NCBI GenBank assembly: GCA_022510565.1
Contig: JAFLTE010000005.1
Coordinates: 1 to 64,000, forward strand
DNA from: Lachnospiraceae bacterium
Lineage (GTDB): Bacteria > Bacillota > Clostridia > Lachnospirales > Lachnospiraceae
Length of the DNA: 64,000 bases
Reading direction: 5' to 3'
In this document: piece by piece, positions 1-64,000 of the stretch
Layout of the letters: every line of letters begins with the position of its first letter
How positions within the stretch are numbered: the first letter of the stretch is position 1
Notes under the pieces: generated by a model
The model's database searches: none
What the model was told of the DNA's origin: nothing
What the model saw: only the letters and a program-made list of their open reading frames with translations
Translations under genes and position numbers: made by a program

Positions 1-400
1 CCTCAACGATGAAACGAACTGCCATACGGGTATCCTTGTTTGCGCCGCAGAATGCGTCTACTACGAAAAGTCTCTTGTTGGAGAGCTCCTCCTGAGCGAG
101 CTTCTTAACTACTGCCCAAGCTTCCTCTGTCATAGGATGATTGTCATTCTTATACTCATCGGAAGTCCACCAAACGGTATCCTTGGAGTTTGCATCCATA
201 ACGATATACTTATCTTTAGGAGAACGACCCGTATAAATACCTGTCATTACATTTACTGTACCGAGTTCAGTAACCTGTCCTTTTTCGAAACCCTGCAGAT
301 CGGACTTTGTCTCTTCTTCGAATAACAGATCATAAGAAGGATTGTACACGATTTCTGTGGTTCCGGTGATGCCATACTTGCTCAAATCGATTTGTGCCAT
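1..400 (-). CDS. pckA: Phosphoenolpyruvate carboxykinase (ATP), 5' part only
   Basis: The first 133 codons of a minus-strand gene; the rest lies left of the window. The protein begins [20 protein letters not shown] and carries the N-terminal PckA hallmark [15 protein letters not shown], which helps bind substrate in this family, followed by a [14 protein letters not shown] segment. The enzyme interconverts oxaloacetate and PEP using ATP/ADP in the cytosol; in anaerobes it often runs toward oxaloacetate. The start is the ATG at 398-400, preceded on its strand by AGAAAAGAGGTAAAAG as ribosome binding site. A promoter (477-504, minus) lies about 75 bases upstream, divergent from the GGDEF gene. 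Family assignment is firm; the catalytic half is not visible. Confidence 0.93.
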
Positions 401-476
401 CTTACTTTTACCTCTTTTCTTTCATAGTTTTGGGGAAGATGGATAATGCAAAATACCCAACTTTCCATATGTTTCT

Positions 477-504
477 ATTATACATGATAAATCAATAAAA
501 TCAA
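477..504 (-). promoter_or_regulatory. Sigma-A promoter of pckA
   Basis: Read on the minus strand: TTGATT (499-504), a 16-base spacer, TATAAT (477-482). It lies about 75 bases before the pckA start and back to back with the promoter at 514-542. Confidence 0.6.
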
Positions 505-513
505 TATTTATTG

Positions 514-542
514 TTGTATTTTATATTTTACTCCGATATAAT
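514..542 (+). promoter_or_regulatory. Sigma-A promoter of the GGDEF gene
   Basis: TTGTAT (514-519), a 17-base spacer and a perfect TATAAT (537-542), about 60 bases before the start at 606. The surrounding DNA is very AT-rich, as usual for such promoters. Confidence 0.6.
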
Positions 543-605
543 AAAATCAAAATATACGATAAATGAAACATTGACAGTGCAAAAGATCTATACGGAGGAT
601 AAAGG

Positions 606-1844
606 ATGTATCATTGCAATGTGTGCTTCTATTTTGTTGGCGAGAGGCGTGAACTGCTCGAAGTATTGAAGAAAGCAGAGCCGCTTGAGCATTTTGCGCA
701 CGATTTTGTTACAAGCCCTGAACCGAGTGAACTGCTTATTAAGAGAGCAGACGTGATTCTCGCGGATTTACAGGTGGAGAACGCGGAGGCATTACTTCGG
801 ATTCTGCTCTATTACAAGAAGGAAGAAGCTCAGTTGATTCTGCTTGCGGACAAGGAACAGACGCAGTTTCTGATGGAGCAGGATTTGTCGGCAGTTACGG
901 ATATATGGCCCATGCCCCTGTCTGAGGAAGAAATGCGGTTCCGTTTCCTGAGATGGCAGCAGACTAACAAAATGAGCAAGGATTACTGGCAGACCCAAAA
1001 CTATCTGGATACTACGATTAACAGTGTGCCGCATATGATCTGGTATAAGGATAAAACGGGCGCCCACATGAAGGTCAATGACTTTTTCTGTAAGACGGTC
1101 AATAAGACTATGGAACAGATTGAGGGACGCGGGCATTATTATATCTGGGATCTCACACCGGATGATTATGCCAAAGGTGAGTTTATCTGCATGGAGTCGG
1201 AATTTGAAGTCATGGATAAGAGAGAGACTTGCATTTTTGATGAAGATGTCAAAATCAGTGATGAGATGCGTAAACTGCAGACATACAAATCCCCGCTTTT
1301 TGATCTGGACGGCAGTGTTATGGGAACTGTAGGCATAGCGCTTGACGTAACTGACCTTTTGATGTATCAGGAGATGTTGATCAAGAATGCCAACACGGAT
1401 GCCTTGACGGGACTGTCTAACAGAAGATATGCATATGAATTTGTTGATCAGCTTGAGGATAACTATATAACGATATTCGGTATCGATCTCGATAATTTCA
1501 AGAGCGTCAATGACATCTACGGACATCAGGAGGGAGATCATGCACTGATTCTTACAGCTCAGGTGCTTCAGGAATGTATGCCGGAAAATCTCATTGTTCG
1601 TAACGGCGGAGATGAATTTATGGTTATCATGCTCGGTGAGCATACGAAAGAAGAGATCGAAGAGAAACGCGTAATGATTGAGACAAAGCTTGACGAAGCA
1701 TTTGGCAAAAGCGCAAATTTACAGGAAATATCTGCCAGTGTCGGCGCCGCATACACCGATAAGGGTAAAGGCTACTTTGACAAACTGGTGGCTGAGGCAG
1801 ATGCTCTTATGTACAGCCAGAAGGAGGGCAAGAAAAGAAGATAG
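606..1844 (+). CDS. Diguanylate cyclase with degenerate receiver and PAS domains
   Basis: This 412-residue protein probably makes cyclic di-GMP from two GTP. Residues 1-120 resemble a receiver fold (alternating strands, VILADLQ near 50) without a clear phospho-acceptor pattern. Residues 133-255 form a PAS domain (SVPHMIWYKDKTGAHMKVND). Residues 262-410 form a GGDEF domain with an intact GGDEF active site at 334-338, plus DALTGLSNRR and DLDNFKSVND. The product-inhibition I-site (RxxD five residues before GGDEF) is not seen; PENL occupies that place. There is no membrane segment, so it is cytosolic. The start at 606 has GGAGG at 595-599. A PilZ receptor gene lies 10 kb downstream. The signal sensed is unknown. 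Confidence 0.9.
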   Translation: MYHCNVCFYFVGERRELLEVLKKAEPLEHFAHDFVTSPEPSELLIKRADVILADLQVENAEALLRILLYYKKEEAQLILLADKEQTQFLMEQDLSAVTDIWPMPLSEEEMRFRFLRWQQTNKMSKDYWQTQNYLDTTINSVPHMIWYKDKTGAHMKVNDFFCKTVNKTMEQIEGRGHYYIWDLTPDDYAKGEFICMESEFEVMDKRETCIFDEDVKISDEMRKLQTYKSPLFDLDGSVMGTVGIALDVTDLLMYQEMLIKNANTDALTGLSNRRYAYEFVDQLEDNYITIFGIDLDNFKSVNDIYGHQEGDHALILTAQVLQECMPENLIVRNGGDEFMVIMLGEHTKEEIEEKRVMIETKLDEAFGKSANLQEISASVGAAYTDKGKGYFDKLVAEADALMYSQKEGKKRR

Positions 1845-1907
1845 GATAAGAACAGAGCATGACTGTTCATAGAGTCAAAAAAAAGAAGACATAAATCAAA
1901 AAATTGG

Positions 1908-1936
1908 TTGTAATATGTCGCCACCTCGGATATAAT
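1908..1936 (+). promoter_or_regulatory. Sigma-A promoter of 6S RNA
   Basis: TTGTAA (1908-1913), exactly 17 bases, then a perfect TATAAT (1931-1936). It would start transcription at about 1943, matching the 5' end of the folded RNA. Confidence 0.75.
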
Positions 1937-1942
1937 AAAATT

Positions 1943-2130
1943 AACCTGGAATGTTCGATAAAATCTTGTTATTTTGAACCTACAGATACTTTAAACGGGA
2001 TTCCTACATCGCCATGTGGATGTCATGCCTCCGGCTTTTATGCTTTGTGCAGTGGAAGGCAGAAATATGGTTGCGGTTACCCACCTAGCTTAGCTAGGAG
2101 TCAAAATACAAGATCCGGCATTTCGGGCAA
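1943..2130 (+). ncRNA. ssrS: 6S RNA
   Basis: 6S RNA binds the sigma-A RNA polymerase holoenzyme, mimics an open promoter and damps transcription in stationary phase. This roughly 190-base stretch folds as one long rod. The ends pair (CCTGGAATG 1945-1953 with CATTTCGGG 2119-2127, including G-U pairs). A second block pairs ATCTTGT-ATTTTGA (1963-1977) with TCAAAATACAAGAT (2101-2114). A large central bubble follows, with the small CCTAGC-TTA-GCTAGG hairpin on its 3' side (about 2085-2099), and the rod is closed by an upper stem (CCAT near 2013 with ATGG near 2071). The bubble plus its 3' hairpin is typical of Clostridia 6S RNA. A perfect promoter and a terminator flank it. No credible protein is encoded. 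Confidence 0.85.
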
Positions 2131-2131
2131 T

Positions 2132-2176
2132 ACAAAAGACAAAGAGCAGTCGTTTCGTGCGGCTGCTTTTGTTGTG
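2132..2176 (+). terminator. Rho-independent terminator of 6S RNA
   Basis: Stem AGCAGTCG (2145-2152) with CGGCTGCT (2160-2167), extended below by ACAAA with TTTGT across a one-base bulge, then TTTTGTTGT. It lies directly after the 6S RNA rod. Confidence 0.75.
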
Positions 2177-2231
2177 ACGATACACGTTCGGATGGCATAT
2201 GAAATATTCGAAGTAAGGGTTTAAAAATAAA

Positions 2232-4478
2232 ATGAAATATAATACGAGGCTGCTTGCGAAAATGGCGCTGATTTTCTTTGGCCTTTTGTTTCTTGTCTGT
2301 GTGTGGCTTGGAAGAAGAGAGAAAGTGAGGAAAGCGCCCGAAGGAGATAAGATCAAATGTCGGGATGTAGAGATTCTGATGGATGCTCTGGATGCGCCTG
2401 TTTCCGACGCTGTTATGCCGGACGATGGAGAATCATATCTGACTTATGCTCAGTACATAGCGATATGTCGGGAACTTGGCGGGGATGAAATGAATCTGCC
2501 CGATTATGCAGACCGCTATGAGCCGGACTTTTTGGTGTTGAAAGAAGATTGGTATAAGGCCTATCGCATCATGTTGGCCTATCTTGATAAAGAAGCATCC
2601 GTCTGGGAGACGACGGCATTTATACTGAAAATTGATGCGGGGGAGAAGAGAGCCTATACCGAAAACGGTGCGCTTTCCCCTGCCTACAGTTATCATTCGC
2701 CGGAATTTGAAGAAAACGTGCTGCGAAACCTGACAGTTTTCATAAAGGGTAATTCGTTGTTGACGGTGGTAGAAGAGCTGCCTCAGGAGCACGAATTGAA
2801 AAATGTGTGGGTGACAGAAAATGCGGATGGTATGTTGGAATGCTTCTATCATCAAACCGTCTTTTATGCGCAGACAGACAGCAATGTGGAGCGGGAGTGT
2901 ATTGCCGATTTGACATTTTCCGACGGCAAGCTTATTGCAGCAAAAGAAAAGAACGAGAAGGTACACGGTAAACTTTTGTGGCTTTCCAAGGAACAGCTGG
3001 AGATTGAAGGCTGTGGCATATATCCACTCAGTGAGGATATGGAGGTTTACAAGCTCTATGGCAGTCTGGAGACGCTGAGCGCGGCGGATTTAAGGATTGG
3101 TTATGCGGATACCGATTACGTTATTGAGCGAGGAAAGGTCTGTGCCTGCCTTGTATCTGAAAAAGAAGCGGCAGACATGATTCGAGTGCTCCTTAAGAAT
3201 ACTGCGAACAACAGCAATTATTACGATGCCGTAGAACTTATGGTAGACGGAGAGCACATACGAATTGAAGAGAATGATTTGAAAGCAGGGGAGCGAAGAA
3301 GTTACCGATGTGCCGCGCTGACGGACAAAATTACAGTCTATGCGGAAGGCGTAGTAAAAGAGGATAATGCCTATCGGGGAACGATTGAGTGCTATCGGAA
3401 CGAGAATGGTATGATGCTTATCAATGAGCTGCCGCTTGAAGAGTATCTGTATGCTGTGGTGCCCAGCGAGATGCCGGCATCTTATCCTTCGGAGGCACTT
3501 AAAGCACAGGCGATATGTGCACGGACCTATGCTTATCTTTATATTTTGCACGCAGGGCTGCCGGAAGTGGGAGCGCACGTGGATGATACGACATCCTATC
3601 AAGTATATCATAACATCAAAGAGAATGCGGCAACAACCACTGCAGTCAAAGAAACGGACGGTATGCTGCTTACTTATGAAGGAGAGCCAGCGCAGAATTA
3701 TTATTATTCCACCTCCTGCGGTGTGGGAACCGATGCGGGAATCTGGAAATCGGGAAGCATGCAGGATACCGCATATATGCAGGCATCGAGACTGAACATA
3801 ACCGTATATGAAAACGCAGAAGGAAACGGTGGTGTGGGAGATACGGCTGCGGAAAATGCAGACAGTAATTTACGCGACGAAGACAATTTCCGTAGGTTCA
3901 TCACAGCTGTCGATGAAAATGACCTGGAGTGCGACGAACCTTGGTATCGATGGACATACACGGTGTCTTCCATCGATGCGGACAGACTGCTTGCGAGGAT
4001 GAAAGAGCGTTATGCTGCAAGTCCTCAGTCTGTCCTGACGAAAACGCAAGGGGATTACTATGTGTCGGAACCGATTGCAAAGCTCGGAAAGATCAGTGAC
4101 ATCAGTATTGGTAAAAGAGGCGCAGGGGGAGTTGCGGACGAACTGTTAATTGTGAGCGATACGGGAACCTATAAGATACTGGCGGAATATAATATTCGCT
4201 ACATTCTGTGCGACAGAACAAGTGAAGTTACAAGACAGGACGGAAGCACGGTTGTTCCCTCAGCTATCCTGCCCAGCGGATTTTTCGTGATTGAAACTGG
4301 AAAAGAGGATGAGAATGTGATAGGATATACGTTGACCGGCGGCGGTTACGGGCATGGCGTGGGTATGTCGCAGAACGGTGCGAAGGCGCTGGGGTATGCA
4401 GGCGCAGACTGTCGTCAGATTCTGGAATTTTTTTTCGCGGGATGCGAACTCACAAATATTGCGGAGATTACCGATTGA
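2232..4478 (+). CDS. SpoIID/LytB-domain membrane protein, long form
   Basis: This 748-residue protein is anchored by one N-terminal membrane segment (about residues 10-27) with the rest outside. The SpoIID catalytic half starts near residue 396 (NELPLEEYLYAVVPSEM, then EALKAQAICARTYAY) and ends at about 702-740 (GGGYGHGVGMSQNGAKALGY, then a Cys-containing tail). SpoIID proteins are lytic transglycosylases acting on denuded peptidoglycan, some in engulfment, others as amidase enhancers. Classical SpoIID has about 340 residues; this one adds roughly 370 unassigned N-terminal residues and an acidic insertion near 525-560. The ribosome binding site is weak (AAGTAAGGG). Whether it is the sporulation SpoIID or a vegetative paralogue cannot be told here; the length favours a paralogue. 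Confidence 0.85.
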   Translation: MKYNTRLLAKMALIFFGLLFLVCVWLGRREKVRKAPEGDKIKCRDVEILMDALDAPVSDAVMPDDGESYLTYAQYIAICRELGGDEMNLPDYADRYEPDFLVLKEDWYKAYRIMLAYLDKEASVWETTAFILKIDAGEKRAYTENGALSPAYSYHSPEFEENVLRNLTVFIKGNSLLTVVEELPQEHELKNVWVTENADGMLECFYHQTVFYAQTDSNVERECIADLTFSDGKLIAAKEKNEKVHGKLLWLSKEQLEIEGCGIYPLSEDMEVYKLYGSLETLSAADLRIGYADTDYVIERGKVCACLVSEKEAADMIRVLLKNTANNSNYYDAVELMVDGEHIRIEENDLKAGERRSYRCAALTDKITVYAEGVVKEDNAYRGTIECYRNENGMMLINELPLEEYLYAVVPSEMPASYPSEALKAQAICARTYAYLYILHAGLPEVGAHVDDTTSYQVYHNIKENAATTTAVKETDGMLLTYEGEPAQNYYYSTSCGVGTDAGIWKSGSMQDTAYMQASRLNITVYENAEGNGGVGDTAAENADSNLRDEDNFRRFITAVDENDLECDEPWYRWTYTVSSIDADRLLARMKERYAASPQSVLTKTQGDYYVSEPIAKLGKISDISIGKRGAGGVADELLIVSDTGTYKILAEYNIRYILCDRTSEVTRQDGSTVVPSAILPSGFFVIETGKEDENVIGYTLTGGGYGHGVGMSQNGAKALGYAGADCRQILEFFFAGCELTNIAEITD

Positions 4479-4503
4479 TAGATGAATCGGTATCAGGTGA
4501 ATT

Positions 4504-5361
4504 ATGAGAACAATCTATCGACTTTATTTCATATTTCGGGATTTTGGCTGGCAGATGACGAAGAAAAATATTGCGGCTTTTGCGGCGAGCACCGCTTTTT
4601 TCTTATTTTTGTCCATGATTCCGCTCTTGATGGCACTTTGTGCGATTCTGCCTTATACTGCGCTTACGGAGAGCAACCTGATTAACGCTATTACAAGGTT
4701 TACGCCGGATGCGATGAACGGGCTTGTCATCAGTGTGGTATCCGATGTGTATGCCAGATCTGCAGGAACAATCACAGTATTTGCTATTGTGACGGTATGG
4801 TCGGCATCTAAGGCAATGCTCGCATTAATTCACGGACTGAACGCTGTGAATGACTTTGAGGAGAGACGTAACTATTTCGTGCTGCGGTTTGTCGCCTGCA
4901 TCTATACGGTAATTATTCTGGCTGCAATTCTCGTAGCGATTTTCGTTATGGTTTTTGGTAATGTGATTGTGGATATTCTGCTTATGGATATTCCGCCGTT
5001 ACATATTTTGGTGCAGTTTTTCATGCGCTTTCGTTTCCTGGTGTCATGGGTGGTGCTGACACTTATTTTTGCACTGATTTATGCCTTTGTGCCGGGCAGC
5101 AAGATGCGCTTTAAGAGGCAGATTCCGGGGGCGGCTTTTGCTGCGGTTCTATGGGGCGCGGCATCCTATGTGTTTTCCGTGTATGTAGACAACTTTAACG
5201 GATTTGGCACATACGGAGGATTGACCACTGTGGTCATTTTGATGTTCTGGTTTTATCTGCTGATGTATATTCTATTGATTGGCGCACACATTAACCGCTA
5301 TTTCGGACCGGTGTATAAATTTCTGTTCGGATGGCTTGACAAGTCGGCGAAAAATCACTAG
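4504..5361 (+). CDS. YihY/BrkB family membrane protein
   Basis: A 285-residue polytopic protein of the YihY/BrkB family (formerly mislabelled RNase BN), whose function is not settled; a transport or envelope role has been proposed. About six hydrophobic segments are visible, near residues 24-48, 88-110, 130-160, 180-200, 208-230 and 245-268. The family pattern ends with PGAAFAAVLWGAASYVFSVY and the YGGLTTVVILMFWFYL segment. The start at 4504 has AGGTGA just upstream and lies 25 bases after the SpoIID-domain gene, so the two are probably cotranscribed. Its 3' end overlaps the promoter of the pheST T-box leader. Confidence 0.88.
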   Translation: MRTIYRLYFIFRDFGWQMTKKNIAAFAASTAFFLFLSMIPLLMALCAILPYTALTESNLINAITRFTPDAMNGLVISVVSDVYARSAGTITVFAIVTVWSASKAMLALIHGLNAVNDFEERRNYFVLRFVACIYTVIILAAILVAIFVMVFGNVIVDILLMDIPPLHILVQFFMRFRFLVSWVVLTLIFALIYAFVPGSKMRFKRQIPGAAFAAVLWGAASYVFSVYVDNFNGFGTYGGLTTVVILMFWFYLLMYILLIGAHINRYFGPVYKFLFGWLDKSAKNH

Positions 5362-5364
5362 AAT
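5336..5364 (+). promoter_or_regulatory. Promoter of the T-box leader and pheST
   Basis: TTGACA (5336-5341), a 17-base spacer, TAGAAT (5359-5364). It straddles the stop codon of the YihY gene and would start the leader near 5371. Confidence 0.65.
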
Positions 5365-5370
5365 GACAAT

Positions 5371-5684
5371 AGATTTGTGATGAAAATTTTTTATGTTAAA
5401 GGCTGTGAAGGTGTCAGTAGAACACTTTTTTCCGTCAGAGAGAGGGAATCATCGGCTGGAAGTTCCCTTCGGTTCAGATTGTGTTACGAATTTCCCACCC
5501 AAGCTGCACAGGGGAACGCTGTATGGGTCAGTAGTCTGTGTCGTACGAAGCACGTTACGCTGTAATGAAGAGTCTGTCTGTAGACTTGCGTTAAGCTGAA
5601 TGTTTGGCGCATAGCAGGACAGGAAACAGGGTGGTACCGCGGAGATAATTCGTCCCATGTGTTAAGGCACATGGGATTTTTTGT
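5371..5684 (+). promoter_or_regulatory. T-box riboswitch (phenylalanine) upstream of pheST
   Basis: A leader of about 310 bases that senses uncharged tRNA. The diagnostic T-box AACAGGGTGGTACCGCGG lies at 5625-5642; its TGGT would pair with an ACCA acceptor end, fitting a tRNA with discriminator A. Stem I elements are present: AGTAGAAC near 5416, AGAGAGGG near 5439, and CGAATTTCCCACC near 5488, where TTC (5492-5494, a Phe codon) is the candidate specifier. A terminator stem (CCCATGTG 5654-5661 with CACATGGG 5668-5675, then ATTTTTT) ends the leader. When uncharged tRNA-Phe binds, the antiterminator should form and pheST be transcribed. The specifier assignment is an inference supported by the downstream genes. 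Confidence 0.92.
5654..5682 (+). terminator. T-box-controlled terminator
   Basis: Eight-base-pair perfect stem CCCATGTG/CACATGGG with a six-base loop, followed by ATTTTTT. It competes with the antiterminator containing the T-box at 5625-5642. Confidence 0.88.
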
Positions 5685-5737
5685 GTATAAGCAGAGTCAG
5701 AAGACGTGCAAGAATAAAATGAGAGAGGAGCTTATCT

Positions 5738-6757
5738 ATGAAAGAGAAACTGGAACAGATCAAGGCGGAAGCGCTGCGCCAGATTGAGGCGAGCGATGCG
5801 CTGGAAAAGTTAAATGAGGTGAGAATCAATTTCCTCGGTAAGAAAGGTGAACTGACAGCGGTGCTTAAGAGTATGAAAGATGTGGCGCCGGAAGACCGTC
5901 CGAAGGTGGGACAGCTTGTCAATGAGACAAGAGAGGAAATCGAGAAGGTATTGGAAGAGTCCGTCAAGAAGATGGAGAGGGCGGTCAGGGAAGCCAAGAT
6001 GAAGAAAGAAGTCATCGACGTAACGCTGCCCGCTAAGAAAAACAGCGTGGGACATCGACATCCCAACACAATTGCTTTGGAGGAAGTAGAGAGAATTTTT
6101 ATCGGTATGGGCTACGAAGTTGTGGAAGGTCCGGAGGTGGAGAGAGATTATTACAATTTTGAGGCATTAAACATTCCGGCAGATCATCCTGCCAAGGACG
6201 AGCAGGATACGTTCTATATTTCGGGAGATATACTGCTTCGGACACAGACATCCTCCACACAGGTACATGAGATGGAAAAGGGTAGGTTGCCGATTCGCAT
6301 GATTGCGCCCGGTCGCGTGTTCCGCTCCGACGAGGTGGATGCCACACATTCTCCGTCCTTCCATCAGATTGAAGGACTTGTAATCGATAAAAATATCACC
6401 TTTGCGGATTTAAAGGGTACTCTGGCCGAGTTTGCCAAGGAATTGTTCGGGGAAGACACCAAAGTCAAGTTCAGACCGCATCATTTCCCGTTCACGGAGC
6501 CCAGCGCAGAGATGGATGTGACGTGCTTTAAATGCGGCGGTACAGGATGCCGTTTCTGTAAGGGCGAAGGCTGGATTGAGATTCTGGGCTGCGGTATGGT
6601 TCATCCGCACGTTCTTGAGATGAGCGGCATTGACCCCGAGAAGTACACAGGCTTTGCATTCGGTGTGGGTTTGGAACGAATCGCCCTTTTAAAATATGAA
6701 ATCGACGACATGAGACTACTGTATGAGAATGACATTCGTTTCTTAAAGCAGTTCTGA
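5738..6757 (+). CDS. pheS: Phenylalanine-tRNA ligase alpha subunit
   Basis: Class II aminoacyl-tRNA synthetase subunit, 339 residues, the usual bacterial length. It holds the active site that adenylates Phe and charges tRNA-Phe, working with PheT as a heterotetramer. Residues 1-85 are the N-terminal coiled-coil arm. The catalytic domain carries FRSDEVDATHSPSFHQIEGL (motif 2 region, about residues 190-210), CFKCGGTGCRFCKGEGWIE, and class II motif 3 in GFAFGVGLERIALLKY (about 305-320). The start has GAGAGGAG nearby. It follows a phenylalanine-type T-box leader and precedes pheT by 21 bases. Confidence 0.98.
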   Translation: MKEKLEQIKAEALRQIEASDALEKLNEVRINFLGKKGELTAVLKSMKDVAPEDRPKVGQLVNETREEIEKVLEESVKKMERAVREAKMKKEVIDVTLPAKKNSVGHRHPNTIALEEVERIFIGMGYEVVEGPEVERDYYNFEALNIPADHPAKDEQDTFYISGDILLRTQTSSTQVHEMEKGRLPIRMIAPGRVFRSDEVDATHSPSFHQIEGLVIDKNITFADLKGTLAEFAKELFGEDTKVKFRPHHFPFTEPSAEMDVTCFKCGGTGCRFCKGEGWIEILGCGMVHPHVLEMSGIDPEKYTGFAFGVGLERIALLKYEIDDMRLLYENDIRFLKQF

Positions 6758-6778
6758 TTGGTTTGAAAGGAGGACAAT

Positions 6779-9199
6779 ATGAATACAGCATTATCATGGA
6801 TTAAAGCATATGTGCCGGATTTAGAGTGCACAGATCAGGAATATATGGATGCTATGACATTATCGGGAACCAAGGTGGAAGGTTATAGCAGACTGGATAA
6901 AAATTTAGAGAAGATTGTGGTAGGTCAGATCGATAAGATTGAGAGTCATCCCGACGCGGATAAGTTGATTGTCTGCCAGGTCAATATCGGTTCCGAAGTA
7001 ATTCAGATTGTAACGGGAGCACCCAATGTCAAGGAAGGCGACAAAGTACCTGTCGTTTTGGATGGCGGCAAGGTGGCAGGCGGCCATGACGGCGGACCTT
7101 TGCCTGAGAATGGTATTGAAATCAAGGCAGGCAAGCTGCGGGGCGTAATGTCATGCGGTATGATGTGTTCCATCGAAGAGCTTGGCTCCGACAGAAATAT
7201 GTATCCGGAAGCGCCTGAGATGGGTATTTATGTTTTTAAGGAGGACGTGGAAGTGGGATCCGATGCCATAGAAGCGTTGGGTCTGCACGATACCGTGTTT
7301 GAGTATGAGGTAACTTCCAACCGCGTGGACTGCTACAGTGTAATCGGTATTGCGAGAGAGGCGGCAGCCACCTTCCGTAAGCCTTTCTATCCGCCAAAGG
7401 TGGAAGTAAAAGAGAACAATGAAAAGGTAGATGATTATATTTCCGTGGAAGTGCAGGATAAGGAGTTGTGCCCGCGTTACTGTGCGAGGGTGTGCACCAA
7501 CATTAAGATTGGGCCGTCCCCCAAGTGGATGCAGAGGCGTCTTGCAGCCAGTGGTATCCGTCCGATCAACAACCTGGTGGATATTACAAACTACGTGATG
7601 GAGGAATTCGGGCAGCCTATGCACGCTTATGATCTGGATACCATAGCGGGGCATAAGATTATCGTGCGCCGTGCGAAAGACGGCGATGTGTTCCGCACGC
7701 TGGATGGTCAGGACAGAACGTTGGACTCAGATGTGCTGATGATTTGTGATGCCGAGAAGGAGGTTGGTCTTGCCGGTATTATGGGTGGTGAGAATTCCAT
7801 GATCACCGATGATGTCAAGACTGTGCTTTTCGAGGCGGCAACATTTAACGGTGCAAACATTCGTAAGTCTGCTAAAAGGGTGGGACTTCGTACCGACGCA
7901 TCGGGCAAGTTCGAGAAGGGACTTGACCCCTACAATGCGGAGGCTGCAATCAACAGGGCGTGTCAGCTTATTGAAGAATTCGGCTGCGGCGAGGTTGTAC
8001 AGGGGATCGTTGATGTACATGGTGAAATGAAGGAGCAGGTAGTACTTCCTTTTGAGCCGGAGCGGTACAATAAACTGCTGGGAACAGACGTATCAAAAGA
8101 GGAAATGCTGGATATCTTTAAGATGATAGACGTGGACTACAATCAGGCAGCAAACACATTGACCGTGCCGACATTCCGTCAGGATATCCTGCGACAGTGC
8201 GATATAGCGGAGGAAGTTGCCAGATTTTACGGATATGACAAGATTCCGACAACCCTTCCGAACGGTGAAGCAACCACGGGTAAACTGCCCTTTAAACTCC
8301 GCATTGAGCAGAAGGCAAGAGATATTGCAGAATACTGTGGATTCTCGCAGGGTATGTGCTACTCTTTTGAGAGCCCGAAGGTGTTTGATAAGCTGTTGAT
8401 GGATGCGGATGATCCGGCGCGTCAGGCGATTACGATTTCCAATCCGCTCGGCGAGGATTTCTCCATTATGAGAACAATCTCATTGAACGGTATGCTGACG
8501 AGTCTTGCCACAAACTATAACAGAAGGAACAAAGACGTGCGCCTCTACGAGTTGGGCAATATCTATGTACCGAAATCACTGCCCTTACAGGAATTGCCGG
8601 ATGAGAGGATGCAGTTCACTCTGGGTATGTACGGCGACTGTGATTTCTTTACCATGAAGGGTGTTGTGGAAGAGTTCTTCGACAGCATCGGTATGCGTAA
8701 GAAAGCCGCATACGACCCCAATGCGGGCAAGAATTTCCTGCATCCCGGCAGACAGGCAAACATCATTTACGAAGGAACGACGCTTGGGTATCTGGGTGAG
8801 GTACATCCGGAAGTGTGCGACAACTATGACATGAAGACGAAAGCCTACGTGGCGGTGTTGGATATGCCTTCGGTTATTCCCTTTGCGACTTTCGACCGTA
8901 AGTATGAGGGGATTGCAAAATACCCGGCGGTATCCAGAGATATCAGTATGGTTGTTCCCAAGGAGATTATGGCAGGACAGATTGAGGCCGTCATCGCACA
9001 GCGCGGCGGAAAGATCCTGGAAGATTATCAGCTCTTTGATATATATGAGGGAGACCAGATTAAGGCAGGATTTAAATCTCTGGCTTACTCCATCACTTTT
9101 CGGGCTAAGGACAGAACGCTGGAGGAGAACGACGTGGCAGGTGCCATGCGCAAGATTCTCAACGGCTTAGAGGGCATGGGAATTGAATTGAGAAGTTAA
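6779..9199 (+). CDS. pheT: Phenylalanine-tRNA ligase beta subunit
   Basis: The 806-residue beta subunit of PheRS, full length for the family. Domains in order: a tRNA-binding (EMAP-like) domain at about 40-150 (VGQIDKIESHPDADKLIVCQ), the B3/B4 editing domain at about 210-385 that hydrolyses Tyr-tRNA-Phe, B5 at about 405-475, a catalytic-like core, and a ferredoxin-fold anticodon-binding domain from about 710 (KYPAVSRDISMVVPKEI). The ribosome binding site is AAAGGAGG just before the ATG. Cotranscribed with pheS under the T-box. Confidence 0.98.
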   Translation: MNTALSWIKAYVPDLECTDQEYMDAMTLSGTKVEGYSRLDKNLEKIVVGQIDKIESHPDADKLIVCQVNIGSEVIQIVTGAPNVKEGDKVPVVLDGGKVAGGHDGGPLPENGIEIKAGKLRGVMSCGMMCSIEELGSDRNMYPEAPEMGIYVFKEDVEVGSDAIEALGLHDTVFEYEVTSNRVDCYSVIGIAREAAATFRKPFYPPKVEVKENNEKVDDYISVEVQDKELCPRYCARVCTNIKIGPSPKWMQRRLAASGIRPINNLVDITNYVMEEFGQPMHAYDLDTIAGHKIIVRRAKDGDVFRTLDGQDRTLDSDVLMICDAEKEVGLAGIMGGENSMITDDVKTVLFEAATFNGANIRKSAKRVGLRTDASGKFEKGLDPYNAEAAINRACQLIEEFGCGEVVQGIVDVHGEMKEQVVLPFEPERYNKLLGTDVSKEEMLDIFKMIDVDYNQAANTLTVPTFRQDILRQCDIAEEVARFYGYDKIPTTLPNGEATTGKLPFKLRIEQKARDIAEYCGFSQGMCYSFESPKVFDKLLMDADDPARQAITISNPLGEDFSIMRTISLNGMLTSLATNYNRRNKDVRLYELGNIYVPKSLPLQELPDERMQFTLGMYGDCDFFTMKGVVEEFFDSIGMRKKAAYDPNAGKNFLHPGRQANIIYEGTTLGYLGEVHPEVCDNYDMKTKAYVAVLDMPSVIPFATFDRKYEGIAKYPAVSRDISMVVPKEIMAGQIEAVIAQRGGKILEDYQLFDIYEGDQIKAGFKSLAYSITFRAKDRTLEENDVAGAMRKILNGLEGMGIELRS

Positions 9200-9225
9200 A
9201 AAATCTAAGAAAGAGGTATGATTAT

Positions 9226-10662
9226 ATGGAACATAAAAACACATGGGAGACTTACAGTGCAAAGCAACTTAAAGAAGTAGATGTATTCGCCAGAGAATAT
9301 ATGGATTTTCTGGATAACGGCAAAACTGAGCGGGAGTGCATCGACCAAATTGTCAATACGATTGAGCAGGCAGGCTATCGGGAACTGGAGGCGGTCCTTA
9401 CGTCCGGCGGAAAGCTTAAGGCGGGCGATAAGGTGTATTCCGTCTGGATGAATAAGTCCATCGTTATGTTTCAGATTGGCAAAAAAAAGATGACTGACGG
9501 TATCAATATTCTCGGTGCGCATATTGATTCTCCGCGCCTTGATATCAAACAGAATCCTCTCTATGAGGATGGCGGTTTCGCTTATCTGGACACACATTAT
9601 TACGGTGGTGTCAAGAAATACCAGTGGGTAACCATTCCCCTCGCAATTCACGGCGTGGTAGTGAAAAAGGACGGAACAACCGTAGAAATCAATGTGGGTG
9701 ACAATGAGGATGACCCGGTATTTTTTGTTTCGGATTTACTCATTCATCTTGCACAGGAACAACTGGAAAAGAAAGCAAATAAAGTGATTGAGGGCGAAGC
9801 GCTTGATATCATTATCGGCAATAAGCCTCTCGTGATCGACAAGAAAGCGGGCAAAGGAAAAACGGATGATGGGGAAGAGGAGAAAGGTGCGGGAAAAGAC
9901 GCTGTGAAAAAGGGCATTCTCGACATTCTGAAGAAGACCTACGATGTGGAGGAAGAGGATTTTATCTCTGCGGAGCTTGAGGTGGTTCCTGCAGGCAAGG
10001 CAAGAGAAGCGGGATTTGACAGAAGTATGATTCTCGCATATGGACAGGACGACAGAGTGTGTGCATTTTCCTCCTTGAAAGCTATGTTGGAAATCGGACA
10101 GACAGAGCGTACGGCGTGCTGTATTTTGGTGGATAAAGAAGAAATCGGCAGTGTGGGAGCTACCGGTATGCAGTCCAAGTTCTTCGAGAACGCGGTTGCC
10201 GAAGTGATGAATCTTACAGGAGAGTACAGTGAACTTAATGTGCGCAGATGTCTTGCACATTCCTGCATGCTTTCCTCCGACGTTAGCAGCGCATTCGATC
10301 CGGCTTTTGCATCAAGCTTTGACAAGAAGAACGTGGCATATTTAGGCGGCGGTATGGTGTTTAATAAATTTACCGGTTCCAGAGGAAAGTCCGGTTCCAA
10401 TGACGCTAACGCAGAATATCTGGGACACATCAGGGCTATTTATGAGAAAGAAAAAGTGAATTTCCAGACTGCGGAGCTTGGCAAAGTAGACTTGGGCGGA
10501 GGCGGCACCATCGCATACATTCTTGCGTTATACGGCATGAATGTGATTGACAGCGGTGTTGCGGTTCTTAATATGCACGCACCGTGGGAAGCTACAAGCA
10601 AGGCGGATGTTTATGAGGCTAAGAGAGGATATGTGGCGTTTTTAAAGCATGCAAGTCTCTAA
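9226..10662 (+). CDS. apeB: M18 family aminopeptidase
   Basis: A 478-residue cytosolic zinc aminopeptidase of family M18, cleaving N-terminal residues (often acidic or hydrophobic) from peptides. Metal-binding and catalytic signatures are visible: GAHIDSPRLD near residue 100, AYGQDDRVCAFSS near 270, DKEEIGSVGATGMQS near 305, a Ser/His region around LAHSCMLSSDVSSAFDP near 345, and the C-terminal MHAPWEATSKADVYEA. A Lys/Gly/Glu-rich insertion at about 205-235 (KAGKGKTDDGEEEKGAGK) looks like a flexible loop. It follows pheT by 26 bases with an AAGAGG site. The symbol is by similarity only. Confidence 0.93.
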   Translation: MEHKNTWETYSAKQLKEVDVFAREYMDFLDNGKTERECIDQIVNTIEQAGYRELEAVLTSGGKLKAGDKVYSVWMNKSIVMFQIGKKKMTDGINILGAHIDSPRLDIKQNPLYEDGGFAYLDTHYYGGVKKYQWVTIPLAIHGVVVKKDGTTVEINVGDNEDDPVFFVSDLLIHLAQEQLEKKANKVIEGEALDIIIGNKPLVIDKKAGKGKTDDGEEEKGAGKDAVKKGILDILKKTYDVEEEDFISAELEVVPAGKAREAGFDRSMILAYGQDDRVCAFSSLKAMLEIGQTERTACCILVDKEEIGSVGATGMQSKFFENAVAEVMNLTGEYSELNVRRCLAHSCMLSSDVSSAFDPAFASSFDKKNVAYLGGGMVFNKFTGSRGKSGSNDANAEYLGHIRAIYEKEKVNFQTAELGKVDLGGGGTIAYILALYGMNVIDSGVAVLNMHAPWEATSKADVYEAKRGYVAFLKHASL

Positions 10663-10717
10663 GTAAAAAAGAATGGAAAACCTCTTAGGTGATTCGGTTT
10701 TTTGTTCGGAGGATCAT

Positions 10718-11785
10718 ATGGAATCATTAAAAAAATCAGATTTTTATTTTGATTTACCGCAGGAACTGATTGCACAGGACCCGTTGGAGGACCGCTCGGG
10801 TTCCAGACTTCTTGTGCTGCACAAAGAAAGCGGACAGATGAAGCATCATATTTTCAGAGAGATTATCGACTATTTAAGACCGGGCGACTGCTTGGTCTTA
10901 AATAACACTAAGGTGCTTCCGGCCAGGCTTCTGGGAGTCAAGGAGGATACGGGTGCAGCGGTGGAGGTACTGCTTTTAAAACGTAGAGAGAATGACGTGT
11001 GGGAGAGCCTCGTTAAACCCGGTAAAAAGATGAAACCCGGAGCCAAATTAAGCTTCGGAGACGGGTGCCTTAAGGCTGAAGTGCTGGATGTAGTAGAGGA
11101 GGGAAACCGCCTCATACAGTTTTCATATGAGGGTATTTTCGAGGAGGTGTTGGAGCGGCTTGGCGAGATGCCGCTGCCGCCTTACATAACGCACAAACTG
11201 CAGGATAAAAATCGCTATCAGACCGTGTATGCCAAGTATGACGGTTCAGCGGCTGCACCCACGGCGGGGCTGCATTTTACAAGCAAGCTGCTGCAGCAGA
11301 TAGAGGATATGGGTGTGGATATCGCTTATGTGACACTGCATGTGGGGCTTGGCACATTTCGGCCGGTCAAGGTGGACAATATACTGGAACACCATATGCA
11401 TTCTGAGTACTATGAGGTGACACAGGAGGCGGCTGATAAGATTAATCGGGCCAAGGCAGCAGGGCGGCGTGTAATCTGTGTGGGTACAACCAGCTGTCGG
11501 ACTGTGGAGAGTGCGGCAAAAGAGGACGGTATGATTGAGCCGGGCTGCGGCAATACCGAGATTTTTATATACCCGGGCTATCGGTTTAAGATAACGGATT
11601 GTCTGATTACCAACTTTCATCTGCCCGAATCTACACTGATGATGCTTGTGTCGGCGCTTGCGGGACGTGAACATGTGATGCGCGCTTACGAGGAAGCCAT
11701 ACGTGAAAGATATCGCTTCTTTAGTTTCGGGGATGCTATGTTTATTGCCGATTCTTTACAAAACATAACAAGTAGAGTAATATGA
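10718..11785 (+). CDS. queA: tRNA preQ1(34) S-adenosylmethionine ribosyltransferase-isomerase
   Basis: QueA transfers and rearranges the ribosyl group of SAM onto preQ1 at tRNA position 34, giving epoxyqueuosine. The protein is 355 residues from the ATG at 10718. That start is chosen over one 45 bases upstream because TCGGAGGA sits directly before it and the family begins at about this point ([20 protein letters not shown]). Conserved blocks include [46 protein letters not shown] and [19 protein letters not shown]. No other queuosine gene is in the window. Confidence 0.97.
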
Positions 11786-11824
11786 TAACAAACGGGGTAA
11801 TATGCAAAAGAGAGGTAAGAGGGT

Positions 11825-12163
11825 ATGGAGGAAAGAAGAAAAAACAGACGCATGGAACTGGAATCAACATTGTTGATTAAAAGAATGGATAGGGCTGGAG
11901 ATCCGCGTCAGGTCAACATTGAGGTGACGGATGCTTCCAAGACGGGGGTTGGCTTTTTGTGCTCGGAGAAACTCGACATTGGTGCGGTGTATGAGTCGTA
12001 CCTGACCATTTGGACACAGGAAGTTCTGCATGCGTTTCTGGAGATTGTTCGCATAGTAGATAGGGAAGACATGTATGAGTACGGCGCAATCTTTATCGGT
12101 ATGTCGGAACAGGATGTAAGCAGAATTGCGGCATATGATATGATAGACAATATGAGCGAATAG
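11825..12163 (+). CDS. PilZ domain protein (c-di-GMP receptor)
   Basis: A 112-residue stand-alone PilZ domain. The N-terminal RRKNRR motif (residues 4-9) and DASKTGVGF (about 38-46, matching D/NxSxxG) are the two conserved c-di-GMP-contacting elements, so nucleotide binding is likely. Such small receptors convey c-di-GMP signals by protein contact; the partner is unknown. The start has an AGAGGTAAGAGG site. It sits between queA and a VanZ-like gene with short gaps. The GGDEF protein at 606-1844 could supply its ligand, though this is inference. Confidence 0.85.
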   Translation: MEERRKNRRMELESTLLIKRMDRAGDPRQVNIEVTDASKTGVGFLCSEKLDIGAVYESYLTIWTQEVLHAFLEIVRIVDREDMYEYGAIFIGMSEQDVSRIAAYDMIDNMSE

Positions 12164-12177
12164 GGAAATATGTTGAT

Positions 12178-12675
12178 ATGAAGCAGGGAAGACATACGAA
12201 ACTGTGGTTGGAACTGACTGTGATTGCAGCATCTGTTGCTGCACTTATGATGCTTGTGTACTTTGTGATGATTGTCTCGTTTCAAAACGGTGTACAATCA
12301 ACTAATGCTACCATGAGACTGGCAGGGTATATTGCCGCCAGTATTTATGGGCAGCCCACTGATGTACAGATTGAAGCGGTCAGTCTGATGATTCGTTATG
12401 GTGCGCATCTGGCATTGTTTTTTGCGGTAGGCTTAGTCACGACATTTGTCAGTATGGTGGTGTGCAGACGTATTTTCCGAATTGCGGGAATTGTTCTATC
12501 AGGTGTGCTCTGCTATATATTGGCTTATTATACGGAATATTTTAAGCAGTTTATTGAGGGACGACATTTTCAGATGTCTGATGTGGCACTCAACTGGTAC
12601 GGCAGTCTGGCAGGGATTATCTGCATGGTAGGCTCCTATTTTCTGAACAGACTGCTTGTTAAATTATCGGATTAA
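12178..12675 (+). CDS. VanZ-like membrane protein
   Basis: A 165-residue protein with four hydrophobic segments (about residues 13-34, 72-92, 98-118, 138-158). The last third matches the VanZ pattern of conserved polar residues between helices (AYYTEYFKQFIEGRHFQMSD followed by NWYGSLAG). VanZ proteins are poorly understood; one member gives low-level teicoplanin resistance, but most are not resistance genes. It follows the PilZ gene by 14 bases and is probably cotranscribed. It converges on aroA with only 39 bases between; that gap holds a short GCATGTACATGC palindrome and no clear terminator. Confidence 0.72.
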   Translation: MKQGRHTKLWLELTVIAASVAALMMLVYFVMIVSFQNGVQSTNATMRLAGYIAASIYGQPTDVQIEAVSLMIRYGAHLALFFAVGLVTTFVSMVVCRRIFRIAGIVLSGVLCYILAYYTEYFKQFIEGRHFQMSDVALNWYGSLAGIICMVGSYFLNRLLVKLSD

Positions 12676-12714
12676 AGCGCACATTATGATAGATGCCTGC
12701 ATGTACATGCGGTG

Positions 12715-13989
12715 TTAATGTGTCAGTCTGTGCAAGTCTTCATAGAAATTCGGATAACTGACGGTGACGATGTCACTGTCGGTTATTTTTGTTTCACCCT
12801 CTGCAACCAGAGCGGCGATGGCGAAACTCATGGCGACCCGATGGTCCATATGCGGATCGATTGTGATGCCGTGAAGCGGTTTGCCACCCTCGATAATCAT
12901 GCCGTCTTCGGTGCCTGTAATATCGCAGCCCATGGCATTTAAATAATCTACCATGACATCTATGCGATTAGATTCTTTGGCTCGAAGTTCTTCTGCGTTT
13001 CTAATGGTTGTTGTGCCTTCCGCACAAGCTGCCATCACATTGATAATCGGAAGCTCATCAATCAGTGTGGGGATGATATCTCCCTCGATGATAGTACCGT
13101 GGAGTGCGCTGTGTTTTACCAGTAAATCTGCGGTTGGCTCCCCGTCATGATTGATATTCAGATAAGTAATATTGCCGCCCATGGCCTGCGCAACTTTCAG
13201 TATGCCGTCTCGGGTGGGATTGATGCCCACATTGTGTATCAGGATTTCCGCACCGGGTACAAGAAGTCCGGCGGCAATAAAGTATGCGGCGGAAGAGATG
13301 TCGCCGGGAACACAGATTTTCTGTCCCTTGAGGACCGGATTCGGACATACGGAAGCAGTTGTTTCTTCGGTGGTAACCGAGGCACCGAAATAGTTCAACA
13401 TAATCTCGGTATGGTTACGGCTTACGGCAGGCTCTGTCACTTTTGTTATACCGTCTGCGTATAAACCTGCTAAAAGAATCGCAGATTTTACCTGTGCAGA
13501 TGCGATTTTGGAGTGGTAGTGTATGCTCTTTAGCGGTCCGCCTGTAATGCGAAGAGGTGCACAGTCGTTTCCGTTTACGCTTGTGATATCTGCGCCCATC
13601 ATAGACAACGGTTCCATAATACGCCGCATGGGTCGTTTCTGAATGGAGGCATCCCCCGTCAATGTCACGGGGAAAGGCTGCGCCGCAAGAATACCGGAAA
13701 TCAGTCGGGTAGTAGTGCCGCTGTTGCCTACATCCAGTGTGCTGTCGGGCGCGCTCAGACCATGAAGGCCACGTCCGTGGATCAAAATGCGCTCAGGTGT
13801 ATTCTCTATGTCGATTCCCATCTTGCGAAAACAGTCGATGGTAGAGAGACAGTCCGCACCCTGCAGAAAGTTAGTCACTTCGGTATCACCTTGTGCCAGA
13901 GAACCGAACATCACGGCTCTGTGAGATATGGATTTGTCTCCGGGAACGGTTACTTCTCCCTTTAGATGAGATGCTTTTTGTAAAATCAT
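12715..13989 (-). CDS. aroA: 3-phosphoshikimate 1-carboxyvinyltransferase (EPSP synthase)
   Basis: The 424-residue enzyme joins PEP to shikimate 3-phosphate in the shikimate pathway. Family signatures are complete: PGDKSISHRAVMFGS (residues 17-31), GNSGTTTRL near 88, QVKSAILLAGL near 166, ELRAKESNRIDVM near 332 and DHRVAMSFA near 382. The C-terminus is intact. On the minus strand it follows tyrA by about 21 bases, so tyrA-aroA form an aromatic amino acid operon. Confidence 0.97.
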   Translation of the reverse strand: MILQKASHLKGEVTVPGDKSISHRAVMFGSLAQGDTEVTNFLQGADCLSTIDCFRKMGIDIENTPERILIHGRGLHGLSAPDSTLDVGNSGTTTRLISGILAAQPFPVTLTGDASIQKRPMRRIMEPLSMMGADITSVNGNDCAPLRITGGPLKSIHYHSKIASAQVKSAILLAGLYADGITKVTEPAVSRNHTEIMLNYFGASVTTEETTASVCPNPVLKGQKICVPGDISSAAYFIAAGLLVPGAEILIHNVGINPTRDGILKVAQAMGGNITYLNINHDGEPTADLLVKHSALHGTIIEGDIIPTLIDELPIINVMAACAEGTTTIRNAEELRAKESNRIDVMVDYLNAMGCDITGTEDGMIIEGGKPLHGITIDPHMDHRVAMSFAIAALVAEGETKITDSDIVTVSYPNFYEDLHRLTH

Positions 13990-14010
13990 GATGTACCTCT
14001 TTCTGTTATT

Positions 14011-15111
14011 TCATTTCTTTGCATGAAGGTTATAGCCATGTTCTCCCATAATCTCGATTGCCTGTTCAATCGCCTTTTGGTCATAGAATTCAATGCGCAG
14101 CGCACCCTCGGCAAATTCCCTGTTGTGGTTAATGCCGATATTTTTGATACTCACATTATGGTCGGCAAGCAGGGTGGCAATAGTGGCGATGGACCCCGGC
14201 TTATCAGCAATGTCCACCGTAAAGACATGCTCTGCTTTTATCGGACCGCTGGAAGTATCAATAAAAGATTCTCTGTAATTTCTTGCATTGTTAAAGAAAT
14301 CGTAGAGCGTGTCTTCCGCCCGATAGTCGAGACAGAGCGCAATGTCCGTCAGCGATTTAATATATCTTTTCAATAATTTAGAGATATTTTCCGTGTTAGT
14401 CAGACAGATTTGCTGCCACATATCGGGAGAGGAGGAAGCAATCCTCGTGATGTCCTTAAAACCGCCCGCGGCAACCATCTTCATCACGCCTTCTCTGGAA
14501 TCGGAATCCCGGACAAGATTCACAAGAGATGCGGCAATCACATGGGGGACATGGGAGATGGCAGCGGTCACATAATCGTGTTCTTCGTAACTTAAAACAA
14601 GAGGAATTGCACCAAACGACTCTACCAAGTCACGATAGTCCGACTGCATCTTTTCCGGTACGGCGTCAGAAGGGGTCAATATGTAGTAAGCATTTTCTAA
14701 AAGAGCTGCGTCGGAGTTCGGGTAGCCGAAACGCTCCGAGCCGGTCATGGGGTGTCCGCCGATAAACTGGCTGTTAAGACCGAGGGCCTCCACTTGTCTG
14801 TGAATGCCGGTCTTGACGCTTCCCACATCGGTCAGCACAGTGTGAGGAGACAAATAACCTTTTAACAAAAGCAGATTGTCGTCGTTATGCGATACGGGAG
14901 CGCACATAAATATATAGTCGCATGCGCCGAATGCGCTGTCGATAGCGGGACAAGCTTCATCTATGATATGTTCGTTCTGCGCAAGTGCCAAAGATGCCGC
15001 ATTCGTGTCATATGCAATAATATGTGCGTTCGGATTTGCGGCGCGAATCGCCTTGGCAATGGAACCACCAATCAGTCCGAGCCCGATAAATCCACAGGTA
15101 AATGTGCTCAT
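14011..15111 (-). CDS. tyrA: Prephenate dehydrogenase with C-terminal ACT domain
   Basis: The 366-residue enzyme oxidatively decarboxylates prephenate to 4-hydroxyphenylpyruvate for tyrosine synthesis. Residues 5-35 are the Rossmann nucleotide-binding region (GFIGLGLIGGSIAKAIRAA). The catalytic part includes GGHPMTGSERFGY (about 118-130) and HDYVTAAISHVPH. Residues 294-366 form an ACT domain (HVFTVDIADKPGSIATIATL), the likely site of allosteric control by an aromatic amino acid. The start at 15111 has GGAAAGG eight bases upstream. Confidence 0.95.
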   Translation of the reverse strand: MSTFTCGFIGLGLIGGSIAKAIRAANPNAHIIAYDTNAASLALAQNEHIIDEACPAIDSAFGACDYIFMCAPVSHNDDNLLLLKGYLSPHTVLTDVGSVKTGIHRQVEALGLNSQFIGGHPMTGSERFGYPNSDAALLENAYYILTPSDAVPEKMQSDYRDLVESFGAIPLVLSYEEHDYVTAAISHVPHVIAASLVNLVRDSDSREGVMKMVAAGGFKDITRIASSSPDMWQQICLTNTENISKLLKRYIKSLTDIALCLDYRAEDTLYDFFNNARNYRESFIDTSSGPIKAEHVFTVDIADKPGSIATIATLLADHNVSIKNIGINHNREFAEGALRIEFYDQKAIEQAIEIMGEHGYNLHAKK

Positions 15112-15158
15112 GATAAGATGCCTTTCCGATTAAAATCAACGTCCGTTATTCTGTGTAC

Positions 15159-15187
15159 AGTATATCATTTTGGGGATTGTGTCACAA
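15159..15187 (-). promoter_or_regulatory. Promoter of tyrA-aroA
   Basis: On the minus strand: TTGTGA (15182-15187), a 17-base spacer, TATACT (15159-15164), about 48 bases before the tyrA start. Confidence 0.6.
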
Positions 15188-15268
15188 GAGGAGAATGCGG
15201 TTTGTGTAACCGTAGAGGCGTTTGCGATTTTAGTCGATAGATTAATTATACATTTCGCATAAAAGATG

Positions 15269-15297
15269 TTGAAATTGTGAAAAAAATTTAGTAAAAT
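15269..15297 (+). promoter_or_regulatory. Promoter of the EF-G-like gene
   Basis: TTGAAA (15269-15274), a 17-base spacer, TAAAAT (15292-15297), 87 bases before the start codon. It is divergent from the tyrA promoter. Confidence 0.55.
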
Positions 15298-15383
15298 ATA
15301 CTTACAATTTGTGCTTGGGGATGTAATTAATATATCAATCTGCCCAATCATGAGTGAATAACAGAACTGGAGGATTGCGTGAA

Positions 15384-17477
15384 ATGAACATCTACACAAC
15401 TGATAAGATTCGTAATGTGGTTTTGCTGGGACATGGCGGCTGCGGCAAGACCAGTTTGGTGGAGGCGATGGCATACCTGTCCGGTATCACTTCCAGAATG
15501 GGTAAAGTGGACGACGGTAACACGGTAAGCGATTTCGGTAAAGAAGAGCAGAAGCGTCAGATATCCATTGCTACATCTGTTGTTCCGATTGAATGGGAGG
15601 ATGTGAAAATCAATGTGTTAGACACACCCGGTTTCTTTGACTTCGTGGGCGAGGTAGAGGAAGCCGTGGGCGCGGCGGATGCGGCAATCATCGTTGTGTC
15701 CGGCAAGGCAGGCGTGGAAGTAGGCACGGAGAAGGCATGGGAGCTTTGTGAAAAATATAAGCTTCCCAGATTTGTGTTTGTCACAGATATGGATATTGAC
15801 AATGCCTCCTTTAGACAAGTAGTTGAGGATATGACTGAGCGGTACGGCAAGAAGATGGCTCCTTTCCATTTGCCGATTCGTGAGAATGAGAAGTTTGTGG
15901 GATATATCAATGTTATCACTGAGCAGGCTTATCGGTGGGAAGGCAAGGAAGTCATAGAATGTGAGATGCCTGAATACAGTAAGGATAATTTACAGTTGTG
16001 CCGTGATACGCTTATGGAGGCTGTGGCTGAGACCAGCGAGGAATTTATGGAGAGGTATTTTAACGGCGACAGTTTTTCCGAGGCGGAAATCAGAGCAGCG
16101 CTTCGCAGTAACGTTATGGACGGCAGCATCGTACCGATGTCCATGGGATCGAACATACTCTGTCAGGGTATCTACACACTGCTTGATGACATTGTGAAAT
16201 ATATGCCCAGTCCGGAGAATCGTGAACTTGCAGGTATAGACCTAAAGAGCAATGAGATTTTTGAAGCGAATTATGATTTTGCGAAACCGAAGTCCGCATA
16301 CATTTTCAAGACCATTGCAGACCCGTTTATCGGCAAATACTCACTCATCAAGGTGTGTTCCGGTGTGTTTAAGAGCGACGACACAATCTACAATGATGAG
16401 AAAGAGGTTGAGGAGAAGATTAGCAAACTCTATGTTTTGCAGGGGAATAAACCCATAGAGGTAAAAGAACTTCATGCAGGCGATATAGGTGCGATTGCAA
16501 AGCTGACAGCGGCGAGAACGGGCAATACATTGTCTACTAAAGCAAGGATTATCCGTTATGGTAAGACGGAGATTTCCACTCCTTATACGTGCAAGCGATA
16601 CAGAGCTAAAAACAAGGGCGATGTGGATAAGGTTGCACAGGCATTACAGAAGATGAGACATGAGGATCAGACGCTGTGGGTTGTCAATGATGCGGAGAAT
16701 AAACAGACTCTGCTCTACGGTATGGGTGACCTGCATCTGGATGTGGTGGCAAGCAGGCTGCTTAACGAATATAAAGCAGAGATTGAGCTTACTGATCCGA
16801 AGATCGCCTACAGAGAAACCATACGTAAGAAATCCGACGTGGAGTATAAATATAAGAAACAGTCCGGCGGACACGGTCAGTACGGACACGTTAAAATGCG
16901 TTTTGAATCGTCCGGTAATTTGGAAGAGCCTTATGTATTCGAGCAGGAAGTAGTAGGCGGTTCGGTGCCGAAGAACTATTTCCCGGCGGTCGAGAAGGGA
17001 CTTCAGGATTCCGTGGCGAGCGGGCCGATGGCGGCATACCCTGTAGTGGGTGTGAAAGCGGTGCTTTACGATGGTTCCTATCATCCGGTAGATTCTTCCG
17101 AAATGGCATTTAAAATGGCAACTGTACAGGCATTTAAGAAAGGTTTCATGGAGGCCGGACCTGTGCTTCTGGAGCCGATTGCGAATCTTCAGGTGACTGT
17201 GCCGGATTCCTATACGGGAGACGTGATGGGCGATTTGAATAAGAGAAGAGGTCGAGTACTTGGCATGAATCCTGCGGGAGACGGCAAGACTGTTGTCGAG
17301 GCGGATATTCCGGTAGCGAGCTTAAACGGCTACTGTACAGACTTGCGTTCCATGACAGGCGGACGCGGCACATACAAGTATGAGTTTGCCAGATATGAGC
17401 AGGCTCCCGGTGATGTGCAGGAGAAAGAAGTGGAAGCCAGAGCCGGCAAGGTAGCAGAAGCCGGCAGCGAGGCATAA
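15384..17477 (+). CDS. Elongation factor G-like translational GTPase
   Basis: A 697-residue homologue of EF-G from the second subfamily (FusA2-like), whose exact role is not settled. The GTPase domain has GHGGCGKT (residues 16-23) and DTPGFFDF (80-87). The G4 motif, normally NKxD, reads TDMD at 134-137, so guanine recognition differs from canonical EF-G. Domains II-V follow, including the domain IV region (SGGHGQYGHVKMRFE) and domain V (ANLQVTVPDSYTGDVMGDLN, RGRVLGMNP). The start at 15384 is chosen because GGAGG (15369-15373) is suitably spaced; an in-frame GTG at 15354 lacks one. It is not the housekeeping fusA, which is normally in the str operon. Confidence 0.9.
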   Translation: MNIYTTDKIRNVVLLGHGGCGKTSLVEAMAYLSGITSRMGKVDDGNTVSDFGKEEQKRQISIATSVVPIEWEDVKINVLDTPGFFDFVGEVEEAVGAADAAIIVVSGKAGVEVGTEKAWELCEKYKLPRFVFVTDMDIDNASFRQVVEDMTERYGKKMAPFHLPIRENEKFVGYINVITEQAYRWEGKEVIECEMPEYSKDNLQLCRDTLMEAVAETSEEFMERYFNGDSFSEAEIRAALRSNVMDGSIVPMSMGSNILCQGIYTLLDDIVKYMPSPENRELAGIDLKSNEIFEANYDFAKPKSAYIFKTIADPFIGKYSLIKVCSGVFKSDDTIYNDEKEVEEKISKLYVLQGNKPIEVKELHAGDIGAIAKLTAARTGNTLSTKARIIRYGKTEISTPYTCKRYRAKNKGDVDKVAQALQKMRHEDQTLWVVNDAENKQTLLYGMGDLHLDVVASRLLNEYKAEIELTDPKIAYRETIRKKSDVEYKYKKQSGGHGQYGHVKMRFESSGNLEEPYVFEQEVVGGSVPKNYFPAVEKGLQDSVASGPMAAYPVVGVKAVLYDGSYHPVDSSEMAFKMATVQAFKKGFMEAGPVLLEPIANLQVTVPDSYTGDVMGDLNKRRGRVLGMNPAGDGKTVVEADIPVASLNGYCTDLRSMTGGRGTYKYEFARYEQAPGDVQEKEVEARAGKVAEAGSEA

Positions 17478-17529
17478 GGGGAATCGCCTTGCGGAAAGCT
17501 TACCCGGCTACAGCATAGAGAAGGTTTTA

Positions 17530-17567
17530 CATAGGAACGGGGCATGGAATCATGTCCCGTTCCTATG
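17530..17567. repeat. Perfect 17-base-pair hairpin without a T tract
   Basis: CATAGGAACGGGGCATG (17530-17546) pairs with CATGTCCCGTTCCTATG (17551-17567) around a GAAT tetraloop, with a single G-U pair. It is followed by TGCTGCGG rather than a T run. It may end or stabilise the 3' end of the EF-G-like mRNA; a conventional intrinsic terminator is not supported. Confidence 0.7.
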
Positions 17568-17621
17568 TGCTGCGGAAGAAAAATGTTATGTATATAAAAA
17601 TGCAACATGTGGGCAAAAAGG

Positions 17622-17649
17622 TTGACAAATCCGCCAAGTATAATACAAT
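17622..17649 (+). promoter_or_regulatory. Promoter of leuS
   Basis: TTGACA (17622-17627), a 16-base spacer, TACAAT (17644-17649), ending 38 bases before the chosen leuS start. The short leader leaves no room for a T-box. Confidence 0.6.
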
Positions 17650-17687
17650 ATAAAACATGGTATCTTAAGAAAGGCATGGATATAAAA

Positions 17688-20216
17688 ATGGCAGAAGTTT
17701 ACAATCACAGAGAAGTGGAATCAAAATGGCAGAAAGTATGGGATGACGAGAAGGCTTTTAAGACCTCGGAGGATTATTCCAAACCGAAATACTATGCATT
17801 GGTGGAATTTCCTTATCCGTCGGGTCAGGGACTTCACGTAGGGCATCCCAGACCCTACACCGCATTGGATATTGTGGCGAGAAAAAGAAGAATGCAGGGC
17901 TATAATGTGCTCTATCCGATGGGATGGGACGCATTCGGTCTTCCGACAGAGAATTATGCAATCCAGAATCATATTCATCCGAAGATTGTAACGCAAAACA
18001 ACGTGAAGCGGTTTAAAAGCCAGCTGCACGCACTCGGATATTCTTTTGATTGGGACAGGGAAGTCAATACGACCGACCCGAATTATTATAAGTGGACACA
18101 GTGGATATTCTTAAAATTATTTAAGGCAGGGCTGGCGTATAAGTCGGAGATGCCGATTAACTGGTGTACTTCCTGTAAGGTGGGTCTTGCCAATGAGGAA
18201 GTTGTCAACGGTGTCTGTGAGCGCTGTGGTTCAGAGGTTGTGCGCAAGGTAAAAAGCCAGTGGATGCTTAAGATTACAGAGTATGCGGATAAGTTGATTG
18301 AAGGACTCGACACCGTGGACTACGTGGAAAGGGTGAAGGTTTCTCAGAAGAACTGGATCGGTAAATCTACCGGTGCGGAAGTAGATTTTATTATCAAAGG
18401 AAAAGAGGACAAGATGCGTATCTACACGACCAGATGTGATACGTTGTTCGGCGTGACTTATATGGTAATGTCTCCGGAACATCCTCTGCTTGATAAATAT
18501 AAATCTGAGATTAAGAACTGGGATGAAGTTGAGGCTTACCGTGAGCAGGCGGCCAGAAAATCCGATTTTGAACGCGCCGAACTTGCGAAAGACAAGACCG
18601 GTGTGAAAATTGACGGTCTGACGGCTGTGAATCCCGTCAGCGATGTGGAAATTCCGATTTTTATCTCGGATTATGTATTGATGAGCTATGGTACAGGTGC
18701 GATTATGGCGGTTCCCGCACATGATGAGAGAGACTGGGATTTCGCGAAGAAATTTGGTCTGCCGATCATCGAGGTCGTAGCCGGTGGCAAGAACGTACAG
18801 GAAGAAGTATACACGGATGTGGCAACGGGAACTCTTGTCAACTCCGGTTTTATCAACGGGCTCAATGTAGATGAGGCGAAGGAGAAAATGATTGCCTACT
18901 TGGAGGAGAAGGGCATCGGATGTGCCAAGACTAACTTCAAGTTAAGAGACTGGGTCTTCTCCAGACAGCGTTACTGGGGAGAACCGATTCCGATTGTACA
19001 CTGCGAAAAGTGTGGTTATGTACCGTTCGATGAGAGTGAACTGCCGTTAGAACTTCCGGAAGTGGACAGCTATATGCCTACCGATAACGGAGAATCACCT
19101 CTGGCGCTTATGACGGATTGGGTAAACACCACGTGTCCATGCTGCGGTGGTCCCGCTAAGAGAGAGACAGATACCATGCCGCAGTGGGCAGGTTCTTCAT
19201 GGTATTTCCTCAGATATACGGACCCTGATAACACGGAAGCACTGGCAAGCAAAGAGGCGCTTGATTATTGGATGCCGGTAGACTGGTACAATGGAGGTAT
19301 GGAGCACACAACACTGCATTTATTATACTCCCGTTTCTGGCATAAGTTCCTCTATGACCAGAAGGTAGTGCCTTGTCCGGAGCCCTATGCCAAGAGAACC
19401 TCTCACGGTATGATTCTGGGATTGAATCCTCACAATTTCGCGAATCTGCCCGCTAAGGAGCAGGAGAAGCTGCTCGCGGAGTACGGCAGTGAGAAAGCTG
19501 CGAGAGAAGCCCTTAAGGAAAAATACGGCGAGATGGCGGAACACCCGGTAGTTAAGATGTCCAAATCCTTAGGTAATGTGGTAAATCCGGATGATATCGT
19601 AACGGAGTACGGTGCGGACACACTCCGAACCTATGAAATGTTTATCGGCGCTTTTGAGTTGAGCGCAGGCTGGAGTGAGGATGGTGTCAAGGGATGCCGC
19701 CGTTTCCTGGAGAGAGTGTGGAAACTGCAGGATATTTTGACAGACGGTGACGATTATTCAAGTGATCTGGAGACGAAGATGCACCAGACCATTAAGAAAG
19801 TCAGCAACGATTTTGAGAATTTAAAATACAACACGGCGATTGCAGCCATGATGGCCTTAATCAATGATTTTTATAAGAAAAATTCTGTGACAAAGGGCGA
19901 GTTTAAGACCTTGCTTACCATGTTAAATCCTGTGGCGCCTCATATCACTGAGGAACTGTGGCAGGCGGTAGGCTTTGAGGGCAGAGTTTATCAGACCACA
20001 TGGCCCGAGTATGATGAGGCTAAGACCGTGGAAGATACCGTAGAGATTGCGGTGCAGATTAACGGTAAGACGAGGGCAACCTTGGTAATTGGCAAAGATG
20101 ACGCGAAGGACGATGTCATTGCCAAGGCAAAGGAGACTGTTGCGGATAAGCTGACGGGAACGATTGTAAAAGAGATTTACGTTCCGGGCAGAATCGTAAA
20201 TATTGTACAGAAGTAA
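17688..20216 (+). CDS. leuS: Leucine-tRNA ligase
   Basis: Class I synthetase, 842 residues from the ATG at 17688, charging tRNA-Leu. The HIGH-type motif reads HVGH (50-53) and the KMSKS loop is near residue 623. The inserted CP1 editing domain (about 225-415) includes [14 protein letters not shown] and [16 protein letters not shown], which removes misacylated residues. A zinc-type Cys pair set (CEKCGY, CPCCGG) lies near 440-490. Upstream in-frame codons back to 17607 overlap the promoter and are excluded. An alternative ATG at 17676 is too close to AAGAAAGG to be favoured. No T-box precedes it, unlike pheST. Confidence 0.97.
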
Positions 20217-20228
20217 CGGAGGTATAGA

Positions 20229-20984
20229 ATGAGTGTGAATCTCATATTGACGAAATCTCTTGCCGCAGTATATTGTATTTCCATGTTGGCAGCAACCGGG
20301 CAGGAACCGGATTATCAACTATATGATTTAGCGTGTTCCATGCCGATTGACGAACTCCATGTTGAGGAGTGTACTTTTATGGATATCAATTCCGACGGAA
20401 TGCCGGAAGCGTACATAGGAGCGGCGGGCGGTTGGCAATATGGTGTATATTATTACATGGATGGCGAAGTGCGCAGCGTGGAGGATATGACACCGTGGAC
20501 GTGGAGCAGCAAATTATTGTATACGCCTGACGGAAAGTTGATTATGTACACCTATCCCCATACCACCGGGACGGAAGGAAACCTTAATTACAGAGTATGG
20601 CAGTGGGGCGAAGATGGGTATTCGTTGGCGGAGGATTTGTGGCGTATTCCCACGGAGTGGGGATGGAACGGTGAGGGAGACGAGAATGATTACAATAATT
20701 ATGGTCCGCTCGAATTTGATTATATCTCATCGGACGTTGCCATAGATCCCTTTCCTGTTAATGAGTTTTCGTACGCCGATTTGCTGATTACGCAGGAGGA
20801 ATTTGAGCGAAGAATTGATGGCTTTGATAAGGCGGAAGATGTATATGACCCTGATACCTATTTAAGTTGGAGTTATGAATGGTGGAATCAGTATGGTAAG
20901 TATGGAGAGTATGCAGAAGAGTATGATAGAGCTTATGCGATTATCAGACAGGAGATTTTGGAAGAATTACTGAATTGGAAATAG
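20229..20984 (+). CDS. Secreted acidic, aromatic-rich protein of unknown function
   Basis: Not recognised as a named family. The 251-residue protein starts with a short signal-like hydrophobic stretch (LAAVYCISMLAATG, residues 11-24). It contains DINSDGMPEAYIG (about 56-68), resembling the calcium-binding loop of FG-GAP/VCBS-type repeats. The remainder is unusually rich in Trp, Tyr, Asp and Glu, with NEFSYADLLITQEEFERRI near 180-198. An extracytoplasmic role is likely from the signal and composition. It starts 12 bases after leuS with GGAGG, so it may be read through from the leuS promoter. It ends at a convergent hairpin (20994-21029). Confidence 0.65.
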   Translation: MSVNLILTKSLAAVYCISMLAATGQEPDYQLYDLACSMPIDELHVEECTFMDINSDGMPEAYIGAAGGWQYGVYYYMDGEVRSVEDMTPWTWSSKLLYTPDGKLIMYTYPHTTGTEGNLNYRVWQWGEDGYSLAEDLWRIPTEWGWNGEGDENDYNNYGPLEFDYISSDVAIDPFPVNEFSYADLLITQEEFERRIDGFDKAEDVYDPDTYLSWSYEWWNQYGKYGEYAEEYDRAYAIIRQEILEELLNWK

Positions 20985-20993
20985 CAACGATAG

Positions 20994-21029
20994 AAGAACG
21001 TCAGGGACTTTGAAGCTCCTGACGTTCTT
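20994..21029. terminator. Hairpin between convergent genes
   Basis: AAGAACGTCAGG (20994-21005) pairs perfectly over 12 bases with CCTGACGTTCTT (21018-21029), loop of 12. It lies between the stop codons of the genes at 20984 and 21031. T-rich sequence follows on the plus strand (GCTATTTCTT) without a clean run. Confidence 0.65.
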
Positions 21030-21030
21030 G

Positions 21031-21306
21031 CTATTTCTTGCGCTGCTTCATAAGTTTCTCCAGTTTGTCGATTTTATCCAGTTCCTCCGGCGTAGAGTAC
21101 TTGCGGATTGTGGAGGTGATGGTTTCTACTTCTTCGCTGCTAAAAGTTATATGACTGTCCATGCCTTTTTTGGCGACAGACATAAGGAAAGGCAGCATCT
21201 GCTCCTTGGTGAGAGACTGACTCTCAAAGACAAGAGACTGCAGAAAGTCAAGTTTCGCGCTGTCAATATGTGCGACGGCGGGATCGTCCATCCAGTTATT
21301 TGTCAT
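21031..21306 (-). CDS. Small charged protein with YSTPEE motif
   Basis: Not recognised. The 91-residue protein is helical and charged, with no membrane segment. Its C-terminal third (IRKYSTPEELDKIDKLEKLM) shares YSTPEE followed by a Leu-spaced helix with the protein of the next gene upstream (21321-21890), suggesting that the two are related or interact. The start ATG at 21306 has CGGAGG upstream on its strand. The gap to the upstream gene is 14 bases, so the two form one operon. Function unknown; a sporulation link rests only on a candidate sigma-E promoter upstream. Confidence 0.75.
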   Translation of the reverse strand: MTNNWMDDPAVAHIDSAKLDFLQSLVFESQSLTKEQMLPFLMSVAKKGMDSHITFSSEEVETITSTIRKYSTPEELDKIDKLEKLMKQRKK

Positions 21307-21320
21307 AATTTATACCTCCG

Positions 21321-21890
21321 TTATAAAATCTGGCTTTCGGGGTCTGAACTGTCGTTCAAATCCGATTGCCGAAACATCTCATACATTGCTTTCTGTTCGG
21401 GAGTGAGCATATTCATCATCATGTCCATCATAGAGAACGGACCGGTCTGCGCGGACTCCGCACCTTCCATATCGGAGAATGCAGAGTCGCTCCCGAAGGG
21501 CGGAGCCGCAGACAGGTCGGGGAAAAGTTCCTGCAGGGCAGACATAGTCTGTGTCATTTCCTGCATTGTTTCCATCGTTTGAAGCATATTCTGAAACTGT
21601 TCCAACTGTCTGATTTCCTCCGGAGTGGAGTAGAGAGACAGTTGGCGGCACAGCGAACGCAGATCGGGTTTTTCATCGGAAGGGATGCTGCAGCCGCTTA
21701 TTTGGAACGGGTGTCTTCGAACATATTTCATCGTGTATTGCAGCTCCATATATTTAATATAGACCGCCAAATGCTTTTGCATGGAAGGTTCTATGTAAGG
21801 CAGGAGAACCTTGAATTTTTGAATCTCGTTTGTGGTGTATAAGGCATCAAATGCCATAACATTTGCTGCTTCTTCATTTTTAGCTGCCAT
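21321..21890 (-). CDS. Met/Gln-rich helical protein with YSTPEE motif
   Basis: Not recognised. The 189-residue protein is taken from the ATG at 21890, with GGAAAGG nine bases upstream; a TTG 24 bases further out lacks a site. The N-terminal two thirds are helical. The centre has RQLSLYSTPEEIRQLEQFQN followed by a Met-rich heptad-like stretch, and the tail contains MMDMMMNMLTPEQKAMYEMF. There is no signal peptide. It shares YSTPEE with its downstream partner. The promoter candidate at 21926-21954 resembles sigma-E sites. Confidence 0.7.
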   Translation of the reverse strand: MAAKNEEAANVMAFDALYTTNEIQKFKVLLPYIEPSMQKHLAVYIKYMELQYTMKYVRRHPFQISGCSIPSDEKPDLRSLCRQLSLYSTPEEIRQLEQFQNMLQTMETMQEMTQTMSALQELFPDLSAAPPFGSDSAFSDMEGAESAQTGPFSMMDMMMNMLTPEQKAMYEMFRQSDLNDSSDPESQIL

Positions 21891-21925
21891 AAGGTATGCC
21901 TTTCCGATGCCCAAAGTATCTTTAC

Positions 21926-21954
21926 AGTATATGTCATATGTGAGAAAAATAGGC
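21926..21954 (-). promoter_or_regulatory. Candidate sigma-E-type promoter
   Basis: On the minus strand: GCCTATT (21948-21954), 14 bases, CATATACT (21926-21933), close to the sigma-E pattern (kmATATT, 14 bases, CATACAnT). It lies 36 bases before the start at 21890. Pattern match only. Confidence 0.3.
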
Positions 21955-21974
21955 TCTAAAAGAGCTAGAGCCTA
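21946..21974 (-). terminator. Terminator of the Cys-rich small gene
   Basis: TAGGCTCTA (21950-21958) pairs with TAGAGCCTA (21966-21974), loop of seven. On the minus strand it is followed by TTTTTCTC, so it terminates the gene at 22033-22263. Confidence 0.8.
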
Positions 21975-22032
21975 CTTTCCCAGATGTGAAAGACCAGATG
22001 TGTAAAGGGGATTATTTACGTAATAACCGGAT

Positions 22033-22263
22033 TTAGTTGCCCCAGCAGCTGGAAAGAATCAATAACCAAACCAATGTATTGCAGCAGCTGCTGCCATTGC
22101 CGTCATTATTGAACAGACCAAAACCGCTTCTGCCGCTGCCGCATCCGTCATCATCGTTTCCGAAGCAGGATAAAAGCAGGAGAATCCAAAGCCAGGAGTT
22201 GTTTCCGAAGATACCTCTGCTGTTATTGTTGCATCCGCAATTAGTAGCTGTTAAGTCGCTCAT
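22033..22263 (-). CDS. Cys/Gly/Asn-rich small protein, spore coat-like
   Basis: A 76-residue protein beginning MSDLTATNCGCNNNSRG, with two hydrophobic patches (SWLWILLLLSCF and NTLVWLLILSSCW) each next to Gly/Asn/Asp/Cys-rich runs. The halves look like an internal duplication ending in CFGN and CWGN. Lachnospiraceae genomes carry short proteins of this make-up, often labelled chorion class high-cysteine proteins; a structural role in the spore coat is a guess. The start has TTGGAGG upstream. It is monocistronic: a candidate sigma-K promoter (22294-22320) precedes it and a terminator follows. Confidence 0.72.
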   Translation of the reverse strand: MSDLTATNCGCNNNSRGIFGNNSWLWILLLLSCFGNDDDGCGSGRSGFGLFNNDGNGSSCCNTLVWLLILSSCWGN

Positions 22264-22293
22264 CTATTTAGCCTCCAAATGTTGTTTATGGTT

Positions 22294-22320
22294 TATCTTA
22301 TGAGTGAGGAGTGAATTGGT
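22294..22320 (-). promoter_or_regulatory. Candidate sigma-K-type promoter
   Basis: On the minus strand: AC (22319-22320), 16 bases, CATAAGATA (22294-22302), matching the AC-N16-CATAnnnTA pattern. It lies 31 bases before the start of the Cys-rich gene. The motif is short, so chance is possible. Confidence 0.35.
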
Positions 22321-22356
22321 GACAGAAATAATTGACTTCATAATGTTTTTATTTTG

Positions 22357-22376
22357 CATGTGAAAATTTTTACATG
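22357..22376. promoter_or_regulatory. 20-base imperfect palindrome between divergent genes
   Basis: CATGTGAAAA (22357-22366) is followed directly by TTTTTACATG (22367-22376). The halves are complementary except for one G/T position. It lies in the AT-rich 235-base gap before the sortase gene and is a plausible operator. The nearby TTGCAT (22406) and TAAAAT may be the sortase promoter, but spacing choices are ambiguous. Confidence 0.4.
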
Positions 22377-22498
22377 AAAAATGTATGAATTTCTGACAAA
22401 ACACTTGCATTAATTTCAAGATATAGTAAAATTATACTATATGTTAATGAGTCATAGTGGGTGCACTAGGCTTATATTTGAGAAAAGGAGCGGTCCCC

Positions 22499-23716
22499 AT
22501 GGCGGGATTTGAAGTTGCCGGCAGAAGATTCCGGACAGAGGCAGATTATAAGGCTGCACTGCGGGATCAGGCGAAGATAGATAAGATTAAGTCACAAGTC
22601 AATATGGAACAGCCGGGAGAGGTTATTACTCTGTACACAGACATGCAGGCCGGCGCGTATCGTTTCGAGACTGCCGTAGGCAACGATTTTGATGATGAGA
22701 TTTACGAGCTGGCGCAGGAGTTTAAGCGTCAGGGATATGATAAAGACAGTATACTGCCGACAGGCAGGAAGGCCGCTAAGAAGAAAGCGGCAGTCAAGGG
22801 AGCCGGGCGCAGCAAGAAGGGCTCGGCAGGAGGCAAAGGTAATGAAGATGGTGACGGCGAACGCGCCTCAGTTTCCTTGGACGCATATGACAAGAAAATG
22901 CGGAAGGTCATTCTCGATGAGTTAAAGAAGCGTGAGAAACGCCGCAAGCTGATGATTGTTCTGTGTTCCGCCGTGGCGGCGGCAAGCTTCATATATTTTG
23001 GTGTCTACTTTTATTTCGCCGACAGGACTGAGGCGGATTATGCGAATCTGGCAAGCCTGAAAGGAAACGCTTCACTGGCGGTAGGCACAACTCCCACCGT
23101 GACCATTCATTATACGGACGAGGAGGACATAGAGTTGGAGGTTCTCGAAGAGTACCAAACGCTCTATAATAAGAACAAAAGTCTAATCGGATGGCTCAAA
23201 ATTGACGATACTAATATAGATTATCCTGTGATGCAGACGGTCAATAATGAGTATTATCTCGACCATAATTACAGTCAGGAATATGACAAAAACGGCAGCA
23301 TATTTTTAGATAAAGACTGCGATGTGGTACATAGAAACACAAATTTGATTATATATGGACATCACATGAAATCGGGCAAGATGTTTGGGAATCTGAACAA
23401 GTACAGCAGCGAGGATTACTGTAAGAAACATTCGACCATTCAGTTTGATACCATATATGAAAAGGGAACTTACGAAGTCATGTATGTATTTCGTTCGAGA
23501 ATCTACAACGAGGACGAAATCGTATTTAAATATTATCAATTTCTGGATGCGGCATCTGAGAAAGAGTTTATCTCCAATATGCAGGAGATGGCGGCGCTGG
23601 CGTTATACGACACGGGCGTTACAGCAAGCTACGGAGATGAACTTCTGACACTGTCCACCTGCGACAGTTCGGAGACGGACGGGCGATTTGTGGTAGTTGC
23701 CAAGAGAATTCAGTAA
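22499..23716 (+). CDS. Class B sortase with N-terminal cytosolic extension
   Basis: A membrane transpeptidase of 405 residues from the ATG at 22499 (AAAAGGAG upstream; an in-frame GTG at 22457 has no site). Residues 1-150 are cytosolic, with a small domain (EVAGRRFRTEADYKAAL, AYRFETAVGNDFDDEIYEL) and a Lys/Ala/Gly-rich linker. One membrane helix spans about 151-173. The sortase domain follows, with His288/289 (IIYGHHMKSGKMFG), catalytic Cys388 (LTLSTCDSS) and Arg396. WLKIDDTNIDYPVMQ is typical of class B. Ordinary SrtB has about 240 residues, so the extension is notable. The two downstream wall proteins are the likely substrates: Thr-Gly cleavage and joining to peptidoglycan. Confidence 0.92.
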   Translation: MAGFEVAGRRFRTEADYKAALRDQAKIDKIKSQVNMEQPGEVITLYTDMQAGAYRFETAVGNDFDDEIYELAQEFKRQGYDKDSILPTGRKAAKKKAAVKGAGRSKKGSAGGKGNEDGDGERASVSLDAYDKKMRKVILDELKKREKRRKLMIVLCSAVAAASFIYFGVYFYFADRTEADYANLASLKGNASLAVGTTPTVTIHYTDEEDIELEVLEEYQTLYNKNKSLIGWLKIDDTNIDYPVMQTVNNEYYLDHNYSQEYDKNGSIFLDKDCDVVHRNTNLIIYGHHMKSGKMFGNLNKYSSEDYCKKHSTIQFDTIYEKGTYEVMYVFRSRIYNEDEIVFKYYQFLDAASEKEFISNMQEMAALALYDTGVTASYGDELLTLSTCDSSETDGRFVVVAKRIQ

Positions 23717-23779
23717 ATAAATTACGACAGCATGATTTGAAAGCTAAATTATACAGGGGAAGTAAGAAGGAGAAAACAA

Positions 23780-26700
23780 ATGGCTAAGAAAACACCGGTT
23801 AAGAAATCTAAGAGAGGATTAAAGAGAAGCGTTAGGCGCAGTCTGTCGGCGGTTCTTATGATTACGGCGATTGGTGTGGCGGCGATTCCGGTACCGGAGA
23901 ACTATGCTGCTCCGGATGGTATACAGACATATGCTGCGGCGGCGGATACCCATACGGTTTACAGCTATGATGAATTAAAGACAGGAAAATCGGATGCAGA
24001 CGGTTCGAACATATCTGACAGTTCAATCAGCGGACTGTTTGCGAAAGATACTGCCGGTCGCGCCTGGTTGGAATATTATGATAGCAGTAAAGACGATAAC
24101 TCTCAGACGGGCGCATCAAATACGGCGCTTACTATCGAAAAATCACTTAAGATTTTTGATAACGGAATGGAAGACGAACTTACATGGGAGTATAAATATT
24201 ACGAGGCGAACAGCAATGTCGTGTTGTGTCAATATAACGACCGCTATCCGAGAGGCTCGGTTAATTTGGCACCCGCTCCCAATATAGAATATTTTAAAAT
24301 TCTGACAAGTGATTTTAATGATTATTTTGAAAAGGGCGGCACTACAGTAAAAGCGGGTTCAATTAATGTAAGAATGACGAAGAACCCTATGAATACTGTA
24401 AGTTATACTTACGCTGATTATCTGGATAGTACAGATATGCAATTGCGGGGCGATTTGGAATTCTTCAATAACTATGCGAAGGAGTTGTATGATACCAAAA
24501 CTACCTCTTATAGGAAGTATCAGGAAGATAAGGCTGCTTATGATAGGGCTAAAGCAGAGTGGGAAAGGAATAATCCCGATAGCGGCGATTATCCTGATCC
24601 GGAACCGGATAAGCCATCGGATTTAACAAATGTTACGATGACTCAGGCAATCGGCGATAATACAGCGAACAGAATAAAGTTCTTTTGCGATTATTGCAGC
24701 ACATTGCAGAGCTATGGTGACGGATATACGTTAAGAGCTGTAAGAGATACTACAGGTGATACCAAGGGTGACGCAGTATATGCGTATGTGGCATATGGCG
24801 GTACGCCCACGCAACCGGGAATCAAAAACGATGGAGAAAACAACACCGGATATATGGTGACACGACAGGGTAACTACGTCACCGCGATTGGCAAACATGC
24901 TTTTATGGATGTCGGAAACGTGGATAATATTGTGCTGCCTACATTGGTTCACTATATCGGTGATGAAGCGTTCTATCATTGTAATAGTGTAACTGAAATT
25001 GATATTGCCAATGTAGCAATGATTGGTAACGGTGCATTTCAATCGTGCGGTAACTTGGCTAAGATTTCCATGGGAAGCGGTGTGACGGCGATTGGAGTGG
25101 AATGTTTTGAAGGCTGTGGCAAACTGACAAGTATTACCTTTTCTTCTAATACTGCCAAGATTGGTGCCGGTGCGTTTGCCAACTGCAGCAGTTTGGCGGA
25201 GCTCAACTTAAACAATATTATTGAAACGTGTGAAATCGGAGCAGCAGCTTTTTATAATTGCTCCTCGTTGTCTACAGTCAGCATGATAGAGTCAGGTGTG
25301 ACAAAGATTGGTGATTCCGCCTTTGCGTCTGTGGCAGGCGACAGGTTGACGGAGTTCACGTTTCCGTCTGCGATAGCAGACAGTCAGGATGCCCTCGGCA
25401 ACAGATTGTTTAGCGGACGTGCGGCATTGACAACCGTGGTGTTCCCCAACCAGTATGGTCGTACGAAAGCGATTACGATACCGGAGAGCATGTTCCACGG
25501 CTGTTCAAGACTTCAATATGTTGAATTTCCTACGGCCAAAGGCTCTGACCCGACGGCTAATGCCAATTTGAAATATACGACAGGCGGACAGACCACAACC
25601 AATGAGTTGTTTGCGGATGTAACAAATAAAGATTTTTATATAAGCGGTCCTAAAGAGAAAACCAATGGTGATGTGGCAGCACCCAGAGAGTCTACTTGGA
25701 GTGCAGTAACCAGAGCTTACGATGAGCCGGGATTCGTACCGTACCTTTACTATGAGAACGGTGTGGAATATTACGAAATCTGCAGCGGCGACTATCTGGA
25801 GTGTATCAGGAAAAATCCGGACGGAACAGGTACTTTGACTTCCTGTACACTTAAGCCGGGAGCAACAGCGCCCGCGGGAGGCACATTGATTATTCCCGAT
25901 AAGGTGGGTGATACAGAGGTTGTGGCTATTGATACCGGTTGTTTCTCCGACACGGATTTGACATCAAGTGTGAAGAAGCTGGTCATCAACGACAACATTA
26001 AGGAGATAGCGCCTTCTACATTCGAGAATACGAACGGAAAGTGGAATCGGTTACAGGAAGCCACTATCGGAAGTGCAGTGGAGACGCTTGGAGCCAATGC
26101 ATTCTTGAACTGCACCAGCTTGACCGATATTACATTTAAGACACCGGTTGATAATGACTATACCAAACTAAAATTTGTGGACAGTGCGCTCAAGACCAAC
26201 GGAAGAACGCTGACGATACACGGAGATATTGAGAAAGGGTATCGGCCGTTCACATATGCTATGGATCCGAATACTTATGCGAAGAGTAAGGAGGAAGGAA
26301 TCAGAGTATGCTACCAGAGCAGATGGGACAGTCCGTCCTCCAAGCATATGACTGTTATGTATGGGGAATCCAGTAATTCGTCACTTGCAGGTAAAGATGG
26401 TTTGGTGACATTGTTGGATTATCCGAGATACAGTGAGCTTGAAGATATGAGTGGCGCTACCGGCGCGGAATTAAGGGCTCATAATGAGGAGCGGGAACAG
26501 CAGTTCTATGAAAGATATGCCGTAGAAACATATGATGATAAGAGAATTGCTTTTGTAAAAGCTTGGCAGAAAGCATCAGATCCGAAAGAAGTATATGAGT
26601 ATGATAAGGTTACAGGAGCAGGAGCGGATGATAATGGGGATCCTTTGTATGGGCCATGGATCAATGAGGAATTCTGCGATAATTGGGTCAATTGGGTAAA

Positions 26701-29452
26701 GAGAGCAGATGAAACAGCTCGGGCAGAAACAAATGGTATATTTGACTGGCTGTTTGAGCCGATTACAGTGTATGCCCTCAGCGATGCGCCGGCACCTTAT
26801 TTTGATACCTATGAATTCAACTTTATGACAAATTATAAAAAGTATAACGGAAATGAGAGTCTGATTCCCACATTTGAAGCAACCGGCGCGGCAATTGATT
26901 ATATGGGATGGAATGATTTTGAGAAAGAGATGATCAGCTCCGTTGAGAACATTGTCGTACCTGCAGGTGTTGAATCTATCGATGTATATGATTACTATAA
27001 TTTAAACAGACAGAGTTTCATGGCATATATATATAACAGGCCGGAATATACCACAACGGGTGGAGACATTAAGAATGTTGTTCCGGGTCTGTTCAGCGGT
27101 AATATGGAAGATTATGAGGAGGACCCTGAGAAGGATCCTGATGATAAGTCCATATATGAAGCACGAGGAGTAAACGGTAATGACAGAATCAGGTCTGTCA
27201 TCATGTCATCGGTTCTTTATCTTCCGGATTATGCCTTTGATAACTGTGAGCGCTTAGAGACAGTTATATTGGGTGATGCGATGCAGCAGGTGGGTGCGTT
27301 GCCGTTTAGAGATTGTATCAGATTGGTCAATCTGACGGGCAATGCGAAGTATCCTGCAGAGAACGGTATCTTGTATGAAGTGCAGGCCGGAGAAGCGGAA
27401 GCATATAAGATTATTGAATGTCTTCTGGCAAGAGGTGCCGGAAGTCCATTATCGGATATGGTAGTCTCCGATGTATTCGATTCGAAGATTCCGTTTGTGT
27501 CAACCATCGCGAAGGATGCTTTTGCAGATTGTGACAACATAAATACAATCAATTTGTATCCCGCGACTTTATTGACGGAGATTCTGGATGGAACCTTCAG
27601 AGATTGTGACAATTTGGCATTGGTTACTTTGCCTGCGTCCGTAAATGATATTCATGACAATGCCTTTGCCGATATATGTAAAAAATCTACATTAAAACCT
27701 AGATGTCAGATTTACATTTATGGTAGTGAAGTTTCTATTTCGGATAATGCTTTTGGTAAGGATGCAGATTTAGCGCCTGATGATATACGTACGCATGCTA
27801 AAGAGCGTATTAAGATATGGGCATATGACAATACCGCAGCAGCCAGATATGCAAAGTATTATTCTAAGTGTGATTCTAAGTGTGATGAAGGGAAGGAACA
27901 CGACCTCATTTTGTTTGACCCGATTCCGGCTTCCGAGAGTGCATTTTCCGTAATATTTATGGATTATGACGGCACGCAAATTGGAAATACGCAGTTTGTT
28001 ATCAATGATAGAGCGACAAAACCTGACACGACGGAGTTGAAGAAGCCTGACCACAGACCGGGTTACAGATTTACCGGATGGCTCGGAACGAATGGTCAGG
28101 ATGTAGATGAGAGGATTACAGACAACTGTATTTTCTTCGCACAGTATGAGTCTGACGGTTCGATGGTCAACGGTGCATATGTGGTAGAATTCCGTGACGG
28201 TATTGACGGACGTCAGTTAAACAATATGTATGCGAACCGTGAAGACGGTAAGTATTATATTGCACCGGGAACAAGCTTTATGTCTAACGGTTGGGAGGTT
28301 CCCCCGTATTATGCGCATGATGGTTATGCGTTCCTGCAGTGGAGTGACAACTGGACTGAGAATACAATCATCAATTCCAACATGACGATTATTGCACTGT
28401 ATTCAGCGGATCCCAACGGCAGTGGTAGCGGTTCGGGCGGTGTAGTCGGAGGTTCCAGCGGAACCACGCAGACGACGAGCAATACGTCCAACCGGAACAG
28501 CTCTAATTCCAGTTCCTCGACCTCGTCCAGCTCTACCAGTACGAGTTCGACAACTTCCGGTTCGGACTCTGCGACAGGTAAGTATACGGTTACCGTAGAG
28601 AACGGAAGCGGAAGCGGAAGCTATGACGTAGGATCAACGGTTATTATTGCTGCGAATACGCCGCCGGCAGGTATGGTTTTCAAGAATTGGACCACGGAAT
28701 CTAACGGTGTGGCGCTTGCAAGTGTCAGCATGACGGCAACTACCTTTACGATGCCTGCTAACAATGTTACAGTGACGGCTAATTATGTTGCGGCGACACC
28801 CACTGCAGCCAATACCGGAAGCACCGGAAGTGTGGGTAATACGGGAAATACCGGAAATACAGGCAATAACGGCAATGGAAGCACGCGTGTGGACATTACG
28901 AAGCCGGGTATCTCCAATAAGGACCTTGCGACGGCCAATACGAACGGCTCGACGGATAACTTTATTGTAAAGATTACCGAGACCGATGAGGCTACCAGAG
29001 CGGTGGCGGAAGCTTTGACGAATAAATACGGCAGCTTGGATAATATCCTGTACTATGCGATGGATATCAGTCTGTATGATTCCACAGGTACGGTGAAGAT
29101 TTCGGATACTTCAGGTCTTTCCGTGGATATTACGATTCCGATTCCGGATGCGCTTGTTGCGTACGGCGGTAACAATAAGGCAGGAGCTGTAATTAACGGC
29201 AATCAGCTTGAGAATTTGAATGAGAACTTTACAACGATTAACGGTGTACCTTGTATTAGATTTACGGCTACGCACTTCTCGCCGTATACGATCTATGTAG
29301 ATACGGGCAATCTGACGGAAGGTATGCTCGACGTAACGCCGAAGACCGGCGACCCGATTCATCCGAAGTGGTTCTTGTCGATTGGTCTGGCTTGCTTATC
29401 CGTGATTCTGTTTATGAAGAAGGATAGGGCAGTTAAGGTAAAAACAGCATAA
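23780..29452 (+). CDS. Giant BspA-type leucine-rich-repeat wall protein
   Basis: A 1890-residue surface protein. It has a Lys/Arg-rich signal peptide (about 1-45). BspA-type LRR_5 repeats lie near 365-560, 690-800 and 1080-1390, with patterns such as IGDEAFYHCNSVTEIDI and IGNGAFQSCGNLAKISM. InlB/Flg_new-type repeats (GYRFTGWLG, HDGYAFLQWSD) lie near 1400-1540, then a Ser/Thr linker (about 1550-1595), a bacterial repeat domain (NGSGSGSYDVGSTVII) and a Gly/Asn/Thr repeat linker. A final stalk domain is shared with the next protein. The C-terminus is a sorting signal: TPKTGDPIHPKWF, hydrophobic helix, basic tail. BspA proteins often mediate adhesion; the ligand is unknown. A GGAG site precedes the start, 63 bases after the sortase gene. 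Confidence 0.9.
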   Translation: MAKKTPVKKSKRGLKRSVRRSLSAVLMITAIGVAAIPVPENYAAPDGIQTYAAAADTHTVYSYDELKTGKSDADGSNISDSSISGLFAKDTAGRAWLEYYDSSKDDNSQTGASNTALTIEKSLKIFDNGMEDELTWEYKYYEANSNVVLCQYNDRYPRGSVNLAPAPNIEYFKILTSDFNDYFEKGGTTVKAGSINVRMTKNPMNTVSYTYADYLDSTDMQLRGDLEFFNNYAKELYDTKTTSYRKYQEDKAAYDRAKAEWERNNPDSGDYPDPEPDKPSDLTNVTMTQAIGDNTANRIKFFCDYCSTLQSYGDGYTLRAVRDTTGDTKGDAVYAYVAYGGTPTQPGIKNDGENNTGYMVTRQGNYVTAIGKHAFMDVGNVDNIVLPTLVHYIGDEAFYHCNSVTEIDIANVAMIGNGAFQSCGNLAKISMGSGVTAIGVECFEGCGKLTSITFSSNTAKIGAGAFANCSSLAELNLNNIIETCEIGAAAFYNCSSLSTVSMIESGVTKIGDSAFASVAGDRLTEFTFPSAIADSQDALGNRLFSGRAALTTVVFPNQYGRTKAITIPESMFHGCSRLQYVEFPTAKGSDPTANANLKYTTGGQTTTNELFADVTNKDFYISGPKEKTNGDVAAPRESTWSAVTRAYDEPGFVPYLYYENGVEYYEICSGDYLECIRKNPDGTGTLTSCTLKPGATAPAGGTLIIPDKVGDTEVVAIDTGCFSDTDLTSSVKKLVINDNIKEIAPSTFENTNGKWNRLQEATIGSAVETLGANAFLNCTSLTDITFKTPVDNDYTKLKFVDSALKTNGRTLTIHGDIEKGYRPFTYAMDPNTYAKSKEEGIRVCYQSRWDSPSSKHMTVMYGESSNSSLAGKDGLVTLLDYPRYSELEDMSGATGAELRAHNEEREQQFYERYAVETYDDKRIAFVKAWQKASDPKEVYEYDKVTGAGADDNGDPLYGPWINEEFCDNWVNWVKRADETARAETNGIFDWLFEPITVYALSDAPAPYFDTYEFNFMTNYKKYNGNESLIPTFEATGAAIDYMGWNDFEKEMISSVENIVVPAGVESIDVYDYYNLNRQSFMAYIYNRPEYTTTGGDIKNVVPGLFSGNMEDYEEDPEKDPDDKSIYEARGVNGNDRIRSVIMSSVLYLPDYAFDNCERLETVILGDAMQQVGALPFRDCIRLVNLTGNAKYPAENGILYEVQAGEAEAYKIIECLLARGAGSPLSDMVVSDVFDSKIPFVSTIAKDAFADCDNINTINLYPATLLTEILDGTFRDCDNLALVTLPASVNDIHDNAFADICKKSTLKPRCQIYIYGSEVSISDNAFGKDADLAPDDIRTHAKERIKIWAYDNTAAARYAKYYSKCDSKCDEGKEHDLILFDPIPASESAFSVIFMDYDGTQIGNTQFVINDRATKPDTTELKKPDHRPGYRFTGWLGTNGQDVDERITDNCIFFAQYESDGSMVNGAYVVEFRDGIDGRQLNNMYANREDGKYYIAPGTSFMSNGWEVPPYYAHDGYAFLQWSDNWTENTIINSNMTIIALYSADPNGSGSGSGGVVGGSSGTTQTTSNTSNRNSSNSSSSTSSSSTSTSSTTSGSDSATGKYTVTVENGSGSGSYDVGSTVIIAANTPPAGMVFKNWTTESNGVALASVSMTATTFTMPANNVTVTANYVAATPTAANTGSTGSVGNTGNTGNTGNNGNGSTRVDITKPGISNKDLATANTNGSTDNFIVKITETDEATRAVAEALTNKYGSLDNILYYAMDISLYDSTGTVKISDTSGLSVDITIPIPDALVAYGGNNKAGAVINGNQLENLNENFTTINGVPCIRFTATHFSPYTIYVDTGNLTEGMLDVTPKTGDPIHPKWFLSIGLACLSVILFMKKDRAVKVKTA
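28480..28570 (+). repeat. Serine/threonine-coding low-complexity stretch
   Basis: A run of Ser, Thr and Asn codons in the LRR protein (about residues 1567-1597) encoding a wall-spanning linker. Codons vary, so it is compositional rather than a perfect tandem repeat. Confidence 0.75.
28806..28880 (+). repeat. Tandem 9-base repeats coding Asn-Thr-Gly
   Basis: Repeated units like AATACCGGA / AATACGGGA / AATACAGGC code for NTG/STG/NNG triplets in the linker just before the stalk domain. Near-identical neighbouring units (GGAAATACCGGAAATAC) could allow slippage, changing linker length between strains without a frameshift. Confidence 0.8.
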
Positions 29453-29461
29453 GGAAAACCT

Positions 29462-32302
29462 ATGAAAAAAACAATCAGAAATCTGATCGGTATACTGCTT
29501 CTTGCGACGGCAGTAGCGGTTACGCAGATCCCTGTATCAGATGTGGAAGCGGTAGATACCTCTTCCGCATCTGACTTTCAGATGGACGGAACTACATTAG
29601 TGAAATACAACGGCACGGCTCAGGACGTGTCTATTTCCAATTATGTCGAAAAGATTGAGTCAGGGGCGTTTGCCGATAATGATTATATTAGGCATGTCAC
29701 CATAGGCGATTACGTGGAAGTAATCGGTTCGGGAGCATTCGCGGGCTGTAAGAACTTAGAGAGTGTTACAATACCGGACAGTGTGAAAACGATTGAGAAT
29801 GCGGCATTTGCCAGATGTCCGTCACTTAGTCAGGTGACGGTGGGAACGGGACTTTCGGAGCTTGGCAACGGTGCATTTGCGGGGGACTACAGTCTGCAGA
29901 ATGTACGCTTTAACAGCAGCAATCCGAAATTTACGTGCGACGAGGGCGCAATCTACAATAAGAACGGTTGGGATACGTTGTATCAGGTTCTGGCGGGTAG
30001 AAAAAACGATACCTATACGATGCCGAGTTCGGTAGAGAAGATTAAACCCTATGCTTTTTGGGGCAATTATAATCTACAAACTGTCAGAATCGGCAGTCAG
30101 GTGAAGGAAATCTCCGCCTATGCCTTTTCCAATTGTAAGAATTTAAAGAATGTGGAGATTTCATATTCTGTTAAAAATATTGATATAAAGGCATTTGAGG
30201 ATTGTGTGAGACTTCGGGAAATTAAGATACCGCTGTCTGTTGGCACGATTCACAGCACGGCCTTTGACGGCTGTACGAAGCTGAATATTAAAGCGGAGCC
30301 GGGTTCGGCGGCTTATAATTTCGCACAGACACTTGTACTTGATGATATTGAGGTATCCGAGTATGAGGAGGCACCGATTCCGTCGAAAACAAGCGTCAGC
30401 GCTAATGATGTTTCCGATGCGGCAGAGGTTCCGCAGATTACCGCTCCGGTGGACTATTATCATGAGGTATCTCATATGAATGCGATGGAGGAAGAGGAAG
30501 ATTCTTCCGTCAAGGGTAAGACTCGTGTGATCGGCAGAGAGGCGTTTGTACTGATTGACAACGCGCAGGCATCAGTCAATGTGGGCAGTACGGGTGAAGT
30601 ACTCGGTGGAAGCACGCCTGAGATCGATATCCCGCAGTATACGGACACGGTACCGGGACTTGCGGGCTCAGATGATGCCAAGGGAGGTTCTTTCCCGAAA
30701 TATACTGTGGTTAATAACTCTGTTATCGCGGCACAGGCATACTATGACGATGATATGATTGCCTATGAGATTCCGGATGGCATTGTGCGGTTGGGTGAGT
30801 TCTCTTTTGCAAGGTCCAATCTCCGTTCCGTCAGGATTCCCGATGGCGTGGAAGAAATCGGTTATGCGGCATTCTATCACTGTGATGAATTGGCAGAAGT
30901 AATTATTCCGGACAGTGTTAAAGAAATCGGTGCGGCGGCGTTTATGCAGACGCCATGGCTTAAGAGTTGGGAGCAGGGCGGCAGCGACTATTTAATTGTG
31001 GGTGACGGCATTCTGCTCGCCTATAAAGGCAGTGACAGTGTGGTTTCCGTCCCGTCGCAGGTGAAGCGGATTGGTGCGGCGGCGTTTAAGGATTGCAGTA
31101 CAATCACGAAGGTGATTATACCGGACAGTGTGGAAATAATCGGTGAGGCGGCTTTCGAGAATTGTAGGAATTTGACGCAGGTAGAAGGCGGAAATTATGT
31201 GCGGGAAATCCGCGACAGAGCTTTTGCGGGTTGTCCGATTGCTACGGTACATATACCGGCATCAGTGGAGAAGATTGGGCTCAGAGCTTTTGACAGCACG
31301 GATTCTAACATGTCGGCGAACAGTGGCGTGATTGTGTTCGGAGGTAACAGTCTTCCGGAGTTGTCTTATGAGACAACTTCTACCAAGGTATATCGCGACA
31401 ATTATCGTGATTTAGCACTTAAGGGCAGTATGGTTGCAGTCATTCCGGAGGGTGTGAATGATTTGACGGGTACGCTCCTTGCTGACGGTAAGGCAGGATT
31501 TAACGGTGTAATCTGTAAGATGACGAAGGCGGCGGATGGCGGAAACGGTACGCTGCAGATTGTCGGAAAGCAGGGAGAGGGCAGTTTCCCCTCTGCAGGT
31601 GAGTCTTGTGTAATTGACGGTGCGACTTACGTGCTGGAAGATGGTGCGGAGAAGGTGCTAGAAACTTCGTCGGCGCGTGAGGAAGTATATCAGGGCATTG
31701 ATGTGCGGGTGAACAGCTATTCGCTGCCGCAGGACGGTATTTCAAGTGCTGTGATGGCAGGTTCGGAAGAAAATTATATTCTGACAATCCAGGACAATGA
31801 GGAAGCGAAAACCCAAATCGGGGATGTCTATAAGAAACTATATGGCAACAGTTTGCCTCATAATCTGTGTGCTTACGAAATAAATCTTACGGATGCTGCT
31901 ACAGGAATACCGATTACGGGGCTTGGTAAACAGAGTGTGGAGGTTACGATTCCGATTCCAAAGGGTGTCGGGGAGGATAATCTTCATGTGGTCTGTCTGG
32001 ATGCGGACGGGCAGCTTGAGGAAGTGGAGAGCAGAATCGTTTCTTCGGACGGATTGGATGCGCTCACATTCTCTGCAAAGCATTTTTCTTACTACGGTAT
32101 CTATAATTACGGCAGCAACAATACGGTGGTATCTGATGTGAAGGATGGGCAGGCGGTGTTTACATCGCTCGGCAATAAAGATGATTCCCCCAACACAGGT
32201 GATAACAGTATCCATCCGAAATGGTTTTTATGTGTTGGACTGGTGTGCAGCGCCATGGCGGTATTTTTCTACCGAGGCGGCAGACGCAAGGCAAAGTATT
32301 AG
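29462..32302 (+). CDS. BspA-type leucine-rich-repeat wall protein
   Basis: A 946-residue surface protein. The signal peptide is about 1-30 (LIGILLLATAVAVTQIPV). Two blocks of about 23-residue LRR_5 repeats lie near 65-285 and 430-620, with units such as SVTIPDSVKTIENAAFARC and KVIIPDSVEIIGEAAFENC. A disordered region (about 295-400) separates them. The stalk domain near 770-890 (ITGLGKQSVEVTIPIPKG, FSAKHFSYYGIY) is homologous to that of the preceding protein. The sorting signal is SPNTGDNSIHPKWF, a hydrophobic helix and a basic tail (RGGRRKAKY). The gene starts nine bases after its larger paralogue and ends at a strong terminator, so sortase and both substrates appear to form one operon. Confidence 0.9.
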   Translation: MKKTIRNLIGILLLATAVAVTQIPVSDVEAVDTSSASDFQMDGTTLVKYNGTAQDVSISNYVEKIESGAFADNDYIRHVTIGDYVEVIGSGAFAGCKNLESVTIPDSVKTIENAAFARCPSLSQVTVGTGLSELGNGAFAGDYSLQNVRFNSSNPKFTCDEGAIYNKNGWDTLYQVLAGRKNDTYTMPSSVEKIKPYAFWGNYNLQTVRIGSQVKEISAYAFSNCKNLKNVEISYSVKNIDIKAFEDCVRLREIKIPLSVGTIHSTAFDGCTKLNIKAEPGSAAYNFAQTLVLDDIEVSEYEEAPIPSKTSVSANDVSDAAEVPQITAPVDYYHEVSHMNAMEEEEDSSVKGKTRVIGREAFVLIDNAQASVNVGSTGEVLGGSTPEIDIPQYTDTVPGLAGSDDAKGGSFPKYTVVNNSVIAAQAYYDDDMIAYEIPDGIVRLGEFSFARSNLRSVRIPDGVEEIGYAAFYHCDELAEVIIPDSVKEIGAAAFMQTPWLKSWEQGGSDYLIVGDGILLAYKGSDSVVSVPSQVKRIGAAAFKDCSTITKVIIPDSVEIIGEAAFENCRNLTQVEGGNYVREIRDRAFAGCPIATVHIPASVEKIGLRAFDSTDSNMSANSGVIVFGGNSLPELSYETTSTKVYRDNYRDLALKGSMVAVIPEGVNDLTGTLLADGKAGFNGVICKMTKAADGGNGTLQIVGKQGEGSFPSAGESCVIDGATYVLEDGAEKVLETSSAREEVYQGIDVRVNSYSLPQDGISSAVMAGSEENYILTIQDNEEAKTQIGDVYKKLYGNSLPHNLCAYEINLTDAATGIPITGLGKQSVEVTIPIPKGVGEDNLHVVCLDADGQLEEVESRIVSSDGLDALTFSAKHFSYYGIYNYGSNNTVVSDVKDGQAVFTSLGNKDDSPNTGDNSIHPKWFLCVGLVCSAMAVFFYRGGRRKAKY

Positions 32303-32340
32303 AAGTTAATTTCGAGTTTGCTCGTTTTGAACGTGACAAG

Positions 32341-32379
32341 ACTCTCGGCATAGAATAATCTATAGCCGAGAGTTTTTTT
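32341..32379 (+). terminator. Terminator of the sortase/LRR operon
   Basis: ACTCTCGGC (32341-32349) pairs with GCCGAGAGT (32365-32373), with a further ATAGA/TCTAT stem above, then seven T's. It separates the wall-protein genes from the protease gene. Confidence 0.92.
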
Positions 32380-32402
32380 GTATAGTATAGGTGGAGATTA
32401 CC

Positions 32403-33323
32403 GTGAACCGTGTGAGAAAACAGGTAGGGTGCAGTGATTATATACAAGAGGATATATTGACGGATGATGTATGTGTGGCGATTCTGGACACGGGAATCGG
32501 ATCACATCCTGACTTTGGTGACCGTATTGCGGCATTTGCTGATTTTGTGGGCGGAAGGCAGGGAAGCTATGACGACAGTGGGCACGGAACTCATGTGGCA
32601 GGCTGTGTAGGCGGAAGCGGCCATATATCTCGTGGGTTGTACAGGGGCATAGCGCCTATGTGTAGATTCTGTGTGGGTAAAGTGTTGGACCATAACGGTG
32701 AAGGAAGTATAGACAGTATGCGGCAGGGTTTAATTTGGGTCATGCAGAATCGTCTCCGATACCGGATTCGGGTGCTCAATATATCACTGGGCATCGGAAG
32801 CGGCGGCGATAAAGAGAGAATGCATGAGCTGATTGAGCTGCTTGATGAAATATGGGAGCAGGGAATTGTGGTAGTGTGTGCCGCCGGAAACAACGGTCCG
32901 AAGGAGGGGACTATCTCACCTTTGGGAACAAGCCGTAAGGTAATTACCGTGGGCTGTCATGAGGGTGGATATTTCGGTTCGCGCAGAGATTTGTGTGAGA
33001 ACTATTCCGGGCGGGGAAGTGACGATATGCTATACAGAAAACCTGACGTGGTGGCACCGGGGACGGATATTATTTCCTGCTGTGTGCAGTGCAGAGGTAA
33101 TGCGAGGAGTGGATACCGCAGCGCTTACACGAGAAAAAGCGGCACTTCCATGGCGACACCCATTGTATCCGGCGCAGCTGCGTTGTATCTGCAGAAATTT
33201 CCATATATGAATAATGAGCAGGTCAAGCGGAAAATGATTTACAGTGCGCGGGATATGGGAGACATATGGAGTAAGCAGGGGTGGGGAATGTTAAATCTGG
33301 AGCAAATGTGCAGCACGGGTTGA
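32403..33323 (+). CDS. S8 family subtilisin-like serine protease, intracellular type
   Basis: A 306-residue subtilase with the full triad: Asp in VAILDTGIGSHPDF (about residue 28), His in GHGTHVAGCVGG (about 62) and Ser in SGTSMATPIVSGAAALYLQ (about 248). The oxyanion Asn lies in VVCAAGNNGP. There is no signal peptide and no long propeptide; the protein starts about 20 residues before the catalytic domain, as in intracellular subtilisins that degrade cytosolic proteins in stationary phase. The GTG at 32403 is chosen because AGGTGGAG sits six bases upstream; the GTG at 32391 lies inside that site. The gene begins just after a strong terminator, so its promoter must be weak or overlapping. Confidence 0.9.
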   Translation: MNRVRKQVGCSDYIQEDILTDDVCVAILDTGIGSHPDFGDRIAAFADFVGGRQGSYDDSGHGTHVAGCVGGSGHISRGLYRGIAPMCRFCVGKVLDHNGEGSIDSMRQGLIWVMQNRLRYRIRVLNISLGIGSGGDKERMHELIELLDEIWEQGIVVVCAAGNNGPKEGTISPLGTSRKVITVGCHEGGYFGSRRDLCENYSGRGSDDMLYRKPDVVAPGTDIISCCVQCRGNARSGYRSAYTRKSGTSMATPIVSGAAALYLQKFPYMNNEQVKRKMIYSARDMGDIWSKQGWGMLNLEQMCSTG

Positions 33324-33348
33324 CATAGTAAGTATGATTGTATACAAT
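33320..33348 (+). promoter_or_regulatory. Promoter of the Re-citrate synthase operon
   Basis: TTGACA (33320-33325), a 17-base spacer, TACAAT (33343-33348). The -35 box overlaps the stop codon of the protease gene, and the -10 box overlaps the palindrome at 33337-33348. Confidence 0.65.
33337..33348. promoter_or_regulatory. Candidate GntR/FCD operator
   Basis: ATTGTATACAAT is a perfect 12-base palindrome covering the -10 box. It has the GT(n)AC core typical of FadR/FCD-type GntR operators. The GntR/FCD regulator encoded 1.5 kb downstream in the same cluster is the obvious candidate repressor. Confidence 0.55.
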
Positions 33349-33384
33349 TATACGTGATGTACAGAAAGAGGGTGCGTAAGTGCT

Positions 33385-34803
33385 ATGCAAGATGACAAAA
33401 CTTTTATGAATCGACCTGTGACCATGAATGATCACAACAATCTTCTGGAAATAGAAGAACATATGTATATTCTGGATGATGTGAAGAAACCGAATGTATT
33501 CAGGAATATGTTTCCTTATTCAGAGATTCCCAAGATTCCTTTTAATGACAGAACAGTGCCTCACAATATGCCTAAGGACATTTGGATTACAGACACTACA
33601 TTTCGTGACGGACAGCAGTCCAGAGCGCCTTACACGACGGAGCAGATTGTCACAATTTATGATTATCTGCATAAACTGGGAGGTCCTAACGGCATGATTC
33701 GCGCCAGCGAGTTTTTCTTATATAGTAAGAAGGACAGGGATGCCGTATATAAGTGTATGGAGCGGGGCTATCAATACCCGGAAGTCACGAGCTGGATCCG
33801 TGCCAGCAAGGAAGACTTTAAGTTGGTTAAGGAGATAGGTATGAAGGAGACGGGCATTCTGGTGAGCTGCTCGGACTATCACATCTTCTTAAAGCTGAAA
33901 ATGACAAGGCGTCAGGCGATGGACCACTACTTAAGTGTTATCCGCGATTGCCTGGAAGAAGGAATCAGTCCCAGATGTCATCTGGAGGATATTACAAGGG
34001 CGGACATTTACGGTTACGTAGTACCGTTTTGTATGGAACTGATGAAGCTGATGGAGGAGTATCAAATTCCGATTAAGGTGCGTGCCTGCGACACGATGGG
34101 GTACGGTGTCAATTATCCGGGTGCGGTTATTCCGAGAAGCGTTCAGGGCATAGTCTACGCTTTACATACTCATGCGGGTGTGCCTCATGCGCTGATTGAG
34201 TGGCACGGACATAACGATTTCTATAAGGCTGTGGCGAATTCTACCACTGCGTGGCTATATGGCTGTTCCGGTATCAATACATCACTGTTTGGTATCGGTG
34301 AGAGAACCGGCAACACACCGCTGGAGGCAATGGTATTCGAGTATGCACAGCTTCGCGGACATTTAAACGGCATGGACACCACGGTGATTACCGAGCTTGC
34401 GGAGTACTATGAGAAAGAGATAGGCTATGAGATTCCTCCGCGGACACCTTTCGTAGGCAAGAATTTCAATGTGACGAGAGCGGGCATTCATGCGGACGGA
34501 CTGTTAAAGAATGAGGAAATCTATAATATCTTTGACACGGACAAGTTCCTAAACAGACCGGTGCTCTGTGCAGTATCCAACACATCGGGTCTGGCGGGAA
34601 TCGCGCATTGGATCAACACATATTTCAGACTGAAGGAAAACGAGCATCTGGACAAGAATTGCGAGCTGGTGCGTGCACTGAAAGTATGGGTGGACGAGGA
34701 GTATGCTTCCGGTCGTGTGACGGTTCTCACGGACGAGGAGTTGCTTGAACAGATTGAGAAAGTTTGCGCGGAGCTTAAGATTTCTATGCCGGGTGAGACG
34801 TAG
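33385..34803 (+). CDS. Probable Re-citrate synthase (isopropylmalate synthase family)
   Basis: A 472-residue DRE-TIM metallolyase-type acyltransferase. The signature DTTFRDGQQSRAPYT (about 70-84) supplies the catalytic Arg and metal-binding Asp. HGHNDFYKAVANSTTAWLYG (about 273-292) holds the metal-binding HxH-type pair, and INTSLFGIGERTGNTPLEA the substrate region. It lacks the long regulatory domain of LeuA. Re-citrate synthase of Clostridium kluyveri belongs to this family and condenses oxaloacetate with acetyl-CoA in anaerobes. The neighbouring NADP isocitrate dehydrogenase supports citrate synthesis here rather than leucine or citramalate. Homocitrate synthase is the main alternative. The family is certain, the substrate is inferred. 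Confidence 0.78.
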   Translation: MQDDKTFMNRPVTMNDHNNLLEIEEHMYILDDVKKPNVFRNMFPYSEIPKIPFNDRTVPHNMPKDIWITDTTFRDGQQSRAPYTTEQIVTIYDYLHKLGGPNGMIRASEFFLYSKKDRDAVYKCMERGYQYPEVTSWIRASKEDFKLVKEIGMKETGILVSCSDYHIFLKLKMTRRQAMDHYLSVIRDCLEEGISPRCHLEDITRADIYGYVVPFCMELMKLMEEYQIPIKVRACDTMGYGVNYPGAVIPRSVQGIVYALHTHAGVPHALIEWHGHNDFYKAVANSTTAWLYGCSGINTSLFGIGERTGNTPLEAMVFEYAQLRGHLNGMDTTVITELAEYYEKEIGYEIPPRTPFVGKNFNVTRAGIHADGLLKNEEIYNIFDTDKFLNRPVLCAVSNTSGLAGIAHWINTYFRLKENEHLDKNCELVRALKVWVDEEYASGRVTVLTDEELLEQIEKVCAELKISMPGET

Positions 34804-34879
34804 CAAATTATGAGAGTTAAGAAAGATTAAGTGCTGAAATAAAGCACTATGGAATGTGTAAAAGGAATGGGTTAAAGAG

Positions 34880-35572
34880 ATGGCAAATTATGATATTAAG
34901 CATGAAGTGAATGATAAATATTCACTGAGGGGCAGGGTATTTCAGAAACTGCGGGAAGATATTTTAAGCGGTAAGTACAAAGAACACGAAGAACTGAAAG
35001 AGGTGGCAATCGGCGAGGAACTGGGTGTCAGCCGTACGCCTGTCAGGGAGGCGTTCAGGCAGTTGGAGCTGGAAGGTCTCATACAGATTGTGCCCAATAA
35101 AGGAGCGTATGTCACAGGTATTACCGCCAAGGACGTGAAGGATATTTATATGATCCGTTCGCTTCTGGAAGGGTTATGTGCAAAGCTTGCCACAGAGAAA
35201 ATTACGAAGGAACAGCTGGAAGAGATGGAGGAAAATATCTATCTGGCGCAGTTCCATGCCTCCAAGGGGCATATGGATCAGATGGCGGAGTTGGACAATC
35301 GTTTCCATGATATTCTATATGAGGCATGCGATTCCAAGATGCTGGAGCATACGTTGCGGGATTATCATCAATATGTGCTGCGTGTCAGACAAAAAACTTT
35401 GTCTACCAATACGAGAGGACTTGCGTCCAACGATGAACATAGGCAGATTATGGAGGCAATCAAAGCAGGCGATGCCGATAAGGCGGAGAAGCTTGCCAAC
35501 AAGCATATGTTAAATGCATACGACAATATGGTGAAGAACGGTCTGAACGAAATATATGGCGACGAGACTTAA
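34880..35572 (+). CDS. GntR family regulator, FCD subfamily
   Basis: A 230-residue transcription regulator. The winged helix lies at about 15-82 (LRGRVFQKLREDILSG, then LGVSRTPVREAFRQLELEGL). The FCD ligand domain (about 90-220) has the acidic/His metal-type residues in ELDNRFHDILYEACDS and in SNDEHRQIMEAIKAGD. Such domains sense organic acids; citrate or a related acid would fit the flanking genes. It sits between the citrate synthase and isocitrate dehydrogenase genes and likely acts at the palindrome 33337-33348. The start has AAAGGAATGGG upstream. The 76-base gap before it contains only a short AGTGCT/AGCACT hairpin. Confidence 0.92.
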   Translation: MANYDIKHEVNDKYSLRGRVFQKLREDILSGKYKEHEELKEVAIGEELGVSRTPVREAFRQLELEGLIQIVPNKGAYVTGITAKDVKDIYMIRSLLEGLCAKLATEKITKEQLEEMEENIYLAQFHASKGHMDQMAELDNRFHDILYEACDSKMLEHTLRDYHQYVLRVRQKTLSTNTRGLASNDEHRQIMEAIKAGDADKAEKLANKHMLNAYDNMVKNGLNEIYGDET

Positions 35573-35594
35573 GAAAGGCAGGTAAATAGTGACG

Positions 35595-36803
35595 ATGGAA
35601 AAAATTAAGATGACGACACCTCTTGTTGAGATGGACGGAGACGAGATGACGAGAATCCTCTGGAAAATGATTAAGGACGAGTTGTTGCTGCCTTATATTG
35701 ATTTGAAGACAGAGTACTATGATCTTGGTCTTGAGTATCGCAATGAGACGAACGACCAAGTTACGCTGGACAGTGCAGAGGCAACGAAGAAGTACGGTGT
35801 TGCGGTGAAGTGTGCTACCATTACACCCAATGCCGCCAGAGTGGAAGAATATCATTTGAAAGAAATGTGGAAAAGTCCTAACGGGACAATCCGTGCGGCG
35901 CTGGACGGTACGGTGTTCCGTGCGCCGATTTTGATTAAAGGGATTGTGCCCTATGTAAACAACTGGTCTAAACCCATCACCATTGCACGTCACGCATATG
36001 GGGATGTCTACAAGAATGTGGAGATTAAAGTGCCCGGCGCGGGTAAGGCAGAGTTGGTATTCACCGGAGCTGACGGTACCGAAATCAGGGAGACAATCCA
36101 TGAGTTTAAGGGTTCAGGCATCCTTCAGGGTATTCACAACACAGATGAGTCCATTACCAGTTTTGCGAAGGCTTGTTTCAATTATGCACTGGATACGAAG
36201 CAGGATTTGTGGTTTGCTACGAAAGATACGATTTCCAAGAAGTATGACCATAACTTCAAGGATATTTTTCAGGAGATTTACGAGGAAGAGTATAAGGAGA
36301 AGTTTGAGGCTGCGGGCATCGAGTATTTCTATACGCTGATTGACGATGCGGTGGCCAGGGTAATCCGCTCGGAGGGTGGATTTATCTGGGCGTGCAAGAA
36401 TTATGACGGCGATGTGATGAGTGACATGGTTGCAACGGCTTACGGGGATTTGTCCATGATGACATCCGTGCTCGTGTCCCCCAGCGGTGTCTATGAGTAC
36501 GAGGCAGCACATGGGACGGTACAGCGTCATTATTATAAGCATTTAAAAGGTGAGGAAACATCCACCAATTCGATTGCGACTATTTTCGCATGGACGGGAG
36601 CACTCAGGAAGAGGGGCGAACTTGACGGAATTAAGGAATTGCAGGATTTTGCGGATAAATTGGAAAGGGCCTGCATTAAAACGGTAGAAGACGGTAAGAT
36701 GACAAAGAGTCTTTCTATGATTTCAACATGTAAGACACCTGTGATCCTGAACAGTTTGGAATTTATACAGGCGATTCGTGCAACATTTGATAAAAGCGAG
36801 TAA
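35595..36803 (+). CDS. icd: NADP-dependent isocitrate dehydrogenase
   Basis: A 402-residue enzyme that oxidatively decarboxylates isocitrate to 2-oxoglutarate with NADPH formation. It is the eukaryote-like (type II) form, beginning [19 protein letters not shown], with [15 protein letters not shown] and [16 protein letters not shown] in the substrate region and [12 protein letters not shown] plus [19 protein letters not shown] near the cofactor site. The ATG at 35595 is used; a GTG two codons upstream (35589) is equally possible from the AAAGGCAGG site. It follows the GntR gene closely, so citrate synthase, regulator and dehydrogenase form one unit. Aconitase is absent from the window. Confidence 0.96.
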
Positions 36804-36828
36804 ACTCGCTTGCGAGATTCGCTAGAAA

Positions 36829-36865
36829 GGGAGCAACTTTTATTCGGAGAGCTGCTCCCATTTTT
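36829..36865. terminator. Bidirectional terminator between icd and the ABC-F gene
   Basis: GGGAGCA (36829-36835) pairs with TGCTCCC (36853-36859), followed by ATTTTT on the plus strand. The minus strand exit has CTTTC only. The hairpin includes the last codons of the minus-strand gene. Confidence 0.7.
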
Positions 36866-38765
36866 CGTATAGTACAGCCAACTCGGCATCGTTTTTTTCT
36901 TTTTCTTTGTTCAGTTCCTGCAGTTTTGCCACATCGGTGCAGACTTCCGGGGATGCCATAAGTGTGTCGATTTCCTCATTGCGCGTTTCCAATTGTTCGA
37001 TACGCTCTTCGCATTTCTTCAGTTCATTTTCTTTTTTACGCTGCAGTGCCTGTTGCTCCTTCTGTGCCTGCCAGTCCTGCTTAGTGCCAACGGGCTGACT
37101 GGATAAGTCAACATATGATGTCGATTGCGTATTGGCATTGGTATCAATCAGCGCAAGCTGCTCATCTTTCTTTTCCAGATAATAGTCGTAGTTACCCAGA
37201 TAAGAGGTCAGAGTCTTGCGGTTCAAATCCAGGATTCTGGACGCAGTCTTGTTAATAAAGTAGCGGTCGTGGGACACATAAAGGACCGTGCCGGTGTATG
37301 CGTTCAAGGCATCCTCCAGTATTTCCTTAGACAGAATATCCAGATGGTTTGTAGGCTCATCCAGAATAAGGAAGTTTGCCTCCGAGAGCATTAACTTAGC
37401 CAGAGATACACGTCCGCGCTCACCGCCGCTTAACGACTTGATCTGTTTGAACACATCTTCGCCGGTGAATAGGAATGCAGCGAGAGTGTTTCGTATTTCG
37501 GTATTTGTGAGTGTCGGATAATCGTCGGAAATCTCTTCAAACAATGTTTTATCCATATGTAACACATGGTGTTCCTGATCATAGTAACCGATTTGGACAT
37601 TCGTGCCGATTCGGATTTCCCCCTCATCCGGAGCAAGAAGTTCGTTGATTATCTTAAGAATCGTTGTTTTGCCCGTTCCGTTGTCGCCAATGATTGCCAC
37701 GTGTTCGCCTTTTTTGAGTTCAAAGCCCAAGTGCCCAAACAATGTAAGTGATCCGAAGGATTTGGAAAGATCTTCCACACGGAGTACATCGTTGCCGCTT
37801 GCAAATTTGGGTTCCAGCTTTAAGTGCATATCGGCACGCACATCTACAGGTTTGTCGATCACCTCAATTTTACTTAGCATTTTTTCACGGCTTTCGGCTC
37901 GTCGAATGGATTTTTCACGGTTGAAGGATTTCAGCTTTTCAATCACTTCTTCCTGATGCTTGATGTCCTGTTGCTGCTTCATATAAGCATTATACTGTGC
38001 TGCGCGCAGAGCTTCTTTCTTGACAGCGTAATCAGAGTAACTGCCCGCAAAGACAGTAGCTTTGGTATTGTCAAGCTCAATGATCTTGGTGGCGATTCTG
38101 TCTAAGAAGAAGCGGTCGTGCGATACGATCATCACGGCACCTTTATAACTTTTAAGATATGTCTCCAACCATGTGATGGAAGACATATCGAGATGGTTTG
38201 TGGGCTCGTCCAAGATAATCAGATCGGGTTTTAATAAAAGGAGTTTTCCCAACGCCACACGGGTTTTCTGACCGCCGGACAGGGTGGAGACGGTTCTTGT
38301 AAACTCTGATTCCGTAAATCCCAGGCCTTTTAAAACACCGGTCAGTTCGCTCTTATAGGCATAGCCGTTGGAGGACTCAAAAGAATGGGTCAGTGCAGAG
38401 TAGGTGTCCATCAGTCCCTTTAGTGTATCCTCTGATGCCGATTTCATCTGCATTTCCACGGAGCGCATTTTCCGTTCCAGATCGATAATGTCCTGTTTGA
38501 CACTTAGCAGCTCATCGTAGATTGTATTTTCGCCGGACACGGCTTCGTGTTGGGACAGATAGCCGATGGATTTATCGTGAGATACGGTGACTGTGCCGTT
38601 GTCGGCGGCAAGTTCTCCCATGATGATGCGTAAGAGCGTAGTTTTGCCTGCGCCGTTGATTCCCACGATGGCTGCTTTTTCATAATCTTCTATGTGAAAA
38701 GAAACATTGTTAAGTACAGGGACTTCATTAAATGATTTATCGATGTTGTTTACAGAAAGTATCAT
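36840..38765 (-). CDS. ABC-F family ATP-binding protein
   Basis: A 641-residue soluble protein with two ABC ATPase domains and no membrane segment, the ABC-F layout. The first domain has GINGAGKTTLLR (about 34-45), LSGGQKTRVALGKLLLLKPD and DEPTNHLD. An Arg/Lys-rich linker (about 240-320, FNREKSIRRAESREKMLSKI) is the arm that reaches into the ribosome. The second domain has GDNGTGKTTILK and LSGGERGRVSLAKLMLSEAN. The C-terminal coiled coil (about 560-640) is typical. ABC-F proteins act on stalled ribosomes; some confer antibiotic protection, but this one looks like a housekeeping YdiF/Uup type. The promoter is at 38808-38836. Confidence 0.93.
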   Translation of the reverse strand: MILSVNNIDKSFNEVPVLNNVSFHIEDYEKAAIVGINGAGKTTLLRIIMGELAADNGTVTVSHDKSIGYLSQHEAVSGENTIYDELLSVKQDIIDLERKMRSVEMQMKSASEDTLKGLMDTYSALTHSFESSNGYAYKSELTGVLKGLGFTESEFTRTVSTLSGGQKTRVALGKLLLLKPDLIILDEPTNHLDMSSITWLETYLKSYKGAVMIVSHDRFFLDRIATKIIELDNTKATVFAGSYSDYAVKKEALRAAQYNAYMKQQQDIKHQEEVIEKLKSFNREKSIRRAESREKMLSKIEVIDKPVDVRADMHLKLEPKFASGNDVLRVEDLSKSFGSLTLFGHLGFELKKGEHVAIIGDNGTGKTTILKIINELLAPDEGEIRIGTNVQIGYYDQEHHVLHMDKTLFEEISDDYPTLTNTEIRNTLAAFLFTGEDVFKQIKSLSGGERGRVSLAKLMLSEANFLILDEPTNHLDILSKEILEDALNAYTGTVLYVSHDRYFINKTASRILDLNRKTLTSYLGNYDYYLEKKDEQLALIDTNANTQSTSYVDLSSQPVGTKQDWQAQKEQQALQRKKENELKKCEERIEQLETRNEEIDTLMASPEVCTDVAKLQELNKEKEKNDAELAVLYEKWEQLSE

Positions 38766-38807
38766 ATCCTGTCGTGCCTTTCCATAAGTTACTTTGTGAC
38801 AACAATC

Positions 38808-38836
38808 AGTTTACAGTCAGTCGGCAAGGCTGTCAA
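38808..38836 (-). promoter_or_regulatory. Promoter of the ABC-F gene
   Basis: On the minus strand: TTGACA (38831-38836), a 17-base spacer, TAAACT (38808-38813). It is back to back with the promoter at 38842-38870. Confidence 0.65.
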
Positions 38837-38841
38837 CTTGT

Positions 38842-38870
38842 TTGACAGTTTTTTCCTACGGTTGTATACT
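38842..38870 (+). promoter_or_regulatory. Promoter of the coiled-coil gene
   Basis: TTGACA (38842-38847), a 17-base spacer, TATACT (38865-38870). Only five bases separate its -35 box from that of the divergent promoter. Confidence 0.72.
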
Positions 38871-38903
38871 TAAATCATCATACTATAAGAGGTACAGCGG
38901 CAT

Positions 38904-39629
38904 ATGTCCAAGATAGATGAAGTGTTTGAACCTGCACTGATCGGTAAGAAGATTCCGATTCTCACACTGGATAATAAATGGCATCAGCTTTTTACACAGA
39001 GTGATTATACTTCTGAGATTAAGCAGATGGAGCATGAACTGAATAATCTGATTAAGCGTCAGGGGAAGGTCATCGATGAGAATAAGGAAATCAAGAAGCT
39101 TAAGAAAAAATTGATGGATGAGATCGTGGTTGTCGCGGACGAGCTCGTGAGAGATCCTTCCTCCAAGAAATTGGAGAAGAAGCAGGATGAGTGTAAAAGG
39201 CTTCTTACGGAGTGCAACGAGAAGTTGGATGCCAACGAGGAGGAGATGGTAGAACTTCCCAGACAAATTAATCGGCTTAACAAAAAGCTGATGTTGGCTA
39301 CAATGGATGTGTGTTATCGAAGATTACAGAAGAGTACACAGGAACTGAATGAAATAGAGGACTGGATTGGCAATATCAGGAGAGAGCTGAAGAAGAAGGT
39401 CATCCGCAAGCAGGAAAAAGAGGCGACAATCAATAAGCTGTATTCCTATATGCACGATATTTTCGGGCCGGAAGTTATAGAACTTTTTGATATGCAATTT
39501 AATCCGGAAGAGAAATATCAAAAGGCAAAAGAAGCTAAGGAAGCAAAAGAGGCGAAGGATGCGGAGATAAAGAGCGGCGAGCCTGAAACAGAGCAAAGTG
39601 TGAACGAAGGGGATGCGTCGAAATCGTGA
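38904..39629 (+). CDS. Coiled-coil protein of unknown function
   Basis: Not recognised. The 241-residue cytosolic protein begins with about 35 conserved-looking residues (FEPALIGKKIPILTLDNKWH). Residues 38-185 then form long charged helices with heptad spacing (MEHELNNLIKRQGKVIDENK, LPRQINRLNKKLMLATMDVC). A short segment (YMHDIFGPEVIELFD) is followed by a Lys/Glu/Ala repeat tail (KEAKEAKEAKDAE) and an acidic end. A structural or adaptor role is plausible, but nothing shows a partner. The start has AAGAGG upstream. It has its own strong promoter and precedes nnr. Confidence 0.8.
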   Translation: MSKIDEVFEPALIGKKIPILTLDNKWHQLFTQSDYTSEIKQMEHELNNLIKRQGKVIDENKEIKKLKKKLMDEIVVVADELVRDPSSKKLEKKQDECKRLLTECNEKLDANEEEMVELPRQINRLNKKLMLATMDVCYRRLQKSTQELNEIEDWIGNIRRELKKKVIRKQEKEATINKLYSYMHDIFGPEVIELFDMQFNPEEKYQKAKEAKEAKEAKDAEIKSGEPETEQSVNEGDASKS

Positions 39630-39665
39630 GGTTTTGACGCGTTTTTACGTGATAGGGGGACTTCT

Positions 39666-41258
39666 ATGAGACAATATGTGGTGACGGCTCCACAGATGAA
39701 ACAATATGATGCCAATACAATCACCAAATACAAAATACCGTCGCTGCTGCTTATGGAGCGTGCGGCGCTTGTAACGGTGGAGGAGCTTATGCGTGTGCGC
39801 GGAGATGAACCGTGCAGAGTAGCCGTTCTGGCGGGCTGCGGAAACAACGGGGGAGACGGTCTGGCGGTGGGAAGACTGTTGATGCTGCAGGGCTATAATG
39901 TTACGTTTGTACTGCTCGGGGATGAAGCGAAGTGCACGGAAGAGACGGCTCGGCAGATTTGTATTCTGAGGGAATATGGAGCTCAAATTTTTAGCACAAC
40001 ACAAAATGGTGAATATGATATAGTAATCGATGCATTATTTGGTGTAGGGTTATCGAGGACTGTGGAAGGCATCTGTAGGGATGCCATAGAGTGGATAAAT
40101 GCAAGCAATGCATATGTGTGCAGCGTGGATATTGCTTCGGGAATCAGTGCAGATACGGGCAAAGTTATGGGATGTGCAGTATGTGCAGACTTGACGGTCA
40201 CATACGGATTCCGTAAGCTGGGACATTTATTGTATCCGGGTGCAGAGTATACGGGAAGCCTTGTCTGTCGGCAGATGGGAATTGATGAGAGAAGTTTTTT
40301 GGGTGAATCTCCTTCTTGGTACACATATGCGGGAGCGGACAGCTATGTTCTTCCGGAACGCAAACCGGACGGCAATAAGGGAACTTTCGGCAAAGCACTT
40401 CTGATTGTTGGAAGCAGGCATACGGCGGGTGCGGCGATGATGGCGGCTAAGAGCACTTTCCGTATGGGAGCAGGCATGGTGAAAATTGTTACTGCCGCAG
40501 AGAATACAGAGGCCATCCTGCAGTATGTGCCGGAAGCAATGCTGCTCACTTATTCAGAAAATGAAATGTCTTGTGAGAGTGGGAATGGTGGGGAGAAAGA
40601 AGCCCTAATACGTGAGCTTGGAAAAGCAGCGGATTGGGCAGATTGTATTTTGATTGGTCCGGGAATCGGCACGGAGAGTACGGCCTATGAACTGTTGCGG
40701 TTTAGCATTAGCGAAAGTAGTCTGCCGCTTGTCATTGATGCAGACGGATTGAATCTGTTGGCGGAGCACGAGGAACTTCGGGAGTCTGTGAAGAAGTGTG
40801 CAGATGCGGGGCGGACGGTAATATTGACGCCACATCTCGGCGAGTTTGCCAGGCTGTATGGCTGCAGCATTACGCAGGTCAAGGAACATCTGACAGAGTA
40901 CCCCTTAGAGCTTAGCGAGAGACTTAAATGTATCGTTGTTTGTAAGGATGCACGCACCATAGTCGTGCAGCCCGGTGCCGGATGCGGCTATGTAAATATA
41001 ACCGGCAACGCGGGTATGGCGACAGCAGGTTCGGGAGATGTGCTTTCCGGTATGGTGACGGGGCTGGTGGCGCAGAAAATGTCGGGAATGGACGCGGCTG
41101 TGGCCGGGGTGTATCTTCACGGCATTGCAGGTGATTTGGCGGCGGAGCGGGAGACGGAAGTTTCCATGACGGCAACGGATATCATAGAACGAATCACTGA
41201 CGTGGTTATGATGCAACAGGAAGTTGTAAGAAATCAGAAAGTGGAGAAGAAGCCATGA
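39666..41258 (+). CDS. nnr: Bifunctional NAD(P)H-hydrate epimerase / ADP-dependent dehydratase
   Basis: A 530-residue metabolite-repair enzyme. Residues 1-215 are the YjeF-N epimerase (VLAGCGNNGGDGLAVGRLL, then VIDALFGVGLSRTVEG), which interconverts R and S forms of hydrated NAD(P)H. Residues 225-520 are the ribokinase-like dehydratase (GKALLIVGSRHTAGAAMMAA, ILIGPGIGTES, TPHLGEFARL, GNAGMATAGSGDVLSGMVTG), which restores NAD(P)H from the S form using ADP. The start has AGGGGGAC upstream. The last four bases overlap alr (ATGA), indicating translational coupling. Confidence 0.96.
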   Translation: MRQYVVTAPQMKQYDANTITKYKIPSLLLMERAALVTVEELMRVRGDEPCRVAVLAGCGNNGGDGLAVGRLLMLQGYNVTFVLLGDEAKCTEETARQICILREYGAQIFSTTQNGEYDIVIDALFGVGLSRTVEGICRDAIEWINASNAYVCSVDIASGISADTGKVMGCAVCADLTVTYGFRKLGHLLYPGAEYTGSLVCRQMGIDERSFLGESPSWYTYAGADSYVLPERKPDGNKGTFGKALLIVGSRHTAGAAMMAAKSTFRMGAGMVKIVTAAENTEAILQYVPEAMLLTYSENEMSCESGNGGEKEALIRELGKAADWADCILIGPGIGTESTAYELLRFSISESSLPLVIDADGLNLLAEHEELRESVKKCADAGRTVILTPHLGEFARLYGCSITQVKEHLTEYPLELSERLKCIVVCKDARTIVVQPGAGCGYVNITGNAGMATAGSGDVLSGMVTGLVAQKMSGMDAAVAGVYLHGIAGDLAAERETEVSMTATDIIERITDVVMMQQEVVRNQKVEKKP

Positions 41259-42436
41259 TAGAGAACTACCAAAGAGTGTGTGCGGTAATTGATTTGGATG
41301 CAGTATGTCATAATATGGAGCAGATGCACCGGAATTTGTCTGTCGGAACAAAGATGATGGGCGTGATTAAGACAGACGGCTATGGGCATGGTGCGCTTCC
41401 CATCGGGCGTGAGTTGGAGAAGATGGATTATGTGTTCGGCTATGCGGTGGCTACCGCAGAAGAAGCGATGATTCTGCGCCATGGAGGATTAAAGAAGCCT
41501 ATCCTGATTCTGGGGTACACTTTTCCGTATTGCTATGAGCAGATTATACAGCATGATGTCCGGCATACTGTATTTCGGTTGGATACCGTGGAAGAATTGT
41601 CTCTGTGTGCGCGTAAATTGGGAATGTCAGCCAAAGTGCATATTAAGGTTGATACCGGCATGAACAGAGTGGGCATTATGCCAAACGATGAGGGTCTGGC
41701 TTTCGTGGATAAGGCACTGCACACGGAAGGAATTGAAATCGAGGGTATATTCACGCATTTTTCCAGAGCGGATGAGACGGATAAAACTTCGGCGGAAGAA
41801 CAATATAAAAAAATTCGGGACTTTATGGAGCGGGTGGAGCATGAACTTCACTATCATATTCCTATCAAGCATTGCTCCAACAGTGCAGGGATTATAGAAA
41901 TGCCGGAGACTGGCATGGATATGGTGCGGGCGGGTATTACGCTGTACGGACTGTGGCCCTCCGCAGAGGTGAGGCGTGATATAGTTCCTTTAAAACCTGT
42001 GCTGTCTTTAAAAAGCCATATCGTGTATATCAAGGATGTAGAGGCCGGTTCGCCTGTCAGCTACGGAGGCACCTATGTCACACCTAAAAGAATGCGGATT
42101 GCTACGATTCCGGTTGGTTATGGTGACGGTTATCCGAGAGGACTGTCGGGCAAGGGATATGTATTGATTCATGGGAAGAAGGCACCTATATTAGGGCGTG
42201 TATGCATGGACCAGTTCATGGTGAGCGTGGATGACATACCGGAAGCTGCAGAGGGCGATGAGGTGACATTAATCGGTACAGACGGTGCTCTGACGATCAC
42301 GATGGAGGAATTGGGTGATTTATCCGGTAGATTCAATTATGAATTGGCATGCGATTTGGGAAAGAGGATTCCCAGAGTCTATATGAAGAACGGTCAAGTC
42401 ACAGCGACCAAAGATTATTACGATGACTATCGATAG
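41255..42436 (+). CDS. alr: Alanine racemase
   Basis: A 393-residue PLP enzyme making D-alanine for peptidoglycan. The PLP lysine is in MGVIKTDGYGHGA (about residue 39). The fold-type III barrel includes HIKVDTGMNRVGI (about 129-141) and HCSNSAGIIEMP. The C-terminal domain holds the catalytic Tyr in SYGGTYV (about 268) and GRVCMDQFMVSVDD. It overlaps nnr by four bases. The 96 bases after it show no terminator and lead to mazF, matching the alr-ndoA linkage known from Firmicutes. Confidence 0.97.
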   Translation: MIENYQRVCAVIDLDAVCHNMEQMHRNLSVGTKMMGVIKTDGYGHGALPIGRELEKMDYVFGYAVATAEEAMILRHGGLKKPILILGYTFPYCYEQIIQHDVRHTVFRLDTVEELSLCARKLGMSAKVHIKVDTGMNRVGIMPNDEGLAFVDKALHTEGIEIEGIFTHFSRADETDKTSAEEQYKKIRDFMERVEHELHYHIPIKHCSNSAGIIEMPETGMDMVRAGITLYGLWPSAEVRRDIVPLKPVLSLKSHIVYIKDVEAGSPVSYGGTYVTPKRMRIATIPVGYGDGYPRGLSGKGYVLIHGKKAPILGRVCMDQFMVSVDDIPEAAEGDEVTLIGTDGALTITMEELGDLSGRFNYELACDLGKRIPRVYMKNGQVTATKDYYDDYR

Positions 42437-42532
42437 AAAATAAATGTAACTGAACAGTTACAATAAATTATCATGTATACCCTTAGAGAAAACGGCAATA
42501 CTATTGATGCAAATATTCGAATAAGGAAGTGT

Positions 42533-42880
42533 ATGATAATGAGAAGAGGAGATATTTACTACGCAGATTTACGACCGGTTATCGGTTCGGAGCAGGGCGG
42601 TATCAGACCTGTGCTTATTATACAGAACGATGTAGGTAACAAACATAGCCCGACCGTAATCTGTGCGGCGATTACCTCCAAGATGAATAAGGCGAAACTG
42701 CCTACGCATATTGAGTTAAATGCCAGCAAGTATGATATGGTGAAAGATTCCGTTATTTTGCTGGAACAGCTTAGAACGATTGACAAGAAGCGCCTAAAAG
42801 ACAGAATCTGTCATCTTGATCAGGATATTATGCAGATAGTTAATAACGGATTGATGGTCAGCCTCGAGTTAAATACATAA
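42533..42880 (+). CDS. mazF: MazF/NdoA-type endoribonuclease toxin
   Basis: A 115-residue PemK/MazF-fold mRNA interferase. The signatures [20 protein letters not shown] and [12 protein letters not shown] near the start, a [12 protein letters not shown] strand, and [13 protein letters not shown] closely match B. subtilis NdoA/EndoA, which cuts mRNA at UACAU. The start at 42533 has AAGGA six bases upstream; the next ATG at 42539 is possible. In Bacillus the antitoxin EndoAI is encoded between alr and ndoA, but no such reading frame exists in the 96-base gap here. Confidence 0.95.
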
Positions 42881-42893
42881 GACTGACCGAAAT

Positions 42894-42922
42894 TTGACAC
42901 GCATTACATTCCTTGCTATATT
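42894..42922 (+). promoter_or_regulatory. Promoter of the CNNM/CorC-like gene
   Basis: TTGACA (42894-42899), a 17-base spacer, TATATT (42917-42922), 45 bases before the start at 42968 and directly after mazF. Confidence 0.72.
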
Positions 42923-42967
42923 TATAAGGATGGAAAATATCTATAGTAAAGGAAGGGATTAAATAAA

Positions 42968-44338
42968 ATGGACGACAATGTCGCGGGCAGTATTATCTGC
43001 TTTGTCATATTGCTGTTTCTCGAAATGCTGCTAAACGGTTTTGACTCCGCATTTCGTCATATGAAGGGCGCGGAGATGGACGAGACGGACACAGAAAAAT
43101 CGAGCAGATCATATGCAAAGCAGCTGAAGATTACCTATTTAACCGAACACCAGCCACAGTATAACGGAGCGATTCAACTTGGCATGGTGACAATCAATCT
43201 TCTGCTCGGTGCGCTATATTTATATAGGTTGAATGCTTATGTGGGATATGTGGTTTATCGGAAGGCGATTTACCATATTACATCCCTGGCATCATGGCAT
43301 ATTGATCTGATTGCCATACTCACGGCGGTTATCGTTACACTGCTTATGTTGTACATAATTGTGACTTTTGGTATCTCCATACCGAGAAAAGCAGCTTCGC
43401 GAAGTTCGGAGCGGTGGTTGTCCTTGTGTGTTACACCGGTCTACTATATTGTAAGGTGTGCGATGCCTTTTGCGGTTCTTATTTCGGCAACCGCTAACAG
43501 TATTTTGCGTATTTTCGGAATTCATGTATCAGGAGATAAGTACGATGTCACTGAGGAAGAGATTCTGTCCATGGTGAGCGTAGGGCATGAGCAAGGGATT
43601 CTGCAGGCTAATGAAGCGGAGATGATTTCCAATATATTCGAATACGGCGATAAGGAAGCCAAGGATATCATGATTAACCGCAACAATATGATAGGTATCG
43701 AGTGTACTATGACACTGCAGGAAGCGGCGGCTTTTATTGTGGATGCGCATAACAGCCGATTCCCCGTATATGACGGCACGATAGATCATATTGTGGGTAT
43801 TCTTCATCTGAAAGACGTGATGCGTATGCAGATGAACGAGAAGATGAAGAACAAGCCTATCGGTAAAATTAAAGGACTTCTCAGAGAACCGAGGTTTATT
43901 ACGGAAAAACGTAAGATTGACGATTTGTTCCGTGTAATGCAGACAGAAAAAATTCAGATGGTTATCGTGATTGACGAATACGGACAGACAGCGGGACTCG
44001 TGGCGCTTGAGGATATCTTGGAGGAAATTGTCGGTAACATCGAGGATGAGTACGATGAGGAGGCAAGCTACATCAGTAAGAATGGTGCTGACGGTTATGT
44101 GATTCAGGGTAAAATGCCTCTGGAGGAATTGGGAGAACAGTTGGAAATCAGTTTTGAGGAGGAACCCTTTGACACCGTCAACGGATTCGTGATTTCGAGA
44201 TTGGAACATATTCCGGAGAAGGGGGAGGACTTTGAGTTCGAGTACGAGGGTTACATTTTCAGGATTCTGGAAGTGAAAGACCGTATGATACAGACCGTGA
44301 TTGCACACGCAAAACCACCGGAAGATAAGACAGAATAA
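42968..44338 (+). CDS. Hemolysin-family (CNNM/CorC-like) membrane protein with CBS pair
   Basis: A 456-residue protein of the DUF21-CBS-CorC layout. The membrane part (about 1-185) has four hydrophobic segments near 8-25, 70-92, 113-138 and 155-178. A CBS pair follows (about 205-345: IMINRNNMIGIECTMTL, FPVYDGTIDHIVGILHLKD, IQMVIVIDEYGQTAGLVALE). A C-terminal CorC/HlyC domain (about 360-445) has FDTVNGFVISRLEHIPEKGE. Family members are linked to magnesium export or sensing; the hemolysin name is historical. The start has GGAAGGG upstream. It is followed by yebC after 31 bases. Confidence 0.9.
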   Translation: MDDNVAGSIICFVILLFLEMLLNGFDSAFRHMKGAEMDETDTEKSSRSYAKQLKITYLTEHQPQYNGAIQLGMVTINLLLGALYLYRLNAYVGYVVYRKAIYHITSLASWHIDLIAILTAVIVTLLMLYIIVTFGISIPRKAASRSSERWLSLCVTPVYYIVRCAMPFAVLISATANSILRIFGIHVSGDKYDVTEEEILSMVSVGHEQGILQANEAEMISNIFEYGDKEAKDIMINRNNMIGIECTMTLQEAAAFIVDAHNSRFPVYDGTIDHIVGILHLKDVMRMQMNEKMKNKPIGKIKGLLREPRFITEKRKIDDLFRVMQTEKIQMVIVIDEYGQTAGLVALEDILEEIVGNIEDEYDEEASYISKNGADGYVIQGKMPLEELGEQLEISFEEEPFDTVNGFVISRLEHIPEKGEDFEFEYEGYIFRILEVKDRMIQTVIAHAKPPEDKTE

Positions 44339-44369
44339 ATAAGACATTAAAAACAAAGGAGATTACAGT

Positions 44370-45098
44370 ATGTCAGGACATTCAAAATTTGCAAACATTA
44401 AACATAAGAAGGAAAAGAATGATGCCGCTAAGGGTAAGATTTTCACGATTATCGGACGTGAGATTGCGGTTGCGGTAAAGGAGGGCGGACCGGATCCGTC
44501 CAACAATTTCAAGTTGGCACAGGTAATTGCCAAAGCAAAGGCCAACAATATGCCTAACGACACCATTGAGAGAGGTATTAAGAAAGCTGCGGGTGAGGGC
44601 AGCAGCGTCAACTATAAGTATGTGACTTACGAGGGATACGGACCGAACGGCATTGCGGTTATTGTAGATGCTTTGACCGATAACCCGAACAGAACGGCTG
44701 CGAATGTCAGAAGCGCATTTACCAAGGGACAGGGAAACGTAGGAACTCCCGGGTGTGTCTCGTTTATGTTTGATAAGAAGGGCCTGATTATCATCGATAA
44801 GGAAGAGTGCGATATGGAAGCAGACGACCTTATGATGATGGCTCTTGACGCAGGCGCGGAAGATTTCTCTGAGGAGGAGGACTGCTACGAGATTTACACT
44901 GACCCGGATCAGTGGAGTGAGGTTGATGCAGCGTTAAAAGAGCAGGGTGTCACCCCTGTATCTTCCGAGGTGACTATGATTCCCCAGAATTGGGTAGAAC
45001 TGACGGATGAGACTGCCATCAAGAATATGCAGAAGACTCTTGATTTGTTGGAAGATGACGATGATGTGCAGGCAGTATATCATAATTGGGATGAATGA
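44370..45098 (+). CDS. YebC/PmpR family protein
   Basis: A 242-residue protein starting MSGHSKFANIKHKKEKNDAA, the family hallmark, with YEGYGPNGIAVIVDALTDN (about 90-108) and the acidic C-terminal domains complete. YebC proteins were long described as transcription regulators; recent work on relatives points to relief of ribosome stalling at proline runs. The start has AAAGGAG upstream. It lies between the CNNM-like gene and metY; no functional link is apparent. Confidence 0.96.
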   Translation: MSGHSKFANIKHKKEKNDAAKGKIFTIIGREIAVAVKEGGPDPSNNFKLAQVIAKAKANNMPNDTIERGIKKAAGEGSSVNYKYVTYEGYGPNGIAVIVDALTDNPNRTAANVRSAFTKGQGNVGTPGCVSFMFDKKGLIIIDKEECDMEADDLMMMALDAGAEDFSEEEDCYEIYTDPDQWSEVDAALKEQGVTPVSSEVTMIPQNWVELTDETAIKNMQKTLDLLEDDDDVQAVYHNWDE

Positions 45099-45116
45099 TG
45101 AGGGGATTGTTTAAAG

Positions 45117-46400
45117 ATGGACAGACAGTATAAGAAAGAAACCATATGCATACAGTCGGGATGGAAACCAAAGAACGGTGAGCCACGCGTGCTGCCGATT
45201 TATCAGAGTACCACATTCAAATATGAGTCTTCGGAGTTTATGGGACGGCTTTTTGATTTGGAGGAAAGCGGATATTTCTACAGCAGATTGCAAAATCCCA
45301 CCAATGACTGTGTAGCGGCGAAAATCTGTGAGTTAGAGGGCGGTGTGGCTGCCATGCTGACATCTTCCGGTCAGGCTGCCTGCCATTATGCCATATTCAA
45401 TATCTGTGAGGCTGGTGATCACGTGGTACTGTCTTCTACAGTGTACGGTGGAACATTTAACCTTATCACCTGTACCATGAAGAAGATGGGAATTGATTGT
45501 TCGATTGTTGATCCTGACGCATCTTTAGAGGAACTGAACAAAGCGTTTAAACCCAATACGAAGTGTGTCTTTGCGGAGACAATCGCGAATCCCGCGTTGG
45601 TCGTTCTGGATATTGAGAAATTCGCTAAAGCGGCGCACGAACATCAGGTACCGCTTATCGTAGATAATACCTTTGCGACACCGATTAACTGTAATCCTTT
45701 TAAATGGGGTGCGGATATCGTACTGCATTCCACAACCAAGTATATGGACGGACATGCCGTATCCCTCGGCGGATGTATCGTGGATTCCGGCAATTTTGAT
45801 TGGAGCGCTTATCCCGATAAATTTCCGGGACTGTGCACGCCGGACGAGTCCTATCACGGTATCGTCTATACAGAGAAGTTCGGTAAAGCAGCCTACATTA
45901 CCAAGGCTACAAGTCAGCTGATGAGGGATCTGGGATCCATGCAGTCTCCTCAGAATGCATTCCTGTTAAATATAGGTCTGGAAACGCTGCCTCTGCGTGT
46001 GGAGAGACATTGTTATAATGCGCAGAAGACTGCAGAGTACTTAGAGCAGCATGATAAGGTGGCGTGGGTCAATTATCCGGGTCTTAAGAGCAATAAATAT
46101 TATGAGACGGCACAGAAGTATATGCCAAACGGTACCTGCGGCGTAATCTCATTCGGGTTAAAAGGCGGAAGGGAAGCTGCGGCTAAGATGATGGATTATC
46201 TTGAACTGGCAGCTATCGTGACACATGTCGCGGACGCTAGGACGAGTGTGCTGCATCCGGCCAGCCACACGCACAGGCAGATGAATGAGGAACAGTTAAA
46301 AGAAGCGGGCGTTGCACCTGAGATGATCAGGCTTTCCGTGGGTATTGAACATATAGATGACATTATTGCGGATTTGGAGCAGGCATTGTCCAAAATCTAG
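45117..46400 (+). CDS. O-acetylhomoserine sulfhydrylase family PLP enzyme
   Basis: A 427-residue enzyme of the Cys/Met metabolism PLP family. The PLP lysine is in HSTTKYMDGHAVSLGG (about residue 208), with SSGQAACHYAIFNICEAGDH and DNTFATPINCNPFKWGAD as cofactor-contact regions. Length and the LPIYQSTTFKY start point to O-acetylhomoserine aminocarboxypropyltransferase (MetY), which incorporates sulfide into homocysteine. Methionine gamma-lyase is a close alternative that cannot be excluded by eye. It follows yebC by 18 bases. No SAM riboswitch precedes it. Confidence 0.9.
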   Translation: MDRQYKKETICIQSGWKPKNGEPRVLPIYQSTTFKYESSEFMGRLFDLEESGYFYSRLQNPTNDCVAAKICELEGGVAAMLTSSGQAACHYAIFNICEAGDHVVLSSTVYGGTFNLITCTMKKMGIDCSIVDPDASLEELNKAFKPNTKCVFAETIANPALVVLDIEKFAKAAHEHQVPLIVDNTFATPINCNPFKWGADIVLHSTTKYMDGHAVSLGGCIVDSGNFDWSAYPDKFPGLCTPDESYHGIVYTEKFGKAAYITKATSQLMRDLGSMQSPQNAFLLNIGLETLPLRVERHCYNAQKTAEYLEQHDKVAWVNYPGLKSNKYYETAQKYMPNGTCGVISFGLKGGREAAAKMMDYLELAAIVTHVADARTSVLHPASHTHRQMNEEQLKEAGVAPEMIRLSVGIEHIDDIIADLEQALSKI

Positions 46401-46419
46401 TTAAGAAGGACAACAGATT

Positions 46420-47988
46420 ATGACTTATCGTAGAACGTGGTTTAGCTGGGTATTATGGTTGTTGTTTGCCGTACTTTGTATTATATTGCTGGTGGTTGAC
46501 GGTATAGTCTGGATGCAGTATTTTACGAGCCTTAAGGGGACCTTACTGCTGATGGGCGGGTTGTCGGTCATTCCGGCAGCGGCCTGTATATATTGGATCA
46601 TCAGAGGTGTTGCCGTTCGTATCAGGAAGAAATGCGTATGGAAAGAACGCACAGTGCGGATTGCGGTCTGTGTATTTTTTTTGATTGTTCTGGTGTTGGG
46701 ACTTGGCTTAAGAGCCGGCCGTCTGCATGATTTCATATCCATATGGAATATGAAAGACCACATATGCCCTGTCCGTGCTATCGTAAGCGCGCAGAGCATG
46801 GAGTATTATGATAGGGCTGTGATGTCGCTGCAGACTGACATCTCACTGACAGATTACGGACTTAACGATCTGTATGTGGTTTTACTTTCCACAGTGTTGT
46901 CTTTTCTCGGAAATAAAGTAACTTCGGCAGTTTATTTGCAGATTTTCCTTCAGATTATAAGCTTGGTGCTTGTGTATGCGGTGACACGGAAATTGGCAAG
47001 GAGATTATCGGCGTGTGTGGCTTTTCTATATCTGGCATGCTCCTTATGCTGCCTTGATATGCTGACTTACTTTGGTCCGGAGTGGATCTATTTTATATTA
47101 TATATGTTCGTGATGCTTGCTGCGGTCAGTTTTGTGAAAAGTTACTGTGCCGACGATATAAGCAGACCGTTGGCAATCTGCGGCGCAGTGGCAATGGGGG
47201 TATTGATTGGTGTACTTGCCTATTTTGATCTGACAGGTTTTTCCCTGCTTACGGTGATGATTATTGCTGCAGTGGGAAAAAAGACTGAGTCGGAAGCGAC
47301 CGTCTACTATAATTATTCCAAAGGCATGAATGCAGCGGTCATCGTAAGTTCTTGTGTCTCCGGTGTGGCTGTATGGAACGGAGCCATGTATGCGGCATCC
47401 TATGTGAAGGGTACCCGATTTATTGCCGATGTTACGGATAGGTTATGGGTATCATATCGCTACAGCGATCCGTTCACAAATATTCAGCCGTATTTTTTAG
47501 ATGTATATATAATTGGTCTGCTGATTGTCCCTGCGTCTTTTCTGATCTTTGAGTTTTTCAGAAGCGGAAAAGAGCAGAATTACATGCCGTGGATCATACT
47601 CTGTCTTGTGGTGGCTCCAACGCCTTTGGCGATGTCGGGGGAGCACGGATTTGTTGTTTTGTCCTTATACATATGGGCTGTTCTTGCAGGACTCGGATTA
47701 CAGAACTGTATTTTTGGCGGCAGGGCAAAAGTCATGCAGGCGGTGATTGAAGAAATCAACACAGCGGCAGAGAGAACGGAAGATTCCGTGAGCACAGAAC
47801 AAATTCCAGAGACACAGATATATGGAACGGCCGGAAATCAAGCGCCGCGACCGCGCTTCATAGAGAATCCGCTGCCGCTTCCCAAGAAGCATGTGGCAAG
47901 AGAGATGGATTATCAGTATGACGTTGCAGACAAGGATATGAAATACGATTTGTTCGTATCTGATAATGATGATTTTGATATAAAGTGA
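46420..47988 (+). CDS. Polytopic membrane protein, glycosyltransferase-39-like
   Basis: A 522-residue protein with about 10-12 hydrophobic segments across residues 8-440 and a roughly 80-residue charged cytosolic tail. After the first helices, a short extracytoplasmic loop follows (SIWNMKDHICPVRAIVSAQS, YYDRAVMSLQ). The topology and the DLYVVLLSTVLSFLGNKVTS region recall lipid-linked sugar transferases of the PMT/GT39 group, but no decisive catalytic motif (such as an Asp-Glu pair) is certain. It starts 19 bases after metY with AAGGAC. A terminator (48045-48071) follows it. Confidence 0.6.
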   Translation: MTYRRTWFSWVLWLLFAVLCIILLVVDGIVWMQYFTSLKGTLLLMGGLSVIPAAACIYWIIRGVAVRIRKKCVWKERTVRIAVCVFFLIVLVLGLGLRAGRLHDFISIWNMKDHICPVRAIVSAQSMEYYDRAVMSLQTDISLTDYGLNDLYVVLLSTVLSFLGNKVTSAVYLQIFLQIISLVLVYAVTRKLARRLSACVAFLYLACSLCCLDMLTYFGPEWIYFILYMFVMLAAVSFVKSYCADDISRPLAICGAVAMGVLIGVLAYFDLTGFSLLTVMIIAAVGKKTESEATVYYNYSKGMNAAVIVSSCVSGVAVWNGAMYAASYVKGTRFIADVTDRLWVSYRYSDPFTNIQPYFLDVYIIGLLIVPASFLIFEFFRSGKEQNYMPWIILCLVVAPTPLAMSGEHGFVVLSLYIWAVLAGLGLQNCIFGGRAKVMQAVIEEINTAAERTEDSVSTEQIPETQIYGTAGNQAPRPRFIENPLPLPKKHVAREMDYQYDVADKDMKYDLFVSDNDDFDIK

Positions 47989-48044
47989 TATATAGTGTCT
48001 GTACATATATCATGTATAAATATTGAGGGATAACGCAAACTAAG

Positions 48045-48071
48045 AGAGAATCACTTTGTGGTTCTCTTTTT
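48045..48071 (+). terminator. Terminator before the clpP-like gene
   Basis: AGAGAATCAC (48045-48054) pairs with GTGGTTCTCT (48058-48067) with one G-U pair and a three-base loop, then TTTTCTGTTTTG. Confidence 0.85.
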
Positions 48072-48114
48072 CTGTTTTGTATTAGCGAAGGCAAATATTT
48101 GATGGAGGTTTGCG

Positions 48115-48879
48115 ATGGGAAATGAAGATAACAATAAGAATACTGATAGGAACAATAAAACTATGAGTGAGGAGAAACGCGAAGAACAGGAAAAACAGCA
48201 GGACAAAGAGAAGCATCAGGATAAGCGGATCAGTGATGTCGGACAGATTACTTTGGATGAGAATGAGGCACACCATAAAATACATCTCATCACGATTATC
48301 GGAGAGATTGAGGGACATGATAATTTAAGCAGTACTTCCAAGACAACGAAGTATGAGCACGTGCTGCCCCAGCTTGCGGCCATCGAGGACAGTAAGGACA
48401 TTGACGGTGTGCTGATTCTTCTTAATACGATGGGCGGCGATGTGGAGGCGGGGCTGGCAATCGCGGAGATGATTGCATCTTTAAGTAAGCCTACAGTTTC
48501 CCTTGTATTGGGAGGCAGCCATTCCATAGGTGTTCCGATAGCCGTCAGCACTGATTATTCCTATATCGTGCCGACAGGAACCATGGTTATTCATCCGGTG
48601 CGCTTAACCGGTATGGTAATCGGTGTGCAGCAGACATTTGATTATTTCAGACAGATACAGGACCGTATTACGGGGTTTGTCTGTTCGCATTGCAAAATAT
48701 CTAAATCAAGATTGGAAGAACTGATGATGGAGACGGGGGTACTCACTAAGGATGTGGGAACAATTCTTGTAGGAGGTGAAGCAGTGGAGGAAGGCATCAT
48801 ATGTCAGGTGGGCGGAATCAAAGATGCGGTTGCCAAACTCCATGATATGGTAGATAAGAAAAATTCAGATACAAAATAA
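48115..48879 (+). CDS. ClpP-family serine protease, TepA type
   Basis: A 254-residue protein. Residues 1-45 are a highly charged, probably disordered leader (KREEQEKQQDKEKHQDKR). The rest is a ClpP/crotonase fold: VLILLNTMGGDVEAGLAIAE (about 100-119), LVLGGSHSIGVPIAVSTDY with the nucleophile-position Ser (about 136-139), and TMVIHPVRLTG with the likely His. This is the TepA (YmfB) type that lies next to spoIIIE in B. subtilis, where it aids protein translocation and processing. The same neighbour is present here. The start has TGGAGG upstream. Confidence 0.88.
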   Translation: MGNEDNNKNTDRNNKTMSEEKREEQEKQQDKEKHQDKRISDVGQITLDENEAHHKIHLITIIGEIEGHDNLSSTSKTTKYEHVLPQLAAIEDSKDIDGVLILLNTMGGDVEAGLAIAEMIASLSKPTVSLVLGGSHSIGVPIAVSTDYSYIVPTGTMVIHPVRLTGMVIGVQQTFDYFRQIQDRITGFVCSHCKISKSRLEELMMETGVLTKDVGTILVGGEAVEEGIICQVGGIKDAVAKLHDMVDKKNSDTK

Positions 48880-48882
48880 GGG

Positions 48883-48911
48883 ATGACAAGTGAAAATGAA
48901 AATGCTATACT
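48883..48911 (+). promoter_or_regulatory. Promoter of ftsK
   Basis: ATGACA (48883-48888), a 17-base spacer, TATACT (48906-48911), 48 bases before the ftsK start. Confidence 0.55.
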
Positions 48912-48959
48912 ATATTGAGTTATATTATCGGTTGTAAATATGCTCAGGAGGCATTTGTC

Positions 48960-51662
48960 ATGGCATCAGGTCAGGGAGGAAGCCGTTCTTCTTCCAAAAG
49001 AAGTACGACATCTTCAAACAGAAATACAAACAGAGGCAGACAGTCTCAGTCAGGGAAAAGGACGTCACAGGCGCAGCCTATGGACATTGCAATTCGTAAT
49101 GAAATTTTGTTGATTGTTTTTCTTGCACTGGCGATTGTCTTGTTCTTATGCAATTTCGGCGTTGTGGGCAGCTTCGGTGATGCGGTCAGTAACCTTATGT
49201 TCGGTATTTTCGGATTAACGGCCTACATCGCGCCGATTATTATATTTTTGGCGATTGCGTTCGGTATGTCCAACACGGGGGATAACATTGCTACCAGAAA
49301 ATTGGTTTCGGGGGCTGTTCTGTTTCTGCTTGTCAGTATGGTTTGCGAGTTGTTCAGTGCACAGCTTGCGCAGACGGAAAGTTATCAGATTAAGGAAATC
49401 TATGAGCGGTGTAGCGAGAATCACGGTGGTGGCGGCATTATCGCGGGCTCCCTTGTCTATTTGTCGTATCATTTTTTAGGCATGGTGGGTACGGTACTTT
49501 TAATTCTTGTTCTCGGCATTATCTGCGCGGTAATTGTTACCGAGAAGTCTTTTATCGGAGGCGTCAAGAGACAGGGGCAGAGAGTGTATGAGCGTTCCGT
49601 GGAGGATGCTGCATACCGCAGGGAACGGGCTAAAGAGCGTCAGATTGCCATGGAGGAAAAACGCGCTCGTGAGAAGGAACGTCGTCGTCAGAAGGAAGAA
49701 GAACTTGAGAATGAGAAGATTCTGCGCATGGATAAGAAGGTATCCGGCGTTATGCTTGATACGGCTCTGGACAAAGGTAAAGAGAAAGAAGATACACAGA
49801 AGGCACGGGACGATATCCACGAGATTATGTTACATGAGGAGGATGCAGAGGAATTTGCAGAGCGTCAGCCCGTTCGGGAAGCGCACTCCCGCCATTACAT
49901 AGAGAATGAATCAGATGATATGGACGAGATTCGCATCCATGGTGCGGCGGACGAGCCTGAGGAGGAAGACTATCCCTCAGAGCCCATGATACATAAGGAT
50001 GGTGTAACGACATCCTATGAGCAGGACAACGTGATAGGCAACAGCATGGAGCCTACGCCGGGCAGAGAGCGGGCTGTGGCATATAAACGTACATCGGAAG
50101 ACTCGGTGCAGAGTAGGGAGAGCGTATCGGGCGGTAGTGAAATCGGCAGACAGCTGCCTGACAGACCGCAGAAAGCGCCAAGACCACATAAATTCCCGTC
50201 GACAACTTTGCTTGCCAAGGGCAGCGGCAAAAAGGGCGGAGATTCTGCCAGAGAATTGAAAGAAACGGCCGAGCGGCTGCGGCAGACGCTTGATACATTC
50301 GGGGTGAAAGTGACGGTCACGGATATCAGTCAGGGTCCCTCCGTTACCCGTTATGAGCTTCAGCCGGAATTAGGCGTTAAGGTAAGTAAGATTGTGGGTC
50401 TTGCCGACGATATCAAACTGAACCTTGCAGCCACGGACATTCGTATCGAAGCACCTATTCCGGGCAAGGCTGCAGTGGGCATTGAGGTGCCCAACAAGGA
50501 AAACAGTGCCGTGGCGTTCAGAGATTTGGTGGAGTCTCAGGAGTTTAGGGATTTTAACTCCAATCTTGTGTTTGCCGTGGGTAAGGATATCGGCGGCAAG
50601 ATTGTGATGGCGGACATTGCCAAGATGCCGCATATGCTTATAGCAGGAGCTACCGGTTCGGGTAAGTCGGTTTGTATCAACACGATTATTATGGGAATTT
50701 TATATAAGGCAAACCCCGAGGATGTCAAGATGATTATGGTTGACCCGAAGGTGGTGGAGTTGAGTGTCTATAACGGGATTCCGCACTTGCTGATTCCTGT
50801 GGTAACGGATCCGAAGAAGGCAGCTGCAGCCCTGCATTGGGGTGTGACGGAAATGACGGAGCGTTATAAGAAGTTTGCGGACTACAATGTACGCGATCTT
50901 AAGGGGTACAATAAGAAAGTGGAGAGTATGCGCGCGGAAGGCGATCCGGAAGCCCCTGCGAAACTGCCGCAGATTCTTATTATTGTGGACGAGCTTGCTG
51001 ATTTAATGATGGTGTCGCCGGGTGAAGTGGAAGAGTCCATCTGTCGTCTGGCTCAGCTTGCCAGAGCGTGCGGCATTCATTTGATTATTGCAACGCAGCG
51101 TCCGTCCGTAGATGTCATTACCGGTTTGATTAAAGCCAATATGCCGAGCCGTGTTGCGTTTGCCGTATCAAGCGGTGTGGATTCCCGCACGATTTTGGAT
51201 ATGGTCGGTGCGGAGAAGCTGCTTGGTAAAGGAGACATGCTCTTTTACCCCCAGGGCTATCCCAAGCCGGCGCGTGTTCAGGGCGCTTTTGTGTCGGACA
51301 GAGAAGTGGCGGATGTGGTAGACTTCTTGAAGAATCAGGCAATCGGCAACGTTTACGATGACGATGTAGAGAATAAAATCAAGAACATGGGGACCGGTGC
51401 AGTGACAGGAAGCGCACCTTCCGGTGAGGGCGGTTCCGAGTACGATCAATATTTCGCGGAAGCAGGCAGATTTATTATTGAGAAGGACAAGGCATCCATC
51501 GGTATGCTGCAGAGAATGTTTAAAATCGGTTTCAACAGAGCGGCGCGCATTATGGATCAGCTGTGTGAGGCGGGCGTTGTCGGTGAAGAAGAAGGAACAA
51601 AACCCCGTAAGGTTCTGATGAGCGCGGAGGAGTTTGAACAGTTTGTAGAAGAAGCGATATAA
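48960..51662 (+). CDS. ftsK: DNA translocase FtsK/SpoIIIE
   Basis: A 900-residue septal DNA pump moving chromosomes during division and into the forespore. The N-terminus is Ser/Arg/Gln-rich. Four membrane helices span about 45-190. A long charged linker (about 205-430, rich in Arg/Lys/Glu) follows. The motor has Walker A GATGSGKSVC (about 563-572), Walker B ILIIVDELADLMM (about 672-684), and ATQRPSVDVITGLIKANMPS. The C-terminal gamma winged helix, which reads KOPS/SRS sites, begins near 838 (IGMLQRMFKIGFNRAARIMD). The ATG at 48960 is chosen because AGGAGG precedes it. Sporulation genes elsewhere in the window favour the SpoIIIE role. Confidence 0.96.
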   Translation: MASGQGGSRSSSKRSTTSSNRNTNRGRQSQSGKRTSQAQPMDIAIRNEILLIVFLALAIVLFLCNFGVVGSFGDAVSNLMFGIFGLTAYIAPIIIFLAIAFGMSNTGDNIATRKLVSGAVLFLLVSMVCELFSAQLAQTESYQIKEIYERCSENHGGGGIIAGSLVYLSYHFLGMVGTVLLILVLGIICAVIVTEKSFIGGVKRQGQRVYERSVEDAAYRRERAKERQIAMEEKRAREKERRRQKEEELENEKILRMDKKVSGVMLDTALDKGKEKEDTQKARDDIHEIMLHEEDAEEFAERQPVREAHSRHYIENESDDMDEIRIHGAADEPEEEDYPSEPMIHKDGVTTSYEQDNVIGNSMEPTPGRERAVAYKRTSEDSVQSRESVSGGSEIGRQLPDRPQKAPRPHKFPSTTLLAKGSGKKGGDSARELKETAERLRQTLDTFGVKVTVTDISQGPSVTRYELQPELGVKVSKIVGLADDIKLNLAATDIRIEAPIPGKAAVGIEVPNKENSAVAFRDLVESQEFRDFNSNLVFAVGKDIGGKIVMADIAKMPHMLIAGATGSGKSVCINTIIMGILYKANPEDVKMIMVDPKVVELSVYNGIPHLLIPVVTDPKKAAAALHWGVTEMTERYKKFADYNVRDLKGYNKKVESMRAEGDPEAPAKLPQILIIVDELADLMMVSPGEVEESICRLAQLARACGIHLIIATQRPSVDVITGLIKANMPSRVAFAVSSGVDSRTILDMVGAEKLLGKGDMLFYPQGYPKPARVQGAFVSDREVADVVDFLKNQAIGNVYDDDVENKIKNMGTGAVTGSAPSGEGGSEYDQYFAEAGRFIIEKDKASIGMLQRMFKIGFNRAARIMDQLCEAGVVGEEEGTKPRKVLMSAEEFEQFVEEAI

Positions 51663-51721
51663 TAAGCGCATAATGCGCGGGCTTGCGAGTATCGGTATAT
51701 AAAGAAAGGTAGGACATTGGC

Positions 51722-53392
51722 TTGAAAACAGATATTGAAATTGCACAGGAAGCGGTATTGGAAAATATTGTGGATGTGGCGGAGAGAATCGGAATTGAGC
51801 CGGATGATCTGGAATTATACGGTAAGTATAAAGCCAAAATTTCTGATGAATGCATAGAGCGTATCAGCAATAATCCTGACGGAAAGCTGATTCTTGTGAC
51901 GGCAATTAATCCGACCCCGGCAGGAGAAGGTAAGACGACCACCAGCGTGGGACTCGGTCAGGCGTTTGGAACACTTGGTAAAAAGGCAATTATTGCGCTC
52001 AGGGAGCCGTCTCTCGGTCCGTGTTTCGGTATCAAAGGCGGAGCAGCAGGCGGCGGCTATGCACAGGTAGTGCCTATGGAGGACTTAAATCTGCATTTCA
52101 CGGGGGATTTTCATGCCATCACTTCTGCCAATAATCTTCTGGCGGCACTTTTGGACAATCACATTCAACAGGGAAATACACTTGGTATCGATCCCAGACA
52201 GGTTGTGTGGAAACGCTGCCTGGACATGAATGACAGAGCACTTCGCAATGTAGTCATCGGAATGGGCGGCAAGACGGACGGCGTTGTGCGGGAAGACCAT
52301 TTTGTTATTACAGTAGCATCTGAGATTATGGCAATTCTCTGTCTGGCTTCCGATATGTCAGATTTAAAGGAAAGACTGGGCAGGATCATCGTAGCCTATA
52401 ATTATGAAGGAAATCCGGTAACTGCAGCCGATTTAAATGCGGTTGGTGCAATGGCAGCACTTTTAAAAGATGCCATGAAACCGAATCTGATTCAAACATT
52501 GGAGCACACGCCGGCTTTGGTGCATGGCGGACCCTTTGCAAATATTGCGCATGGCTGTAATTCCGTTCGTGCCACGAAGGCGGCATTGAAAATGGCCGAC
52601 TACGTTATCACTGAGGCGGGATTCGGCGCCGATTTGGGTGCGGAGAAATTTTTTGACATTAAATGCCGCATGGTGGGTCTGAAACCGGATGCTGTCGTTC
52701 TTGTGGCTACGGTTCGCGCGTTGAAATATAACGGCGGTGTTGCTAAGGACAATTTGTCTGTGGAAAATATGGAGGCACTTCGGGCAGGTATTGTGAATCT
52801 GGAGAAACATATCGAGAATCTGCACAAGTACGGCGTGCCGATTGTAGTCACTCTCAATGCATTTGTATCGGATACCGAGGCAGAGGTTTCGTACGTGCGG
52901 CAGTTCTGCGAGGACAGAGGCTGTGAGTTCGCTATCTCCGAAGTGTGGGAAAAAGGCGGCGCGGGCGGCGTGAATCTCGCCAAAAAGGTGATTGAGACAC
53001 TGGAAAAGAAGGAAAGTCATTTTAAAGTACTGTATGAAGATAATATTTCTCTGAAAGAAAAGATTGAAACGATTGCATCGGAAATCTATGGCGCGGGAGG
53101 GGTATCCTATGCACCTGCTGTGGAGAGACAGCTAAAGAAGTTGGAAGAGATGGGATTCGGCAATATGCCGATATGCATGGCGAAGACACAATATTCACTT
53201 TCCGATGATCCGACACTGCTTGGCAGACCCGTGGGATTTATGATGAATGTCAGAGAAGTCTATGTATCCGCAGGAGCGGGATTTGTGGTAGTATTGACCG
53301 GCGCGGTTATGACCATGCCCGGACTGCCTAAGAAACCGGCAGCTTACGGCATAGATGTGGATGAGAGTGGTGTTATCACAGGTCTATTTTGA
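51722..53392 (+). CDS. fhs: Formate-tetrahydrofolate ligase
   Basis: A 556-residue ATP-dependent enzyme making 10-formyl-THF from formate, used in purine synthesis and in acetogenic carbon flow. Signatures: [20 protein letters not shown] (P-loop type, about 60-79), [40 protein letters not shown], and [19 protein letters not shown]. The start is TTG at 51722 with AAAGGTAGGA upstream; no better ATG is available in frame. It precedes folD by a few bases, giving a two-gene one-carbon operon. Confidence 0.97.
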
Positions 53393-53410
53393 TGGAGAGG
53401 AGGTATGGCT

Positions 53411-54253
53411 ATGCCGCAGATTATAGATGGCAAAGCAATTTCTGCCGCAATAAAAGAAGAATTAAAAGAGAAGGTGGAAGAGTTAAAGGCCCGGGACGTA
53501 CATATATGTCTTGCTGTAATTCAAGTGGGGAATGACCCTGCTTCCGCCGTATATGTTGGGAATAAGAAAAAGGCATGCGCATACATCGGGATTGAATCTC
53601 TTGCATATGAACTGCCGGAGGAGACTACGCAGGAGGAACTGCTTAGGCTGATTGGGGAGCTGAATGCAAATCAGAAAGTAAATGGTATATTAGTGCAGCT
53701 TCCTCTTCCGAAGCATATTGACGAAAATGATGTTATCCGTGCGATCGATCCGAAGAAAGACGTGGATGGGTTTCATCCGCAGAGTGTCGGTGCACTCTGC
53801 ATCGGACAGGAGGGGTTCGTGTCCTGTACGCCTGCGGGGATTATACAGCTGTTAAAACGTTCCGGAATTGAGATCGCCGGTAAGGAGTGCGTGGTGATTG
53901 GTCGGAGCAATATTGTGGGTAAGCCCATGGCCCTTCTTCTTCTTCGTGAGAACGGTACGGTTACGGTCACTCACTCCAGAACCAAGGATTTAAAGGAAGT
54001 GACAAAAAGAGCAGACATTCTTATCGTGGCAATCGGAAAGCCGAAGATGATTACGAAGGAATATGTAAAAGAGGGAGCGGTTGTGATCGATGTCGGAATA
54101 CATCGCAACGAGAACAACAAGCTGTGTGGTGATGTGGACTATGACGATGTGGCACCGATATGCAGTGCCATAACACCCGTACCGGGCGGTGTGGGTCCCA
54201 TGACAATTGCCATGTTGATGCATAATTGTGTTGAGGCCGGTAATGTGAGATAA
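53411..54253 (+). CDS. folD: Methylenetetrahydrofolate dehydrogenase / cyclohydrolase
   Basis: A 280-residue bifunctional enzyme interconverting 10-formyl-, methenyl- and methylene-THF with NADP. Signatures: VQVGNDPASAVYVGNKKKAC with the catalytic Tyr and Lys (about 37-56), VQLPLPKHIDENDVI, DVDGFHPQSVGALC, GRSNIVGKPMALLLL (nucleotide-binding, about 163-177) and PVPGGVGPMTIAMLM. The ATG at 53411 is preferred because AGGAGG (53398-53403) is seven bases upstream; an in-frame ATG at 53405 is too close. Its partner fhs lies immediately upstream. Confidence 0.97.
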   Translation: MPQIIDGKAISAAIKEELKEKVEELKARDVHICLAVIQVGNDPASAVYVGNKKKACAYIGIESLAYELPEETTQEELLRLIGELNANQKVNGILVQLPLPKHIDENDVIRAIDPKKDVDGFHPQSVGALCIGQEGFVSCTPAGIIQLLKRSGIEIAGKECVVIGRSNIVGKPMALLLLRENGTVTVTHSRTKDLKEVTKRADILIVAIGKPKMITKEYVKEGAVVIDVGIHRNENNKLCGDVDYDDVAPICSAITPVPGGVGPMTIAMLMHNCVEAGNVR

Positions 54254-54280
54254 CCTACAGCAACAGAAAGGGAACTGCTT

Positions 54281-55732
54281 ATGAAGTGCCCAAATTGTGG
54301 AAACGAGCTAAAAGAAGGGCATCTGATCTGTGAAATATGCGGAGAAGAGATTCAGATTGTGCCTGACTTTGAGCCGGAAATAGAAAACAGCATAACGGAG
54401 ACCTTGTCCACGCTTGTGGCATTGCAGGAAGGGGAAGACACACAGGAAATACAGCCGGAAGATGAGGAGGACGAGGAAAAGATAATACCGGAGCCGGAAG
54501 ACACGACAGAAAGCGGTAAAACGATATGGGTAGTTGTAAGTCTGGTCATTATTTTCGTCATAGCCTTGGTATCTTACGGTGCGTATGCCTATCATATCCG
54601 AACGCTTGATTATCAGCTTGACAGGGCGAGGGAATATGCCGCGCAGGAATCCTATGCGGAGGCAATCGCATGCCTGGAAAACGCATATGAAAGTTATCCT
54701 GACGTGGCGCAGATTCTGTTTATGGAAGCAAACTATTACTATATACAGCAGGATAATGTGTCGGCGGTTCAGGTGTTGTACCGTATTATAGAACGTGGGG
54801 ATTTTTCGGCTGAAGACATAGAAGAAGCCTACAGTAAAGTTATAACTATCTATGCCAATGAAGGGATGTATGGACAGATTAATGAGCTTTTGCGGAATTG
54901 TCCGGAGACGGAGATCGTCAATATGTTCCAGAGTTATCTTGCTATGGAGCCCGAGTTCAGTTATGTGGAAGGAAGCTATGCCGAAGTGGTTCCGTTAAAA
55001 CTCAGTTCCAACACATCCGGAACAATTTATTATACAACAGACGGTTCTATGCCCGATAAAAACAGCTTGATCTATACGGCGCCGCTCTTTTTGGAGTCGG
55101 GAGAATATACAATCAGCGCTTTTTTCGTGAATGATTACGGAATTGAGAGTGAGATCGTCAGCAAGACATACGTCATTAATCTGTCGGTACCTAATCCGCC
55201 GGAGATAGCACTTTACAGTGGGGAATATACAGAGCCTACTATGATTGCCGTGGAGCAAATCGAAGGGTGCAGGGTATATTATACGACGGACGAATCCGAC
55301 CCGACGGCAGACAGTGTTCCGTATACAGGGCCTATTCCCATGCCCTTGGGCAGGACATTGTTTAAATTTGTCAATATCAGTGAAGAAGGTGTATCAAGCG
55401 AAATAACAACGCGAACCTATACACTGAGGCTTAGAAATGCAATTCCGACCACGCAGGCGGTTTCGAACCTGGTTACGCGGCTGGTGGAGATTGGATATCT
55501 GGAAGACGAAGCGGGACATAATAAGCGTCAGAGCGGCACGTATAGTTATCGTTTCAGCTCCGTGCTCCGTATCGGAGAAGGAGATGATTATTATACGATT
55601 AACGAGCATTATGACGACGGCACGGGAATTTTGAGCCGAACAGATAAGGTATTCCTTGTCAATATACATACGGGCGAGGCAGCTCAGCTGGGATATGACG
55701 AAAACGGTGAGTTTATGGCTGTGATTCTCTAG
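54281..55732 (+). CDS. Zinc-ribbon membrane protein with TPR-like and CHB_HEX repeats
   Basis: Unnamed 483-residue protein. A four-Cys zinc ribbon (CPNC...CEIC, residues 3-20) sits on the cytosolic side, then an acidic linker, one membrane helix (81-104), and an outside portion. Residues 115-220 look like TPR-type helices (YAAQESYAEAIACLENAYES). Two chitobiase C-terminal-type repeats follow, at about 235-300 (GTIYYTTDGSMPDKNSLIYT) and 310-385 (CRVYYTTDESDPTADSVPYT). The last 95 residues have no assignment. The layout suggests an envelope protein that may respond to cell state; function unknown. The start has AAAGGGAAC upstream, 27 bases after folD. Confidence 0.75.
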   Translation: MKCPNCGNELKEGHLICEICGEEIQIVPDFEPEIENSITETLSTLVALQEGEDTQEIQPEDEEDEEKIIPEPEDTTESGKTIWVVVSLVIIFVIALVSYGAYAYHIRTLDYQLDRAREYAAQESYAEAIACLENAYESYPDVAQILFMEANYYYIQQDNVSAVQVLYRIIERGDFSAEDIEEAYSKVITIYANEGMYGQINELLRNCPETEIVNMFQSYLAMEPEFSYVEGSYAEVVPLKLSSNTSGTIYYTTDGSMPDKNSLIYTAPLFLESGEYTISAFFVNDYGIESEIVSKTYVINLSVPNPPEIALYSGEYTEPTMIAVEQIEGCRVYYTTDESDPTADSVPYTGPIPMPLGRTLFKFVNISEEGVSSEITTRTYTLRLRNAIPTTQAVSNLVTRLVEIGYLEDEAGHNKRQSGTYSYRFSSVLRIGEGDDYYTINEHYDDGTGILSRTDKVFLVNIHTGEAAQLGYDENGEFMAVIL

Positions 55733-55910
55733 TAAGGCGAACTTATTCGCCTGCTCATTGGAGTTTCCAAAGCTTCCCAATGTAAAACAGTTGCAAAAAT
55801 AAACAAGTTCCTTTATCATTAATGAGATGCATAGTGATACAGAGTATATTCATAAAATGTGTATGCATATATAGAACATCAGGGATATCAGTTTAGGAGG
55901 ATAAGTAGTA

Positions 55911-56801
55911 ATGTACAAGATTTTAAAAGCTGAAGAACTTACAACGAACATCTATTTGATGGACGTTGAGGCCCCGCGGGTTGCGAAATCCTGTCAGCCC
56001 GGTCAGTTTGTGATTGTCAGAATGGATGAGGAAGGTGAGCGTATTCCGCTGACCATATGCGACTATGACAGAGCGGCCGGCACGATCACCATCGTTTTTC
56101 AGGTAGTGGGTGCGGCTACGGAGATGATGAGAAACTTAAAAGCAGGCGACAGTTTCCATGATTTTGTGGGACCATTAGGCTGCCCTTCCGAATTTGTGCA
56201 CGAGGAGATAGAAAGTCTGCGAGGAAAAAAGATTCTTTTCGTGGCAGGCGGACTCGGTACGGCCCCGGTATATCCACAGGTGAAATGGCTTCATGAGCAT
56301 GGCGTGGCAGCGGATGTGATTGTGGGTGCCAAGACGAAAGAACTTCTGATTATGGAAGAAGAGATGAAGGCAGTAGCGGGTAATCTCTATATTACTACCG
56401 ACGACGGCTCATACGGCAGAAGCGGTATGGTGACGAAGGTAATTGACGATTTGATCACGGAGGAAGGCAAAAGTTACGATGTATGTGTTGCCATCGGACC
56501 GATGATTATGATGAAATTTGTCTGCCTGACAACAAAGAAATATGATCTTCCCACAATTGTCAGCATGAATCCGATTATGGTCGACGGTACCGGTATGTGT
56601 GGTGCCTGTCGTCTGACGGTGGACGGTGAAGTAAAATTCGCGTGTGTGGACGGTCCTGAATTCGATGGACATAAAGTTGATTTTGACCAGGCTATGAAAC
56701 GTCAACAGATCTATAAGACGAAAGAAGGCAGAGCATTCTTAAAGGCGCAGGAGGGCAACACTCATCATGGAGGATGCGGAAATTGTGGAGGTAATGACTA
56801 A
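55911..56801 (+). CDS. nfnA: NADH-dependent ferredoxin:NADP oxidoreductase, small subunit
   Basis: A 296-residue subunit of the electron-bifurcating transhydrogenase NfnAB, which couples NADH and reduced ferredoxin to NADPH formation. Residues 1-95 are an FAD-binding barrel (GQFVIVRMDEEGERIPLTIC), 100-215 the NAD-binding part (GKKILFVAGGLGTAPVYPQ). The C-terminal Cys cluster near 222-240 (GMCGACRLTVDG...FACVDG) binds the [2Fe-2S] centre. The tail HHGGCGNCGGND adds further Cys. The start has AGGAGG upstream. It overlaps nfnB by one base (TAATG). The 178 bases before it hold a GGCGAA/TTCGCC hairpin (55736-55751) and a possible TTGCAA-17-TATCAT promoter (55791-55819). Confidence 0.92.
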   Translation: MYKILKAEELTTNIYLMDVEAPRVAKSCQPGQFVIVRMDEEGERIPLTICDYDRAAGTITIVFQVVGAATEMMRNLKAGDSFHDFVGPLGCPSEFVHEEIESLRGKKILFVAGGLGTAPVYPQVKWLHEHGVAADVIVGAKTKELLIMEEEMKAVAGNLYITTDDGSYGRSGMVTKVIDDLITEEGKSYDVCVAIGPMIMMKFVCLTTKKYDLPTIVSMNPIMVDGTGMCGACRLTVDGEVKFACVDGPEFDGHKVDFDQAMKRQQIYKTKEGRAFLKAQEGNTHHGGCGNCGGND

Positions 56802-58189
56802 TGCAAACAGATGTATTAAAGAAAGTACCTGTCCGTGAGCAGGATGCGAAAGAACGCGCAGCAAATTTTGAAGAGGTATGTCTCGGTTATAATAAAGAGG
56901 AGGCAATGTGTGAAGCCACACGTTGTATTAACTGTCAGAATGCACAGTGTATCAAGGGATGTCCCGTGGCAATTAACATTCCGGGATTTATTGAGAAAGT
57001 AAAAGAGGGCGACATAGAGGCTGCATATCAGGTAATCAGCGAGTCGTCTGCACTTCCGGCGGTTTGCGGACGTGTCTGCCCGCAGGAGAGCCAGTGTGAG
57101 GGCAAATGTATCCGCGGAATTAAGGGTGAGCCGATTTCGATTGGTAAACTAGAGCGTTTCGTGGCAGACTGGGCGAGAGAGAATCATATTAAGCCTGAAG
57201 GAGCCAAAGAGAAAAAGGGTAAGAAAGTAGCCGTAATCGGTTCAGGACCTTCCGGATTGACTTGTGCCGGAGATTTAGCGAAGATGGGTTATGATGTCAC
57301 GATCTTTGAAGCGTTGCATGAGCCCGGAGGTGTGCTTGTGTACGGTATTCCGGAGTTTCGTCTGCCGAAACAGGAAGTGGTTGCCAAAGAGATTGAAAAC
57401 GTGAAATCTCTGGGGGTTAAGATTGAAACTAATGTAGTTGTGGGCAAATCCGTCACAATAGACGAACTTTTAAATGAGGAGGGATTTTCCGCAGTGTTCA
57501 TCGGCTCGGGAGCCGGACTTCCGAAATTCATGGGAATTCCGGGTGAGCAGGCTAACGGCGTGTTCTCGGCGAATGAATATTTGACAAGAAGCAACCTGAT
57601 GAAGGCCTTCGATGAGGAATCCAACACACCTATTATGCGCGGTAAGAAGGTGGCCGTCGTAGGTGGTGGTAATGTGGCAATGGATGCTGCCAGAACGGCA
57701 CTTCGTCTCGGAGCGGAGGTGCATATTGTATACCGCAGAAGTGAAGAGGAACTTCCCGCCCGTGTGGAGGAGGTACACCACGCCAAGGAGGAGGGCATTA
57801 TCTTTGACCTTTTGACTAACCCTGTAGAGATTCTGGAAGATGAGAACGGTTGGGTGTGCGGTATCAAGTGTGTGCGTATGGAATTGGGAGAGCCGGATGC
57901 TTCGGGCAGAAGGCGTCCTGTTGTAGTCGAGGGCTCCGAGTTTACGATGGAGGTGGACACGGTCATCATGTCGCTCGGAACATCTCCGAATCCTCTTATT
58001 TCTTCCACCACCGAGGGATTGGAAGTCAATAAGTGGCAGTGTATCGTTGCAGATGAAGAGTTCGGCAAGACGACGAAGGAAGGTGTCTATGCGGGCGGCG
58101 ATGCGGTAACCGGTGCAGCTACCGTGATTCTCGCTATGGGTGCAGGAAAGGCTGCAGCGAAAGGAATTGACGAGTACTTGTCCAAATAG
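56801..58189 (+). CDS. nfnB: NADH-dependent ferredoxin:NADP oxidoreductase, large subunit (GltA-like)
   Basis: A 462-residue flavin/iron-sulfur subunit homologous to the small subunit of glutamate synthase. Eight Cys (C42, C45, C50, C54 and C89, C93, C99, C103) bind two [4Fe-4S] clusters. Two Rossmann motifs follow: VAVIGSGPSGLTCAGDLAK (about 146) for FAD and VAVVGGGNVAMDAAR (about 286) for NADP. A C-terminal GGDAVTGAATVILAMGAGK closes the FAD site. Alone it could be read as glutamate synthase beta subunit. The translationally coupled nfnA and absence of a glutamate synthase large subunit favour NfnB. Confidence 0.92.
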   Translation: MQTDVLKKVPVREQDAKERAANFEEVCLGYNKEEAMCEATRCINCQNAQCIKGCPVAINIPGFIEKVKEGDIEAAYQVISESSALPAVCGRVCPQESQCEGKCIRGIKGEPISIGKLERFVADWARENHIKPEGAKEKKGKKVAVIGSGPSGLTCAGDLAKMGYDVTIFEALHEPGGVLVYGIPEFRLPKQEVVAKEIENVKSLGVKIETNVVVGKSVTIDELLNEEGFSAVFIGSGAGLPKFMGIPGEQANGVFSANEYLTRSNLMKAFDEESNTPIMRGKKVAVVGGGNVAMDAARTALRLGAEVHIVYRRSEEELPARVEEVHHAKEEGIIFDLLTNPVEILEDENGWVCGIKCVRMELGEPDASGRRRPVVVEGSEFTMEVDTVIMSLGTSPNPLISSTTEGLEVNKWQCIVADEEFGKTTKEGVYAGGDAVTGAATVILAMGAGKAAAKGIDEYLSK

Positions 58190-58211
58190 GGATAAGAAAT
58201 ATGTGACAAAT

Positions 58212-58248
58212 GATAAGAGAGTCTGTCATAACGGCGGACTCTCCTTAT
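58212..58248 (+). terminator. Hairpin after nfnAB
   Basis: GAGAGTC (58217-58223) pairs with GACTCTC (58237-58243), and ATAAG with CTTAT below it across a bulge. No T run follows, so termination is uncertain. The rest of the 203-base gap to the MORN gene is AT-rich, with a TATAAT at 58328 that may be a -10 box. Confidence 0.5.
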
Positions 58249-58392
58249 GTATTGTGGAAAAGCGCGCATGTTCGCTTTTTATATAATTCTTAATAATTTA
58301 TGCAGTAGTTTATTAAGGAATGCCAAGTATAATTATTACAAGAATAACGGAGGAAAATGTCCGGATTATCAGATGTAAGGCGGGTATGACAT

Positions 58393-59433
58393 ATGGACTT
58401 TAAAGAGCTGTTGAAGAAACCGTATATGACACCGATTCTTTTGGGTATTATTGCAATTCTTTTGATATGTATTATTGTATTGTTGTTGACACCCGGACGC
58501 GGCAGGAACGCAGCGAACGAAACGAACAGTGATTTACAACAGAATATTACGGATTATGCCGAAACACAAAAACAGAAGGATAACGCGTCGGGCTTGTCGG
58601 GCGAGACGGTCTCCATTGAGCCTGTGAAAGAGCAAACGGAACAGAGCGGAATGCTTGCGAGCGGCAAAGTGGGTGAAGAAATCGAAGAGAGTGAATTGAT
58701 TGCCGCGGATAAGGGAAAGACAGCGGTTGTAATTGACGAGGAAGACGAGAACGATGGCTCCCACAGCAAGGAATATATTTTAAATGAAGCGTATCCTTAT
58801 TTTGAGGACAATAATCATGCTGCGATATGGGATTTGGCACATCTGAAACGGTATGTCAAACTGTCTTCGGAGCTCAAGGGTACCAATCAGTTTTATTATA
58901 AAGGCGACATCAACAGTGCCGGCAGGCCTGATGGGAAGGGACTTGCCATCTACGAGGATAACAGTTACTACTACGGTGAATGGTCTGATGGTGTAAGAAA
59001 CGGGGACGGCAGATGGTTTCGGTTTTATATTGGCGAAGTCAGTAAACGCAATGCATTGGGTAAATATACATCGCACAGCTATGCGGGGGAGTGGGCTGAC
59101 GATCTGCCGAACGGTCAGGGGGCCGAACACTTTGACGTGGACGTTACCAAAATCAAGGGAAATGAGGAAGTTATACAGAACGTGGTAGGCGGTTTTAGTA
59201 ATGGCCTGTATGACGGCGATATGTTTGCAAATACCGTGGATTATACAGGGACTATGGATGAGTGGAACGGTGTCGCAGTAAACGGTGTGTTTGAATTGTG
59301 GAAAGATATGAGTTCTATCGGCGAATGCTCTGTGTGGCGCAATAAAGATAATGAAGAGCGTTATTTGGATATTGATAAATCGGAAAATAAGAATCAGGGA
59401 ATACGGGAACTGCTGCAAATAGATACAAAGTAG
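58393..59433 (+). CDS. Membrane-anchored MORN-repeat protein
   Basis: Unnamed 346-residue protein. One N-terminal membrane helix (about 13-35, PILLGIIAILLICIIVLLL) is followed by an acidic disordered stretch (about 40-125). An extracytoplasmic region then contains MORN-type repeats: GRPDGKGLAIYEDNSYYYGE (about 178-197), WSDGVRNGDGRWFRFYIG, and YAGEWADDLPNGQGAEHF (about 234-251). MORN repeats are short beta-hairpins seen in scaffold and membrane-associated proteins. No catalytic domain is visible. The start has AAGGCGGG upstream. Function unknown. Confidence 0.8.
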   Translation: MDFKELLKKPYMTPILLGIIAILLICIIVLLLTPGRGRNAANETNSDLQQNITDYAETQKQKDNASGLSGETVSIEPVKEQTEQSGMLASGKVGEEIEESELIAADKGKTAVVIDEEDENDGSHSKEYILNEAYPYFEDNNHAAIWDLAHLKRYVKLSSELKGTNQFYYKGDINSAGRPDGKGLAIYEDNSYYYGEWSDGVRNGDGRWFRFYIGEVSKRNALGKYTSHSYAGEWADDLPNGQGAEHFDVDVTKIKGNEEVIQNVVGGFSNGLYDGDMFANTVDYTGTMDEWNGVAVNGVFELWKDMSSIGECSVWRNKDNEERYLDIDKSENKNQGIRELLQIDTK

Positions 59434-59477
59434 AATTGTACAGGAATGACACATGATGAAAAAGGGGTAACGAGCAT

Positions 59478-59735
59478 ATGGACACAAGAATTGCGCTGAT
59501 TGGTATTATTGTGGAGAATGAGGAATGCGTGGAACAGCTTAATAAGCTGCTTCATGAATACGGAGAGTATATTATCGGAAGGATGGGGATTCCCTATCGC
59601 AAGAAAGAAATCAACATTATCAGCGTGGCAATCGATGCACCGCAGGATGTCATTAATGCACTGTCGGGTAAAATTGGGCGGCTTAACGGTATAAGCGCTA
59701 AGACTGTCTATTCCAATGTAAAAAATACACAATAG
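59478..59735 (+). CDS. TM1266-family putative [FeFe]-hydrogenase system regulator
   Basis: An 85-residue single ACT-like domain, matching the TM1266 family: MDTRIALIGIIVENEECVEQ, then YIIGRMGIPYRKKEINIISV and DAPQDVINALSGKIGRLNGI. Members are usually encoded near [FeFe]-hydrogenase maturation genes (hydE/F/G) and are thought to be regulators, with no proven mechanism. No hyd gene is in this window, so here it is separated from the system. The start has AAAGGGG upstream. It lies 44 bases after the MORN gene. Confidence 0.85.
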   Translation: MDTRIALIGIIVENEECVEQLNKLLHEYGEYIIGRMGIPYRKKEINIISVAIDAPQDVINALSGKIGRLNGISAKTVYSNVKNTQ

Positions 59736-59742
59736 GAAATTG

Positions 59743-59771
59743 TTGCAATCCGTGCAAAATGATTATAGAAT
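59743..59771 (+). promoter_or_regulatory. Promoter of the zinc-ribbon protein and rlmH
   Basis: TTGCAA (59743-59748), a 17-base spacer, TAGAAT (59766-59771), 63 bases before the start at 59835. Confidence 0.55.
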
Positions 59772-59834
59772 AAAGCTATGAAATGGATTTTTTTGTCAAT
59801 ATTTTGAATTTTTTGCGATAAGGAGTGTGACATA

Positions 59835-60530
59835 ATGCCTTGGTGTCCCATATGTAAGAATGAGTACAGGGAAGGAATCAAGCTCTGTGCAGAATGTCAG
59901 GTGGAGTTGGTTGAACAACTTGAGGATGAGCAAAGTGACGAAGCAGCCAAATTGGAACAAATAGCACGTTTGCAAGCCATGCTCGATGAGGAAAACGAAG
60001 CGCCGAATGCGGAGGACGACTCAGAAGCATACGTAGAGGAAGAACCGGCGGCATACCGTACCTATAGGAACAGCGCAGTCAAAGCGGAGGACAATCGTAT
60101 ATCGGCATATATGCTCTTTATCGTGGGCATCTTGGGTTTTGCGGGAGTAGTGCTTGTTTTTACGGGAATTATCCCTCTTTTCCCGGCAGCCGGAACTACC
60201 CGATATTTTGTGTGCGGTGTCATGGGTGCACTGTTTATACTCTTTATTGTATTTGGTGTGGTGTCTATGCGTGATTCTAAGCTTTTGCTTGTTCAGGCGC
60301 AGTCTGAGAATTCATTGTTGTCAGAGATAACCAAGTGGTGTAGTGATAATCTAAGTGCGGAGCAGATTGACAGTGGATTGTTCGAGGATGAGATGTCGGA
60401 AGAACAGAAATATTTTAAGAGAACCGACAGAATGAAAGAGCTTATTAACGATAAGTTTATGAATCTGGACCAGGGACTTTTGGAGCATTTTGTGGACGAG
60501 TACTATCAAGGGTTGTTTGAGGGCGAATGA
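59835..60530 (+). CDS. Zinc-ribbon protein with two membrane helices
   Basis: Unnamed 231-residue protein. Cys 4, 7, 18 and 21 (WCPICKNEYREGIKLCAECQ) form an N-terminal zinc ribbon. An acidic, helical linker (about 25-80) leads to two membrane helices (about 90-115 and 123-144). A cytosolic C-terminal helical domain (about 150-231, NSLLSEITKWCSDNLSAEQI) follows. Both termini are predicted inside. It overlaps rlmH by four bases (ATGA), so translation is coupled. Start site GGAGTG is upstream of the ATG at 59835. Confidence 0.75.
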   Translation: MPWCPICKNEYREGIKLCAECQVELVEQLEDEQSDEAAKLEQIARLQAMLDEENEAPNAEDDSEAYVEEEPAAYRTYRNSAVKAEDNRISAYMLFIVGILGFAGVVLVFTGIIPLFPAAGTTRYFVCGVMGALFILFIVFGVVSMRDSKLLLVQAQSENSLLSEITKWCSDNLSAEQIDSGLFEDEMSEEQKYFKRTDRMKELINDKFMNLDQGLLEHFVDEYYQGLFEGE

Positions 60531-61006
60531 AGATAACGGTTATTGCAGTCGGTAAGATGAAAGAGAAATTTTACAGGGATGCCGTCTCAGAGTATGAGAA
60601 ACGTCTCGGACGGTATTGTAAACTGGAAATGATACAGGTAGAGGATGAGAGAACTCCGGATAAAGCAGGCACGAATTTGACCGACTTAGTCAAGAAAAAA
60701 GAAGCGGAACGAATTCTGAAATATCTGAGGGAAGATGCTTTTGTTGTCGTTTTAGACATTAGGGGAAAGGCTTATGATTCCGAAGAATTTGCGGCTCAGA
60801 TAGAGAGTCTCGCAACCAAGGGAGTCAGTCATATTCAGTTTGTCATAGGTGGTTCCCTCGGACTGCATGAAGAAGTGTGTAAGAAGGCTGACCTGACGGT
60901 CAGCTTTTCTAAAATGACTTTTCCACACCAGCTGATGCGGGTTATTCTATTGGAACAGATATATCGGGCATACCGCATCATCGGAGGCGAGCCCTATCAC
61001 AAATAG
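60527..61006 (+). CDS. rlmH: 23S rRNA pseudouridine(1915) N3-methyltransferase
   Basis: A 159-residue SPOUT-family methyltransferase (YbeA/RlmH) that modifies the tip of helix 69 in assembled 70S ribosomes. The trefoil knot region is complete: VVLDIRGKAYDSEEFA (about 71-86), HIQFVIGGSLGLHEEV (about 103-118) with the SAM-binding Gly loop, and the C-terminal RVILLEQIYRAYRIIGGEPY. It overlaps the preceding gene by four bases. It is followed by the nucleoside phosphorylase gene after 13 bases. Confidence 0.97.
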   Translation: MKITVIAVGKMKEKFYRDAVSEYEKRLGRYCKLEMIQVEDERTPDKAGTNLTDLVKKKEAERILKYLREDAFVVVLDIRGKAYDSEEFAAQIESLATKGVSHIQFVIGGSLGLHEEVCKKADLTVSFSKMTFPHQLMRVILLEQIYRAYRIIGGEPYHK

Positions 61007-61019
61007 GAGAGATGGCGTT

Positions 61020-62327
61020 ATGAGAATGTATGACCTTATTATGAAGAAGCGAAACGGCGGGACGTTAAGCCGTGAAGAAATAGAGTATATGATTGCGGAA
61101 TATACGGCGGAGCATATTCCTGATTATCAGATGTCTGCTATGATGATGGCGATCTATTTTCAGGGAATGAGCGCAGAGGAGACGGTGGCACTTACCATGG
61201 CAATGGCACACAGCGGCGATATGATGGACTTAAGCGGCATATCCGGTGTTAAGGTAGATAAGCATTCCACCGGCGGTGTGGGGGACAAGACTTCCATCGC
61301 TCTTACACCCATGGTAGCGGCATGCGGCGTTAAGATTGCCAAGATGAGCGGCAGAGGGCTGGGTCACACCGGGGGAACCATTGATAAGCTGGAGAGTTTT
61401 GCCGGATTTACCACCGGAATAGATGCCGGACACTTCGTCAGACAGGTCAATGAAATTGGCGTATCCATCATGGGACAGACTGCGGATATTGCACCGGCGG
61501 ACAAGAAACTCTACGCTCTGCGGGATGTTACCGCCACGGTGGATAATATGTCTTTAATTGCCAGTTCCATTATGAGTAAGAAACTTGCCTCCGGTGCTGA
61601 TGCCATTGTGCTGGATGTTAAGACCGGAAGCGGCGCTTTTATGAAAAAAGAACAGGATGCCTTTGCTTTAGCCAAAGAAATGGTGACTCTGGGGAACATG
61701 GCGGGCAGAAAGACCATAGCCGTGGTCTCTGATATGGACCAGCCGCTTGGGCGGGCGGTAGGCAATGCCTTGGAGGTGATGGAGGCGATTGCAACCCTGC
61801 GCGGAGAGGGCCCGGAGGATTTTACACGGCTATGTATGACGCTGGGGACTTATATGTTGGTCGCAGGCGGCGCAGCTTCCGATGAAGAGGAAGCGAGGGC
61901 GCGATTGAATCGGGTGATAGAGGATGGCAGCGCGCTAAAGAAGTTGGCAGAGTTTGTAGAGGCACAGGGTGGTAATCCGGCGGCAGTGTATGACACCGCA
62001 CTTTTGCCGGCAGCATCTATTGTGGAGGACATAGATTCTGTGCAGGACGGTTATGTCTGTCATATTGACTGTGATGAGATTGGTATCTGTTCACTGCTTC
62101 TCGGCGGCGGAAGAGAAACGAAGGAGAGTGTAATCGATTTATCGGTAGGGCTTGTTCTGCATAAGAAAGTGGGCGATGCGGTCAGGACAGGAGAGGCGCT
62201 TGCCACCATATATGCCAATGACAGAAACAAATTAAATGCGGCGAAGGAGAGATTCTTGCGGGCATATCATTTTGCGGACGATCCTGTAGCGGCGGATTCT
62301 CTCATTAAGGGCATAGTACGGGAATAG
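61020..62327 (+). CDS. pdp: Pyrimidine-nucleoside phosphorylase
   Basis: A 435-residue enzyme splitting uridine, thymidine and deoxyuridine with phosphate into base and ribose or deoxyribose 1-phosphate. Signatures: helical domain (AEYTAEHIPDYQMSAMMMAI), phosphate-binding VKVDKHSTGGVGDKTSIAL (about 77-95), KMSGRGLGHTGGTIDKLES (about 109-127) and VLDVKTGSGAFMK (about 197-209). Length fits both Pdp and thymidine phosphorylase (DeoA); the Firmicutes context favours Pdp. Start has AGGAGA upstream. No deo genes flank it. Confidence 0.93.
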   Translation: MRMYDLIMKKRNGGTLSREEIEYMIAEYTAEHIPDYQMSAMMMAIYFQGMSAEETVALTMAMAHSGDMMDLSGISGVKVDKHSTGGVGDKTSIALTPMVAACGVKIAKMSGRGLGHTGGTIDKLESFAGFTTGIDAGHFVRQVNEIGVSIMGQTADIAPADKKLYALRDVTATVDNMSLIASSIMSKKLASGADAIVLDVKTGSGAFMKKEQDAFALAKEMVTLGNMAGRKTIAVVSDMDQPLGRAVGNALEVMEAIATLRGEGPEDFTRLCMTLGTYMLVAGGAASDEEEARARLNRVIEDGSALKKLAEFVEAQGGNPAAVYDTALLPAASIVEDIDSVQDGYVCHIDCDEIGICSLLLGGGRETKESVIDLSVGLVLHKKVGDAVRTGEALATIYANDRNKLNAAKERFLRAYHFADDPVAADSLIKGIVRE

Positions 62328-62344
62328 TCTGCATATAGTAAACT

Positions 62345-62644
62345 ATGAGAAGGAATCATAAGAAATTACCGATATCTGCTTTATCAAACTCTAAAGAATT
62401 AATCGTGGAATCGCTGAAGCTTCCGAAAGATACGATGCTTGGTGCGTCGATTGTCACACTCACAGGCAATCGTGAAGCTTTTATACAAAATTATAAAGGG
62501 ATTGTGGAGTATACTACTGAGTCTATTGTGCTTCAGGGCAAGAACTGTAAGATTTGTTTTGAGGGAAAGCGGCTGTCAATTGATTATTATACCAATGAAG
62601 ATATGAAAATAAGCGGCAGTATCGATGCTGTGCGATATGTTTGA
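62345..62644 (+). CDS. yqfC: Sporulation protein YqfC
   Basis: A 99-residue protein with the YabP/YqfC fold: ELIVESLKLPKDTMLGASIV, LTGNREAFIQNYKGIVEYT and LSIDYYTNEDMKISGSI. In Bacillus yqfC is in the sigma-E regulon and paired with yqfD, as here (15-base gap). Its role may be in forespore engulfment or the intercellular channel. The start is ATG at 62345 with a modest site (no strong GGAGG). Confidence 0.92.
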   Translation: MRRNHKKLPISALSNSKELIVESLKLPKDTMLGASIVTLTGNREAFIQNYKGIVEYTTESIVLQGKNCKICFEGKRLSIDYYTNEDMKISGSIDAVRYV

Positions 62645-62659
62645 CGGAGATGGGAAAGA

Positions 62660-63928
62660 ATGCTTCATTGGATACAATATGTCAGAGGATATGTGACAAT
62701 CAAGGTGTGGGGTTACTCCACGGAGCGTCTGCTTAATCTATGTGGGAATCACGATATTCTCGTGTGGGATATTGTCAATCATGGCGATTACGATACGATG
62801 AATATCAGTGTGAAGGGTTTTTTTGCGCTAAAGCCTCTTCTTAAGAAGACCGGGACTAAGGCATCCGTTCAGAAAAGATATGGGCTGCCTTTTTTTATGT
62901 CTAAAATGCAGAGGCGTAAAATATTCGTAGCGGGCTTTGTGTGTTGTATGATTTTCTGGATGTTAATGTCCGGATACATATGGAATATTAAGATTGAGGG
63001 CAATTATGCACTCACAGATGATGTCCTTCTGGATTATCTGGAAGAAAAGAATATACGAGTTTCCATGAAAAAAAGCCGTCTGCAGATTGAGGAATTGGAA
63101 AAGTCACTCAGGGAAGATTACAATCTGATTACGTGGACATCCGTACAGCTTAAAGGCACAACGCTTCTTATCTATATCAAAGAAAATGAGATGCCAAATT
63201 ATGAGCAGCCTGCCCAGGCGGAAGAAATGCAGGGTATGGATCTGATTGCCGCAAAGCCGGGAATGATATCTTATATCATAACGCGCAGCGGTGTACCGCA
63301 GGTTACCTTAGGAGATACGGTACAAGAAGGCGATGTACTCGTAAGCGGTGCAGTACCTGTATATAATGAAGATACTACGGTACGTAAATACCAATACGTG
63401 CATGCCGATGCTGATATAAAACTGCGCTATACCGAATCGGTTTCCGTTAAAAGGGACATTATGTATGAGGAGAAGGTATATTCCGGCAAACAGAAAAAAA
63501 TGTTTATGCTCGGATTTCGCGACAGGGAATTAAATTTACGGTGGGGTAGAATTGCCTATGATGCCTATGATATCAGCGGCGAAAAAAAACAGGTCAGACT
63601 TTTGGATAACTTTTATCTCCCCTTTTTCTATGGTACGAAGACGGTTCAGGAGTACGAAATAGTGCAAAAAAAGCACACGGAAGAGGAAATGAATGCCATT
63701 ATGCAGGAAGAATGGCATAAAATAATATCAACTTTAGAGGAAAAAGGGGTACAAATTACGCAAAAAGATGTTACAATAAATAAGAATGAAACAAATTGGG
63801 TATTAAATGCACGAATGCAGTTGGAGGAATCGGCATTTACCCTTGTGCCGACACAAACCGAGCCAATCATAGAAGAGCAAGGTACGGACGAAGAGACAGC
63901 TGTACCCGAGACAGTTCCTGCAGAGTAG
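62660..63928 (+). CDS. yqfD: Sporulation protein YqfD
   Basis: A 422-residue protein. The cytosolic N-terminus (about 1-88, VRGYVTIKVWGYSTERLLNL) is followed by a membrane helix (about 90-112). An outside portion begins with a POTRA-like domain (IKIEGNYALTDDVLLDYLEE). GVPQVTLGDTVQEGDVLVSG (about 214-233) is the family hallmark and resembles lipoyl/hammerhead hairpins. YqfD is a sigma-E-controlled protein needed for efficient sporulation. The tail is acidic (TQTEPIIEEQGTDEETAVPE). The order yqfC-yqfD-phoH is the standard Firmicutes arrangement. Confidence 0.93.
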   Translation: MLHWIQYVRGYVTIKVWGYSTERLLNLCGNHDILVWDIVNHGDYDTMNISVKGFFALKPLLKKTGTKASVQKRYGLPFFMSKMQRRKIFVAGFVCCMIFWMLMSGYIWNIKIEGNYALTDDVLLDYLEEKNIRVSMKKSRLQIEELEKSLREDYNLITWTSVQLKGTTLLIYIKENEMPNYEQPAQAEEMQGMDLIAAKPGMISYIITRSGVPQVTLGDTVQEGDVLVSGAVPVYNEDTTVRKYQYVHADADIKLRYTESVSVKRDIMYEEKVYSGKQKKMFMLGFRDRELNLRWGRIAYDAYDISGEKKQVRLLDNFYLPFFYGTKTVQEYEIVQKKHTEEEMNAIMQEEWHKIISTLEEKGVQITQKDVTINKNETNWVLNARMQLEESAFTLVPTQTEPIIEEQGTDEETAVPETVPAE

Positions 63929-63943
63929 AGAGGCAGCAAATAC

Positions 63944-64000
63944 ATGGGAGAATTTACAGTCAGTATAGATGTGCCCGTGGAGCACATGAGAAATCTGTTT
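63944..64000 (+). CDS. phoH: PhoH-like protein, first 19 codons
   Basis: A new frame starts at ATG 63944 after GAGAGGCAGC, and runs off the window. The visible MGEFTVSIDVPVEHMRNLF matches the start of PhoH-like P-loop ATPases, and phoH follows yqfD in Firmicutes. The assignment rests mostly on gene order. Confidence 0.7.
   Translation, partial: MGEFTVSIDVPVEHMRNLF

Follow-up and report, generated by a model that had tools for sequence, protein, structure and literature searches.

Dedicated pairs of a sortase and its substrates, in which the sortase gene adjoins a few client proteins, are known from S. aureus SrtB and from the pilus clusters with class C sortases. When several sortases are present, the sorting of substrates among them is usually credited to the pentapeptide. 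In C. difficile, SrtB is the sole sortase and its cut between Thr and Gly has been demonstrated (PMC4155245, PMC4591827, PMC5118464); it cleaves (S/P)PXTG (PMC4155245, PMC5118464), and P4 has been named as a specificity determinant (PMC5118464), as given in the accessible parts of these papers. In the accessible part of a study of SrtA and the M protein of S. pyogenes (LPSTGETANPFF), a contact with the membrane helix was proposed from simulations, and a conserved acid at P2' was described (PMC12746448). The literature searched, which left most subscription papers outside its scope, contained neither a mention of an HPKWF motif nor a description of the Lachnospiraceae sortase B-LRR cassette reported here.

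The cassette lies on the + strand of the window (the whole 64,000-nucleotide stretch of DNA that was analysed), as do all the features given below. It consists of the genes of a class B sortase and two BspA-type LRR proteins (LRR1 and LRR2), followed by a terminator, and the intergenic gaps from the ORF translation are 63 and 9 bases. This layout, with its strong terminator, had been given in a preliminary description, and the ORFs, the profiles and the RNA fold agree with it. The enzyme encoded at 22499..23716 (405 amino acids, with an ATG start inside a longer GTG frame opening at 22457) is a class B sortase. It matches PF04203 and scores 161.1 bits with the class B equivalog TIGR03064 (cut-off, 153.75), its 15 PDB sequence matches are all named sortase B or similar, and ranks 1-19 of the Foldseek search are SrtB entries. 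The triad residues H288, C388 (in TLSTC) and R396 are invariant across 14 aligned orthologs, and SrtB of B. anthracis is nearer than that of C. difficile by the PDB sequence scores. LRR1 (23780..29452, 1890 amino acids) has an InlB-B-like repeat (PF18998) and, from its translation and an alignment of 32 LRR1 C-termini, a C-terminal HFSPYTIYVDT domain ahead of the sorting signal; LRR2 (29462..32302, 946 amino acids) also ends in a sorting signal. The E-values of PF13306 for the two LRR proteins are 4.3e-67 and 5.7e-86. An intrinsic terminator with a hairpin and a T run (32338..32376; -23.1 kcal/mol, z = -8.5 against 200 shuffles) ends the cassette, and this hairpin is absent from the list of a simple terminator scanner. 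There was no Rfam match at gathering scores in 20500-34500.

The C-termini of LRR1 and LRR2 (...TPKTGDPIHPKWFLSIGLACLSVILFMKKDRAVKVKTA and ...SPNTGDNSIHPKWFLCVGLVCSAMAVFFYRGGRRKAKY) both show a motif, a hydrophobic stretch and a basic tail. Translation and a PxTGD pattern search placed the sorting motif TPKTGD of LRR1 at 29336..29353 and SPNTGD of LRR2 at 32186..32203. The box HPKWF follows as an exact match in each protein, at 29360..29374 in LRR1, where it starts the membrane helix and is conserved in relatives, and at 32213..32227 in LRR2. The translations thus bear out the earlier claim that both substrates end in a near-identical non-LPXTG signal, (S/T)PxTGD...IHPKWF. LPXTG occurs in neither protein; with the LPXTG_anchor model TIGR01167, LRR1 reached 15.6 bits (cut-off, 15.9) and LRR2 gave no match.

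In the host genome (89.6% complete), the profile search gave a single PF04203 match, which is this sortase. PxTGD is encoded at 21 places, and just those of LRR1 and LRR2 are within C-terminal sorting signals, in a search that motifs other than PxTGD could escape. The DNA pattern of HPKWF matched 95 places with up to two mismatches, and without mismatch solely at LRR1 and LRR2. The signal profile, run at E 0.1, revealed no further scattered substrates in this genome. Seven weak matches came from the LPXTG model at E 10, with no PxTG in the tails inspected; a single one exceeded the cut-off and is a membrane tail lacking the motif, and one weak match (L360) sits within a frame ending elsewhere. 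Mobility of the cassette is not supported, since the flanks are conserved (a leuS match in 43 of the 63 named loci having about 10 kb upstream, and a downstream match to the gene at 33385 in 39 of 63 named loci) and no plasmid record covered 80% of the query, the catalytic part of the sortase.

As with S. aureus SrtB and the pilus class C clusters, the sortase stands beside the few proteins served, but here there are no pilin or haem-uptake proteins, and the substrates are BspA-type LRR proteins with a conserved post-cleavage block. The likeness to C. difficile lies in a class B enzyme as sole sortase and in S/P-P-x-T-G against (S/T)PxTGD here, which is a resemblance of motif only. C. difficile SrtB serves a diverse set of substrates according to the accessible part of the report (PMC4155245), whereas two LRR substrates are encoded directly behind the sortase gene here. 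Unlike LRR1 and LRR2, the C. difficile signals SPSTGKTVSVTSINSSYYTARFVTAKRIL and SPKTGDSTNLMAFIVM..., as seen in the parts of the sources at hand, have no PKWF box, and this sortase has an extra N-terminal domain compared with C. difficile SrtB. The streptococcal M-protein signal shares an acid at P2', followed by Pro and aromatics at the membrane entry, in the available part of the source (PMC12746448), but differs in its class A sortase, its LPXTG and its other box letters.

The signal was then compared among relatives. All 66 complete LRR1 proteins of the named set have PxT(G/A)D and a box of the form (H/A/Q)PK(W/Y)(F/I), which reads HPKW in 61. All 63 named loci whose downstream sequence reaches at least 9.9 kb have an LRR1 match there on the same strand, a count in which the repeats of the two LRR proteins also match one another. 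The shared IHPKWF block of the preliminary description is constant as a box only in LRR1 and often lost in LRR2, where among 56 frames 22 have PxTG with the box, nine have PxTG only, and 25 (including some truncated or mis-picked frames) are without PxTG. Since nine LRR2 frames carry PxTG and no box, a PxTG signal next to this enzyme does not strictly need the box; conversely, the LRR2 of one genome (G241) retains a box-like QPKWY with a degenerate KGTG motif. The proposed motif (S/T)PxTGD does resemble the C. difficile motif but varies, with Asn at the first place in one genome (G037), Ala for Gly and Glu for Asp.

HPKWF sorting signals were found in 27 of the 250 genomes of the family, all of which hold a sortase of the clade to which the cassette enzyme belongs, and in none of the 216 family genomes where no clade sortase was seen. 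Of these 27 genomes, 26 are rows of the tree; the other is G208, in which a contig starts with the last 68 residues of a clade sortase immediately before LRR1. The clade contains 33 of the 76 selected rows (SH-aLRT 98, from a quick tree method with no bootstrap) in a tree restricted to sortases from Lachnospiraceae genomes. Fisher's test gave 8e-28 for the uncorrected table of 26/33 against 1/217, with kinship ignored. The case named beforehand as speaking against the pairing, HPKWF signals common in genomes without this sortase, was not observed. At the DNA level, HPKWF occurred at 68 places in 55 of the 250 genomes. Thirty of these places are sorting signals and come without exception from genomes with a clade sortase; the remaining 38 are short or unrelated frames as judged by their reading frames (L116 is identical to another frame). 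The reversed pattern gave 28 matches in the same search, so about that many HPKWF hits are expected by chance; chance is rejected for the 30 true signals, confined as they are to clade-sortase genomes. In a class-wide control, the signal profile matched five of 391 genomes, namely three clade holders, one genome of the 13-row clade described below and one weak 51-residue frame.

The genomes that hold the cassette also have 20 loci of paralogous sortases, eight of which (in seven genomes) adjoin a gene whose product has a PKTG signal; none of these eight neighbours has a PKW box. From the co-occurrence in 27 of 27 genomes, the constancy in the 66 LRR1 proteins and the paralog substrates without a box, we conclude that, across the genomes examined, the (S/T)PxTGD signal with its box pairs with a single clade of sortases. 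P4 in the eight paralogous substrates is V in five, T in two and M in one; because it differs in most of them, the pentapeptide alone could separate most. A second extended class B clade (13 rows; G034, G066, G139 and others) has a related N-terminal domain and a substrate directly downstream with a TPxT(G/A) motif, in most cases followed by a box at the same spacing. It differs in forming a separate clade in the tree, in the size of its substrates (about 380 to 770 amino acids) and in its box, (D)P(R)(Y)(F/L)L at the place of HPKWF, most commonly (I)DPRYFL.

The N-terminal extension of the sortase (22499..22735, about residues 1-79) is confidently predicted to be a folded cytosolic domain of a beta-hairpin and three helices (AlphaFold2 pLDDT of 94.6 for residues 1-89). 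It appears to be new with respect to Pfam, NCBIfam and the PDB: residues 1-159 had no Pfam or NCBIfam match at E up to 10, and no PDB relative of the extension was found by profile or by fold. The domain also occurs in stand-alone membrane proteins of about 200 residues. The expectation that HPKWF signals track extended sortases was not borne out, and such a tie is rejected. Seven of the 27 signal genomes (G206, G184, G236, G241, G193, G128 and G080) have a sortase of 271-310 amino acids, counted from the first start codon, in which fewer than 60 residues precede the membrane helix; the extension would not fit there, which indicates that the box is independent of it. The membrane helix (about residues 151-169) and an aromatic membrane-exit segment, IYFGVYFYFADRT, were located at 22949..23038 from hydrophobicity and alignment. 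The exit motif, defined post hoc, is present in 29 of 33 clade members, whereas the other groups show it in 0 of 13 and 1 of 30 members, and a looser aromatic pattern is not clade-specific (33/33, 8/13 and 15/30). Identity inside the clade is 30% in the membrane helix, compared with 62% in the catalytic part, and co-conservation of the helix is weak as proof of helix pairing at that level.

We consider it rather probable that the cassette works as a self-contained unit for wall anchoring, with a two-part signal whose box lies beside the exit segment of the sortase. The enzyme would cut (S/T)PxT-G-D between Thr and Gly in LRR1 and, in this genome, also in LRR2, and the cut proteins would be passed to peptidoglycan, as by C. 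difficile SrtB with (S/P)PXTG. The PxTGD peptide would fit the active site, and xPKWF at the membrane entry would adjoin the aromatic exit segment, thereby keeping the substrate in register; the box would also help to separate substrates where several class B sortases share a cell and PxTG is common to all their substrates. Adjacency could instead be incidental, with the LRR proteins membrane-bound or served by another enzyme, and the LRR2 tail is indeed a membrane helix without PxTG in some relatives. We regard this as very improbable, given the single sortase found in the host genome, the LRR1 match behind every one of the 63 named loci and the PxT(G/A)D of every complete LRR1.

HPKWF may act as a second recognition element within such a unit, or may have descended together with the C-terminal domain of LRR1. 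That the sortase reads the box is a proposal, since LRR2 is frequently without the box and inheritance is of the cassette as a whole. The pairing could be real and HPKWF simply a membrane-entry element that sets the height of the scissile bond through aromatic and basic residues lying at the lipid interface and is kept in LRR1 by common ancestry of the whole C-terminal module. This is a reading we take seriously without expecting it to hold. In the alignment of LRR1 C-termini, the domain ahead of the signal shows roughly the same conservation as the box, so that descent may suffice; LRR2 tolerates loss of the box; and the DPRYF-type box beside the other extended clade, together with NPFF at that place in the streptococcal M protein (accessible part of PMC12746448), suggests that the interface element may be general. 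Against it, the box in the LRR2 alignment (60-80% per column for PKWF) is more strongly conserved than the immediately preceding residues and most of the following helix, standing out from drifted residues on both sides, and the eight paralogous class B substrates lack the box in the same genomes. On a further reading, which seems to us unlikely, xPKWF left in the membrane after the cut would dock on the aromatic exit segment and confer orthogonality among PxTG-reading class B sortases, HPKWF and DPRYF would be mutually exclusive address codes, and the cytosolic domain would couple the sortase to the stand-alone membrane protein that shares this domain. The host genome, with no second sortase to discriminate against, counts against a role of the box in keeping substrates apart.

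A label found only with the same enzyme branch in the relatives examined suggests a way to match a surface protein to its own sortase. Orthologous and paralogous class B sortases form a natural series here, with a similar pentapeptide and a post-cut block that differs by clade, and this raises the question of whether recognition by a sortase extends beyond five residues and what role the membrane-embedded half of the signal has. The analysis also supplies a new cytosolic domain on sortases, and a profile with which to search gut Lachnospiraceae for wall proteins that the LPXTG model misses.

The cassette reported in the preliminary description, a class B sortase gene followed by two LRR proteins with a shared sorting signal, stands. 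The sortase gene (22499-23716) passed the class B model, with catalytic residues H288, C388 and R396, and is followed after a 63-base gap by LRR1 (23780-29452, 1890 aa) and after a further 9 bases by LRR2 (29462-32302, 946 aa), both with BspA-type repeats; a hairpin terminator (32338-32376, -23.1 kcal/mol, z -8.5) closes the unit. By reading of the translation, both LRR proteins begin with a signal-peptide-like stretch, and both end in the motif, a hydrophobic stretch and a basic tail. The cassette sortase is the only Pfam sortase match in its genome (3.2 Mb, 89.6% complete), and among 21 PxTGD-encoding matches the only two sorting signals are those of the cassette. Both exact HPKWF-encoding places also lie there, and a genome-wide pattern search found none outside the cassette, despite further BspA-type LRR frames at G000:C114:63496-64044, G000:C59:66358-66522 and G000:C59:130326-130520 (G000 is the window's own genome). 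Directly past the terminator lies a gene for a subtilase-type S8 peptidase (32391-33323), which could process surface proteins; a match is found downstream in 38 of the 63 named loci (see below) with room.

Across the 250 family genomes, the sortase query found relatives in 228; class B sortases are therefore common in the family, and the proximity of one carries little weight alone. We built a tree from 76 of these enzymes, selected among the best matches and paralogs, by a quick method without bootstrap. The cassette sortases formed a clade of 33 rows (SH-aLRT 98), leaving 43 rows outside, some of them on long branches. The HPKWF pattern matched 68 places in 55 of the 250 genomes; read in frame, 30 of these places, spread over 27 genomes, proved to be true sorting signals. 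A clade row was present in 26 of these 27; in the remaining genome (G208), the last 68 residues of a clade-type sortase (72% identity) directly precede LRR1, the start of the contig cutting the gene. Of the 34 genomes in which a clade sortase was seen, 27 thus have the exact HPKWF. The box had been proposed to mark substrates dedicated to this enzyme, and no HPKWF signal was found in the other 216 genomes, which were assigned by score (best match to the sortase query at most 216 bits) rather than each placed on the tree. Among the seven exceptions, the H of the box is replaced by S/A in G037, E/D in G112 and S in G004, and its position is occupied by PLKWF in G079, SLKWI in G233 and TKWL in G045; in G137 (81% complete, with the sortase on a 4.5-kb contig) no signal was found on that contig or elsewhere in the genome. 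Because these genomes are related by descent and pass the cassette on as one piece, the Fisher value of 8e-28, obtained on the uncorrected table (26 of 33 versus 1 of 217), indicates pairing and not many independent events.

A signal profile was also searched, built from an alignment made largely of these same signals. At E 0.1 it matched 99 of the 250 family genomes, but matches below 1e-10 came only from genomes of the clade and from G056, which is one of the aligned rows. In the class-wide control (E 0.001), 5 of 391 genomes matched: the window genome, its congener and G022, all with HPKWF signals, G153 from a second, separate extended class B clade of 13 rows, and a 51-aa frame of no weight.

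The two substrates differ in how strictly they keep the box. We took the best 80 of at least 591 relatives in GTDB contigs, mostly labelled Lachnospiraceae or Acetatifactor, with a few under other labels; these named loci are partly of the same species as the family sample and are separate from the rows of the tree. All 66 complete LRR1-sized frames carried PxT(G/A)D and the box (HPKWF 60, APKWF 2, APKYF 2, HPKWI 1, QPKWF 1); 12 further loci end too soon and 2 have room without an LRR1-sized frame. The 56 next frames (LRR2) were mixed: 22 with PxTG and a PK box, 9 with PxTG only and 25 without PxTG, the last including truncated or mis-picked frames. The box is therefore a constant feature of LRR1 and a facultative one of LRR2. 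An LRR2 from the family sample, that of G241, shows a box without PxTG (QPKWY with a KGTG motif). LRR2 of loci L097, L102 and L148, and of up to 25 of the 56 named loci, lacks PxTG and ends in a plain membrane helix or none, while the LRR1 signal is kept.

We then fetched 20 loci of paralogous sortases from genomes also holding the cassette. A neighbour with a PKTG signal was found at eight of them in seven genomes (G022 twice, G196, G236, G156, G233, G206 and G200), upstream of the sortase in three; the pattern used found none at the other 12. None of the eight signals contains PKW. Five of them have V at P4, one has M and two have T (G196 and G200, the latter with a sortase on a long branch), so that P4, which differs in most paralog signals, could do part of the substrate sorting. 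In G196, both the cassette and the paralog signals read TPxTGD, and the difference is the block after the motif. Beside sortases of the 13-row clade, the neighbours carry TPxT(G/A), in most cases followed, with the spacing seen for HPKWF, by an (I)DPRYFL-like box: DPRY in G034, G066, G049 and G153, DTRY in G139, DIRY in G103, DARY in G176, DPRL in G083, DARL in G023, DPKF in G150 and NPVF in G056, with none of this type in G076 and G143. Loci L200, L202, L203, L204, L205 and L206 represent this clade, with a downstream substrate that carries TPxTAD and a DPRYF-like box.

The suggestion that the box is a second recognition element is plausible, though unproven. The box starts where the substrate enters the membrane, and at the corresponding height the sortase exit is rich in Tyr: (G/A/I/S/V)Y(F/L/V/I/Y/W)xx(Y/D) occurs in 29 of 33 clade rows, 0 of 13 rows of the DPRYF clade and 1 of 30 others, with mean aromatics in the 20-residue exit stretch of 5.5, 3.5 and 3.3, respectively. 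This is a lead only, since the motif was noticed before counting and a looser aromatic pattern was less specific (33 of 33, 8 of 13 and 15 of 30). For S. pyogenes SrtA and M protein, a simulation study proposes such a helix contact, together with a conserved acid at P2' that lies close to basic residues behind the helix of the sortase (PMC12746448). Here, of 38 signals, 90% or more have Asp at P2', and by eye many clade sortases have R or K shortly past the helix. However, the membrane helix is only 30% identical within the clade, against 62% for the catalytic part, which counts against tight helix pairing; the corresponding helix values are 35% in the 13-row clade and 18% in a third group of 12.

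Co-occurrence of the signal with extended sortases had also been suggested as a check. No such tie was found: sortases without the extension show the same HPKWF pairing, and the extension is therefore unrelated to the sorting signal. The extension lies at 22499-22735; residues 1-89 of the sortase have a confidently predicted fold of a beta-hairpin plus three helices (pLDDT 94.6), for which PDB searches gave no match (best Foldseek E 0.89, best profile E 0.23) and no Pfam or NCBIfam family matched. It is an undescribed cytosolic domain; besides extended class B sortases, it also starts a larger membrane protein of 705 aa with many hydrophobic stretches in G463, and a related domain starts small single-pass membrane proteins. 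The small proteins (about 180-240 aa) cross the membrane with a single helix and carry an outer NYE...WEQELxERE-like stretch, and none of six tried matched a family above its cut-off. The window's own genome encodes one at G000:C71:3808-4377 (locus L353), behind genes resembling rnr and smpB. In an order sample of 295 genomes, 20 had a copy of the domain on a frame of 339-451 aa (16 frames checked, all sortases), and all 20 also had a stand-alone copy, its frame measuring about 190-240 aa, versus 14 of the 28 other family genomes in the sample (p 9e-5, kinship uncorrected); by genus, the stand-alone copy was present in 9 of 9 versus 6 of 16 (p 0.003, kinship uncorrected). In several genomes (e.g., G041, G037, G100 and G147) a less sensitive single-sequence search picked up the sortase copy alone, and absence thus depends on the profile.

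The pairing of the HPKWF signal with the sortase clade is well supported as real and widespread in the family, and the cassette is a dedicated class B sortase unit, that is, a variant of a known arrangement rather than a new kind of system.
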